64,000 nt of DNA, taken from Nemopilema nomurai (lineage: Eukaryota > Cnidaria > Scyphozoa > Rhizostomeae > Rhizostomatidae). Of this stretch, positions 1-64,000 are shown one piece after another; the first letter of the stretch is position 1; each line of letters opens with the position of its first letter. Both the position numbers and the translations under genes were made by a program. The DNA is taken from contig ML133366.1 of NCBI GenBank assembly GCA_003864495.1, positions 1,278,871 through 1,342,870 on the forward strand. Reading direction: 5' to 3'. The notes beneath the pieces are model-generated. The model was not told the DNA's origin. It made no database searches and saw only the letters and a program-made list of their open reading frames with translations.

Positions 1-413
1 TAACTGGCCTTTACACCATCAAACAAAAAAATTAAATTTCTGATGTTAAGTGACTCTTCTGTTAATTATGTTAACTTTTAACACACAAAGATAAAATGCA
101 GCAAAATAAGACAAGCATTATTATTGTTAAAGGAATCAGTTCCTCAAAGTTTTTTATTGTTATATGATCTTAAGTTCTCAGAGTTTTTTTCAATTTCATA
201 TTCATAAAAATGTTTATATTTGCTATTTTTGTCATAAGGTCATATGAAACGAAATTCTATTGGCCAATATGTATAATTTGAGGGCGCTGATCAAGAAAAT
301 CTTGGTTAAATTATTGAAATATTTCTGCAAGATACAGGAAGGAACGTAATAGGTTTGAAACGATCTGGAGAAGCCTAGCAGTAGAAAAATATGCTGAAAT
401 AAGCATCTGCAGA
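1..413. other. No gene recognised
   Basis: AT-rich sequence with no open frame that resembles a known family on either strand. It may contain the outer end of the decayed element whose P2X7-type gene begins at about 414, but I could not find a terminal inverted repeat or a target duplication. Confidence 0.5.
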
Positions 414-1013
414 AATGTCTGCCGAAGAGTCGTACAGTGATACAGAATCGGATCACTCTTTGAAAGGCTCCAGTGAAAGTGAGGGATCAGTAGCTGAGTT
501 TGATGGGATTTTTTAGCCTTATCAGCATGAACCAGTGGCATCCTCAACAGGAGACTCGACTTCGAACGACAAGGGAGAGGATGAGTACTTTGCTGAAGAT
601 GGCATTTGACCTTGTCAGCTTCAAAGCCAGTTTTAAGGGAGAAGTTGCCTTTTAATCAATGGTAACTCGACTCACGCGAGTATGGCCTGGCCAGACATTT
701 TTTCAAAGAGTACACACTATAGACTAGCGATACTCGATTTTTGTCAACTGATAGAGAAAAGGTAACTCCAGTGATTATCTTTTTCTATCACAGGTGCTGG
801 TGTACAAAGTGCTCAACAAAATCTCTCGTTAGTGCAAGGGAGTACCACTCCCCCTGTGAAGTAAAAGAGGCGTACATCAAGGTTACAGTTGATGGTTCTG
901 GAGAGGGATACACCTGTGTAACAGAAAGAGGTTCTTCTTCTTGCCGGATCATATTTCAAGGACAAGACTGGAAAGCAGTACAAACAACGAGTGCAGTTTT
1001 TGAGAACGAGTAA
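414..1013 (+). pseudogene. P2X7-type cysteine-domain gene, decayed
   Basis: Unknown role; in the animal receptor P2X7 the related domain is the cytosolic C-terminal tail. A first exon at 414 encodes a Ser/Asp/Glu-rich segment (starts MSAEESYSDTES) with an in-frame TAG before the family-typical PYQHEP stretch. A second exon opens after the acceptor ctatcacag near 793 and encodes CWCTKCS, then REYHSPCEVKEAY and YTCVTE, the spaced Cys pattern of this family. The frame then shifts near 930, and the family-like ending (KDKTGKQYKQR) continues in another frame up to a GTAAGT donor at 1011. It faces the transposase gene at 1628-4034 in convergent orientation. The stop and the frameshift make it non-functional as read. 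The assignment rests on the Cys pattern only. Confidence 0.6.
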
Positions 1014-1627
1014 GTCAAATTGTATTATATAATAACATTTACAGCAATCTATAAACAAACCGAAATTGTATTCAAAACAGTTTCCTTGAAAATTGGAACT
1101 TTTTGTGGTAAAATGTCAAGAGTGAGACTGAATTATGTTTATTGTTGCATAATAATTTAAATCTCATTACTTTAATAACATAGTGTATAGCACAAAGATA
1201 AACGCAAACTACTGTAAAGAAAGAAAACTTTAAACAAATTATCGAGTAAACATAGTTTTATGGCAAATTCTTGTATAACTTATAAACTCTATCATCTGGA
1301 TATCTATGTGGTTTTGCTTACAAATGTCTGGTTAGATGGACATTTGGCTGCCTGGGATGGGAAAATAGACGTGTCCTGCCAGCCTGCATGTACACAGTTG
1401 TTAGAGGACTGTACCCAAAAGGCCCAAAAACTCGTTTTAAAGACTTAGCTGAGTAGCATCTTTCATTATTTTTGTTTTGTGGAAGCATCAATTTTTATAC
1501 AATAGGCAAGTGTTATATTCTGTTTGCTCTTATGAAAAGTTATTTCAATTACTAGAGATTTCTGTGTAAATGCGAGTGGTGAATATATTCAAATGTGTTT
1601 GGCAACACACTCGGTTTATGCATGCCC
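1014..1627. other. Intergenic spacer inside the decayed element
   Basis: Non-coding AT-rich DNA between the two convergent genes. No promoter, terminator or repeat could be recognised. Confidence 0.4.
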
Positions 1628-4034
1628 TAGCATAGGATCACCACAATTTCTGCATTTGGGTGGTTTTCTTTTTCTTCTGCTTGCAGTAGCATCTTTTTCT
1701 ATTTGGACAGCTGCTGCCATCATAGGTTCTTGTTCTTGAGCTGAGGATAGACACACAATCTTTTCCAATATCTAAGGGGCAGATAAAAATTTGAATGATA
1801 AAATTTTTTCAGCAGGGAAACGAATTTACCTGGTGAGGTTAAAGTTGTTTCAATGAATGACCTCTTTTTACATCTCTCAACAGCTTCAGCTTTTAAAGCA
1901 TGGTGCTGGAATTGTGAATCAAGTGGTTTGATCAACTGAGAACAGCATTTTTACTTATTTTCTAGTCTTTTACATTGCAGCAAATGTTAAGAATTTTTCA
2001 ACTCCAAGTAACACCTTTACATACACTTATTAATTCACTGTATTCGGAGCAAATTCTGTTTCATTTTTTCCTTTTTTCAATGGTTTGCAAACTGGAAATA
2101 ATGATAACCCTCAAATAAATTCTCTATAAAAGAACAAGGTAAAGTGCAGAATGGAGCGCAATGAATATTCTATAGCATACTGTAGGTTGGTTGGACAGGA
2201 ACTCTTTTGACACTCTCTTCACCTAGCTTGTATTTTGGATTAGTAACTCTTATCATTTCTTGGCCATCCTTTGTTCTTCTAGTCACTCTATCCAAGTTTT
2301 CATTAAAGTGACAGGCTGCAAGTATGTGCCTAATGAAAAATTAAACTTAAAATTTGTGAGAAATGTTTTTGGCAGTTTACAACTTTTCTCCACTAAAGTT
2401 TCAAAACCTTCTATCTGAAAGCAAATAATGATTAGGAAAAGGTGTCAAAAAATCATTTAATATACAGATCTGCAGTTTGTCCCAGCCCAAGAATAATGAA
2501 TCATTTTTGGATGCCAATGGTTCAAAGTTGCACGGAAAGCCTCAAGGCAACTTGTCTGTGCATCACCAGATAGCTTTTCAATATCTGACAACAAGCACTT
2601 ATTCATCAAAATTGCTATGTTTTTGTCATATGCAATAGTCTATGATAGAAAATAGCATGAAACTTTTATGTAAGTCATGTGCAATAATTTCCGATAAAAT
2701 AATTGCATGAAATATAATTTGCAGTATAGCCATAACTACAAACACCCGTTGATTCCTAGAATGTGTTTATCTGGAAGTTTAACTTTATCTTCTCAATGGC
2801 TGCTAGATGTCATCTTATTCCTAACAAATCTATTTTACCATATCTTGAAACTATGTAAAATGATTTAAAAATTGTTTAAAACATTTATTATCAAACCATT
2901 TTTGATCCATTGCCTTTTTTCTCAAGATGTCATGAACACAGGTCTTGAAAAACTGGTCATCATGTTCGTGTTTATTTTCCATATGGTTGTGGAAAGATTT
3001 CCATTTCGTCACATCAATTTTCCAAACTTCTCTTTTGTTGAAGTAGCACACCAGTATAAATGATTACAAAGGAAGGTTACCCACTTATTGATTGTTTCAC
3101 AACCCTTCTCTTTTCCAGCTTTAAGCAGTTTCTTTGATATAGATATGGCAACATGCCAGATATCAAAATAATGCTTTACCAAAAGCATGGTTTCGCTGGC
3201 TCATTTTGCAACACTTGTGTGCCTGTCTGAGATGAACTGGGCAATTTTGACCCTCAATTCCTCCAGAAATGCAAAACACTGTTTGACACCAAACAGCTCC
3301 ATTTGTGGAGAGCTCCCTTTTGTCTCATTGGCCTGTTGGTAATGTAAACATATGAAAACAGTAATATATTTCTAGAAGCAACCCAATTTTTTGCTACATA
3401 ATGTATTACTTAGGGGAAATGCATGAAAAATTTCTCGACAAACTAAAGGGATTTCAAAGAATACCTGAATAATTTCAAAATGTACAATGTTCTAGGTGTT
3501 GGTCCAGAATATGGTATATGCACCATATTTAGCTTAATGACCTATACAGTCAAACCGACAATCACCACAAACTATCACTTTATTGGCAGTGTTCATCTTA
3601 TCAAGAAGGGCCGACATGTACATTTCCCAATGGCGAAAAATAGAAGGAAGAAGAAACATTTTTTGGTGGTAGAAGCAGGTCCTTGCTTTGTATGCTGAAG
3701 GACCCATGCCTTAAAACCATAAGGAATTTGCTAATGGATGCTCCTGCAGCTAATATCCCGGAGCTCAAGAACAGATTCCCAGCTGGATAGCGTCCAAGGA
3801 TGAATGGTTGGGATTGCCATCTGAAAGATTTTTTGCCACCTGAAAGATTTTTTGCCACAGGATTGGCAATGCTGGAATACTGTGACCATTGTCCCATTCT
3901 TGACTATCTCTACTTCTGGCTTGCTTTACTTGCACTTGAAGCAGACCAATGAAAAGAGGTTCAACAACATTGAGTAGAACACTGGAAACTTTGAGTCATC
4001 TTGTATGGGTTTATCACTTGCCACTCTGTAGAAA
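1628..4034 (-). pseudogene. DDE transposase, Kolobok-like, decayed
   Basis: Cut-and-paste transposase, read right to left in several exons. Pieces in order: a Cys-rich lead-in (FKCK, QHCQSCGKKSFRW); PAGNLFLSSGIL; a catalytic-type segment GDCRFDCIGH then AKYGAYTIF; ELFGVKQCFAFLEEL then ISDRHTSVAK; FDIWHVAISISKKLL; KWKSFHNHMENKHEHDDQ; EAFRATLNHWHPKMIHYSWAG; LAACHFNENLDRV; and a C-terminal zinc knuckle KCRNCGDPMLGHA ending at 1628. At least five in-frame stops and several frame changes are present, so it is dead. A 19-bp tandem duplication (about 3821-3858) has been inserted into the coding part. I place it near Kolobok because THAP-carrying TTAA elements encode similar proteins. That is from memory of the family and was not checked by alignment. 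Confidence 0.65.
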
Positions 4035-4494
4035 ATATTCAATTAATCAATTCTTTCTCCAACATACGCTTTAAAATTACTTAAAAACAAAATTTTAATT
4101 TTTAAATTAAACTGTTTCTGCAAAGTTCTTCAGTAAAATAGTATTTGAATATTTAGGTTCCATTTGCTTAAAATTTTTTTTGCATTAATCATAAAAATGC
4201 TTCTATTAGAAAGGTTTATATAAGTACAAACTTGCTTTTGATTGTCAATTTAATCAAAATGCATGAACTTTGTGTTCAGAGTCAGCAAGAACAGTCAGAA
4301 GCAAAACACAGGAAATTTATTCACAAGTTAAATGTGAAGAGTATATTTCAGGAACGTATCTAGGCTTCCCACCTTTAAGGTGGTAGCCACAGTTATTTAG
4401 GGCAGCTTTCTTCTCCTAATTTTTATTTGTCGAAACATCTTCCCCAGAGCTTCATACTGAAGGCAGTTGCAAATAAATCTCTTTCTAAAAGTAT

Positions 4495-4912
4495 CATAAG
4501 GGGGACTTGCCACCCCTTGTCTGCATCCTATTTTTAAGCGCATTCTATTATCTTCTCTTTTTCAACGATTTATGGAAAACCTCCCAAAAGGCCTCAAATC
4601 AAGTACCCCAGTCTAAAAACAGCTTAAGAGGAAATTTTCCACCTGTTGTCTGCACCCTATCTTTTTTAGCGCATCAAACTACATACTTTCACAAATTTTC
4701 ATGTTTTTATCGCGTTCTGCAACTGACTTTTTGCGAAAATGTTTTTTGGAAAAACCCCTTAAAAGGCCGGGAATCGAGTACCCCAGTCTAAAAATAGCAC
4801 AAGGGGGCATTTGCCAGATGAGATCTACATCCTATTGTTTTCAGCGTATCATACTACGTTTTTCACAAATTTATGCTTTTATTTTGTTTTGCAAGATTTT
4901 TTTTATCAACAT
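4495..4912. repeat. Tandem array, about 2.5 degenerate units
   Basis: Three successive blocks begin near 4495, 4622 and 4798. Each carries a version of AAGGGGGACTTGCCACC, then CTGCATCCTATTTTTA and, in the first two, AGTACCCCAGTCTAAAAA at the end. Units are about 127-176 bp long and diverged. The short open frames in this block come from the repeat and are not genes. Confidence 0.65.
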
Positions 4913-5231
4913 CACTTACAAGGGTTCCATGGCTATAGGGCTCTGCACTGCCTACGTCACAAAATTTGCGCGCAATGCAGCTTGGGATCGAAATGCGGAC
5001 AAACAACTTTAACAACACACGAAGTTTCGTATGGTGTAACTTGAGGATAGCCAAAGGTAGTTTATAGTTTGTCACTCAGATAGTTGAGTAATCGTGAGGT
5101 TTCAATCCATCACTTTCCGTACGATAAAATCAAATCTAATTGGTTATAAAACAAGTTCTTGCAGAACCTTCATTACCACGAAAGAAAGGCGTAAGGTTTG
5201 ATTGACGGGATAGGCCTAATTTTTTAACAAG

Positions 5232-6901
5232 ATGGCCAATTCGATGGTTGTTTTTGAAACTATAACGTTGGAAGAAGATGACGTTCGTGGTGATAAGCTC
5301 TCAAAACCACCTCGAGAATATAGCCTGGTTGAATTTAAACGCTGGATTGAGTGTCATGGAGGCAAGAAGAGTATAAAAGGCGGAGCTTATTTCTGGAGTT
5401 GAGGGCTACCAAGACCCTAAGGTTGATGGGGGGAAGTGGTATGAAATCAAGGCAATCAAAATTAACATGAAGGTGCCAAGAAACGGCGAGGAGCAATTGA
5501 AACCAAATAGTAACTGGCAGCAATTTCCTTCCAGAAACATTCCTCTCATGTTTAATTACGGTCACATCTACCACTATCTCGTTGAGTCAGCCTCATTCAA
5601 GTGAACCACCGAAGGCACTGACGAAAGCTCTGGTAGCGAAAACGATTTTTGCGACACTTTGACAGAGAAGCCTTTGAAGAAAAGAAAAAACATGGTCAAA
5701 AGTGGCTTTGTTGAAGATGTGCAAGACAATGGTAATGATAAAAATTTATTTCTAAGAGCACATGTGCAGCACTCAATGAAGAAGGACCACCCACTTTCAA
5801 CAAAAGTTGTTATAAGCAAAGAAAGTGGGTTTATAAGATCTCCAGAATGCACTTGTGTAGCCCCGTGTCTGTGTAAATGTTGCGATGTTGCTGCACTTTT
5901 GTTGTATCTAAATGACCATGTAAATGATCATGGGTACATGGTAGAAATGCCAAAAACATCAAATGAGTGCACATGGAACAAAGTCAAAAAGAGGATTGAA
6001 GATCCAAAGCCATTGCACATGGCCTCATACAAATCAAAAGTAAAGAAAACAACAGAAAAACTCTATAAATGGGATCCAAGGCAAAACTGTTATCAGGGTA
6101 AAGTTGATGACAGTAGAAAAAAACAGTTCATCAAGGATTTGCAAACACACAGTGCTTCTTCTGGGACAATGTCAATGTGGGAGATATGATTATTTTTAAG
6201 GATCTCATTATCCAATTTACGAAAAATCTACAGAATCAATGTGAAGAACTGTGCGGGACATTTTTATTTTCTTTCTCTATTCCGGGTACTGAAGAACAAG
6301 CCCTTTCTGATGTTTGGTTTGGGAATCGTTGGCCAAGAATTACAGCATCAAGATGCTATAAAATTTCATCACTGGGCAAAGCAATGATGAAGGGGGCACT
6401 CTAATACAAAGCAAAGTTGCCACAATTTTTTAAGATGCCTTTTTTGGTTTAAGGAAGAAATTACAACTGCAGATATGCAGTATGGAATGAAAGAAGAGTC
6501 TGCTGCAAGGGATGCATTTGGAAAGGACACCAGTAAAAAGCTAATTTTAACAGGCCTTTGGGTTAACAAAAATTAACCTGCATTTGCGGCAAGCCCTGAT
6601 GGTCTCATCAAAGGTATGTCAACTGGTGAAATCGAAATAAAATGTCTCAAAATCTTAAGGACAAGAACTGTAAGTGAAGTTATTGTACATTTAAAGGATT
6701 CCCATCAAAGAAAGACACTGTGTTTTAAAATTGTTGGTGACAAGCTCATTCTAAAACACAGTCACTTGTACTATTACCAAGTGCAGTTTCAATTGCTCAT
6801 CACTGGTTTTCATACTGTGATTTTATACTGCATACACCAAAGGGGCCACCATTTATTGAGAGGATTTTCCCAGATGTAGATTTTCAGCAAACTGTCAAGG
6901 A
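5232..6901 (+). pseudogene. YqaJ-type exonuclease gene of an ISL2EU element
   Basis: Predicted lambda-exonuclease-fold nuclease. The start ATG at 5232 opens a SAP-like N-terminus (REYSLVEFKRWIECHGGKK); a frameshift near 5379 follows. Next comes a Cys-rich finger (ECTCVAPCLCKCC, SWIM-like but with Cys where His is usual), and then the YqaJ domain: WFGNRWPRITASRCYKI, ESAARDAFGK, TGLWVNKN, the catalytic-type ASPDGLI (6591-6611) and EIEIKC, and YYYQVQFQLL. Several stops and frame changes separate these pieces, so it is broken. ISL2EU elements are known to carry a transposase gene plus a YqaJ gene, and the matching transposase lies convergent at 11256-12269, beyond an inserted Helitron. Confidence 0.75.
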
Positions 6902-8472
6902 AAGAGCAAATGCATATTGAAAGAGAGTTTTTGTTCCAGAGTACTTTTTAATGAAAGTGCCACGTGTCCTTCACCCAGTAGTGTTGGAAGACTAATTTTG
7001 ATGACTGTCTTTTTCTTTTCATGTAGGATTTCCTTCTTCAAAAATTTGATAATCCTTTTGGAGTTTGTTAACCTCTACTTTTGTTCTTTTAGTTGGACTA
7101 TTCCTATTTGGAACATAGAACTAACTTTTTAAGAGTATCAGAGCTTTTCCCTCTAAAATCAAACCCACTTCCAAGTTGGTGTGTTTTTCCAAGGACTTCA
7201 AAAAAGTTGCCAACTGACCATTATGTTGCGCAAACACCAAGCAATTATTATTATAGCAATTTGTCAATTATTATTTAGGGACAATGTAAATTTGAACAAC
7301 ATCCTCTGGTCCTTTCTTTGTTAACTAGTTCTGTATTACACATTTAGAAAATCTACATATACTAAAATGTCTATTATTCATGAGGCGGCGCCTTTGATCT
7401 TTGCCTCCGATCGATCGTACTCCCTTTTCTCCAAAACTGCTGCGTCTTTTTTCCAAATTATTTTTGCTTTTTCTTCCCAACGTGTTCTCCCAAAAGAGTT
7501 GAGGCTTTTTTCCGGAAAATTCGCCCGATTTTTGATCGAAAAGTTCGTTTTTCTCCGACGAGACCCCTTCTCGACAGACTTCTCGGCGCTCTCCTGCCTC
7601 CACGGCAAACCCCATCCTCAAGGTTTTTATACCCCTCGCTTCGGCGAGCATTCGTCTTCGATCGTGGCTGGTTTTTTTGCCAAAATTTTCCTTATTTTTA
7701 GTGGACATTGCCATCTTTCTGAGCGCCGCTCGCCGGTCGTCCGCCTTCTCCTAGCTCTGGCTCCCGAACGGTTCGTGCCACGTTCCACTTTTCCTAGCGG
7801 TACGGTTCGCCCGGAGTGCCTCTTTTTAGATGTCTGGTTTTTTTTCCAAAATTCGCAAGCGTTTTTTTGAAATTCGCCGTGTTTTTGCTTCGATTCGCCA
7901 TTTCCAGGCCGAGGGGAGAAAATTTTCTTGCCCTCGATCGGCCGAACTTGCCCCGGTCACGTGTCTTGCTCTGCAGCCCTCCATTGTTTGGGGACAAAAA
8001 AGAGAGTCCTCTTCCACCAATCGAAATGCAAGTTGCCGACGTGAGTGACGCGTCGCAGCAGAGCAGCAAGGCGTAGTAGAGAACAACAGCGTGCTCGGGA
8101 CAGGGCAGGGGTCATTTCGTGCTTGCTACCAGTGTGGATTGGACGTGCTCATTATTACCGGCCGTGGTCGTGCACTGTGCTGCTGCCTTTTTTTGGGAAT
8201 TTCGCCGTGGAAAGCTGCTTTACTGCCTTAAGTAAGTACTTTTCGTTTCTTCTTTCGATCTGATGATATTCCTAATGATGCTAAACTAAATTTCCGTGCT
8301 TTTTTGACGATTTTTCCAATGCACCCAACGCTGGGGTAGCTTCCATTCGTTTGAAAAAGTTTGCTACCCACGAGCTTGCTTGCTTTCTAGCATGTTTTCT
8401 TGCTACTCATTTGATTGCTTTCTTAAAATGATGCTAAATGAGATTTGATTTTCGTGCTTTTTCCTCATTTTA

Positions 8473-9150
8473 GGTGAGAAATCGAGCCGAAACTCGCGGT
8501 GGCAGAAGAAAAATTCACGAGAAACTGCAGGCACGCCCCTGCCTGGCCCTCTCGCTGGCTTCGAAATGCTGAAAACTTCGTCGTGCCCTCTAGAACGAAT
8601 CAAAGTAAGTTTATTTTGTTGCGTTATGATCGCCGTTTTTCTGGTGTTTCTCTCTCGAGAAACTAGCTTTTGTGCGTGGTTTTGCACCTGGCCGTTGACC
8701 TGTTGAACTCCTTCCGCCATGCCCAGAGGGCGTTTTTCACTCTAAATTGCTCTAAATACCTAGATAGCTTGCTTTAAGGGAAATTTCTGATAATCAATCG
8801 ATTAACTTCTTTAATGATGTTACGGGAGGTTTTATTTCTGGCTTTTTTCCTTTTTTAGACAGAAATCTAGCCGAAACTCGCGGCAGCAGCAACGTGGGGA
8901 ACGGCAGGTACGCCCTCTCGCCGACTTCAAAATGCTGAAAACTTCGTGCCCTCAAAATCGAATCAAAGTAAGTTTGTTGTGTTGCTTCAAGTTTGTCGTT
9001 TTCGTTGTTTTCTTTTTCTGGTTATTTTTTCGAAGAATTGGTTTTTTTGCTAGATTTTCGCACCTGGCTGTTTGTCCTGTTGACCCCTTCCGCCAGGCCT
9101 CGAGGGCGTTTTTCACTCTAAATTGCCCTAAACAGCTTTGGCAGTAAACA
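8473..9150 (+). repeat. Two direct repeats of about 380 bp inside Helitron copy 1
   Basis: Two blocks, about 8473-8850 and 8864-9150, share CGAAACTCGCGG, then ATGCTGAAAACTTCGT, AATCAAAGTAAGTTT and CGTTTTTCACTCTAAATTGC at matching spacing. The same paired blocks occur inverted in the other Helitron copies (near 45640-46320 and 48440-49080). Confidence 0.7.
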
Positions 9151-10915
9151 CCATGTTTGATGCATTCTAAAATCAGTGACTGCTGCTTTTTTGTGGCCTT
9201 TTACGATTGCGTTTTTGGGACCTCGCTTCTAACGAGTTTTCCTTGCTTGCAGGGTCATGGCATGGCGTCAAATGTTATCCACTGTTGCCGTGTTGGGACG
9301 AAGAAAGGAAGAGCAAGAACTCCGTTTTTAATAGACGAGAGACTACCGTACGAACTTTAAAACCCTACGTTTTATGTTGTATGTATTTAATTTTCTTGGT
9401 GGATGACGATGCATGGTTTTCGATTCGACGTTTACTCATTCTCGCGTTGTTCCTTCAGTGTTGGTAGCGTTGTTGAGATTTCTGAAACTGTAGAATTAAT
9501 TTTGTGCCTATTGGTGGCAATAGTCAGTTTTTGACTGCTACAGAGGCAGTTTTCATGTGTGCTAAGTTTCTTTTGTAAGTTAGAGATTTCGTGTCACGGT
9601 TTTTTCTTTAAATTACACTAAACTCTCAACAACAGTGTAGCGAGCTAAATGAGCAAAAAGATTTTCCATAGGACGGTTGAAAACGTGACAGCTATCGAGA
9701 AAGCCCGAGAAAAGATGAAATAACTACGGGGCAATTTTTATGTTTGTGTGTTGGCCAAAGGGTCGCGTTTCGGCATGGCAGAGCCCCCGAAGTCATTTAA
9801 ACTAAAATCGATTGGATTGACGAGGTTTTTCAGTTTTTGTCTATAAAAATAACCAGGATCGGCAGCGACTTTTCACTATATACTTTGCAAGAACTAAAGC
9901 AGTTTTCGCAAGGTCAAATTTAACGGATTTCGAAGTTTCGCCAGTCGTTAATTGTTCAAGTAGAGTCGGAGCCGATTCAGGGGCAACATGGGAACCAATT
10001 TAGACAACGATACGAAGAAGTTTTAGCTTGCTTCACTGCAGGTTGATCAGCTAAAAGAAACATATTTTTCTTGTGGTCAACTGTTCTTCGATGGGGAATT
10101 GACAGTGTAACCCTCAAACGATTTTAAGCTTAAACCGCCCTCAATTTCCAAAACTATAAGAAACACAGCGGCCATGTAATCTACCCCCAATATTTTCCAA
10201 AACGACAAGTAAAACAGCCACTGAAGCAAGTTTTTCCTGTTAGCTTTTTCGAACTTGGCAAGTAGGAAGGTGTCATGTCGTGTTGTTTGTTTCATGCGGA
10301 GGTCGCTTGGCCCCATGACTCGCTAGAACAAGGTTCTTTGAAGGGTGTTAACACTAACGAGTTGTCAATTTGATTGATTGCCGTCTCTGGACACCATGAA
10401 ACTGCAATGGGACGTGCACTCGATCTTGCATGTGCAAGTAACCGAAGTCCGCCAAGAATTGAAGTATTTCGACTCTAAATCTCAACTTGGTTCTGAAACC
10501 CTTAACTACTGCTTTGGGCGCACAAAGTTGAAAAACATAGAGCGGTGAAGCTAAAAGTTACTTGAAAGACGAATCACTCCAAACGCATCATAAAAAAATG
10601 TATTATGTTATGTAAATGAAATCGATGGCTGTGCGTGATTAAAATCATTTGATATTTAGGTTCACGATAGACCATGTCACTCAAATAGAATATATTCCAG
10701 TAAAACTTGAAGAAAACTCTCACCATGGATAAACAATATATTGGTAAAACAGAAGACTAGCCCCCAGAACCCCGCTGCGCGGGCTAAACCCCTTCTGTGG
10801 GAAAGGAATTGCCCCTTAAAACTACCCTAAAAACAAAATAGACATGTTAGCCTCGGCAAGACAAGAGCCTCGCATCGAGAGCAAAAATGACGTAATGCAC
10901 AGCCACGCACCGCAC

Positions 10916-11115
10916 ACTTGAAACGAAAGTTGTCAACGACAAAATGACTCGCCATCCTTCGCGTGCATCACTCGCACTCATGTGACAATCGCTAGGACGG
11001 GGGAGCCTTACCCTTCATCTTTTGCGAACCCCGTCCTAGCGATTGTCACATGAGTGCGAGTGATGCACGCGAAGGATGGCGAGTCATTTTGTCGTTGACA
11101 ACTTTCGTTTCAAGT
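10916..11115. repeat. 87-bp perfect inverted repeat, 26-nt spacer
   Basis: Arms 10916-11002 and 11029-11115 are exact reverse complements over all 87 bases by eye. The left arm is the sub-terminal part of an inverted Helitron 3' end; the right arm is the same region of copy 1 itself. A transcript would form a very long hairpin. Confidence 0.9.
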
Positions 11116-11255
11116 CGTTGACTACTTATTTTCAAGTGAAATGTACTGTTGTGGAATATCTAGCAACTAAAAATTTGTTTGAGTCATTTGCAAAGGCATG
11201 GCTGAAAATTGACACGACAGGCAGCTACATAAAAAAGTTGTGATGCAATGTGACT

Positions 11256-12269
11256 TTAATTGAGTGGTATGATGTTACTCATCAATCTGAATTTCTTTAA
11301 TCTTTCATTAAATCTTTCCACATGGATTCTAGCTTTAGCAATCCTTTTGGTCAGGATTTGTTCTTCTTTTGTAAAACAATCCCTCTTCCCGAGAAATGGT
11401 GGAATGTGAATTGATGCTTGCATTTCTAGTACAAGATCTTGAATTGTGTTGTCCCCACCTTTGCTTTCAGTACAACCCCAGTATCTTAGTTCATACTTGA
11501 CTTGTCCAAGAAAATTGAATAGCAAATTAAATTGTGCAGGATCAAGACCTATAAAATATTTACACTTCTTGTCATCTGCGACAATATTAGCACAGGACAT
11601 CAAATTGGCAGTGCTCGACTTTGCAGAATCAGAATTTGTGGCTTCTGCGATGATCTGATCCTTGTAGATCATGGTTTCCACTTTGGCTCCCAAGGTATAT
11701 TTGTAGTAAATTGTCTGTGTTGACTTGTCCTGAAGCTAGTTATCAACACCATCTTCATCCTCGCCAGTTCCCATCATAGATTCTTCAAATTGACACCCCG
11801 TTTCATTCGAGTCAGGAATATCTTCTTTCTGGCGATCCTTTTTCAGATCAGAAGGACCCAACACGCGGCTTTCTCTTGCTTGTTTTGTTCTCAATCGCTT
11901 CGCCGCACGGATTAAACGTCCCTGCACTTCCTCTCGTGTTAGCGTAGCAAGAACAGGGTCAGGGTGATCCTCTGTTGGACCCTTGTCCCCGTAAAAATGT
12001 ATGCTGCATATGTAGGTGTCCTTCTTAATATCCGACAGGCTACAAAAATCTTTCCTGCCACATGCATGAAGCCATTTTTTTGCTTTTTTGGTCTTTTCAA
12101 GCTCCCGTTTCTTTTCCCACTCAGTTAGGCCATCTTTCATGGTTCCCAGCTTTGGAAATCTCAAAAATTCGGTTCCTTCAGGCAGTTTTCCCCTGTATCG
12201 TTAATAAGATTTGCATGTTCCCCAACAGCAGTGTTTTTTAGTACCGATCTGACCGCGTTTCAATGCCAT
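11256..12269 (-). pseudogene. ISL2EU transposase, THAP-DDE, deleted core
   Basis: Cut-and-paste transposase. The start ATG is at 12269. The THAP zinc-finger part reads HCCWGTCKS, then an in-frame TAA, EFLRFPKLG, KKAKKWLHACGR and YICSIHFYGDKGPTEDHPDP. The frame then carries a basic/acidic linker to a stop at 11736. A second frame (11693-11256) contains FIGLDPAQFNLLFNFLG and the family C-terminus with the third acidic residue, ARIHVERFNERLKKFRL. Between LEMQ and ASIHIPPF the usual DDE middle section, including the first two catalytic Asp, is missing. It is therefore inactive. It is convergent with the YqaJ gene at 5232-6901, the known ISL2EU pairing; the Helitron lies between them. Confidence 0.7.
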
Positions 12270-12901
12270 CGCTTTTCAAAATCCCTTTTCAGGTTTTTGG
12301 GCTCCATATCTAGATAAGTTCAAGTCGTAGAAAGAAACGGAAAACAGCGAAAAAAACTCTACAAAATATGCGAAAATAGTTTTTCGCTTCATATGACCTT
12401 TAATCATCAATATGTAGAGGAAAATGCACCTTCTTTCATGTGGCTAAAGAATCTCTTCATCTTTGAAGAACTCTTGTTGATGTTGATGTTTGCAGAGCCT
12501 TTACATCAGGCCGGTTGCATGTAGCTGCATTATATATTTAAATTAGGGCTGTCCAGCTCCCCAAATTGAACTATTCGATTATTCGGATAAAATATTAGTG
12601 ATTATTCGGTTATATGGCGAATATGGGCGTGACCTCATTTGGGTGTGGTCAATAAAATTTTAGTGTGCCAGGGTGTGGCCAATAGAATACAACAAGTGAT
12701 AAAATCTTTCTGTCAGGATTTAAAACTCGCAATATTATAAATTTAGCACACTGTGGAAAGCGATTGTTTGTAAAACCATAGTTACTGGAAAGGGACTGGT
12801 TTGGAAACAAACGTCCGAAAACAATAGGCCCTTTGTTTTATCTTCAGCGCGACGCATTTTTGGTCACATGACCAAAACGCTACCAAGGTTAGAATAAAAA
12901 C

Positions 12902-14370
12902 ATGGAGGACGAACAAGTGGATGTGTGGTTTCAAGGAGACGATGATATATTGGAATTTATCAGAGCTGTAGATGAACAGGATGCTATGAATAGTGAATAG
13001 CAGAAGCCGCTATTGATGTGAGTAGAGATTTTTAAATGTCCTATGGTCTTGTTGCATTACTTACAAAGAAAAGGGTGGTAAACAAGAACGGGATTTCCCA
13101 TCAAGGATATGCTCTCAAATGCAACGAATATGTTTGAAATCTCATATCATATCTACTGTTAATAATTTCAAAGAATTGGTTTGGTTTTTTCCCAGAACTC
13201 GTGAATACTTTTTAGGCCTGGCCTGGTCCTTGCACTGCTTTCTTGCTTGGGAGAAAAAAGATCTCCAGAGCATCACGATTCCTATGTTTGCGATTAGTTT
13301 TAAAAATAAATAAACCATCATTTATTCCGGTTGGAGCTGCACAAACTATGTTGAGATTCTTGTCCTCTATAAATTGTGACAAGAAATTCAAGACTTCAGC
13401 AGCTTTGACAAGGCACAGCAAATTAATGCATGCTGAAGTGGCACTGAAACCTGAAAGGGTCACAATACTTCTATTTGATGCTTGCAATGATGTATCAAAG
13501 GATAAGTGTTATGGAGATGAAATAAACAAGGTCTTTACACAGTATTACTGGGAGGATTGTTTTAAACAGCCGGCATTTGTCAAAAGTGAATTTTATCAAA
13601 CAATAGATAAACTATGCTTGATGTTATCGCAAACAAAAGACAAAGAGAAGTTTTACAGTAAATTTTATGAAATCATTGTTCAAGATGCCATGGAATATTT
13701 TCCATTGATGTCCATTGATGATTCAACACTTCTACTGATTACAGTATGTGAAAAGCTCATTAATGAAGTTACTTTGACTGGGGAAAATTCAACAGTTAAA
13801 GAATCTAAAAGATTTGTGCCAAACCAGAGAGATAAGGCTGCAGTTCAATACCTTGGTGGATATGTATTGAGAAAGTTACGCTATGCAGTTAAACCAACCT
13901 GTCCAGAAAAAGAGCTTGTCATAACCTTGCTGGAAGCAAACAAAGTAGAAGATGTTGCATCTCAGGTGCTCGTCTCCACTATAAGCAGAGGTGGACTCTG
14001 GGGCATATCTCCACATATGTGTTTTCTTCTTCTTGAGGCTGAGAAAACATTTAGGCAAGAAACTTCAAGCAAAAAGTCATTCAATCATATTGCTATATAC
14101 CAAATGGTTGAAAGCCTAATGAAAAACATGTTAGTGGTAGATTTATTTAACACAGTGCTGGAAGACTGTAGCTGCTACAGTGAAAAGTGTGAGGAGATTG
14201 CCTTTAATGTGTTAGAAAAAATATTCACATTGTACCTTCGAGTCCGTTCATTTTCTTTTGTTAAAGATATTACTGAAAAACTTAAAGCAAAAGATTCAAC
14301 ACTCAAAAAAGGGAAGGCATTAAGGAAAGAACTTAAAAACAATGCAGATAAAAGCAAGATTGGAGAATGA
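12902..14370 (+). pseudogene. C2H2 finger plus P-type C-terminal domain gene of P1
   Basis: Role unknown; I infer an accessory or split-off part of the P transposase. An acidic first exon starts at 12902 (MEDEQVDVWFQGDDD) but meets a TAG before the GTGAGT donor near 13018. The main exon runs to 14370. Its C2H2 finger (NCDKKFKTSAALTRHSKLMH) has Ser at the first Cys position. A domain follows with QYLGGYVLRKL, ISRGGLWGI and LYLRVRSFSFVKDI, then a basic tail. QYLGGYV resembles the YIAGYV motif in the C-terminal part of P transposases. The intact relative is at 20466-22010. The first-exon stop and the lost zinc ligand suggest decay, although the main frame is still open. Confidence 0.7.
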
Positions 14371-15007
14371 CTGTATAACCAACCTTTTTCTATCATTAGA
14401 AAATTCAATGCTTGACAAACTACTTTGTAATACTTTTTTATCAGATATTCGTAAATAAGAGAACTTTCGATGTCATTTGTGGTGTTTTGTTTGTACTGTC
14501 AGTCTTCCAAATGGCTGGGGTAGAGAGGTAAAACAAGGATTCTTTGAACAAGGATCCATGAGCTCTAAGGTAGTCTGAGTAGATGTAAATTCACATGTTC
14601 ATAGTTATGCCAGTTAGGTTCTAATTTGCAATTCAATGTGTATATTCATAATAATTAAGCAGTTGGTAATCATATAAATGTTTCCAAACTTTTGTGAACA
14701 TAAGTGCAAGATACAGTCAAGCTTATACAAATTTATTTGACTTAAATACAAATTAATTTGAAAAAATTGGATGGGACTTTTAGCAAGGGCTGTGCTGTTT
14801 GAAGTATCATTGTCAGTACAAAAAATATGAAAGGCCAAAGAGCAGTTACCAGCTATTTTAGATAGGAACATATTATCCATTTTTATTCCTTAGTTAATTG
14901 ACTTGTTCTAATGAATTCTGCTAAACACTTTAAAAGAAGCCCAAAAGCTATGCATAAGAAATTAATGTACTTTACAAGTGCTGTTCTTCATTCTCTCTTC
15001 CTACAGT

Positions 15008-17740
15008 CTACTTCCGCTTTCTTTTGGCCAAAGCCCCACTGTCAACATTATACCAAGAAGATTTCTTTTTCAAGCCAGAATATTTTCCACTTGTATTTCC
15101 CGAAACGGTTCTTATTGAGCGCTGAATCCTTATGGTGTTTGCGTTGTACCCAAACTGGTAGATAGTTGGGTTGTCACTGCGTCTTCCCAGTGCTCGTTGT
15201 CTTCCAAAATATTCCTCTGCATTGTCTTGATTAAACCTCTCTGTTAACACATAAGGCATACCCGAAGAGAGTAGATAAGGAATACATTCCACAACAGCTA
15301 GTATCGTTGTTTTTAATCCAACAAAAGTTTGATTAGATATAAACATCCTTTGCTGTTCATCTTTACTGTATCCACCTTTGTGGTTTGCTATTGAGTCCTT
15401 CCACTTCTCAAAGAAACCTAAAACATCTTCTAATAAAATATTAAGTCTTGCATCATCTACTGATTTGTAGGGGGCAAGCGTTGGTTTTCTCTTCCTGGTG
15501 TACTCTATCAGACTTCTAACATTCAGACAGTCAAAAAATGTATCCATTTGATTGCATAAATTTGCTGTTTGAGAACAATCTTCAGGACTAAACTTTCTTA
15601 AAATTGAAGCAACGCTCGAGCTCAACACTTGAACTGCAAGACGTACCTTCATCTTTGAATAGCTTGTGAGCTTAATATGTTCGTTAGTTAATCTTGGAAG
15701 AAACTTTAGCCCACTCTCTAGATCAGAATTGTAGAGATTAACTATATGACGCCAAATAATATGCTTGCCATCTTTCCACATATACCGTGAACACTGACCA
15801 GAACCAGAATTTAACAAACAGTTCCTAACAGTTTTCAATAAATGTGGTGGATCACTGAAAAAGTAAATGTACCTTTGGCAACAGAATATATTTATTGTGC
15901 GGTAGACAACATCTTGGCAACTGTTTCCATCCATTCCGCTATGAAGTTTGAAAAATTTACGATTTGCAGATGCACCATCACAAATAGTAGCTATCACCCA
16001 AAGATTACAATTCCTTTCTAGTATGGCCACGCATCTCCAAAATAATGGTGTAATTTGGGTGGCTGTCAAAATTTTTGTTGCGAAGTAGGCTAATGGAAAT
16101 TCCGAATCTGATGAGACACCACGCACAAAGAACAACAGTGCATGTGTTGCCAATTTTTTTTCATTATCAAGGCCTGCCTCATTCATATCTGCATCACCTA
16201 AGTCAGTGAATCCAATCAGTTGGCCATCATATTTATTGAATACAAGACCTGACGCAATTTTCATTTCATCAAAGGAAACTACAACATATCTTTGATGCCC
16301 TTTCAGGTTTTGTGATGAACATTTTAACTCTTCTATAACATGAGGATTAAAGCCAGCTTGGGGGCGGATTGCATTTCTGTAATCACGGAGTGTTCTCTTG
16401 CTTGGCAGACATAAAATGCCAGATTTACAAAGTTCGTCATAGGCAGATGATGACTTTGATGCAATTGCTAGACAAAACCTTATTATCATTGGGTGATATC
16501 TGTTAGATTTACTATTGTGGTACTTCATTTGTTCTCTCCAAAATAATTTCATGAATGGTGATGCTTTTTCAATATTTCTTTCCATTATTGTTGCTATGTC
16601 ACCACTTAAGTCATTGTCAACTTCAACACTCTTTGTTTTGATAGCTCTGTCCATTTGAGTAATTTTCTGCTCTAAAGCAGCACATTTTAATCTTTGATGA
16701 AGAACAGTTGCTCTCAGCTTTGATTTGCTGCAAGCACTCAATGGAGCTCTATTTTTAGGCATTCATTGTCCTTGTTCTTTTTCCCATTTGCTGTTTGGAA
16801 AGCTTTCTCATCTGCAGCTTTACAGTCTGTGCACATTTCATTACGAGGGCTGGGTTTCAAGATCTGGCATTGCTTGGATCTAAAAATTGTATATATTCAA
16901 ATGATACAGAGCTACTAAAGTCAACAGTCTTTGGTATAACATGAGTTATTGTTTGAGCATGCAAGTTGAAGACTCCAGGACATATTTCCTGTTCTTTAAT
17001 TCTCGAAATGAGAGAAGATACCCTTGTGTATTTGACTGATTTTCCTATCTCACCATATATCTCATGCTTGCTTGGCAATTTCCAGTTAAAAACTGCAATA
17101 TCAATCTGCAGATTTTTGTCAATTATCAAGTGGTATTTTGGTAATGCAAGAGACGGGTCAAATGCTTTGAGATGAATTTCAGTTCCCAAGTCAGATATAA
17201 TCCATTCTGTAAGTGAAGATTTCTCAATACCTCTTTTCAAACTATCAGAGTTTTGGTAGACAGCCTTATTAATTGGCAAGTTGTCTTGGACAATATTGAG
17301 ATGGCGCCTTTCTGAAACAGCAGTTGTACTGTCATGGCTTTTCTGAGGCAAGTTCAATTCTGGCAGGGCACCAGGTCGTAATGACTTGAATCCTTTGGCT
17401 GAAAAAAACATTGGTATGTACATAAGGTGTAGGCCTATATCTTTATTATTCTCCTGAAAGGTTTGAGTTTTATTTAAATTTGATATGTAAGGAAAAGTTG
17501 TTGAAATAGATATGCTCCATGTTTTACAAATAAAATTCACTATTTTTACAAATAAAATAATTTTACCTCGAGTTTCTTTCCAAGTACGAGGACGGGATTT
17601 GGAAGTAAAGAATCGATGTTTTCAATGGTGGTCTAGAGTCTTGGAAATAAAAAATCCGAGGCTTTTGATTAGCCTATCTGATATTTACCAGACTTATTTG
17701 CGCGATTTGTAAAACATTCATTGAACGTGCAGTTAACCAT
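15008..17740 (-). pseudogene. P1 transposase, THAP plus RNase H-like core
   Basis: P-superfamily transposase. The N-terminus (ATG at 17740, MVNCTFNECFTNRANK) is the start of a THAP finger, cut by a donor near 17691. An open frame 17540-16857 follows (SLRPGALPEL, the THAP exit), then two frame changes with CTDC between them. The catalytic frame 16762-15008 is uninterrupted over 584 residues: FMKLFWREQ, SFDEMKIASG (likely first Asp), ICDGASANRKFF (second), DPPHLLKTVRN, KMKVRLAVQVLSSSVA, and YVLTERFNQDNAEEYFGRQR (likely Glu). It ends soon after that motif, lacking the C-terminal region with the (Y)IAGYV motif seen in P3 and P4. It is convergent with the plus-strand gene that has a similar motif. 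Confidence 0.8.
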
Positions 17741-18238
17741 TATGTGTTTGCGAAGTGAAAGTAATTCTCCATGACGCCAAAGAAACCAACGAATTAGACA
17801 TAAGTCGCATTTAGGCCAATTTCGCTTGGTAGCGCTTTGGTCATGTGACCAACTTTTTCCAGAACAATAAGATATTGCGCAATCTCAAGTGTTTCCAAAC
17901 CAGTCTCTTTTCCAGTAACTATGGTAAAACGTAATCATTGCGATGTGTAGTTTAAGCTGTTTCTAAAGCACTTATGCCACCTAATTTGGCGCCAAATTTT
18001 TTTCGTCTGATAATTGTAAGTAATGACTATCTGAACATATCTGCAAAATATTTCAACTAAATGGGGTTTTTAAAGCCCCCAAAACAGTCGTTCAAATTTT
18101 GGCGGGAAACCCGTCACGTGATGCTGTGACGTAAAAGTTGACAACCTGCGTACTGTTGACATTGCTCCATATATCCATATTTTTGAAAAATGATTATTAA
18201 TTGACTAAAATATAAAGGTGCTTTGAAATTAGAAAAGT

Positions 18239-18400
18239 ATGCCTCATTGTGTTGCCTACGGATGCATGCACGCCGACAGTACGGGAAGTGCCGACAGACA
18301 TCACAAATTTCCACGGGACGGAACTTTGCGGAAGCCCTGGATGGCATTAATCAAGCTAGAATGTTTAAGTGTAAGTCGGCACTCAGGAGTTTTTCGGCAC
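18239..18400 (+). pseudogene. THAP finger exon, orphan
   Basis: Reads MPHCVAYGCMHADS, then HHKFPRD and KPWMALIKLE, the first half of a THAP C2CH DNA-binding finger. It ends near a GTAAGT at 18371. No second THAP half or catalytic part follows, so it is a fragment of a THAP transposase gene. Confidence 0.7.
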
Positions 18401-18479
18401 TCAAAATTTACTTATTCTTAGGTTCTATGAACAATATACTGACAGGGCAGAAGACACACAAAATATAGGGGATTTGGGG

Positions 18480-18720
18480 CGGGGCACCTTCACTCCAAGT
18501 GAATGCATATTCAAGCAACAACTGATGGCAAGCAACAAAAAACAAGCCAGAATGACTGGCTATGCACGCGAGACTGTCTTTCTCTATGATGTCCGCAACT
18601 GCTGCAATCTCTTGACAACAAATGGCATCGGCTTGCTTCCCCACAACTGTGGACCACAACTACAAGCCTTCCGCATGTGCACCTAAAACTTTTTGATGCT
18701 GCATTATTAATCATCTGAGA
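18480..18720 (-). pseudogene. P2X7-type cysteine-domain fragment
   Basis: On minus, FRCTCGRL is followed after a frame change by KQADAICCQEIAAVADII, SLACIASHS and HQLLLEYAF. This is the WCxCG / CCxE / CIxxH / VLxxA series of the P2X7-type domain. It is convergent with the THAP exon at 18239, as in the other two elements with this domain. The frame change makes it a remnant. Confidence 0.6.
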
Positions 18721-20080
18721 TTTTTTCAATGTTCTACAATTGAACGAGCAAATTTAATGATTTTTAAATTCTAGTTTCAAAACCAGTTTGTACATCCAGC
18801 CTTCCAACCCAAGCCAAAATTTATTGCAAAATAGAAGGAAAGGTCTATGTTAAAAAGCCGAATTAATACATGAAACTGATCTTATCATGCATTTTTCGAG
18901 TAAATTTGAAAAAATATACCATTCGGTATTCCCAACTCGATAAGTTTGCTCTAACTCCATCTCGTTTTCCTCATTACTACGTTCCTCGTCTGATCCTTAT
19001 GAACTTGAAGTCCTGTCATTCGCCGCGTTATCCGATCGTAAATGTGGTTCTAAATTGTAGGTACAACTACCATCCCATAGCTATTGCCATACCCCAATTC
19101 GGAATCACTCGTTTTAAGCAAACTAGATCATTTTAAGCAAACTAGATCAACTTCTACGTCACGCGGTCACGTGATATTTTCTTAAAATTGCGTCCACGGC
19201 CCCCCCCCCCCTAAATAGAATTTTTGTCGAAAAACTTCAAAATACTTGATTTTGGCCTATTCCCCACCGAAAGCATCAATAAAATGACATAGTAAAATAG
19301 GCGGCATAAAACCTTTGAGTTTTTATTCAAAAAAATTAAAGTGTTCGCACTTTCTGATAGCGGACTGCATCTCTTTTTACTAACGATGTTCCCTGCTGCA
19401 GAAAAGACTCTTTTCGATAGTTTTCCTCACAGCAAGAAAGCCGCCTCCATGCACGTTTGTCTTGGATCTGTCATTGCTCTTTGACAAGTCATCGCTATTC
19501 GACAAGTCATTGCTATTCGACCAGTCATTGCTTTCGATCAGTCATCATTATTCGACTAATCATTGCTATTCGAATAGCTCGAATAATCGCACTATTCGGC
19601 TACACCCGAATATTCGGTTAGTGTATGACGTAACCGAATAATAAGCCAAGCAACCGAATATTGATTATTCGTCCTTCGGTGGACAGGCCTTATTTGAATT
19701 GTTTTTGTTTACAGATAGTGCCTATTTTATATATTTTTGATTCATTGTTTTGGTTCACAAAATAAAGTAATCTGATTTTTGGTCTACACAGAAAAGTTGT
19801 AAGGCTTTCAAAGTATTGCAGCGAAAAATTATAATGTGAGCAATCAATGGTATCAATTGAGTCCATCTGAAAAAGAAAGCTGTTGTGAAGAAACAATGAA
19901 ATTGAAATTGATCAAATTTCTCAATGTGAAAAGACAGAGCTTATAAAGAAGCATAACAAGAAGTTTCTAGTTTTCTTTAATTGTTTTCCTTTCAACTTCA
20001 TTAGGAGCAGCACTTTGGTTTTCTTTTCATGATGTTCATGATTTTCATGATTTTCATGATTTTATTCATTCTTTTCAGAT

Positions 20081-20232
20081 AACTATTCTTGAGCAGCTTG
20101 ATGTTGAGTGTGGTGGCATTTTGGTTGATGAAAACAATGATCCTTCATACTGTGGTTCACGAAGAGGCATCAACTGTATTATTATCAGCAGTAGAATTGA
20201 CTCAGAGTTCAGAAAATACTTTAGTATTTAAT
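20081..20232 (+). other. Possible orphan exon, unrecognised
   Basis: After a pyrimidine-rich acceptor (ttcttttcag) the frame reads ITILEQLDVECGGILVDENN and stops at TAA near 20230. It is coding-like in composition, but I do not recognise it and found no linked exon. A short TTTTCATGA microsatellite precedes it (about 20027-20070). Confidence 0.25.
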
Positions 20233-20465
20233 AACAACGAGACAAGTTGTGAAGGATTTTTTTGCTCCATCCACTGCCAGAACCAGTACTTTTAATATAT
20301 ACCCAGGATGAAAATGTTAAACCGTTCATGTTTTAACCAATGCGAGAACATAGTCAAAAGAAAAGTTTAGTCTGGAATCTACCCCCGTGTTCTATTGTTC
20401 TCCGACATTATGTTGCGCGATTTCACTGGAGCGTGGCGAAGGTGCATACTACCAATTCGTAAGCA

Positions 20466-22010
20466 TGGCTACGACTGGCGACTACGTGCATGGGGATGAT
20501 CTTGATCTCATTTTGGAGCTTTTGGAAGAAGACTTTTTCGAAAAAGATGATTCTGTTCAATCACACATCGATTCAGTTTTGTCAGAGGTTAGTAGAAGCT
20601 TGGATTAATCAAAATATACGGACCAATTGATGACTTATTCAAGGGGCTTTCGTTTAGGCCATAACCCCGAAACTCAATCTATCTATTGAAGGCAATACCT
20701 TAATATCGCGGGTGATAGAATCACATCAAGTTGAACAAAATATTTACAAAAAGTTCAGCAAGAAACTTTATTTAGCTTCAAATTATGTTTCAGGTAAAAC
20801 CGAGAGACTGATTTTGCTAGAGCCTCTGGCAGAGGAGTCGGCAATCAATAAGGAAAGGCCTTGGTATTCAGCCCGACCAAATTTAACCCAACCAAACAGA
20901 ATTTACCCAGCCTGGATTGAAAAGAAATCGAACACTTTTAAATTATTTGTATATTTTCTTTAATTTTAGATAGCAATAAATATCGAAGATGACAATAAAT
21001 GCCCAAAATGTGATAGCGTTTTTAAAACGGCGAGAGGCGTGAAGCAACACTTGAGCAGAAGCCACAAAGTTGATAAAAAGGCCAAGCTGCATCCATTGCA
21101 ATTGAAAAAATTTGTTGAAAAATGTGCCACAAAGTTGGCATCTGAACAGTGCTATCCTGCTTCTATTCAGAATGAGTTCTTCGGATACCATATTACCATC
21201 GACGAAGCTGTCTCTTTGTATACTGTGCTGGAAAATGTGGTTGAAAACCTGGACCACGAGACGTTCTTGCCCAAGTTTTACAGCATAGTAAAAGAGAACT
21301 GTGATGTATTGTTCAAAGGCATATCAAAGCATCCAACTTTACTGCTTGGCATGGAGCTTGCTAGCCAAATAATGGCTCATGTTGTAGGTATAGAAATTGA
21401 GACAACTGACATTATACAACCCAAGTTGACAACCTTATCAGACAGGGAAAGAAATGCTTTGGCTTACCTAAGTGGATATGTTTGTGGAACCCTTTATCGA
21501 AGACTCCGCAAGGCTACAAGAGACCAGAAGTCTAACCTTGATGACAGCAGGAAACAATATTTGGCCTTGTTACTTGCATCTAAGGTTGATATTGATGATG
21601 CAAAGTTGTCACACACTAAGCTGTTAAACACTAAAAACAGGGGTGGTCTTTGGTGTGTAAATTATGACACCACAATGATTTTTCACATTGCAGAAACACT
21701 GTTTGTGAATACAACTGCCAATACTGGAAGTAGAATTGATGCAGAAGTGATGGTAAATTCATTGTTAGCTGATCCAATCATCTTGAGTAGATGGAGCAAT
21801 GTTGCTAGATCAGCTGAACTTGAAATTTGTAAGGAATTCCAAACAAACTTGCTAGAGCACATGCTCACTTTGTTTTTGAGAGTCAGAGCATTCTCATATG
21901 CTAAAGATATAAAACAGTCACACAAAAGAGTCCAAAAGAAATCACGTCAGAAGTCTCTGAGAACTGAACTGAAAAGAGCCAGCAGTACTCTTGATCAGGG
22001 AAGTGAATAG
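20466..22010 (+). CDS. C2H2 finger plus P-type C-terminal domain protein of P2
   Basis: Two exons: 20466-20588 (acidic, MATTGDYVHGDDLDLILELL, donor gttagt) and about 20970-22010 (acceptor attttag), phase 0, about 388 residues, no stop or frameshift seen. The second exon has a complete C2H2 finger (CPKCDSVFKTARGVKQHLSR, then SH), then a helical region, NALAYLSGYVCGTLYRRLRK, NTKNRGGLWCVN, and the motif LFLRVRAFSYAKDI before a basic tail. It is homologous along its length to the P1 gene at 12902-14370. The YLSGYV motif and the following GGLW resemble the C-terminal part of P transposases. I infer a partner of the minus-strand catalytic gene; no function has been shown. Confidence 0.75.
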
Positions 22011-22828
22011 ATCAACATTGGCTTACTTTTTTATTTACTATAAAGAAATTGTTAATGGGTAGATTTTAATAAAAATTGACTTTCTAACATTCATATTAAC
22101 TGCACAGACTGCGTAAAGAATGTCAAGTTTACAAATTATTTTCATACTAGTTGCACAGTGTTAAAATACCTAAACACTCTCAAAACTGAATTAATCATAA
22201 TGTGATCATGCTTCGAACATGGATGTTGAGTAATGAAAATAAAAGTTATTACTCAAAAAATTGTACAATTAAGAAGCTTTTGACAAAATTACTATTTTAA
22301 TTTGGGAAAGGTAACTTTTGCCAGCACTTTGGAGTATGTGACCAACTTAGTCATGTTTTAAGGAATGAAAAACAATACTCAGATGATGAAGTATTCTTAA
22401 AGAGGAAATGAAACCAAATTTTTTATTTTAAATTCTGAATCCCCGTAATGAATTACCTTATAACCCAGAATTTCAATGTGTTTAGAGAAATTTTGGCTAA
22501 ACTACGAGGGCAATACTGACTTCAATTTTTCAATCAAAAAGTGGCACCGGTGCGCCCTGTTTAACTAGCCTCGTTTTGAATGTTGTGACGTAAAGTTATG
22601 GACACGCGCAGCGTTTCGTAATATTTACATCCCGTTTCTACGTACTGCAACTTTAGATTAGCTATGGAGCCAGGTAACAAAACCAAGGTTCGTGGTGGTC
22701 TACGATGTGTTGTACACACTCTAGACAATAAAAAGCTGTTGTAATGACAGTTATACCAAGGGTTTAAACACCCATCGCTTTCCAAAGGACCCTACTGTAC
22801 GCCGGTGTCACATGCGTTTCGGTAACCT

Positions 22829-23240
22829 TATGCATTTCGGTCCGGGTACACAAACGCATGGCAATTTTGGTTATGCAAAAACGTACCCAAGCACTTAAAG
22901 AAGAGGTAACCAAAACGAATGGTAGAATTTAATATGCATTTCGGTCCGGGTACACAAACGCATGGCAATTTGGGTTATGCAAAAAGGTACCCAAGCACTT
23001 AAACAATAGGCAACCAAAACGAATGGTAGAATTTAGCATGCATTTCGGTCCGGGTACACAAACGCATGGCAATTTTGGTTATGCAAAAAGGTACCCAAGC
23101 ACTTAAAGAAGAGGCAGCCAAAACGAATGGTAGAATTTAGCATGCATTTCGGTCCGGGTACACAAACGCATGGCAATTTTGGTTATACAAAAAGGTACCC
23201 AAGCACTTAAACAATAGGCAACCAAAACGAATGGTAGAAT
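22829..23240. repeat. Four 104-bp tandem units near the Ginger1 end
   Basis: Units start near 22830, 22934, 23038 and 23142 with ATGCATTTCGGTCCGGG, and contain ACAAACGCATGGCAATTT, GGTACCCAAGCACTTAAA and CCAAAACGAATGG. The last block, read inverted, resembles the terminal ATGCGTTTCGGTAACC of Ginger1. These may be extra transposase-binding sites (inference). Confidence 0.8.
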
Positions 23241-23460
23241 TGGGCCTTTCTCTTTGAACTGCACTAATCTAAAAAAAACTAGTTTGTTTACGAAAAAGCT
23301 TAGTTGCAGACATAAATGCAATTTGACGCATGAACCCAGGTCATAATAAAAGGATAGTGAAGAAAATCTAGAAAAACTCGATTCAAAAGGTAGTAAATAT
23401 GTGATTTATAAAACATCAGCAGGTAATATGAAAAATTAAAAAGTAAATTCAGATTTTAAT

Positions 23461-26400
23461 TTAAACTCCATCACGTGAAAACTGTTGAATATCTGATGGC
23501 AGAAGTTCATCTTTCACACTGGAAAGATCGATCTCGGATCCTGTCACCGAAATATCGATCGAGTGTAAGCAACTTTGTTTGACACAATAAAAATAATTTC
23601 GTGCACCTTGGTGCCATTTACCATCGCGCTTGAGATAGAATGGTTTGGAGCTGTAGTGTCCGATCAGAAATCTTTGCATTGCTTGCTGCTTTTCCTTGAA
23701 GGGGGCCCTGCATGCTTCACACCTTTTGGCTCTTGTTTTTTTGCCAACCTTCATCATCAGATATCTATATTTGATTTTAATTTTTGAAGCTTTTGGTGTT
23801 GCTAGGACTTGTTGTGGAGATCCTGGAGGACTCGGATTTTCGATTGCTTTTGCTACTACATGCACGAGCTCCGAAATGCAAACAGCGCACTCGAAATCTT
23901 CGTTGTCTTGGAGTTTCGTCTCTCCTTTGCACTTAGCATGGATCCATCTTGGGCATGACATACATTGTAGCTAGAAAAAAATGCAAGTTTCTCGTTCAAA
24001 TTTGTTTTCTGATTTTTACAAAAATCTATTATGTGACGAATGAATATTTGTAGTTAACTTTTGGTGGTCAAAATAGATAGGCGATCAAAAATAGACTTTT
24101 TCCCGTTATTGTATCGTCGGGTAAGTACAGATGTAGAAAATTCCCGTATTTAACTGTATTATATAATTCTTTTGTTGAATTGATAGCCTTGAAGTTTAAA
24201 AAAAATTAAAGAAAATTGCCCAGTCAAGTACTTACTGTAACATCATCACCTTCATAAAAAGAGCAAACGCTGCACCATCCATTTTCTCTGCCATCTGCAG
24301 TATGAAAAAAAAGGGTTGTGAAAATTCTTTACATGAAGATCCATTTGAAAAGCAGTCCGCTGGTCTGAAAGGGCTACAGTTTTAAATGAAAATGAAAATT
24401 TTCAAACAAAAGCAACAATTACAAATCTATACAAAGTATTATGCACATGTTCAAACATTTGCTGATGTAGAATAACTGTATGAAAAAAATCTTCAACGTT
24501 TTCACTTTCATATATTTTTGCAATTAAGTGAGAAATATCTCACCTGACGATGCAACAAGTAATTCTGCGATTTCTTTACGGTATCTCTCCAAGTCCGCAG
24601 TTTTATTTGCAATGTTTGCGTGTCCTTTAGCAATTATCTGTTCTGCAAACTGATAGCAATACAGATAAATTTATTTTTCCATGAATGAGTACCACAAACA
24701 GAAAATTAATTTTTTCAGACAGACAAAAAACATACAGTCTTCTAAAATTAAGTGAAAATTTATTGAGCTAAACTCGCCTAGACTAACAGGTACCATTCAA
24801 ATTTGCTATACTTCTTCTTTATCCTTAATACTTTTTGATACAAACACAAAGCATACCTTCATTGTGTAGACACCGCAGTTAAATCCATCAGTTTGTTTTG
24901 GATGCAATAGCGCTACGTATCTCCACGCAATTGTCGGTGCGTTGAGATATGCCACCCTGTTTCGCCAGAATAATCTAAACAAATAATTACAGTAGAAATA
25001 TAGTCATTTAGGCATAGAAAGAGCCTTATCAAATTCATTATGCAGCAATTTAAAAATAAGCTATACAGTCAAATAAATAATATATGGGTATATTCTCCAT
25101 ACTTCCAGTTTTTCATGAGTGTTGCCACCTGACTTTGAAGCTCACCAAATGAATTAAGGAACATTAATGTTCCTTCTTTGGGCTTCACCATCTGCAAACA
25201 GAATAGAGATTATAGAGATTAGTGATTAAACCGCCTTGTCGTGGAAGTTAGAATCGATGGCCATCAAATGTGAACGAGACGACTTGCATGTAAAAATTCA
25301 GGAAGACGGAACTGCGAATTTTTTCAGACGACTTACAACTAGAGTCCAATGACATGAATTCATGTTATTTCCACCAACCACAAAGTCGTAATCCTCAATT
25401 TTTACCTTTAAGAAAAAATCTGTGAGTGTATTTCCGAAAAGCAACAAAAATATTCGAAACTTATTGATGTATTTTATTATTCATCTATTATTTTGCTGAA
25501 GAGGGGCCTAAATTTTCTCTGACAGGCTGAGCTTTCGTCGTCAAGGCTGAGAGCATTTGTCATATTTTTCTACTTAAATTCACACGATGTAGTGAATGTA
25601 ATCAAACAAAGGAAATCTTTTTTTATGAGCCAGAGTAAACTAATCTCATTTTCATTTAAGCAATTCGTGTTTCTGATTGGCGATATTTATTTATTCCACA
25701 ACTGGGTATATTTATTTCCTAGCGTAAAGTTTTCGATCTATGTTCTGACGTACTCTGAAGTTAGTTTACTAAAATGTTTGCTTTTTTCAAAGCCATTTTT
25801 AATTTTGGTACTACCAAAAGATTGTTTGAATTCTTACCTTCCTTAGCTTTTGCTTGTAGCACAGTCCATTGCAAATTTCGGACATGATGCAGGAGCCAAT
25901 GACCAAAATCTTTGTCTGTGAAAATTTTCTTTATTGTAAATTTTTGCTTGCCCAGATAGATTTACGAAACATGTCTAGTAGCAATTTTTAAGCCTCTTTT
26001 TTACGTTTCTTTATAAATAACCGTTAAAGATAAAGACTTTTACACTGCATAAAGCAATAACATCATCAAAATTTTGAACTGCTTTTTAAAAATTTGCAGA
26101 GTCATCAGAAAATTAGTTCCAGGTAGTTATGCACTTTATACTTACATTTTGGTTGCTGTATAGCCTCGACAGAAGAACCAAATACACGTCTATCACCTAT
26201 AAGATAAAAACACAGCTGGCTGCTAATTGTTTCTGTAACATCGTTTTCTCACATTTGGCAACATCTTATATCATAGCACCTAATTTTTCGATTGAAATGA
26301 AGTCAAAAACTCCTAGTAGCTACAGTCTTTGCAATCACATAATATATACCATAATAAAATTTATAAAAGTTTGTTTCTATATATATTTCCATTCATAAAG

Positions 26401-29287
26401 TGTAAATTTTGCCCAGAACTCATGTAAAGTAAAGCATTTGTTTACACAGATCAAGGTTTTTTTGAGCAGTTAAAAAGCACTATTTACTGCAAAACCTGTG
26501 ATAGGAACTTTTTAATTTTAAAAAACTTTTCTCATTAAAAAACGTAAAATTCCAATAAATTATTCGAATTGTACTCACCTCATCTGAAAGGTATGATTCG
26601 CCCTTCAGCTCTAGGATTCGGTTATCACTGAGGCTTATACCATTGATGTTGCTTACGCAATATCCAACACCGCCACATTCCCATATGGTGTCAACGACTA
26701 GAAATAATCACAAAATATTATGTTGAGCTGGGTTACAACATCCAAAATAGATGGCTAAAATTTTATTAAAAGGTAAAAGTATCTAGTACTAATTGTAACA
26801 CCCAAGAACACTTGTCTAAACATAACAGGTTGGAAAAAAGAAGAGATAATTGAAATTGTCACTGTTAGGAGAGCAAGCAATTCTTACCAGCGTTGGGAGG
26901 CAATTCCTGTTTTCGTAGAGCCTTGTCAGATGGTCGTAGGTGGACACTTGGGTCGTCATCTTCTATCGAAATCACCTGCGATTTTGTGACAAACGACGAA
27001 GATACCTTGAATGCATACGCCTCCCCATTATCTTCATCATTCGTCTGGCTGACAATGATGCTCTCATCTTCTTTTTAGCTCGGTTCTGGAAACTATAGGC
27101 GAAGATTGCGCATTCATTTCTGGATAACCTTTGAGGTTATGGGCGAACTGTTCCTGATTTTGCAACATGCTATCATCTTCACAGAAACCAGTCACATTAG
27201 TATTATCTGCAAAAGCAATTTCAGAATCATCATCCTCGTGAATTCTTGATTTGCTCTTTTCCTTTATGTCCCGATCTACAATCTCTTCAGCCTCATTCTC
27301 ACCTTCATCGACAGTAGGATTTGGCACCAGATTATTTGTGTTGTCTTCCGCGTTAGGCCTCGTCTCAGTTTTACTTTCGGTTTTTTCTTCTTCGAAAATC
27401 CAAGGTTTTAGGTGCTTTATGTTTTTTTTCACTTTTTTACCATCAAGGAAGACATGCTTTGATCCAACAATCTCCGAAATGGTATACGGTCCTGTCCATT
27501 TCTTGGCAAGCTTGTCTCCTTTGCGGGTGGTTTGACGAGCAGTGAACAGCAGCACCTTTTCACCAACAGAAAATGTAATGGCCTTCTTTCCATCAGGAAG
27601 TCTTCTTTTTCTGTAGTACTTTTTTTGCTTCTCTTGTGAAATCTTGATGTTTTTTTTTGCAATCTCATCTTTCTTTCCTTTCACGTCATTTATCTTGTTG
27701 ACGAAGGCAACAATGGCATCTTCTAATGGGAGCTGTATTCTCTTCTGCAAAGAGACATTGTTGTCGTTAATAGATGCAATCACTAATTTGCTTCAGCATT
27801 CAAGTGTCTAATAAAGCAGGAAATTTGATGCAAATAATAATGAATAATCATAGTGCATAGTTATTTTGGGAAGTTAAGCCCTCTTAGCTAAGGGTGTGAC
27901 CCCCCCAAACAGCCCCACCCCTACCCGCTACGCCCCTGAATATATTAGACCATGCTGGACATTTGAAGTTCACCTGTTTTGTGTTCAATCAATGTTCAGT
28001 GATACTAAACATGAGTCAAAAATAGATTGCTGTATTCTCTTCCAATAAGGCCAATTTACAAAATTATAAAAATTGACTTATGCTCTTAAATAATCTAACT
28101 GAAAAAGCTAGAAAACAGATACCTCAGATATATCACTAACGATCTCCGTAGTTTCGATTGGTCGCGGGGCTTCTCGGCCATACATCAATTGAAAAGGAAA
28201 AAATTTTGTGGTAGAGCTTTTTGTTGTTCTGATTGAAAACAGTATTGGGTCAATAAGCTCGTCCCAATGATCAAGGGACTCCTCCTCTGAAAGAAGCTTC
28301 TCTAAACGCCTTGAAGTAAATTTAAAATATAGATTCAAAAGTGAATTAATAGAGTTTATGATCCTCAAAAATAAGCATTTTACTCCAGAAAATATTTTAA
28401 TGATAGAAAAACAAGTTAACATTTTAAAACTCCACTTTAAATACCGTAAAAGCTCTATTAAGGCCCTGGGCTCTTTTGTTCTTAAATTTGTAGGGTGTAA
28501 GCAATGCGATTGCTAGGGAGGTATGCAGGCCTCATTTGCCAACAAAGTGAGTGAGACAACCTTCATTTGCTAACAAGTTTGAATATTCATCGAAAAAGCA
28601 CCCACACATGGCTTAAAATTCTCGTTTTTGAGAACGTTGTTCGAAATTGTTTAATTTGTTCTTAACTTTTGACCAATTTTCTATTGAGGCTCGTGTTCTA
28701 TGAAATTGTTCTTCTAAAGAAGAGTTTTTTCGACAACAAAGAGGGCACCAAGATCAGGAGTATTAAAATCACAACATGCTGCATAATAAATCAACTCTAT
28801 ACCTTTTTATATTCTGATTTGTCCTTTCGTCTAAACCATTTGCCTGCGGATGGTATGCTGCCGTCATCTTGTGATTAACGCCAAGAATTTGGTAAAACTC
28901 TTTGTTCAGCTAGTAAAAAAGAAATAGCCATTTCTTGATTTTTATTCAGCCTACCGATCTCTATTGGCGTAAATGTAGAAAATAAAACACGATGTCCGTT
29001 TTTAAGAGGTATTATTGTGGAAAAAAGGATTTGGGAACGATGTCAGAACTCCAGCAATAACAACAGAAGCTTAGCAATATCTATATTTAAATATAAATGT
29101 ACATATCTAATCATAAGGCGAAGGCTGACAAGAGGAAAATCTTTCCACAAGGGTGCTACCCAATTATATCGAACCACTCTTGGTCGAAATCGAACTCCAG
29201 TTTGCTGCTTCAAAAACCCCCACTCATTCCACTGAGCCAAAGGGCCCAATATATATATATATATATATATTTATGTTTATATATATT

Positions 29288-29352
<65 letters not shown>

Positions 29353-31872
29353 ACCATACCTTGCTGATTTCAGGGATTCTTAGCAAACTATTTTACGAAA
29401 AAGCTCCATTCTTTCAGAAAAAAAGAAATGGTGGTGTGGGAGGGGGGGGTCTATATTTATATTTGTATTAGATCAGGCAGGTCAGTGCAGGGGTGTTGAG
29501 AACTTACATCATTTGCAAACTCTCTTCCTTGGTCTGTTAAAACCTTTTCAGGGGACCCATGGCGACAAAACAACTTCACCAGGCAACGTGCAACTTCTTT
29601 CGCTGACTTTTCTGGTATCGGAAATGCTTCTACCCACTTTGTGTAATAATCGGTGCAGGTGAAAATGTATTTATTGCCCTTTTTTGTCACAGGATAGGCA
29701 CCCATCAAGTCGATTCCAATCATCTGCCACGGCTTTGTCACCTGGTAAAAAAGTTGCCAGCTGATAATCTATTTTTTAATAAGAACCAGTAAATTTAAGT
29801 TCAGGCTGACTGTTCTTAATTTTTTCGAAAATCTGAGGCTGGATTGTTCTTAATTTGTTCTTAATCTAATAGGGTGTTAAGCAGCGCGAGTGCTAGCTTT
29901 TTTGCTCTAGGGTGGTGTTCAGGCCTCATTTGCCAACAAAGTGAGTGAGACAGCCTTCAATTGCTGACAAGTTTGAATATTCACCGAAAAAGAACCCTCA
30001 CATCGCTTGATTTTGAGAAAAAACGTTGTTCAAATCTGCATTTTGCAGAAGCTCAGCCTCAGCTTGTTCTTAATTTGTTCTTAATTTTTGACTAATTTTG
30101 AGGCTCGGGTTCTTATAAAATTGTTCTTATAAAAAAAGAGTGTACATTACAGATTTTTTCAAAAGAACACCTTCTTTTTACGCAGTTTTCTCAAAACCGC
30201 TTGATTCAAATTAAAAGAATACTTTTATATATAAAGAATAATCAAGGTTTTTCTTCACGGTTTTTGATTTTGAACAAAGCTCGGATAGAGTCGAAATATT
30301 GCTCATAGAAATAAAAAAGTTTCCATTTGATAGCTTTAAGTACAATATGAGCTTTTTATACCTGCGCGAGAAACTCAAGCAAAGAAAAAGCGTATCTAAG
30401 GGAAACCTTTGCACAAATCTGCAATCTTTAAAGAGTCCATAAACGGCCGTTTAACAATTAAACCGCGATTTGAAAGAAATTAGAATTTAAAAGCGGTACC
30501 ACCAACTTGTCGATGGTACATCCTCAATGACCATTGCTAAAAAGCTCAAAATAGCCAAATCAAGCCCATGCAAACAAATCTTCAATATAGACATTTACCT
30601 TCAGAGCCTTGGAGTATCCTCAGTCTAATTGATAAGTATACTTTTGCAAATAGTTTATATTTACGTAATCCAACCTCGATGCATTCCAAATCTACGTCAA
30701 CATTTCTGAGAGGCTGACCAGTCGTATAGCATTTCATGCATCTTGAGCGCTGTGGAAGAAGCATGGTGTTGAATAAATTTATTTAGAAGCTATGCATAGT
30801 AGAGGGATTATATTTTGCGAGTTGCGAGTCGTCAGTTGCAAGTTTGTTTTTCATCCTGTCAGTCCGTTCTTTTTACCCCAAAGTATAACAGTTATGCCTC
30901 ATTGTGCGCAAAGAAATTCAGTTAGTAAAAATATGTTGTCCTTGGACATTAAAGCGTTTTTTTGCAATAGGATATCCATTGAGCTTCGACCGTTTCTTGC
31001 TCCAAGAGCTTCCCCAGGCTGGAAACATCTTTGCAAAAGCAGAAACTGACAACTCGCAGCTGACAACTCGCAAGTCGTAACTCGCAACTTGTAAATTACC
31101 ATATCCCCCCATTTTGAAATTCGAAGTAAAAAGTGGTTTTTAAAGGTTGTTCTAAATCGCTATTAACATAAAACTGTTGTAACAAAAGCAAAGAGTACTG
31201 AAATGAACAATGGGCTGAAACGCTAAAACGCGTTTTCAAATAGCTGAAACGTTTTCTACTTACAAAATATCTTAAATGCGTCGTTATTCCTTTCCATTTG
31301 TATCTGGAACAAATTTGCTCCTCGGTGTTGTTGAACCCGCTATGGCCACCAATTGGGCTGTCATGAAATTCTTTGAAGATTTGCTCTGCCTCTTCCAAAG
31401 AACAAACGGCTTTCAGTTTTTGAAAGTGGCTTCGCGATTTTTCATTTTTGGATTTTTTGAAGTAAAGAGCATTGCCTGAAAAACAGCTCCTGCTTAATCT
31501 TCTTCGGTAAAAGTTTCATAAAGTAATGTTGAAAAAAATGTGAAAACTTTCACATACGAAGAGCCTAAGCTAGTATTGTTCATCGACGGTGTCACTTCAT
31601 TTTATTCTGAGAAGGGAATGTACGAAATATATCATCAAAAAATGGACACAAAAGCAATGGAAATGCCATTTACCTTCAAATTCATATTTGTTTGCATATC
31701 GACGCAGGGCACGCTTTTCTTCATTTGAGAAGTCGTTTGGGTAAAGTACTGGGCCTGACAGTCCTTTACTTTTACCTTCATGATACACAAAGATATCATT
31801 CATCAATTTGAAATCTTTTTTGACAACTTCGTATTCTGTAGTTGTTTCCTCGAGCGTCTTACCTTCCTCCAT
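23461..31872 (-). CDS. Ginger1 integrase-Ulp1 protease-PHD protein, 16 exons
   Basis: Transposase of the CCGG-flanked element. Exons (minus): 31872-31674, 31475-31264, 30749-30675, 29741-29508, 28909-28803, 28309-28123, 27744-26888, 26697-26579, 26196-26146, 25915-25838, 25405-25337, 25191-25103, 24974-24857, 24649-24544, 24294-24236, 23970-23461; all introns GT-AG, all phases fit, about 1,022 residues. Domains in order: HHCC zinc finger ([15 protein letters not shown]); DDE core ([25 protein letters not shown]); GPY motif ([12 protein letters not shown]); acidic linker; Ulp1-type protease ([30 protein letters not shown]); PHD finger ([24 protein letters not shown]); a second Cys cluster ([21 protein letters not shown]). 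One extra A in an A5 run (27072-27076) shifts the frame in exon 7, the only break seen. The Ulp1 Asp position reads Asn (MFLNSFG). The start ATG is the first in frame after the last upstream stop I could see. Confidence 0.85.
27932..27956. repeat. hAT-like terminus inside a Ginger1 intron, weak
   Basis: CCCGCTACGCCCCTG is typical of non-autonomous hAT ends (inverted: CAGGGGCGTAGCGGG). No partner end or duplication could be found in the intron. Confidence 0.25.
28455..28715 (+). repeat. Intronic MITE-like repeat, copy 1
   Basis: Shares GGCCTCATTTGCCAACAAAG, GAGTGAGACA and CAAGTTTGAATATTCA with 29775-30135, in the same orientation. It lies in the intron between the fifth and sixth Ginger1 exons. 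No coding content. Confidence 0.65.
29150..29249 (-). repeat. tRNA-derived SINE head
   Basis: Minus strand starts GGGCCCTTTGGCTCAGTGG, with an A-box-like TGGCTCAGTGG, then GGAGTTCGATTTCGAC as a B box about 40 nt on. No tRNA clover-leaf is complete. It adjoins a (TA)n run. Confidence 0.5.
29250..29346. repeat. (TA)n microsatellite
   Basis: About 95 bp of TA/ATTT repeats inside a Ginger1 intron. The Tyr/Ile-rich open frames across it are artefacts. Confidence 0.95.
29775..30135 (+). repeat. Intronic MITE-like repeat, copy 2, with end repeats
   Basis: A longer version of the 28455 repeat. It starts TAATAAGAACCAGTAAATTT and ends with the inverted-like GGTTCTTATAAAATTG. A third partial relative lies near 32070-32160 (TTATAAGAACTAGTAAATT). 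It sits in the intron before the exon encoding the first two integrase Asp. No protein coded. Confidence 0.6.
30818..31090. repeat. MITE-like element with inverted ends in a Ginger1 intron
   Basis: GCGAGTTGCGAGTCGTCAGT at the left end pairs with ACTCGCAAGTCGTAACTCGC and neighbouring ACAACTCGCAGC at the right end. About 270 bp in total, lying in the intron between the second and third Ginger1 exons. No gene inside. Confidence 0.65.
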
Positions 31873-32645
31873 CGTTCCAGTTGCTGTTCTTTTCAGGTCG
31901 ATGGACGTTCAGATAATGAAAGAAATTTTTAGAGTGGGCACATTGATGTTGCATAAAAAGCCTGCGGGGCATGGACGCATGGTTTCTCGCAACGCCTGAC
32001 ATCTTGTCATCACAACTGCAGCTTTACAAAAAATAGACTGGAATGTTGACCTTTTTCCAAATGCACTTTTAATTTATAAGAACTAGTAAATTGAAACTCA
32101 GGCTCGTTGTTCTTAATTTTTTCCATTTTAAGCATTGAGGCTGGACTGTTGTTAAGTTTGAAAAATCGAGAAAAATCCCCTAAATCCCATTTTCGAATTA
32201 CACTTTTTAAGGGGGTTTCGTAAATTTGTTCAAATTTAAAGTTTGGCTGTAATTCTGCCTCAGCTTGTTCTAAATTATTTCTTCGAAATGGTTGTACATA
32301 CAGCCAAGAAGTTTGGCCTGTTTGACTAAAACGTATATACAAAGCTTGACCTCAAGTTATTTAATTTTTGTAACAAAAGAAAAGACGGTACAAAAGCAAC
32401 TGAGTTTATGGATACGGTTCTTGTGCTTTGGCTCGTTATTCTTTGCATTCCGGTTTGGTCGGTATTGTTCAGGATGTAAGGAGCAATCTAACTAATTGTT
32501 AACAAGGCAGTGCTAACTACAAGCGGTGCTCTGATTTCCTTTATATAGGAAACGCAAAGAGAGTACAAAATAAATGGCGCCGCTAGTTTGCGTGATAGGC
32601 AAGTGTGAAATATTTTGTTCGGGAAGCACTGCGTTCCATTTGTAA

Positions 32646-32738
32646 CGCACATTGTGTCCTAACATCACACCATGATAAATCAACACGATTTCGCACATTG
32701 TGTCCTAACATCACACCATGATAAATCAACATGATTTG
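32646..32738. repeat. Two 46-bp direct repeats near the upstream Ginger1 end
   Basis: CGCACATTGTGTCCTAACAT begins at 32646 and again at 32692, and the units are nearly identical (one C/T difference seen). They lie about 60 bp inside the terminus at 32797, upstream of the transposase start, so they may be promoter or binding elements. Confidence 0.75.
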
Positions 32739-33465
32739 TAACACATTGCGTTTCACAATGTTACACTTTTGCATAGGGTACCAAAACGCATATTACACCG
32801 GCAGTGAACTAAATTTGTTAGAAAGCGTAGGCCAAATTTCGACTAAAGCTACTTTTCAAACCCCGTCCTTTGCGCAGATCATATTGAACCAGGTTGCTAT
32901 ACAAGGAGCGTAGCTAGTCTACTAGAGGGGGACGACGTTTCACAAACAAAAATGTTTTTACAACGAGATGCTGTTCTGGCATTATACGTTCTGGCATTAT
33001 ACCAGAAATGAAGGAAATTCAACCTCTCAGTCTAAACGGGAAAAAGAAAGGTAAGATTTAATTTTTTTGCCTACTTCATTTTCAATATATTCCTTTAATT
33101 AATGTGTAAATAAAGCAAAATATACGATACATAAAATGACAAGGTTAACTACAATATATAAACGTGGAGCTCGCGTTTAAATCTTCCCCCTCAAAATAAG
33201 TAGATTGGGTACCACAGAATAAAAGTAAACACAACTCGCTACTTCTGATCTATTTAAACAAAACAATTGGTTTTATCAAAATCTCAACGTGATAAAAGTT
33301 TTCATAACAAACAATTGGTGTTTATTGTGGCATATTTTTTAGAATGTTGGCATTGCACTTAAAAAACAACATTTTGTATCTTCTACAAAGTCAAGCCCTT
33401 CCAATTTGAAGGTTTACAAAATACATATATGCATATAGAACATTTATCAAATTGTATAGATTCAC

Positions 33466-33660
33466 CCAGGGCACCACCAAAAGGATTAGTTCTTGCTGAC
33501 AAAAAGGCTGATTTTATGTGTTTCTGTTTCAAATGTTAGTATGTTACAATTGTTGCAAAAAAGTTACAGGTAGAGTATCCAGCAAGTTTCCTGGCAAAAA
33601 TAACCAATGTAGGGGGGGGGGGGTACCACACCTACCAAACCCCCTTTGGCGACGCCCCTG
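33466..33660. repeat. Possible small hAT-like MITE
   Basis: CAGGGCACCACCAAAAGGAT at the left and the inverse of CAGGGGCGTCGCCAAAGG at the right bracket 195 bp in an intron of the THAP gene. No matching 8-bp flanks were found, so this is weak. Confidence 0.3.
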
Positions 33661-34635
33661 GATGTAGTGGCTCAAATTCACATTCTGTTTTTCAGGGTGT
33701 AAGAGATACAATACAATGTGGCTTCTGTTGCGGATACACAAATGGAACTATTCAAGAGCAATTATTCGACGAAGCAACATCTTCTAAAACTGATAAATGG
33801 CATACAGTCTTTACAGAAACCAGCATGGAAGCAACTTCATTTCCAGATGTGTCAAGTTTAGCCTGTCAAGATTGCAAAGTGAAAACCTTGAGATTGAAAA
33901 ACTTGAGTGAATCGCCAAAATCTGAAAATAATTAGACAGAAAAGGAAATTAACAAGTCAAAATAATGTAAGTTCGCTTTGCACAATAACATTTGCTGATA
34001 TGCCAAAATTAAAATTCCATTTCATTTCCATATAAATTACTTTTTGTAACCCTTTTTTCATTTATGCTTTGTTTGTAGGCAATCAATTATCTAAAATGTA
34101 AAATAAAGAAATTCAGAGAGTCAAAACAAGGAAAGCCAACTAAGCCCGGGAAAAACATGGAAGTTGAAGAGGAAGACATTGATTCTGATTCCTACAAAAG
34201 TTTCGCTGAAAATGATGAGGAGTGGAATCCAGAAAGAGATGAGGATGAATTCGAAGACAGAGAAGAATAATTTGTAAATGAGGGAGAAATAGAATGTGTG
34301 AAAATTATGACGATGAAAGAGTAACCAATGAAACAAGAGGAAACATTAGGTAAAACTATCATGATGACATCATTGCATAATTATATGATAGAAAAGGTAT
34401 GAACAAGTCACATAATAGGTAATATTCTCCACCAAACTGTAATACTTAAATACTGTAATACTGGGGAGATTTGACAACTTGTTGAACTTGTAAACAAAAG
34501 AAAATCCATGGTAAAAATGATTACAGCTCTCAAATATCTGATTAAAATAAAACTGCCAAAACTATTTCCTTTTAAAACTATCAATCATATACATGACTTG
34601 CTTCATTAAATAAGATAATTTGTTTTGTTACTTAC

Positions 34636-35250
34636 TCGTGTAGGCTTGCCTTCCTGTGATACTTCCTTCCTTGTCTGTCCCTTCGCAGTGGGCAACATTC
34701 CGAAACACAGTTGTATTTGACATGGCAATGAAATCTTCATGTTGTGCAATACATATTTGTTTAATGCTTTCGTCCAATACAAGTTAACCCAGTGCAGCAT
34801 CTGCACTCCAAAGCGCCAACAAGATGATAAATTTCATATTTTCGACATCTACACCTGCAAAAAAAGCCATAATGCCATAGTCATAATCAATTAAGTTTAC
34901 GATGGTGCGACCCTCCGGGCCTGGCCTAGGCACTGTACATGACGCTTGCTAATTTCGGTTGATACCGACAGTATTTAGACATCATTTAAACTAAAGATAA
35001 CGAGTTTTAAACATATATGCGACATTTATGGAATAAACTTACCATGAACTAACTTCTGTTTTTTGTTCGTATCGCTCTCGCAAAATTGCCGGGGTTAGGC
35101 CGTCGTGACCTAGGTTATCCTCGTCGCTACTTGATTCCGTGTCTGCCGAATTGGTATGCCCTGGCAGGAACACAGTAAACAGCAACTGCCCCCTCTTCTT
35201 CTTCGGAAACTCCTAAGCTAGTGTCACTTTCGTCCAATATGGTGAGAATT
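34636..35250 (-). pseudogene. P2X7-type cysteine-domain gene of the Kolobok-like element
   Basis: Exon 1 (about 35250-35043) is acidic (DESDTSLGVSEEEE, AYQFG, then in another frame SADTESSSDEDNLGHDGL and ILRERYEQKTEVSS). It ends at a GTAAGT donor. Exon 2 (34854-34636) completes the codon for Trp and reads WCRCRKYEIYHLVGALECRC, then C, then, after a frame change, CIAQHEDFIAMSNTTVFRNV and ITGRQAYTR. This is the WCxC / ECxCC / CIxxHxxF pattern of the P2X7-type intracellular domain. It is convergent with the THAP gene of the same element. Two frame changes make it non-functional as read. Confidence 0.6.
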
Positions 35251-35768
35251 GAAATTCAAAAACTAAACATGCGATCACCAACTCTGCCAGAAAATTTGTT
35301 GTCCTCGAACATGCGCGCTTCATGTCCATAACTTTACGTCACAGCTCGCTAGTGTCTAGTCCCCCTTCGCCATTTTTTGGTTGAAAAATTATTGTCAGTT
35401 TAGCGGTGTTTAAGTTTGTTTTTAATAGTCTTCTTGCTTGAAATAGCTAATGCGAACTATTTTTCCTACACAATTGTGGGTGGAGAAATCGATTAAACGC
35501 ATAAAAAATGGTTTCATTTCCTCTTTAAGGTGGATGCTTTAGTACTTTGTATTTCCATTAGTATTTTGCTAGATCACTCTACATTAATATTACTTTCATA
35601 TTTGCATTTAGTCAAACATAGATTTTGGTATAACATTGGGGTGTTATAATAATCCCCAGCCCTTAATGCTCTCTTAGTTGTGGTACTAAAAAGTAGAATA
35701 TAATGCCTTTAACATAACTGGTTATATGTATTGTTAAATTAAGTAATAGATACATAACATTGTTCATT

Positions 35769-38195
35769 TCAAAGTTTAAATTGTTGTTTTTTCTTTTTCC
35801 GACTTGGGAGAGGAATTGAATCTATTGTCATCACTTCTTCATGAAAAGCACTGTGCACATTTCCTCCTGCAATTGGCTGTACATCCTTCAGATTGCGTAT
35901 GGTGTTATCATTATAACCAAAGTCTCGTAACGTTGGGTTGTCTTTACGTCGGCCAAGACTCCTTTGGTGACCAAAATAGTTTTCCAAGGAATCTTGACAG
36001 AATCGTTCAGTTAAAACATACTGGAGCCCATTCTGTAAGAGAAATTTGATGCACTCAACTAAAGAGTAACATATTATTTGCAAGCCTTCGTATGTTTGCC
36101 TTGATATGAACATTTTCATACGGTCTGATTCACTAAAATTACCTGGCCTTTTGTCAACAGTACATGAGGAATTCATCTTTCAACCAGTCAAATCTGACAT
36201 CATTGACGGACCTGTAGGGCTGGAGGAAAGGCTTGAGTTTTCTGTCTCCTTCTTTGGTGTTCCTGACATTTGTGCAATCAAAAAACAAATCCATCATCCT
36301 GCAGAAATTTGCCGTTCCAGCGCTCTCTGTTGGACCGAAACTTTCAAGTACCTTAGCCACTGTAGAACTAAGGACCTGAACAGCTAATTTCACATTCATT
36401 ACAGAGTATGAAGATAGATTAAGATGATCTTCTGTTAGCTTTGGTAACAGATGAAGACCACATTCCTGGTCTTCATTGTACAGTTCACAAATATGACTCC
36501 AAAGAATGTACTGATCATCATTCCACATAAGTCTGCTACAACGTCCTGAACCAGAATTTGATAAGCAGTTCCTAGCAGTCTTCATTAGGTGTGGTGGGTC
36601 AGCCACAAAATAAATGTAGCGTTCTTCTTCAGTAAAAATATTCTCAACTTTAAAAGTGACTGCGTCATCATTGTTATTTAGATGCTTGTGCATTTTGAAA
36701 AAGCCTCTATTAGCAGAAGCACCATCACAGGTAAGCAGAAGCACCATATGACTTTCAAGTTACACTGCAACTCCAAAATTCTAACAGCCTTCCAGAATAT
36801 GGGAAACAATTGAAATGATGATGCCGAAGTTGTAGCAAAATTAGCAAAGCTAAACTTTATTGGATTTATCATGCTCCTCAGTAAAAATACCAGAACATGA
36901 CTAGCCACTGTATTAACTTTCCCCTTAAATGTTCCATAATTAAGTTCTGTGTCACCAAGGTCAACAAAGCCAATTAAGTCACCAGTGTTCTTGTCCCACA
37001 CCAAGTCCTCTTGAATTTTCATTTCATCCATTGCTAAGACAAAATATCTTTCAGCTTGGGAGAAATCTTTTGTTTTTTCAATGAGCTCTTGCACTATTTC
37101 TGCATTAAAACCTCTCTGGGGACGGATGTAATTCTTGTAATCTCTTAAACGGCGTCTGCATGGAAGAATAAGAACTCCAGTTCCTTTGCTCTGGTCATAA
37201 CGTATGTCATCATACATTGCTGGAGACTTTGAAGCAAGGCGCAAACAATACCTTATTATCATGGGATGATATCGAAGACCTTTGTTGGATGTTTTTAAAT
37301 AATTCTGTTGCTCACTCCAAAAGAGCTTCATGAAGGTGGCATTGATGATTCTTCTACACCTAACATGATGGTGACTAAATTTGTATCTAATTCTTTTGTA
37401 ACAGGCATAGCATTTATTGAAATCCCTCTCTTCATTTCTGACATCTCATTCATAAGCACTTTTTTTCTTGGCACGCTCCTGCTGCAGTGTTAGTTTTATT
37501 CTGGATGAAGATGTCATTGATACAGGGGCTTTAAAACTTGCCGCAGTTTCAAGTCGCTTTGATTTTTGTTTGGAGGATCTTTCTTCTACCTTGGAAAGCT
37601 TTGAACAGAAGATGCATGGTGATTTTTGTCCCAACTCTGGTAACAAAATTACCAAACATGAGGGTGACCTTGAATACTCAGTTTGATCCAATGTTTTGCT
37701 TCCTTTAACAGAATAATCATGCTTATGAGGCACATTATGCTTTACAAAGGCAGTGGATAATTGTAAAATCTTGCTATCAATACCAGAACAAAGACTGCTA
37801 TTCTCCAAACAATACACAAGATTAGAAATTGTTACATTTTCCATTGATCTTGCGAATTTTTGGTAAAGCATGTGATTTTCTGGAATCTCCCAAGCATAAA
37901 CCCTCACTGTAAAGTTGAGGGAAGTGTTAATGTACACTTCAAACTTATTCAACTCGAATGAATCATCTCCTCTTTTAATAAATAAACAGTCATTTTCTCT
38001 TGCTTCACTCGTCCAGCAATAAGGTAGCTTCAAATTCTGGCTTCGAGCACACATTTCCTCAAATGACTTATAGCATCTTGATGGCACAGATGTACTTTGG
38101 TGAGCAGAAGCCTTATTGCTTGTCTCTCTTTTAACAGATGCAGCTTTCGAAGAAGGTCTTCCATCCTTACTGTCTTTGCTGTATTGTAAAGACAA
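35769..38195 (-). pseudogene. P2 transposase, catalytic part, broken
   Basis: Homologous in order to the P1 catalytic gene: acidic/basic N-terminus with CIFC (38195-37446), then MKLFWSEQQNY, LAMDEMKIQEDL (first Asp), TCDGASANRGFFKMH (second), DPPHLLKTARN, MNVKLAVQVLSSTVA, and YVLTERFCQDSLENYFGHQR (Glu region). It ends shortly afterwards with a Lys-rich tail and lacks the (Y)IAGYV region, as in P1. Breaks: frameshift near 37325; a 22-nt direct duplication near 36712-36747 that shifts the frame beside the second Asp; frame change near 36165. No THAP finger could be placed upstream. Confidence 0.75.
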
Positions 38196-38433
38196 AATAT
38201 CAGTTTTCTGTAATTTTAACTGTCAAATGCTCATTATGTTTAGGTTAAAGTGAACTTAAAGGCAATTTTAAAGAGGCAAGACTAGATATGTTTCAGAATG
38301 CTGCTCTTGCTTTTGAACATAACACTTCCTATAATTTTCAAAATAATTAGCAGTAAGTATTCATTTAATTAACAGGAATAGTTACCTGAACTAATCGCAA
38401 ATCAATGACCTTATTGATTTGTGCCAAGGTCCA

Positions 38434-38820
38434 TTAGAAAATGGGACCCATATTTTGCGTGTCCTGGAGAGTCCATCCTTGCAACCCCTCCGAGTACAAG
38501 TTACATGTTTTTCCTAACCACGAACAGTTCCTGTTGACACTGCATTTACTGTTGGTATCACGTAGGCACGTTGTGCGGATTGCAAGTGGTGGCATGTTTA
38601 GTTGGTGGAAAAACAGCAGCTTGGAACACTGGTATCCTGAAAAGAGACATGAAGCAGCAATAAACAGATTACCAAGCGCCATCCGATTATGAAGCGGTTT
38701 GTTTCATGCCAATTTAGACATTCTGCATGAATTTGCAACATGGACCCAAATAAACGTTTTTTGATTGAAATAACAGATGCAAGACACAAACTACAAATAG
38801 CAAGAACTGCATTAGGCATG
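38434..38820 (-). pseudogene. Kolobok-like transposase fragment
   Basis: ALGNLFIAASCLFSGYQCSK then LNMPPLAIRTT matches the PAGNLFLSSGIL region of the transposase at 1628-4034. Isolated, with frame changes on both sides. It may mark where the right end of P2 was lost. Confidence 0.4.
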
Positions 38821-41147
38821 ATTCAAAACTAGAAAATTTCGCTCATTCCGTCCAACTGGCGTAGTATTTATAGATTCAACCACAGAATAGAGATTACACA
38901 GGAGGCTAACTCAGGCATTTTCGATGGTCAGGCATATTAGTGAGGCGCGATTTCTAAAACGAGGTTAAGTAAACTAGAAACAGAGGACGCAGTTTTTTCA
39001 GGCTTAGTACGGAGAAAGCTGCAGATATCGTTCCACGGAAATTTGCAGAATGGCTCATGAATCGAAAATAAAGCAATCCAAAAGATACCACTGTGCGGCA
39101 ATCAATTGCAGCAACAATAATTTGAAGAATCTAGAGCTGTTTTTCTTCCGTTTTCCAACGAATCCTGACCGGAATGTTCTTGCGTACAATTTAGGCCACA
39201 TCGCGAGTGACATTTTACAATTCTCAGAATTTTGCTTTCTTCCATTTGTTTACTATCGTTTTATTCGTTTACTTTTCATTTTTCTAGCTGAAGAGAATTG
39301 CTGCAAAATATTCGTAGACAGGATTTAATGAAGAAGACTCCCGAGTATCTGAGTAAAAACTGCTCAAGACTGAACAGCTTCCAATGTTCAAGAACCAGCG
39401 TGCACGATTGACTCATGATGCCTAGCCAACTTTGTTTGACGTCCCAAATCCTCTACCATTGATTAAAGGTCCAACTAAGAGGAAGGATCCACAAACTCTT
39501 CATGGTTTGTAATGTTGCTTCAGGCCTTCTTCCAAACCAAAACTAAGCCAGTCTATATCAAGAAATTACATTAAATAAATGAAAATAATTTTTGAATGTT
39601 TTATAAAAAATTGCTACGAGTCACATTAAATTGGTCAAATCTATCTTGTGTAATGCATACCATTAAACTTTTTTTCTATATTAATTTTGCATTAAAACAG
39701 GCCAATCAAGTAAAAAAAGGCTTAATCAAGTAAAGATTTAGAGTTTCATGAAGATGGACAAGTTGCTAACAGTAAGTGTGAATCAATTTACTTGAAGTTT
39801 CCTCAATGGATTGAAGTTGTGACACTTATTTGAAACTCATCTATGATTTTAGCCTCATATGATAAAGAATCTGCAAATTATATATTTCTTAGTAGAAAGA
39901 AGCCCCCAAAACCCAGCTGCGCGGGCTTAAAACCCCTTTTGTGGAAATAGAATTGCCCCTTAAAACTACCCCAAAACAAATCAGGCAGATAAGCCTCAGC
40001 AAGACAAGAGCCTCGCATCGACAGCAAAAATGACATAATGCACAGCCACGCACCGCATACTTGAAACGAAACTTGTCAACGAAAAATGATTCGCCATCCT
40101 TCGCGTGCATCACTCGCACTCATGTGAAAATCGCTAGGACGGTGTTCGCAAAATATGAAGGGATGAGGCTCCCCCGTCCTAGCGATTGTCCATGCGCAGC
40201 GGGGTTTTGGGGGCTAGTCTTCTGTTTTACCAAATATTGTTTATCCATGGTGAAAGTTGTTTTCAAAATTTTACTTGAATATCTTTTATTTGAGTTACAT
40301 GGTCTATCGTGAGTTTAAAATTCAACCACGCCGAGTCATCGATTTCTTTTAAATATCCTTTTCAGTAATTTTTTGGGTGAGCACGCTAGGTAGGGGCGCT
40401 TACTTTGCCTAGTATCATTTCAAGCGTAAATTATTTCGAGTGTCTTGCTGGTAAGCTTCACCGCTGTATGTTTTTTCAAGTTTGAGCCAAAGGGGTCAAA
40501 TTGTTTCAAACCCAAGTTTAAATTTTGAGTCAAAATGCTGGCATTCAAGGCAGACTTGGGATACTTGCAAAAAGCATGATCGGGTGCACGTCCCATTACA
40601 GTTTGACGGTGTCCAGAGGTGGCAATCAATCAAGTTGACAACTCGCTAAAATTTACACCCTCTAAGGAACCTTTTTCCAGCGAGTCATGGGGCCAAGCGA
40701 CCGCTGCAAGAAACAAACAACACGACATGACACCTTCCTACTTGCCAAGTCCGAAAAAGCTGACACGAAAAACTTGCTTAATTGGCTGTTTTACTCGTCG
40801 TTTTGGAAAATATTGGGGGTAGATTACGGGACCGCTGTCTTTCTCATAGTTTTGGAAATTGAGGGCGGTTTAAGCTTAAAATCGTTTGAGGGTTACACTG
40901 TCAATTCTCCATCGAAGAACAGTTGACCGAAAGAAAAATATCTTTCTTTTAGCTGATCAACCTGCAGTGAAGCAAGCTAACTGCTTCGTATGTAGACCTT
41001 TTTGTTGTCTAAATTGATTCCTATGTTGCCCCTGGATCGGCTCAGACTCTATTTGAACAATGCACGCCTGGCGAAACTTCGAAATTCGTTAAATTCGACC
41101 GTGTGAAGCCTGCCCTTTAGTTCTTGCAAAGTTTATAGTGAAAAATC

Positions 41148-44100
41148 CATAGAAATAGAAGGGGTAGAATGCGCGGTCTATTGTTCTTCACCTGACGCGT
41201 GTGTTGCCACTGTGGGGAACTAAAATGGTAGCAACAAGTTGGCAAAAAGCAGCAATAACAACACAGCAGAAGATTAGTACGTGTTGAGCCGGCCTCTCTT
41301 AAATTAGAAGCTTGCATGGCGAACAAGACCGATATTACGAGTCAATGGATAAAAAGTATGTTTCAGGTAAGATTTACGTATACTTTTGAGCAACTACCGG
41401 GTACTCCCTTCTTTAAGAGCTGTGGTATCGTTTGGCGCAGGGCTAGGCCATCTCCAAAATTACGATGTAAAAAATAAGATTTTATTGAAAATATATTGAC
41501 TTTGTTTGCATGAATTTTAAAGAGATATTTGCTTTGTCAAATACCTGTCTTCAAGGCTAGGAAACGTTTGGAATCACAGTGAACGCGGAATTTCCAATGC
41601 CCAAACTGAATAGCATCCCAACATTGTCATTCCAATATTGAATTTCAACACCCCAACATTATTTAGTCCATTACCAATGAAGACATGTTATCAATCTTTT
41701 TGCCAAACTTTGAGTGCGTATATCGAAAACAGAGCAGTTTTATTTTACATATTATTATAAATGCAGATTTTTACAGTTCTGCTATTTACAGGCTATGCTA
41801 TTTACAAAAAAGGGATTCACATTTGCCAATCGTCAAGAGAGATGGCATTTCCTCCATCTACTTTAAAAGGACCACCAGGCTACTTAACCGCCGCCCGGCA
41901 CTCGGCATTATAAAAAGTTTGACGATTTTCAAATGAAACAACATAATCCTTAGGTTTTATTCAGAAACAAAGTTAGTCGTTATAAAATAAAATCTGTTTT
42001 GTTAACTTATGGCGTTTTGATGCTTTGTTTTTCTTTATGATACGCTCTGTATATACCCTTTCAAACTGGAAGCAGAAAATATTTAGATAGCTTGAGGTTA
42101 TTAATTTGATTAAAATGGTTATGTGATCATCTCTCATGTGCTCATCCAAGATATTTGTTTCCTTTGAATGTTCAGAAATAGATGTAAATGTTGACATCAT
42201 CGTATCTTGCAATACTTTTGATTCAATTTGTTTATTCAAATCACTTGAAATGCCTTGCCAATTACATAATTCCCTTCTAGCAATTCGATCAACGCTTTGG
42301 ACAACCTTATAAACAGACCAAGATGGAACCAACAAGTTCCCAAACCTTTTGCATGATATGAGTAAAAGATTGGAGCTATAGCCATAGTCATTAGAGCTTT
42401 CTGAGCTTTGATACAGAGCAGCTGCACAATCAGGACAATCAAGGGACTAAATGTTTTTTTACAATATAGCCAGAAATGTATTGCAAGACATCATTTCTCC
42501 AAATGTTATTTGAAAGGAGCATTTCAGTGACAGCTGGGTCACTGCTGTTGGTTTCATTGCTTTCTTGGATCCTGCTGATATCAATGCAATTGGCTGTGGA
42601 TGGAGCTTCGATTTTATTCTTCAAAAAGGGACCGCAGTGCATATTTAAACTGGAGGGCTGTTGGGTTATTGTTTCAACCAAAACGACTTCTTATTTTTGA
42701 AAAGTACATTTCAATTTGGGCCTGGGAAAAGCGATATGTTAGTATGTATTTGAAAGGAGACTCTGACCTTTCAAATAAATGTCTGCTTATATTCAGATTT
42801 GATGTTGCAGAGACAGCAAAACCAATTACAAAGGTCTTTCTTGGCCCATTTATTATTGGCACGCCTGTTGTATCCCTAAGAGACTTCAGATAATCAATCC
42901 CATTATTAAGGTAACCTTGAAGCTCAAGGATGTTATCAGGTGTGATTGGCTGCTTTGTGTGTTTACCAAATTTACTTTTAGAGTTTAAAATGTCAAAGAT
43001 GTTGTTCATCAACAAATTAAACTCACTTGTAGCCTTACTGTCTCTAAACTCTGCAAGTTTGAGGCTTCTTAAGAAAGTAATGGCAGCTGCAACAGAATGG
43101 CTCAGTGTCTGTGCAGCAATTCCAACTTTCATTTTGTGGTTCTGCCACTGAATATGGTGGGTCTTAAGTTTATTGGCTAAATTTAGCACATCTTTCTTCT
43201 GTGCTCTATATAGTGCCAACACATACTCCCATGATATTCTTTCCCCAGTAGGAGTACAAAATATTTTAATGTCTGCAAAAGCATTCCGTGCTAGCTTTAT
43301 CATATGGCAGACATCTAGAATGACAGAAATTTTTTTGTCAGGTTTAGCAGGATGTGGGAAAGTACCATCCAGCTTTTTAATGTTAGCCCCTAGTTTTTCT
43401 GCCATAGTGATATTTTTAGGGGCACCATCAAATATGACTGCATGCACTTCAGCACCTTTTTGTGTGACCATAGTTATGGCTTCAGTGATGATTCTAGCTA
43501 GTATATCACCATCTAGTGCATTGGTCAAGAAGTATGCTATTGGAACATACCATGGTTTTTGGAGCCCAGCTGCCATAAAAAGAAGTGCATTTTTAGCGAT
43601 TGTGTCTGGCTTTTCTCCCTTAAGTGGACCATAGTTCACATTACCAACAAATCTTGAATTTTTCTGGTCCCACTCAAGTTTTGTTTTTATTGCCCTTTCA
43701 TCTAAAATGATGACACAATCATTCTGACCCTCTTTTACTTTATTTTCAATGAAATCAAAAGATTTGTTTAAAAACCCAGGCTCGCAGTCAATGTTAACAG
43801 CCCAAGAGCGGACAGTTGCAGGATGTGGCAAATGAAGATGTTTTCTTATGAACCTGTTTGCTCTTGGGCTGTAAAAATGAAGGGAGATTGCAAACTCTTT
43901 AATCTCTTGTGAGTATCGAGAACCAGCCTGTTTTTGAGCATTTTTGGTTTCATTTCTAAATATCTCAGTTGTCAGATGACCAAAATTCTCTGCTAATGTC
44001 TCCACACTTGTTTGGTTGAGCATTTTTAATTCTTTCAACTGAGAGCAAAGGCCTTTGATAGTTTTTTCCTTTCTCACATTACGTATTCTCAACTTTTTGA

Positions 44101-45020
44101 TGGTCTTTTTTTTTCTTGAAGCTTTCTTTTGTATTTTTCTGCAACTTTTCTAGGGGAAGTCTTCAAAACATACGTATGGTCATCAGCAAGCTTAGGTTTC
44201 TTCTCAGTTGTGGTTGTTGATCTATTAGGAGAAGTATTCGGCCTTTTCCTTGGCTTTCGCTCTTTTGTTTCCTTCTTTTGGATATGGGCCGGAAAGTGAA
44301 AAACAGATGGAACTGCATCTTTTTCAAATATTTTTTCCCTAATGACTGATAGTTTGGTAAACAAGAAGGATAGCTGTAATCACTGGGAAGGAAATGCTTT
44401 TCACAAATTCTTTGCGATGATGTTGGGTGCCAATCTTTTCTTCTCATTGCAACAAGCCATTTACGCATCAATTCTTTATTTGATAATGGAAAGCTATGAA
44501 AAATATACCACAACAAGATTAAATTTCATTTCGCTTTTTACTGCAACAGGTAACACTAAATTTGCTGTCATTTTTATCAAAGAAAAGGAAAAGATCGTTG
44601 AAACATTGATTATTCAAAACCCTTTTACTTGAATTTGATTTGAAATAATATTGGAATTAATCTTACAGAAGTCTTAAAGTTTGTCTTTCAAATCAAAGCG
44701 CAAGTGAAAAATATGCCTAGACATACTGGTGAAACGCCACATTCGTTTCTCCTGGTCGAAGATCCTTCGTCGGGATCCAGCGATTTTGGGAACCAAACGC
44801 AGCACAGGATACAACCATTATCAGATCCGCATCAATTCGGAATAATTTATCGCAAAATAAACGCAAAATTTCGGGTATGTTACGATCGTCATAACAGTCG
44901 GCCTACGATACCTGAATAGTACTTCCGTGTTTTCTGCCAACTTGTTGCTACCATTTTAGTTCCCCACGATGGCAACACATCACGTGACCTACCACGCATT
45001 CTAGCCCTTCTATTTCTATG
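41148..45020 (-). mobile_element. P-superfamily element P3 inside Helitron A
   Basis: Inverted ends begin CATAGAAATAGAAGGG at 41148 and at 45020 on the other strand. Similarity goes on for about 100 bp (GGGGAACTAAAATGGTAGC and so on). Flanks GAAAAATC (41140-41147) and GAGAAATC (45021-45028) match at 7 of 8 bases, the P-element duplication length. Removing one flank and the element restores the Helitron sequence seen in copy B. It encodes one THAP-P transposase on minus. Confidence 0.92.
41973..44818 (-). pseudogene. P3 transposase, THAP-P type with C-terminal domain
   Basis: Exon 1 44818-44727 (MVVSCAAFGSQNR, Ser at the second THAP Cys), donor GTATGT; exon 2 from 44493 (HHFPLSNKELMRKWLVAMRR, RICEKHFLPSDY), frameshift near 44350, then KDAVPSVFHFP, a Lys-rich linker, and a frame change at an A9 run just above 44100. 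The core 44092-42677 includes FIENKVKEGQNDCVIILDER, HAVIFDGAPKN, LDVCHMIKLARNAF, KMKVGIAAQTLSHSVA and YRFSQAQIEMYFSKIRSRFG. A TGA (42674-42676) stands where Trp is usual. After another frame change come DVLQYISGYIVKK and DCPDCAAALY, ending at 41973. It has about six breaks, so it is inactive; the full single-gene layout is clear. Confidence 0.85.
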
Positions 45021-47347
45021 GAGAAATCACTGCCGATCCTAGTTATTGTTATAGACAAACTGAAAAACCTCCTTACTTCTATCGATTTTTGTTTAAATGC
45101 CTTCAGGGGCTCTGCCATGCCGAAAAGCGACCCCTTGGCCAACACACGTTTTCAACCGTCCTATTAAAAAAGGTAGCAGCACCAGTTTACTCGCTACCCT
45201 GTCCTATGAGTTTTGGATAATTGAAAGATAACATCGTGGCACCAAATCTCTAACTTACAAAATGAAACTTAGCACACACAGAAACTGCCTCTGTTGCGGT
45301 CAAAAACGGACCATTGCCAAGAAATTAATTCTGCAGATTTAGAAATCCCAGCAACGCTACAAACACTAAAGAAACAATGCGTGAATGAGGAAACGTCAAA
45401 TCGAAAACCATGCATCGTCATCCACCAAGAAAATTAAAAACATGCAACATAAAAACGTAGGGTTTTAAAGTTCGTACAGTAGTTTCTCGTCTATTAAAAA
45501 TGGAGCTCTTGCTCTTCCTTTCTTCGTCCCAGCACGACAATAGTGGATAACATTTGAAGCCACGCCATGACCCTGCAAGCAAGGAAAACTCGATAGAGGA
45601 GAGGTCTGCTTAAAAAGGTCTAAGGTCTGCTATTTAGAGCAATTTAGAGGGAAAATCGCCCGAAGGCATGGTGGACGGAGGTCAATAGGTATATCGGCCA
45701 GGTGCGAAAAAAAAGCACTAAAGCTAGTTTTTCGAAGAAAATAACCAGAAAAACAACGAACACGACGAACTTGAAGCAAGGAAACAAACTTACTTTGATT
45801 TGACTTAGGAAGCACGAAGTTTTCAGTCCTACAGGCAGCGAGAGGGCCAGGACGAGTGGTGCCTGCGGTTTCTCACAAGTTTTGCTGCTGCTTCCGCGAG
45901 TTTTGGCTCGATTTCTCTCTAAAAAAGAAAAAAAGCCAAAAATCAAATCTCTCGTAAGACCATTAAAGAAGTTAATCGATTAATTGTCAGAAGCATTCCT
46001 AAAAGCAAGCTAGCTAGGTATTTAGAGCAATTTAGAGTGAAAAACGCCCTCGGGGCATGGCGGAAGAAGGTCAACAGGTCAATCGGCCAGGTGCAAAAAT
46101 TTAGCACAAAAGCTGCTGGCCTCTCGAGAGAAAAAAACCAGAAAAACGAGGATCGTAAAGCAACAAAACAAACTCACTTGGATTCGTTCTAGAGGGCACG
46201 AAATTTTCAGCATTTCAAAGTCAGCGAGAGAGTCAGGGGGGGGAGGGGCGTGCCTGCAAATTCTCACGAATTTTGCTGCTACTACCGGGAGTTTTGGATC
46301 GATTTCTCACCTAAAATGAGGCAAAGGCAAACAAATCAAATCTCCTTTAGCATGATTTTAAGTAAGCAATCAATTCAGCATTAAGTAAACATCCTCGAAA
46401 GCAAGCGAGCTTGTGGGTAGCAATTTTTTTAAGCGAATGGAAGCTACCCCAGCGTGGGGTGCTTTGGAAAAATAGTCAAAAAAGCAGGAAAATTTAGTTT
46501 AACATCAGATCAAAAAGAAAAACGAGAAGTACTTACTGTAAGACAGCTTTCAATGGCAAAACTACAAAAAAACGCAGCAGCACAGTGCACAACACCAGCT
46601 CTGATAATGAGCACGTCCAAAGGCCACGAACAGCAAGCATCAAATGTACCAGGCTTCTGGCACGCTGCTCTCTTCCCCCTGCACCGCCACGTGGGATGAG
46701 AACTTGCATTTTGGTTGGTGGAGAGGCCGTCTCGTCGACGTCCATTGTAATGCCAGCCAATGGAATGGACAGGCAGCGGCACGTGATCTTGGTTCAGCTA
46801 GCCGATAAGGGAAGGCAATTTTCTCCCCGCGGCCTTCGAGCGATGAATCGGAGGGAAAAACAGCGAATTTCGAGAAAACGCTGACGAATTTCGGAAGAAA
46901 AAACAGAAGTCAGGAAAGATCGTCACGAAGCGGACGACACGGTCCCGGAGAAAATGCATCAAAAAGGTCGATGGCATCGACACCATCCCGGGAATAGCGA
47001 AAATTTCGGTGGAAAATCGAAAAAAATTTTGAAAAAAACCACGCACGAACAAAGACAGATGCATCCAGGAACGACGGGTCGAAAAAAGTGGAAAGCTGGG
47101 TTCCTACTGGGGCAACCAGGGCGGGTAGAGTGCGACGTAAACAAACCGGAGTTCAGAAAAACATGGCGTTTTGGTTAAAAATCGGGCAAATTTCTAGAAA
47201 AAAAGTCGATTTGATACGATGGGAAGGTGGGTGGAACAACTCGGAGAAAGAATTTCGAAAATCTGCCGAGCCGTTTGGATTTTTGAGGGGCTGAACGAAA
47301 GACAATAGACTGTTGCTAGGCGACCTTAAAATTTTAGTATATGTAGA

Positions 47348-50199
47348 CTAGCCCCCAAAGCCCCGCTGCGCGGGCTAAATGCCTTATGTGGAAAAGGAAT
47401 TGCCCCTAAAAACTACCCTATAAACAGAATAGACATGTTAGCCTCGGCAAGACAAGAGCCTCGCATCGAGAGCAAAAATGACGTAATGCACAGCCACGCA
47501 CCGCACACTTGAAACGAAAGTTGTCAACGAAAAATGACTCGCCATCCTCCGCGTGCATCACTCGCACTCATGTGACAATCGCTAGGACGGGATTCGCAAA
47601 AGATAAAGGGTTGAGGCTCCCCTGAATTGGCTCCGACTCTACTTGAACAATTTACGTCTGGCGAAACGTCGAAATCCGCTAAATTTGACAGTGCGAAGCC
47701 TGCCCTTTAAATCTTGCAAAGTGTATAGTTGAAAATCACTGTCGATTCTAGTTATATTTATAGACAAAAACTGAAAAACCTCGTCAATCCAATCGATTTT
47801 TGTTTAAATGACTTCAGGGGCTCTGCCATGCCGAAACGCGACCCTTTGGCCAACACACAAACATAAAAATTGCACCGTAGTTATTTTCACCTTTTCTCAG
47901 ACTTTCTGTCACGTTTTCAACCGTCTTATGGAAAAGCTTTTGCTCATTTAGCTCGCTACGATGTCGTAAGAGTTTAGTGTAATTTAAAGAAAAAACCGTC
48001 TATCTTACAAAATGAAACTTAGCACACATGAAAACTGCCTCTGTAGCAGTCAAAAACTGACTAATGTCACCAATAGGCACTAAATTAATTTTACAGTTTC
48101 AGAAATCTCAACAACGTTACCAACACTAAAGAAACAACGCGAGAATGAGGAAACTTCAAATCGAAAACCACGCATCGTCATCCACCAAGAAAATTAAATA
48201 CAAACAGTATCAAAAACGTAGGGTTTTAAAGTTCGTGCGATAGTCTCTCGTCTATTAAAAACGGAGTTCTTGCTCTACCTATCTTCGTCCCAACACGGCA
48301 ACAGTGGATAACATTTGACGCCATGCCATGACCCTGCACGCAAGGAAAACTCGTTAGAAGCGAGGTCTGCCAAAAACGCAATCGTAAAAGGCCACAAATA
48401 AGCAGCGGTCACTGATTTTAGAATGCATCAAACATGTTGTTTACTGCCAAAGCTATTTAGAGCAATTTAGAGTGAAAAACGCCTTCGAGGGCTGGCGGAA
48501 GGAGTCAACAGGACAAAGAGCCAGGTGCGAAAATCTAGCAAAAAAACCAAGTTCTTCGAAAAAAGAACCAGAAAAACAACGAAAACGACAAACTTGAAGC
48601 AACACAACAAACTTACTTTGATTCGACATAGAGGGCACAAAGTTTTCAGCATTTTGAAGTCAGTGAGAGGGCGTAACGCGAATTTCGGCTCGATTTCTCT
48701 AAAAAAGGAAAAAAGCCAAAAATCAAACCTCCCGTAACATCATTAATGAAAATAATCGATTGATTATTAGAAATTTCCCTAAAAGCAAGCTATCTAGGTA
48801 TTTAGAGCAATTTAGAGTGAAAAACGCCCTCGGGGCATGGCGGAAGGAGGTCAACAGGTCAACGGCCAGGTGCAAAAACCACGCACAAAAGCTAGTTTCT
48901 CGAGAGAGAAAAACCAGGAAAACGGCGATCATAATGCAACAAAACAAACTTACTTTGATTCGTTCTAGAGGGCACGGCAAACTTTTCAGCATTTCGTAGC
49001 CAGCGAGAGAGCCAGGCAGGGGCGTGCCTGCAGTATCTCGTGAATTTTCTCATCTAAAATGAGGAAAAAGCATGAAAATCAAATCTCATTTAGCATCATT
49101 TTAAGTAAGCAATCAATTCAGCATTCTGAAAACATCCTCGAAAGCAGGCAAGCTCGTGGATAGCAAATTTTTCGAGGCGGATGGAAGCTACCCCAGCGTG
49201 GGGTGCATTGGAAAAATCGTCAAAAAGCACGGAAATTTAGTTTAGCATCATTAGGAATATCATCAGATCGAAAGAAGAAACGAAAAGTACTTACTTAAGG
49301 CAGCAAGGCAGCTTTCCACGGCGAAATTCCCAAAAAACGCAGCAGCACAGTGCACGACCACGACCGGTAATAATGAGCACGTCCAATCCGCACGGGTAGC
49401 AAGCACGAAATGACCCCTGCCCTGTCCCGAGCACGCTGTTGTTCTCTACTACGGATCTACGCCTTGTTGCTCTGCTGCGACGCGTCACTCACGTCGGCAA
49501 CTTGCATTTCGATTGGTGGAAGAGGACTCTCTTTTGTCCCCAAACAATGGAGGGCTGCAGAGCGAGGCACGTGACCGGGGCAAGTTCGGCCGATTGAGGG
49601 CAAGAAAATTTTCTCCCTGCGGCCTGGAAATCGCGAATCGAAGCAAAAACACGGCGAATTTCGAGAAAACGCTTGCGAATTTTGGAAAAAAAACCACACA
49701 TCTAGAAAGAGGCACTCTTGGCGAACCGTACCGCTAGGAAAGGGGGAACGTGGCACAAACCGTTCGGGAGCCAGAGCTCGGAGAAGGCGGACGACCGGCG
49801 AGCGGCGCTCAGAAAAGTAGCAATGTCCACTCAAAATAAGGAAAATTTTGGAAAAAAACCAGTCACGATCGAAGACGAATGCTTGCCAAAACCGTGGGTA
49901 AAAAAACGGGGAGAGTTGGTCGAACGGTGGGGGCAGGAGGGCGTCGAGAAGGAGGTCGAAAATACCGTCCCCGGGAAAAGATGGCAAATTGCTCAAAAAC
50001 GGAGCAAGCTTTTGGGGAAAAAACCAGAAACTATTGCGTAGGAACGACCTGGGAATGTTTGGGAAGTGGAGTTCGAAGCTGGGTGCAGCCGTTTCGGAGT
50101 TTTGTTCGTTGAATTTAGGAAGACTCCGAGATCAAAGGTGCCGACGCGGACATGAAAGAGGTGCCGCCTCGTGAATATAGGCATCTTAGTATATGTAGA
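47348..50199 (-). mobile_element. Helitron copy B, head-to-tail with copy A
   Basis: Minus orientation: 5' TCTACATATACTAAG at 50199 with A at 50200; 3' hairpin CCCGCGCAGCGGG and GGGGGCTAG ending at 47348, directly against the TC of copy A. 2,852 bp, lacking the extra segment of copies 1 and A. Non-autonomous; no Rep/helicase. Open frames such as 49457-49996 are chance frames shared with the other copies. Confidence 0.88.
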
Positions 50200-51085
50200 T
50201 CATGTGCTAAAATTAAGACATTATGTGCTTTATTTCTTCCTTTCAGCTGACTGTGATGACATTGCTGAGCCCTTCATAGAAGAGGAAAATAGAGAGGGTA
50301 TTATTGATGGGGGAGAATCTCAAATGTTGTTGGAGAAATCATCTGAAACAACCACGTCCTTTACCCTAAATACTCCTCGAAAACGGAAACTTAGGAATTT
50401 GATTAAAAGGAAGCGCTGGCAGGTAAAATCATTGTCTGAAACCAGTTCTCCAGCATCCCCTAAGAAAATGACTAAAAGGCAAAAAGCTAATTAGGCTTTT
50501 AAATTGCTGGAAGGATCAATTTCACCAGAATTCCTTTTATTTATTAAAAAGCAGGTAGCTCTTTCATTGAAAAAAAGGAAAGGGAGAAGGTATGATGACT
50601 CTTTTGAAGCTTGGGCTTTGTCTCTTTACCACCTCAGTGATAAAGCATACAGGTTTCTTCCAAAGCTTCTCAGTTTACTTTCAAAAGGCAGCTTAACAAA
50701 AATGGTATCAAGGGTTGCTTCTGGTGTTGGTTTCTCCGAGAAATCATTGTTTGTGTTGAAGCAACGAATAGATGCTATGTCTCAGAACGCTAAAGTTTGT
50801 ACCCTTGTGAAGGATGAAATGTCCTTGAAGTCAAATTTATTTTATGATGAGGCCAGGGATACCATCATAGAATTGGAGATCTTAGAGAAGTCTGGCTGAT
50901 CTTAGAGAAGTCTGTTTTGAAAGCTGGAAGCAACCTGTGTCTTATTTTTTTGTCAATGAGGCTTGCAATAGTGATTTTTTAAAGGATATTGTTGAGGAAA
51001 ATGTTTTGCAACTGGAGTTGATGGGCTTGAAAGTCATTGGTACTGTCAGTGATCACATTTCTTGAGTTTTTATGATTCTATGGGT

Positions 51086-53926
51086 CATATCATCATGTAC
51101 GGTCCACGTTAGCAGGTTGCGACCAACGCACCGTTACCACCATCAACACTAATCAACACTGTGAGAGGAAAGTTTTTCGTAGTGCACCACCTCGACGGTA
51201 TGGCTCGGTAGGTCTGTTGTTCAAAATTGAGGCTAGCGGAGTATCTGGTCGCCTCCTGGCGTGTCCCAGGAGTGCAGTGCGTCTACGAGTAATAGTTTCA
51301 GTAGCAGTAGGGACATGTGTGCGGTTATACAGTTCTTGGTTACTGATTCTTTCCGGATACCGAATATTGATAGAATGGCGCAGCAAAGCTCGGTGAGTAC
51401 TGTTAATATTGTCTGCCAGAGAATCTGTGATAGTTAAGGCTTTGCAACCATAGAAAAGGACAGATTCCACGCAGGATCTAAAAAGTTTCAGTTTACCCTC
51501 CAGTGTAACCGTGGATTTCCAAACTGCATCGAGGCGCCGTGCAGCAACCCACGCCAGTTGTCTGCGAGACCGAAAGGCGGTAGAACAGTCTGCTACTTTA
51601 ATGCCCAAATAAGTGAAGTCTGTGCACTCTGGTAGTGTTTGTCCATCAATTGTCGTGATCGGTGTGTGTGTTTCATCGCCGATATACATAACTTCAGTTT
51701 TCAAAGCATTGACGTGCAAGCCAACTTCGCGTGAAACGCTTTCAAAACGTGCGAACTGTCGTTGTGCAGATGCGCTATTGTCGCTAGTAAGGGCTGCATC
51801 ATCTGCAAAAGCAAACGCATCAAGTTTCACAGCTGGATGTCGTCTCGACATGCGTCGCTTCACCGTGTACGCGTCAACTTGGTTCATAGCTCGTCTCATA
51901 ATGTAGTCCATAACTAAAATAAACAAGTATGGAGCTAGCGTGTCTCCTTGTAGTACACCCGATGTTGTTGGGAATGTATCTGTATTGCCGCAGTTGATGC
52001 GCACATATGCTTTCGAGTTAGTGTATAGTGACATTATGAGGTTGACCATGATACCGTTCACACCGTACATGAGAAGTATTTGCTGTAGTGCGCGACGGTC
52101 CACACAGTCAAATGCTTTAGAAAAATCCACAAAAACGACGACAATGTTCTTTTTCCTGGTTTTACAGTCATCAATGCAGATACGTAGTGCGAGTACTTGC
52201 TCTACTGTGTTTCGTCCAGGTCGGAAGCCAGCTTGTAACGGAGAAATGAGGTGTTCAAGTCGCTCTCTCAATCGATTGAGTAGTATTCGATTGTAAAGCT
52301 TCGCTGTAACGCTCATAAGGGATATACTGCGTTGGTTATTTACGGCTGAAGAGTTTCCCTTTTTCGGAATGCAAACAACGACAGATGTCTCGAACTCGGT
52401 TGGTGGAGATTGACCGTCCATTAAACCATTGATTATTGGTAGCAAAATAGGTTGGTGAATGCTTGAAATTTTGAGAACATCGGGTGGTACAGAGTCATGT
52501 CCAGCGGCTTTTCCGTTAACTACAGTTTTACATGCGTTGCGAAGTTCAGTAAGAGTTACTTGTCCACAATTGACTTCCGGTGCAGTAGGCAATGGTACTG
52601 GTTGTAGGTCAGTGTCATTAGACGGTCTGTTGAGTAGAGAACTGAAATGTGTATGAAACTTAGACAACCGATCTTCGATTGATTCAGCAGCCACCAATGC
52701 GGAGGTACGCCTTTTTCGACCAGTTAGTAGATCAATCGCTTTCCAAACTGCCCTTCCACGACCGGCTTCGTGGTGTGTGTTCAAATTGTTAGCTATTTCG
52801 ATAGCAATTTCAGTTTTACGACGAGTGTAAGTGTCGTTCAGCTCTTTTTCCAGTCGTTCATGTTCAAGGGCGTTCTTTGATCTAAGTAAGCGTTGACGTG
52901 CTGAGGCAATTTCCGTGTCGTCGTCCCATAGGCATTTCTGCTGTGAGGGTATCATTTTTGGGAGTGTTGTTGAAGCAGCAGAGTTAGTTGCGTTAGCAAA
53001 GTCTGTGTAGTTGGTGGAATTACATTGAGCCCTAAGCGTGCCAATAAAATGTTCATGTGTGACGTCGTTGCCCAAGGCCGACCAGTAGGGTCGCTTGGTG
53101 GAAGGTTTGCGTTTGGTCTTCGGCCAGCCCAGTTTCATCTTGCACCCTACCAGGGCGTGGTCAGATTTGACACACTTCAACCGTGTTGTAGTGCAGTGCT
53201 GAGCAACATTTTTCCAGTTTGATTTGACAAAGATCCAATCTAATCTGGCCTTCCTTCGTCGCGGGCCGTAAAACGTGAAAAGTTTATTCTGCTTTTGTCG
53301 CAATACACCGTTGACGGCAACTAGATCGTTGCTTTCAACAAAGTCAGATATAATGTCCGTATGATCACATGTTCTTTGTGCACGTCCATGACAGTTTTTA
53401 ACCGAAATACCATTGGCACGTAGATCTGCATTCATATCGCCACAAACAACAGTTATATCACGTTATGGTATGCATGCTATATAGTCTGATACAATGTCAA
53501 CACAGTCGGAGCGACAGAAGTAGGCATATAACAGTTAATAATATGTAGTCGACACTTGTTCAGTTGGATTGTCATAGCAGCTATACGAGAGTGTAGACTT
53601 TCAAATTTCAATATGGCTTTGCCGATTGCTGGGTTTGTAACGAATCCGACCCCACCGGATCCGTTTGCGTCGGCAGTACTCATGTATGTTGTCCATCCTG
53701 ATCCAATATCCTGTATAAGCGTGTTATCAGTTAATTTACGACGATGTTCTTGTACAGCAGTTATACAAATGTCCTTTTCCTTGGCGAACCAAGCCAGTTC
53801 GTGAAGTCGAGTGTCATTTTTAAGCGTACGAGTGTTGTATGTAGCAATGTTGATAGTAGTATTTGTGGGGGCCGATGGTATGGCCTCACGGCCCCGGTTG
53901 GCAAACCGCGGGTCCGGATAAGCCAT
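51086..53926 (-). mobile_element. LINE (non-LTR retrotransposon), near full length
   Basis: Flanks ATTCTATGGGT (51075-51085) and ATTCTATTGGT (53927-53937) match at 10 of 11 bases. Cutting the element and one flank rejoins the P4 reading frame without a shift (YDSMG to VPVDKPYFEMH). The 5' end lies at the ATG of its own frame, so it may be slightly 5' truncated. No poly(A) tail was seen; a short AT-rich tail lies at the left end. Confidence 0.88.
51153..53926 (-). pseudogene. APE endonuclease-reverse transcriptase of the LINE
   Basis: Target-primed reverse transcription protein. The endonuclease part (53926-53477) reads TYNTRTLKND, AVQEHRRKL, GSGGVGFVTNPAIGK. A frameshift near 53500 and a TAA near 53462 precede the rest (53435-51153, 760 residues): GDMNADLR, LDWIFVKS, SDHALVG; then RT motifs VCIPKKGN, SLMSVTAKLYNRIL, AGFRPGRNTVEQVL, FVDFSKAFDCVDR, GVLQGDTLAPYLF, the catalytic AFADDAAL, and YLGIKVAD; then a C-terminal region (LFYGCKALT, RRRTALLGHARRRP). 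No RNase H domain. It looks like the RTE/CR1 side of the LINE tree, but I cannot assign the clade. Two breaks only, so it decayed recently. Confidence 0.85.
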
Positions 53927-54445
53927 ATTCTATTGGTGTGCCTGTTGATAAGCCATATTTTGAAATGCACAGAAAAAAATATTTCACCATCTTTGATCCA
54001 CCACACTTGTTGAAATCTGTCAGAAACAATATTTTGCAACACAACTTCTTTTTTGATGACAAGATTGCTTCATGGAAAGATGTTATTGCCTTCTTTGAGA
54101 AAGAACAAATGTTGGTCATAATAACTGCTCCAAAGCTAACCTCGAAGCATATCAAGCCTCCTCCATTTGCCAAAATGAAGGTCAACTTGGCTGCCCAAAT
54201 TTTTAGCTACTCAGTTGCAGCAGGTATGTATAATTTTATTGCACTGAATGGATTGCATTATTCAGCCAGTGGCACTGCTGAGCTACTGTCGCGATTCGAC
54301 CATGTTTTTGATTTGTGCAATGCTTTGAGCTTCAAGGATCGCAAAACACACCAAAGGCCTATGACAATTACATCTTTGCATCTTCAAGAGATGGAAAAGC
54401 TGTGGATTTCATTAAATCTGTGGAAGTTGTTAATATGGCCACAGG

Positions 54446-57234
54446 CGACAGGGGCGGATCCAGGTGTTCTCACCGTTCTCACGTGAGAACGTCATTTTTC
54501 TCCAAAATGAAATTGCAAAAAACAAGGTTAAAATATCCAATTTAACTTCCAAGACAACTATTGACTTCCTTGTTTCTCTCCGAGTTGCAGACAGAACCAT
54601 CGTAAGCTTACATAGACTCAATCAATGCAAAGGAGCATGATTCAAGACAATTTGATAGAGATTTAAATTATCCTTGTTCTGGGCTATTGTTTCATCTTTG
54701 GAATAAATTTAAAGGTTGTTTTATCAGCCAATGAAAGTGCAGAATTTTGGTTTTAAACCAATGAATTGGTGAGAACTCCAAAATAAATTATTTTCGTGCA
54801 CGATTCAAAAAAAACAATAATCAAATTTGGTCTTCTTTTGTTTCTGGTGAGAAACTGACGTAGGATGTGAGAAACAGTGACGCTACTATTCCATTGAAAA
54901 AGTGAAGCCCAAATCACGGTGAGAACTCGGGAGTTTTCACTGGATCATTCAATTCAATCGAGTAAACTCAAACTCAAAAAACGAAAGGCGCGCGAAAAAC
55001 GATTTCCTGCCTTCGGATAGTTGCATGAGAAATCGATATAATGGAGTTTCTGGAAGGAATCAAAGTTTGCTTGGCGAAAGGGCGTGTCCCAAGGATTAAA
55101 CTGGGAGTGGCCCGTAAAACTTTTTCGCCCCTTCTTTGGGTGAGAACGTCACATTTTCTTACGGATAGCTTTAAAGTAGAAAACAATAACCTGGTTATAT
55201 TAATTTAAATTGATTTAATCAATTAAAAGACAGTTATAGTTACAAACATAAGTAAAAGATATAACAAGTTAACATAACAAGAGGGTAGTTAGGAAAGCCA
55301 CCTTTAGCTTTTACCATTCCCTCTTTTATGTGAACTTAAAAAAATCTCACGTGACAAGATTTTTCGCGCCAGTTAGAAATCACGTCAGAATCCCAGTCAG
55401 CAGAAATGAAGACAAGCGAAAGAAATAACTTTGCGATGTTACAAAGTTACTTTGTCACTGGATAATGAACAGTTTTGAAATGAAACAGAAACGCCAAGCT
55501 GTATATCATCAAAAGTTTTGAGCATATTTAGGTAGGTGAGTTAGCCACATATGCTTATAATAGAAATTTGGCCTAGTTCATAATGAAAAAACCAAGCTGA
55601 TCAATGGACAAAAAGCGACTTTCGAATGAAGTTGTCCATGTAGATTTATTTGATAAATGTTTTCGAGAATTTTCACTACCCGACTTTTACGTTCAGTTTG
55701 GGAAATTTTAAGATAAAGGTTTGCAGTGTATAGTGTAGAAATACAATTGTCATCTTTAGGATGCTCTTATTTAAAGAGCATTTAGAATATAGAGAAAGTT
55801 TGCGTCAAAAATTTGCTCTTACGTTTTATGAGCTCGATTCAGTTAAAATTTTTGAAATCTATCGTAACAGATTTTACACCGGGCAATTTTAGTGGGTAGC
55901 GCTAAAATGAATAAAAATAGCCTTCATTGGCGTTTGTTTACAATTTCTTGTTATCTGATTGGTCAGAACTCGGGGGTGTGTCTGCTGTATTAACCAATCA
56001 AAGATTTGAAGCTCATGCTCCTTTGAGCACAAGCTGTTTATTTGAACACAATGTTTCCTTTGCTATTACCTGCTGAACTATAATAATTTGTATAAACAAA
56101 AAGTTAGTTCTAGCTCCTTTAAAAAATGGAAATTATAGTGTCACCAGGTAAATAGTCAAGAAAAGCCAAGTAGGTATTAAAGTCAGATTTCAAAAAATGA
56201 ATTTTATTTCTATAAGTGAGTTTCAATTTACTTTAACTTACTACACGAGATCTGGTTCTTTCTCGATGAACTGAAAACCGAGAGGTAGAAGCTTTGATCC
56301 AACCACTGAATTGCTGCCATACAAATGAGGTAGCTTCCAATATGTCATGTTTTTTGTTTCTGTCTTGGCTTTGGAGCTTTAATTGCACTAGCTGGGTTAT
56401 TCTTTATTTTTTGTAAGTCTGTCCTTCAGATTAATTAGAATTATAGAGGAACTTCTCCAATTAAAGTGCAAAGAGTTTGAAAACGTTTTCCTTTTCACGA
56501 GTGGCATTATTGTTTTGGAAAAGGTTGTGGAAAACGCCCCTCGGTGTTTTCCCGCCGTTTTCAAATTTCATTAGATCCCAGTCTTACCGCGTAAGTATAT
56601 TCGCCATTTCTATCGCATAAAATTAGTAATAATGTTCAGTGTTCTTTGGATGATCATCATTGAAATCACTTTGGGTTGTTGCTGAAATGTGTTCATCTTT
56701 ATGAAATGGATTTTAATTCCCAAGGTCACTGAAAATATACATTTATTGACCTCGAGGATGTATAAGAAATCCTTCATACAGTCCTGATAATTACATCTGA
56801 TGCCACTGCCGAACCTAAGGTTAAGCAGTGCATCTTTGAGAGGTTTATTTACTATTCCACGATTTAAGGTCAGTATACAGTTGATTTTTTATGTAAAGTA
56901 TCTAAAGTGCTTGGGGTGGGGAAGCTGTTAACTTGGCGATTATTGATAGGTGTTTTCTTTATTATTCCTGGCGATTGCACTGTGGCGACAATATAGGTTA
57001 AATACCAATGCACGAGGGTGAACTCAACAAAAAATTGGGCGGAAATTCGCTTTGTAGAGGCGTGCAATGCTTTTTGTAGGCAGTGTGGTTAAAACACGCT
57101 GAAATGGCCGAATTAGGCCTAATTCTAGCTGCGAAGTGACGTTGTTGTGCTGATTGGTTAAATTGGTTGGGAGAAAATAGGAGTGATTTTCGCTCTCGGC
57201 CAATCAAAGATTTGACCGCTTTGCTCATCTGACT
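54446..57234. other. 2.8-kb insertion or intron within P4, unidentified
   Basis: It begins close to CAGGGGCGGATCCAGG (54449), typical of the 5' end of non-autonomous hAT elements, with GTGAGAACGTCA repeated near 54482 and 55141. I found no matching right end. No coding region recognised, and the rest is AT-rich. Confidence 0.4.
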
Positions 57235-57753
57235 ACAGCAGTGAACACATTGAGAAGAGGATTTTTAAAGATAATGCAATGGCATATGTGGCAGGGTATC
57301 TCCTTCGGAAAACATTTGGCAAGCACAGATGTGACAAATGTTCAGCTCTTGCAGATGAAAGTGGTGATTTGGAAGCGAAGGTCTTTTTGCAGTTTAAAGC
57401 ATATGATTCAGATTCAAGCATGTATTCTGGACTCATTGTGCTCTCAAGTGAAATGCTGAAGTATGCAAACACAATTGAAGAGAAATTCGTTTCTTACATG
57501 AATGACATTAAGCAGACAACTGGAGTTGGGAAGGAACTTTTGATTCTATTGGACCAGGTATCTTTGAATATTCAATAAACAGATTTTAATAAGGCATTTC
57601 TTCTCAAGCTATTTATCAGAATGACGATACATTTCTCCCTCAAATATCTCAACAGAGAGCTTATTGCAGCTAAAAGGAAAAATCGAAAATACATCAAAGT
57701 AGCCCATTTGTAAAGTAACAGATAATTAAAGAAACAGAAATGAAAGAGGGAAG

Positions 57754-57990
57754 TGCAAGGATGGCTCAGTGTTTAGAGGAGCTGACTACAGGTCCAAGGG
57801 TTCGTGTCCCTGGCATGATCAAACTTTCACACAGAGCGATGAGTGTCACTAGCTCTCTGTAATTCCAGGCATGATGAATTACAAGGTGTGGTCACATTGA
57901 GAGGAAAGACCAGGACACTGCTCGATAAACTTAAGCTTCTCAGTGTCCTAAAAACTACCTTCGGATGCTAGGTAGACACTAAATATTAAA
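57754..57990 (+). repeat. tRNA-derived SINE
   Basis: Head reads GCAAGGATGGCTCAGTG, A box TGGCTCAGTGTTTAGAGG and B box GGGTTCGTGTCCC about 37 nt downstream: an RNA polymerase III internal promoter. A non-tRNA body of about 170 bp follows. It sits in the last intron of P4. No target duplication was seen. Confidence 0.7.
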
Positions 57991-58278
57991 AAAATTACAA
58001 CCACCTTGCTTGCTTGATACAAACTGTCTCTTCATTTTCTAATAATAATAAAAAGCAAATTGGCGCCACAAAGTTTGAAAACCCAGATTGTACCAATTCA
58101 TCTAATGGCAAGCATTTTTGTTTTATGGAGCAAACTAGATAATCTTTTCACCTAGGTGTTTGGAGTCTGTCTATATTTTAATGCAAAATCCCTTTCTTTG
58201 ACACAGAAAAGATTTGTCTTTTTCTCTTGGGCTCTTCTAAATAAATATGGTGTGAAGTGGATGCAACATGGTCACTAG

Positions 58279-59939
58279 ACAGCCCATCACTTTCTCTTCT
58301 TACAACCCTTTTGTGTGTTTGATCTGCAACTGGCTATTTACTTTGTCTGCACTTGGTCATTTTCCGATGTTTGCATACTCTGAAGAAATATTAATGTTTT
58401 TGGTCACAGCAGAAAGACCTGTATTACTGATCCTTCCAGCAAGTCAATTGTTTTTGAGACACAAAACCCCTTTTTGGGAGCAGGTTAGATCAATGAATAT
58501 AATAAGGAGAAATGAGGCACCTCCACCATCTGCCAGTTTGGGGTTGTGCCTTTGGAAAGAAAAAATTACCACTTCAGCCATCCTTGCCATGATTACGGCA
58601 AAGCTGTGGAGTTTTTGACGATTCTCCCTCGTCAATAAAGGACAAATCATATCTTCTATGTTCTGGCCTGCAAGCTGACTACCCGAAGTTAATAATTTGC
58701 TACTTTACGTAGTCTAGTTGCGCTGATGACTCCTGATATTGGACGAAACCGGATAAATTAAAAACATTACCTTAACTTTACCATTCTGTGTAACACTGCA
58801 TTATTCCGACCTGAGTACCGACATGAGTTAGCCTTTCTATTTTGATGCTGAAGATTCATTTGGTACAAACTCATGCTATCTGAAGATGACATTCTCTCAG
58901 GGCTTGCTTCTGGACTCAAATTGGTACTTAAAGCAGATACAGCTCTAGAAAACTGATAGCAGCTCTAGACAGGAAGCTGCGTTCACCTAAATGCATGCAT
59001 CACTTGTCCTGTACTCTGTTAGGGTACCTAGAATAGATCAACAGTAGATCAAATCTAGAGAATTTTCATTGTGGCTGAAGTTTCTAATAATGCTCACTTT
59101 ATACAGTTCTACTTGCTAAGAGCATTTTATATTTTTGGATATTTTTGCTTCTTTCCGTTTAGCTGATGGCTCAATTTCTATTTTCAATATTTTCCAAGAC
59201 TTCAAAAGTCATCAAAAACAACCTTTAATTAGAAAAAAGATATTTCAGAAAATTTCAAATTTTTATTTTACCTCTTGACCATGATCTAGTATTTGTTTAG
59301 GTTCCTTTAAAGTGCCAATAAATCGAGGTCTATGTGCTCGCCTTAGTTGCAGGGTAGAGCTCATTTGAAATGAATGTAAGTTGGGTTCATGAATCACATC
59401 TCTGTCTGTCAATACCGATTTCGCTTTCAGAAATTTGTGATCCAACTTGTGTATCCGCAGTTGACTTTGTTCCAAGAGATTGCCCAAGCGAGTGACTGGT
59501 TGATTGTAACATATCAGATACCAACTATCGGAATAGTAGCTTTCATATTCAAAATAGACCGATTATTATTTTGAAAAAACAAACAATGTAAAATATGTAA
59601 TAACAGGTGAAACCTGATTTTATAGATTTAAAACGAGATTTATAGATAAAGACTAAAAAAATCCCTTTGCATCTATTATTTGAATGATATTTTCTCACAG
59701 CAACTGACAAGGCTTCTGGAAAAGTATAGTTTCATTCGACACTGGCACTTCAGGTAAAAAAATAAATTTAACCAACGGTGCATTTCTCGTATAAATCACT
59801 CAAAATTTCATGAAACACTAACGATGGATTGGCAAGAAGCATTTTGTTGTTGTTTCCGCGATTTTTTACACATGCTTGGTACAGGCCATGCGTAGCATTA
59901 CAACTGCCATGAAAATTAAAAAAACAAATTTGATTTACC
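58279..59939. other. No gene recognised
   Basis: Several frames of 60-116 codons exist (for example 58268-58618 plus and 59487-59263 minus), but none matches a family I know. The right end of P4 probably lies here; its inverted repeat was not found. Confidence 0.4.
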
Positions 59940-60405
59940 TCTAATCTCCGACGTTTTGTATAGGCCTCGCATCTTTTCTTTGGGCTACGCTTCTTGGGAC
60001 TGACATTGCAAACAAACTTAGACTGAAGCTTTGTCTGAAAGACAGTATTCTTTCTTTTGAGTACTTTTTTCCTTTGGCTCGACCACTCGATTTTGGTGAC
60101 CCTCGATCAAATACCCTTGGAACAGCATCTTTTTCAGTTTGATTGTTTCTTACAAGCCAAAGCAAGAGACTATAACATGTCGGCTTACCTCAAATTGGTC
60201 ATCCTGGAAATGTTTCTCGTAAAGCCTTGATTGATCCTAAAAAACAAAGTTTTCCAGGCCCAAATTTTGAACCCACAATCGATGGTACAATAAATAACGT
60301 TATTCTTCTTTTTGGTTGGGTACAAGAAGAGGCATTTACCTTGTCAGACCTCTTCCCAATATCCTCCAAACAGTTATACGCATTGCAATGTATCAATAAG
60401 ATCAA
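59940..60405 (-). pseudogene. THAP finger exons, fragment
   Basis: On minus: CLEDIGKRSDK before a GTAAAT donor, SRLYEKHFQDDQFE between an acceptor and a GTAAGC donor, then KDAVPRVFDRG with a basic linker. These are the middle and exit of a THAP finger spread over three exons. The start and any catalytic part were not found. It probably belongs to another THAP transposon. Confidence 0.55.
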
Positions 60406-60650
60406 TTACTAGAAAAATATCATAGAAATACCAAAAATAACATCGAGATGGTGTTAAGCATGACAAGTACCACCAACTGTAAAAAAACAAAAATATTCTG
60501 CAAATCTCCTTTAAATTCATTTACTGAGAACAGACACATGAAGGGGTTGTCATCTTCAGCAATAGCTGCATTCTGACTTTAAACTGAAATCTTATACTTG
60601 CGGAAACAGTTCACTACTGTCGTAATTGTCACTGCCTTCATACCCTGGGT

Positions 60651-60707
60651 ACCAGACCCACTATGTACCAAACCAAGGAACTGGTATCAGAGAATAGTGG
60701 GTCTGGT
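60651..60707. repeat. 14-bp inverted repeat, hairpin
   Basis: ACCAGACCCACTAT (60651-60664) pairs exactly with 60694-60707 over a 29-nt spacer. It is possibly a tiny MITE, immediately outside the Gypsy LTR. Confidence 0.7.
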
Positions 60708-60793
60708 TTACGCGCCCCATTCTCGTTCTCATGTGCTAATATCAACCAATAAGGAGCCAGCGTACATATTTCTGTACGTTTAAAGGTCACGGC

Positions 60794-60980
60794 TGTAATA
60801 GATTACCGCAGGAGGATGTAAGATAAAAACTCTCTTTACACTTTTAACTCAACTGCAACAGAACACATCAGCAACTCCTATAATTCAATTCAATCCCAAC
60901 TAAGTAAACGGTTACATGGGCGTATATGAGTACATTATTATAAGGGGCATAGTACAGTAAATAAGTACATTATAACATCA
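60794..60980 (-). repeat. Putative 3' LTR of the Gypsy element
   Basis: On minus, a polypurine tract AAAAAGGGGAGG is followed directly by TGATGTTATAATG at 60980. A TG...CA unit of about 187 bp ends TATTACA at 60794. The other LTR lies outside the window, so the inner end cannot be confirmed. Confidence 0.55.
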
Positions 60981-61060
60981 CCTCCCCTTTTTAAAAGAGT
61001 AAATATGTATGTAAACAAATTAGAACGTAAATGTCAATCAAGAAAATTGTTTGTTAATGT

Positions 61061-64000
61061 TCATTTTACCAGCTGTGAAGGAATTGGATAACCAAACCTT
61101 ACTGGTGGACGTCGTTGTCTTCTTGGCCTTTCTTGTTGGGCTTCATTTTCCTGCACTTGCTCTTTCTCTTTGCCATCATTATTTCCTGTTCTTGATCTGT
61201 ATTCTTCATCTTCTGAATCTGTACTTCTTTCATCTGCAAGATTAACTTTGTCTGCATTGAACTTCTTGAAATGTGACACGTTTCTGGTAATTCGATGTCC
61301 TTTACCATTTTCTGCAACTACACGAGTGCCTTTTCTGCTGATAACGGCATATGGAGTTTCATTAAACCGTGTAGACAGCTTGTTTCTTCGTTGTTGTTTG
61401 ACAATTACTGTATCGCCAACTATAATCGTGCTTTTTGTAGCATTTCTTCTGTTGTCTGCATACTGTTTATGGTAATTTTGGCTCTTTTCTTCGTTTTCCC
61501 TGGCTTCTTTGTGTCTGTCTATCACCAATTTGTTGTCAATAATGGGAAGTTTTCCATGTACCTTCCGATTAAACAATAACTCGCATGGCGCACCCTTTGT
61601 GACAGTGTGTGGAGTGGTGCGATACTGCAGCAAGAATCGATTAAGCTCTTGCCTCCATATCCTCCCTTCCACAACTGCTGTTTGGAGTGTCTTACTCAAA
61701 GGCTGATTAAAGCGTTCAACAACACCGTTGGCCTGGGGCCAGCAGGGTGTAACAGGATTGTGTGTAATTCCTAATGCTTTCAGGTATCTGGCAAATTCAT
61801 CACTGCTAAACGGTGGGCCATTGTCCGACTTTAATATTAGTGGAATACCGTGGGTAGCAAATATTTTGTCAAGTTTTGGAATCACAGCAGAGGCTTTCGT
61901 TGAACGAATAACCTCTACTTCAGGATAACGTGAGTAACGATCGATTACGACAAGTAGATAATCATTAGATGGCAGTGGTCCATAGAAATCAACATGTACT
62001 GTGTGCCATGGTTCTTCTGGCATAGCAGACGGTTGAATTGGTTCTGGTGGAGATGATCGACTCACAGTTTGGCATGCAAGACAGGAATCTATCGTTTTTT
62101 TAACAAGTTCCTCTATCCCGAAAAACCATACCTTTTCTCGTAGTAGCGCTTTGGTTCTTGATAATCCTTGGTGTGTTTCGTGGGCGATGTCAATCGCGCG
62201 CTTCTGTAGACTTTCTGGAAGTATTATCCTTGATCCTCTCAATATAATGTTGTTTGTACTTATGACGAGTTCATCTTTAAATGGTCGATATTTTTCAACA
62301 TTGTCAGTGTTCCAGCGATTGGAACGAATGGCTGCACGAAGTCCCTTCAGAACTCTGTCTTCATTAGTAGCATCGGATATCTCCTTAAGTGTCATCGCTT
62401 TTGGAACACTGTTGCTCACTATGAAGTTGATGTACTCTTCTGTGTCATGATGACAGTCAATAGCGACATGTGAAGGGTGTCTGGATAGAAAGTCTGCAGG
62501 ATTGTCAGCTCCAGACTTGTAGATAACTTTAAATGAGTAAGACTGAAGTCGTAATACCCATCTCTCTATGCGTGCAGATGGTCATGAGTTCTTGCGACCA
62601 TAAATAATTTCTAAGGGCTTGTGATCAGTGATTAAGGTAAATTCTGCTCCATACAAAAACAGATGAAAATGTTCGATGGACCATACAATGGCCAATGCTT
62701 CTTTTTCGGTTTGTGAATAACGCTGCTCAACTGCAGTTAACGAGCGGCTTGCATATGCGACGACTTGTGGAGCTTGAGTGGAATTTCTTGGCTTCTGCGA
62801 TAGGATTGCAGAAATTCCAACTGGGCTTGCATCGACAAGTAATGAAGTTTCTTTATCCTTGTCAAAGTAGGCCATACAGGGTGCTGACGTAAGTGCATCC
62901 TTAAGTTGAATCAAAGCTAATTGATGAGCATCAGTCCACTGAAATTGAGCATTCTTCTTTGTCAAGTCGCGTAGAGGTGCTGTAAGTGTAGCAAAATTTG
63001 CAATGTAGCGGCTGCTGTAATTTGCCATGCCTAGTAAGCTGCGTACTTCATGAACATTTTTTGGTACAGGGGCATCCACAACATCCTTTATGTGTTTTGG
63101 ATCTGGACAAGTGCCATCCTTACTAAAAATTTGGCCAAAGAATTCAAGTGTGGTGCTCAAAAATTTACACTTTCCATAATTGAGTGTTAGTCCTCTGTTT
63201 TCAAGGCGTTGTAAACACTTTTCCAAATTTGCATCATGCTCAGCACGGGTTTTTCCATAAACTAGGATGTCGTCAGCGATGTTTTTTACGCCATTAAGTC
63301 CTTGTAACTGGGTTTGTAGAGCATACTGAAATATTTCTGCTGAAGCATTTATGCCATAGGCCAGTCGTTGATAACGGAAAAGGCCAACATGTGTGTTGAA
63401 TGTGGTGATAGATCGACTGCTCTCATGAAGTGGCAATTGATGATAAGCCTGCTGCAAATCCAGTTTTGTAAAAAACTTTGCTCCATTTAGCTCAAATCGA
63501 ACATCATCGACTGTCGGTATAGGGTGTCTAACCCTCTCTATAGCTTCATTTGCAAGGCGCATGTCAACACATATCCGCACTTTTCCATCCTTTTTGGGGA
63601 CGGCAACAATAGGGGATACCCAGGGAGTACCCTCCTGTTCAGGAATTCGCTCTATTATGCCTTCCTCTTCCAAATCTTGTAGGGCAGCTTCTACTTTTTT
63701 CCTCATGTGGTACGGAATTCGACGGACCGGCTGTGCTTTAGGTTGGTGTTTGTCATTAATACTCAGTTTGACTGGTTCTCCATGCAAGCATCCTAGGCCA
63801 TCAAAAACTTTGCTATGTTTGTTTAAAAGATTATTCAAATCAGTGTCGCTGATAGTAATTTTGTTCAGATGTAGGCTTACAAGGCCTAAATCTTGGGCAG
63901 TTTGCAATGAAATAAGGTTAGAGCTGCTGTTGTTGTTGCAATGTCTTGGTCGTACAACGTAAAACGTCGCAGTTGTCATGCGTCCTTTGGGGGTTTCCAC
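61061..64000 (-). pseudogene. Gypsy pol polyprotein with one nonsense codon, partial
   Basis: RT: RICVDMRLAN, FTKLDLQQAYHQLPL, catalytic NIADDILVYG (Ala in place of the usual Tyr/aromatic before the Asp pair region), LGMANYSSRYI. RNase H: SLLVDASPVGISAIL, DHKPLEIIYG. A TGA at 62582-62584 follows RKNS; the same frame then stays open through the RNase H tail into integrase: HHCC finger (HETHQGLSRTKALL, CLACQ), DDE (HVDFYGPL, KSDNGPPF, NGVVERFNQ) and a basic C-terminus with no chromodomain seen. It ends at 61061. The single stop is the only break in about 2.9 kb. It is open at the right edge of the window, so the true start is not visible. Confidence 0.9.

Follow-up and report, generated by a model that had tools for sequence, protein, structure and literature searches.

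A probable, almost full-length Ginger1 transposon in Nemopilema nomurai with a predicted 16-exon gene for integrase, Ulp1 protease, PHD finger and a Cys4 module

Results and discussion

Gene structure at the locus

The stretch of DNA analysed here (64,000 nucleotides of contig ML133366.1 of Nemopilema nomurai, hereafter the window) harbours, from position 31872 down to 23461, a gene whose 16 exons were rebuilt from the minus-strand sequence (Table 1). A first-pass annotation had proposed 16 exons with GT-AG borders, matching phases and about 1,022 residues. This proposal agrees well with our reconstruction: GT-AG borders were present at 15 of 15 introns, the phases were consistent apart from a single frame change within exon 7, and the spliced exons add up to 3,070 nt, one base more than 1,023 codons. 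The coordinates given at that time (23461..31872) cover the gene, whereas the element to which it belongs is larger (22806-32797).

The description of the gene as nearly intact was also apt, as one frameshift was found, in exon 7 at about 27064-27075, where a frame-0 stop at 27064 is followed by reading in the next frame. Since exon 7 of a second copy, on contig C133, is open across this site (open frame of 309 aa), we treat exon 7 as one exon and the frameshift as private to the window copy. The donor of intron 3 is weak (gttgga in the window, gttaga in the C133 copy), and some exons are spliced differently in EukProt gene models. In the C133 copy, each of the 16 exons retains its splice borders; judged by this sequence conservation, the exon structure exceeds what chance would produce.

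Table 1 Features of the Ginger1 element in the window
Feature	Position	Strand	Remarks
Whole Ginger1 element	22806..32797	-	9,992 bp; TIR/TSD, two-copy alignment, empty sites
Left target-site duplication (TSD) CCGG	22802..22805	.	single CCGG in four empty sites
Right TSD CCGG	32798..32801	.	single CCGG in four empty sites
Left terminal inverted repeat (TIR), TGTCACATGCGTTTCGGTAACC...	22806..22834	+	34 nt at 85%, TSD included
Right TIR, TGTAATATGCGTTTTGGTACCC...	32770..32797	-	near-inverted partner of TGTCACATGCGTTTCGGTAACC
Subterminal tandem array, 104 bp x 4	22830..23241	+	TIR-like TGCRTTTYGG per unit; TGCGTTT words on minus strand
Subterminal repeat of other end, 46 bp x 2	32646..32737	-	repeat search
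Exon 1	31674..31872	-	start codon; YPYY-like N-terminal motif by eye
Exon 2	31264..31475	-	HH of H2C2 zinc finger
Exon 3	30675..30749	-	CC of H2C2 zinc finger; weak donor gttgga
Exon 4	29508..29741	-	integrase core, D173 and D232
Exon 5	28803..28909	-	integrase core, E268
Exon 6	28123..28309	-	end of integrase core region
Exon 7	26888..27744	-	GPY motif 27484-27492, acidic linker, frameshift ~27064-27075
Exon 8	26579..26697	-	start of Ulp1-type protease
Exon 9	26146..26196	-	Ulp1
Exon 10	25838..25915	-	Ulp1
Exon 11	25337..25405	-	Ulp1 catalytic HW
Exon 12	25103..25191	-	Ulp1, Asn in Asp position
Exon 13	24857..24974	-	Ulp1 Q-x5-C
Exon 14	24544..24649	-	end of Ulp1
Exon 15	24236..24294	-	PHD finger, first CxxC
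Exon 16	23461..23970	-	PHD remainder 23878-23970, Cys4 module 23569-23721, stop codon

Domains of the predicted protein

Pfam matches above cut-off were obtained for rve (3e-15), H2C2 (3.5e-11) and Peptidase_C48 (7e-11). At the residue level, the H2C2 finger is formed by H104/H111/C141/C144 and the DDE core by D173-D232-E268, spaced by 58 and 35 residues, with a GPY motif at residue 423; a YPYY motif upstream of the finger (LYPNDF...RYANKY...LYF) was fitted by eye only. The protease part carries the Ulp1 catalytic set His-Asn-Gln-Cys with Q-x5-C and matches the solved structure of SENP2 (7.5e-7). Asn occupies the Asp position also in the C1 family (see below) and at C45:871930-872013. No OTU match was found in the gene by Pfam, the protease being represented by Peptidase_C48 alone, and reverse transcriptase and RNase H were likewise absent among the gene's Pfam matches.

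As for the PHD finger, its Pfam match (5.5e-4, 20.3 bits) lies below the 24-bit cut-off. We retain the assignment despite this, because the full C4HC3 pattern is present, split by intron 15, and because the region matches PHD fingers of solved structure, the best being KMT2C (1.2e-4) and KMT2D (2e-4), followed by SET3, PHF20 and EBS. The HHCC, DDE, GPY, Ulp1 (HW, QxxxxxC) and PHD motifs listed in the first-pass annotation are thus borne out by residue checks and Pfam, the PHD finger at a sub-cut-off score. The matched KMT2C and KMT2D chains are presumably those of PHD6. Their similarity to the window finger is only moderate, and they belong to chromatin enzymes, not to transposases. PHD6 of KMT2D (MLL4) reads H4K16ac, according to PMC6534582. 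In the window finger, one Trp directly precedes the first Cys and another stands two residues before the His. A Trp pair placed in this way would suit an aromatic cage such as that of methyl-lysine-binding PHD fingers.

Past the PHD finger, the protein continues into a Cys4 module of the pattern C-x2-C-x41-C-x4-C (23569-23721). The sequence R-N-Y-x-x-C-V around its third Cys was invariant in 4 of 4 aligned rows, and the second Cys cluster proposed previously is indeed real and conserved in relatives. Up to E 1, Pfam matched nothing in this stretch, its profile found nothing below E 0.25 among solved structures, and structure prediction for exon 16 from the four-row alignment (mean pLDDT 33.8) yielded no usable Cys4 fold.

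Ends of the element and its insertion site

The element begins with TGT and ends with ACA, its two termini (TGTCA and TGTAA) both conforming to TGTNR. Only about 30 bp of the terminal inverted repeats align, at 85%, which is shorter than the published 40-270 bp, a descriptive range. The second copy (C133:2510654-2520601) is 97-99% identical to the window copy, aligns over the same span and stops at identical points; it has CCGG at both borders and flanks that differ from those of the window. When the 150+150 bp flanking the window copy were joined, matches over the full length at 98-99% were obtained at all 40 of the 40 places scored, out of 88 candidates. Four of these empty sites (L070-L073) were read, and each showed the two flanks meeting at one CCGG. 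We conclude from these matches that the element inserted into a copy of another abundant repeat, with duplication of CCGG. The repeat that hosts the nested element occupies 22396-22805 and 32798-34405 of the window. The units of the 104-bp array are possible candidates for transposase binding sites.

In non-coding parts of the element (28475-28725, 29854-30141, 29776-29856 and 32073-32158), repeated stretches about 70-78% identical to each other with GTTCTTAATTTGTTCTTAA-like words were also observed. Rfam at gathering threshold detected nothing in the window.

Other copies in the genome

The TIR word was found at 28 places and its reversed control at none; this count takes in the two termini of the window copy and those of the C133 copy, as well as three same-flank pairs that are maybe duplicates (L043/L052, L051/L061 and L056/L057). 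CCGG preceded the word at 21 of the 28. Short two-ended derivatives of 90-826 bp were present at 13 places; their 4-bp direct repeats were perfect in eight cases (CCGG in six, GCGG/CCGC in two), had one mismatch in four and two mismatches in one. One of these derivatives, 276 bp long (G000 C137:848804-849079), is flanked by CCGG at either end.

Genome copies were sought exon by exon, and their counts are lower bounds. None of the four long family copies (window, C133, C70 and C45) retains an uninterrupted gene. The C133 copy has a 61-bp deletion in exon 4 and a stop in exon 3, while the C70 copy contains stops, a gap of about 9 kb interrupting it before exons 1-2 and a decayed left end. In the C45 copy, exons 4, 5, 8 and 9 were not found and the other exons are damaged. 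The window copy, with its one frameshift, is presumably inactive.

At C1:1642454-1663601 lies a copy of a divergent family, with identities of 37.5-89% depending on the stretch aligned. It keeps the exon order through the Cys4 tail, with the PHD finger likewise after Ulp1. Both splice sites agreed in place and phase with those of the window at 11 of 15 introns; I7, I9 and I15 matched on one side only, the comparison covering all introns but I6. This copy is decayed as well, with a stop in exon 7 and one PHD Cys changed to Arg. Its intron 13 (L034 4699-8519) contains a THAP-type DNA-binding frame, with more frames on the opposite strand (by eye), which looks like another transposon nested in this relative.

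A survey of other copies for the PHD module had been suggested in the first-pass annotation; among the loci read, the PHD exons were kept at C133 and C1, with PHD and Cys4 pieces together at C45:869904-870433, C1:1672517-1673061 and the near-identical locus C2:688559. Another locus, L068 (G000 C25:3042400-3046900), encodes a Ginger1-like integrase with a core 58% identical, and no Ulp1 or PHD match was found in its 4.5 kb. At L069, neither half of the protein was matched.

Selection on the PHD and Cys4 exons

Substitutions were compared as raw counts, without mutation-bias correction. In the PHD and Cys4 exons, 15 synonymous and 12 amino-acid changes separate the window from C70 (n=27; expected synonymous fraction 0.208, p 7.8e-5), and 16 synonymous and 22 amino-acid changes separate it from C45 (n=38, p 0.002), the two comparisons sharing the window branch. 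The signal was weak in the integrase exons (13/36 synonymous/amino-acid changes against C70, p 0.2; 20/46 against C45, p 0.037), and for Ulp1 the counts were 9/14 against C70 (p 0.04) and 4/10 against C45 (p 0.33). Against the young C133 copy no selection signal was detected (5/16, p 0.45), which is what dead copies should show. From these substitution patterns, which point to purifying selection on the PHD and Cys4 exons, both parts were probably needed in the lineage that produced the copies, which argues against a merely decorative tail.

Related proteins and the integrase tree

Searches with the N-terminal part of the protein returned 199 matches, of which the best 120 are considered here, supplemented by a search with P0017; residues 566-1020 found nothing at E 0.001. 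Two related gene models come from EukProt, namely P0001, which is 94% identical across 29% of the query, and P0009. By eye, junctions I7, I8, I11, I13 and I14 of P0001 are as in the window, with exon 10 skipped, and so is junction I15 of P0009. P0017 combines Ulp1, a shortened PHD finger and Cys4 in one model, as P0121 does similarly; as matches to P0017 in this genome reach only 23-53%, it probably comes from another species. In P0017, P0122 and P0003, the exon-1 segment runs straight on into that of exon 6, with zinc finger and catalytic core missing in between, which could reflect either repeat masking during annotation or an integrase-less isoform or derivative.

A narrow word search for the PHD pattern identified one of 122 proteins and a wider one four of 122, together with the window. 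One PHD-bearing candidate, P0039 (ENA set), was rejected as a Ginger1, being Gypsy-type with the PHD finger before the integrase, and represents a separate association of PHD with integrase. Proteins of the bivalve Mya arenaria (P0038) and of the sponges Ephydatia muelleri (P0027) and Corticium candelabrum (P0051) resemble the window in having an integrase followed by HW/YW...Q-x5-C and the PHD pattern. Unlike the window protein with its Cys4 tail, all three stop soon past the PHD finger. Pfam recognised Ulp1 only in P0038, the protease of P0027 and P0051 being assigned by motif only, whereas the PHD finger is under the Pfam cut-off in P0038 and above it in the other two; P0051 lacks the start of the integrase.

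The integrase tree comprised 24 chosen rows, namely the window and 23 of the 120 proteins; P0002 (a two-integrase chimera), EukProt models without the integrase core and published Ginger1 sequences were left out. The window integrase groups with proteins of bivalves, sponges and fish, whose Pfam lists contain no reverse transcriptase, in a clade with support of 95/97, and the Gypsy-labelled rows lie outside this clade. The pair of OTU rows forms a separate branch of its own. No single group was recovered for the 12 rows that lack reverse transcriptase, one origin appearing in 14% of bootstrap trees.

Comparison with published Ginger1 elements

According to Bao et al. 2010 (PMC2836005), Ginger1 elements are recognised by 4-bp duplications of CCGG or CCGT/ACGG, TGTNR ends, integrase motifs and a C-terminal OTU or Ulp1 protease, never the two together; the association with Ulp1 or OTU had rightly been called established. 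The same paper lists Ginger1-9_HM of Hydra as 'Ulp1, PHD' (Table 1 and Figure 1 legend), and the earlier suspicion that a Ginger1 gene ending in a PHD finger might be new is thereby overturned. Ginger1-9_HM shares with the window the C-terminal Ulp1 and PHD and, as a Ginger1, the CCGG-type target and TGTNR ends, but has 3,758 bp, 120-bp TIRs and 2 introns as opposed to 9,992 bp, about 30-bp TIRs and 15 introns. Ginger1-5_HM is also a Ulp1-type element with introns, four in this case, with no PHD listed in PMC2836005; it has three introns in common with the host genes Gin-1 and Gin-2, which possess 6-8. Relative to the ranges given in that paper (2.6-7 kb, TIRs of 40-270 bp, 0-4 introns, 500-800 residues), the window element is exceptional in its 15 introns, 10 kb and about 1,020 residues.

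PMC2836005 was the sole paper surfacing in full-text literature searches for Ginger, Ulp1, PHD and transposase. Within this scope, which was article text as distinct from supplements and Repbase entries, neither a Cys4 tail nor a Ginger1 with 15 introns was found described. Hence, the fusion of integrase, Ulp1 and PHD is already known, and it is the Cys4 module and the intron-rich build that set the window apart; both look like new details. Imagin, a domesticated Ginger1 of malacostracans (PMC12863088), likewise possesses a Ginger1-derived integrase with introns. It is described there as a host gene without the DDE triad or inverted repeats, both of which the window has, and the words PHD and Ulp1 do not occur in the text of PMC12863088.

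Interpretation

The earlier assignment to Ginger1, as one fused gene, gains support from the ends, the CCGG duplication, the empty sites, the tree and the related copies. On these comparisons, we consider it very likely that the locus holds a Ginger1 DNA transposon of recent insertion and nearly full length, in which one spliced gene encodes the whole transposase. Domestication of a Ginger1 as a host gene, as in GIN1 or Imagin, with a host function explaining the many introns, would fit the purifying selection on the exons, and 15 introns do recall the multi-exon host derivatives (6-8 introns in Gin-1/Gin-2, PMC2836005). Yet inverted repeats and CCGG duplications flank the locus, empty sites exist elsewhere, a 97-99% identical second copy resides at a different locus, the catalytic DDE is present and the window copy is frameshifted, so that we regard domestication as highly improbable. 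It would be exceedingly improbable, in our opinion, that a fragment of a Gypsy LTR retrotransposon or of another integrase was joined by chance with Ulp1 and PHD exons of an adjacent gene. The integrase core is Gypsy-like and PF00665 matches 150 scored places in the genome, but the gene's Pfam matches include no reverse transcriptase or RNase H, all domains lie inside one pair of inverted repeats, and the exon order recurs at C133 and, with losses, at C70, C45 and C1. Moreover, integrase, protease and PHD are joined in single-protein models elsewhere, and the tree sets the window apart from rows bearing reverse transcriptase.

For the Ginger1 transposon thus preferred, a model of action is proposed. 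It assumes a single transposase composed of the N-terminal motif, H2C2 finger, DDE core, GPY motif, Ulp1 protease, PHD finger and Cys4 module. This protein would bind the terminal and subterminal repeats, and its DDE core would excise the element and insert it into CCGG with a 4-bp stagger, in a putative cut-and-paste manner. Meanwhile, the Ulp1 domain might strip SUMO or a related modifier from the transposase itself or from host factors. The PHD finger could tether the complex to a histone tail of the methyl-H3K4 or acetyl-H4K16 type; contacts of the Cys4 module with DNA, histone or a partner may assist in this. That the PHD finger might bias the choice of insertion site, as raised in the first-pass annotation, is plausible as a hypothesis. 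There is, nevertheless, a considerable chance, if somewhat short of even, that the PHD and Cys4 parts are protein-protein or structural zinc modules, e.g. for recruiting Ulp1 substrates, and not chromatin readers. Compatible with this is the placement of PHD after the protease in the window, P0038, P0027 and P0051, the last three of which end soon after, as well as the lack of a recognisable relative of the Cys4 module in Pfam and among solved structures. Against it stand the C4HC3 pattern with the two Trp residues placed as described above, and the best solved matches, which are PHD fingers of chromatin proteins.

A broader scenario, which we put forward tentatively and consider rather unlikely in its entirety, would extend the transposase model to an ancient, animal-wide PHD branch of Ginger1 to which the Cys4 module was added in this lineage. 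PHD and Cys4 would then steer insertion into CCGG towards a certain chromatin state (e.g. CpG-rich active), and the full transposase would arise only with complete splicing.

Conclusions

Our results suggest that the PHD finger, although listed in the literature for a single Hydra family, is shared more widely among Ginger1 proteins of the Ulp1 type, namely those of a bivalve, of sponges and of this genome, and that selection acts on it jointly with a Cys4 module not described before. Whether a histone reader carried by a transposase chooses the insertion site thereby becomes a concrete and testable question. Finally, an intron-rich element of this kind may help to explain the presence of introns in Ginger1-derived host genes such as GIN1.
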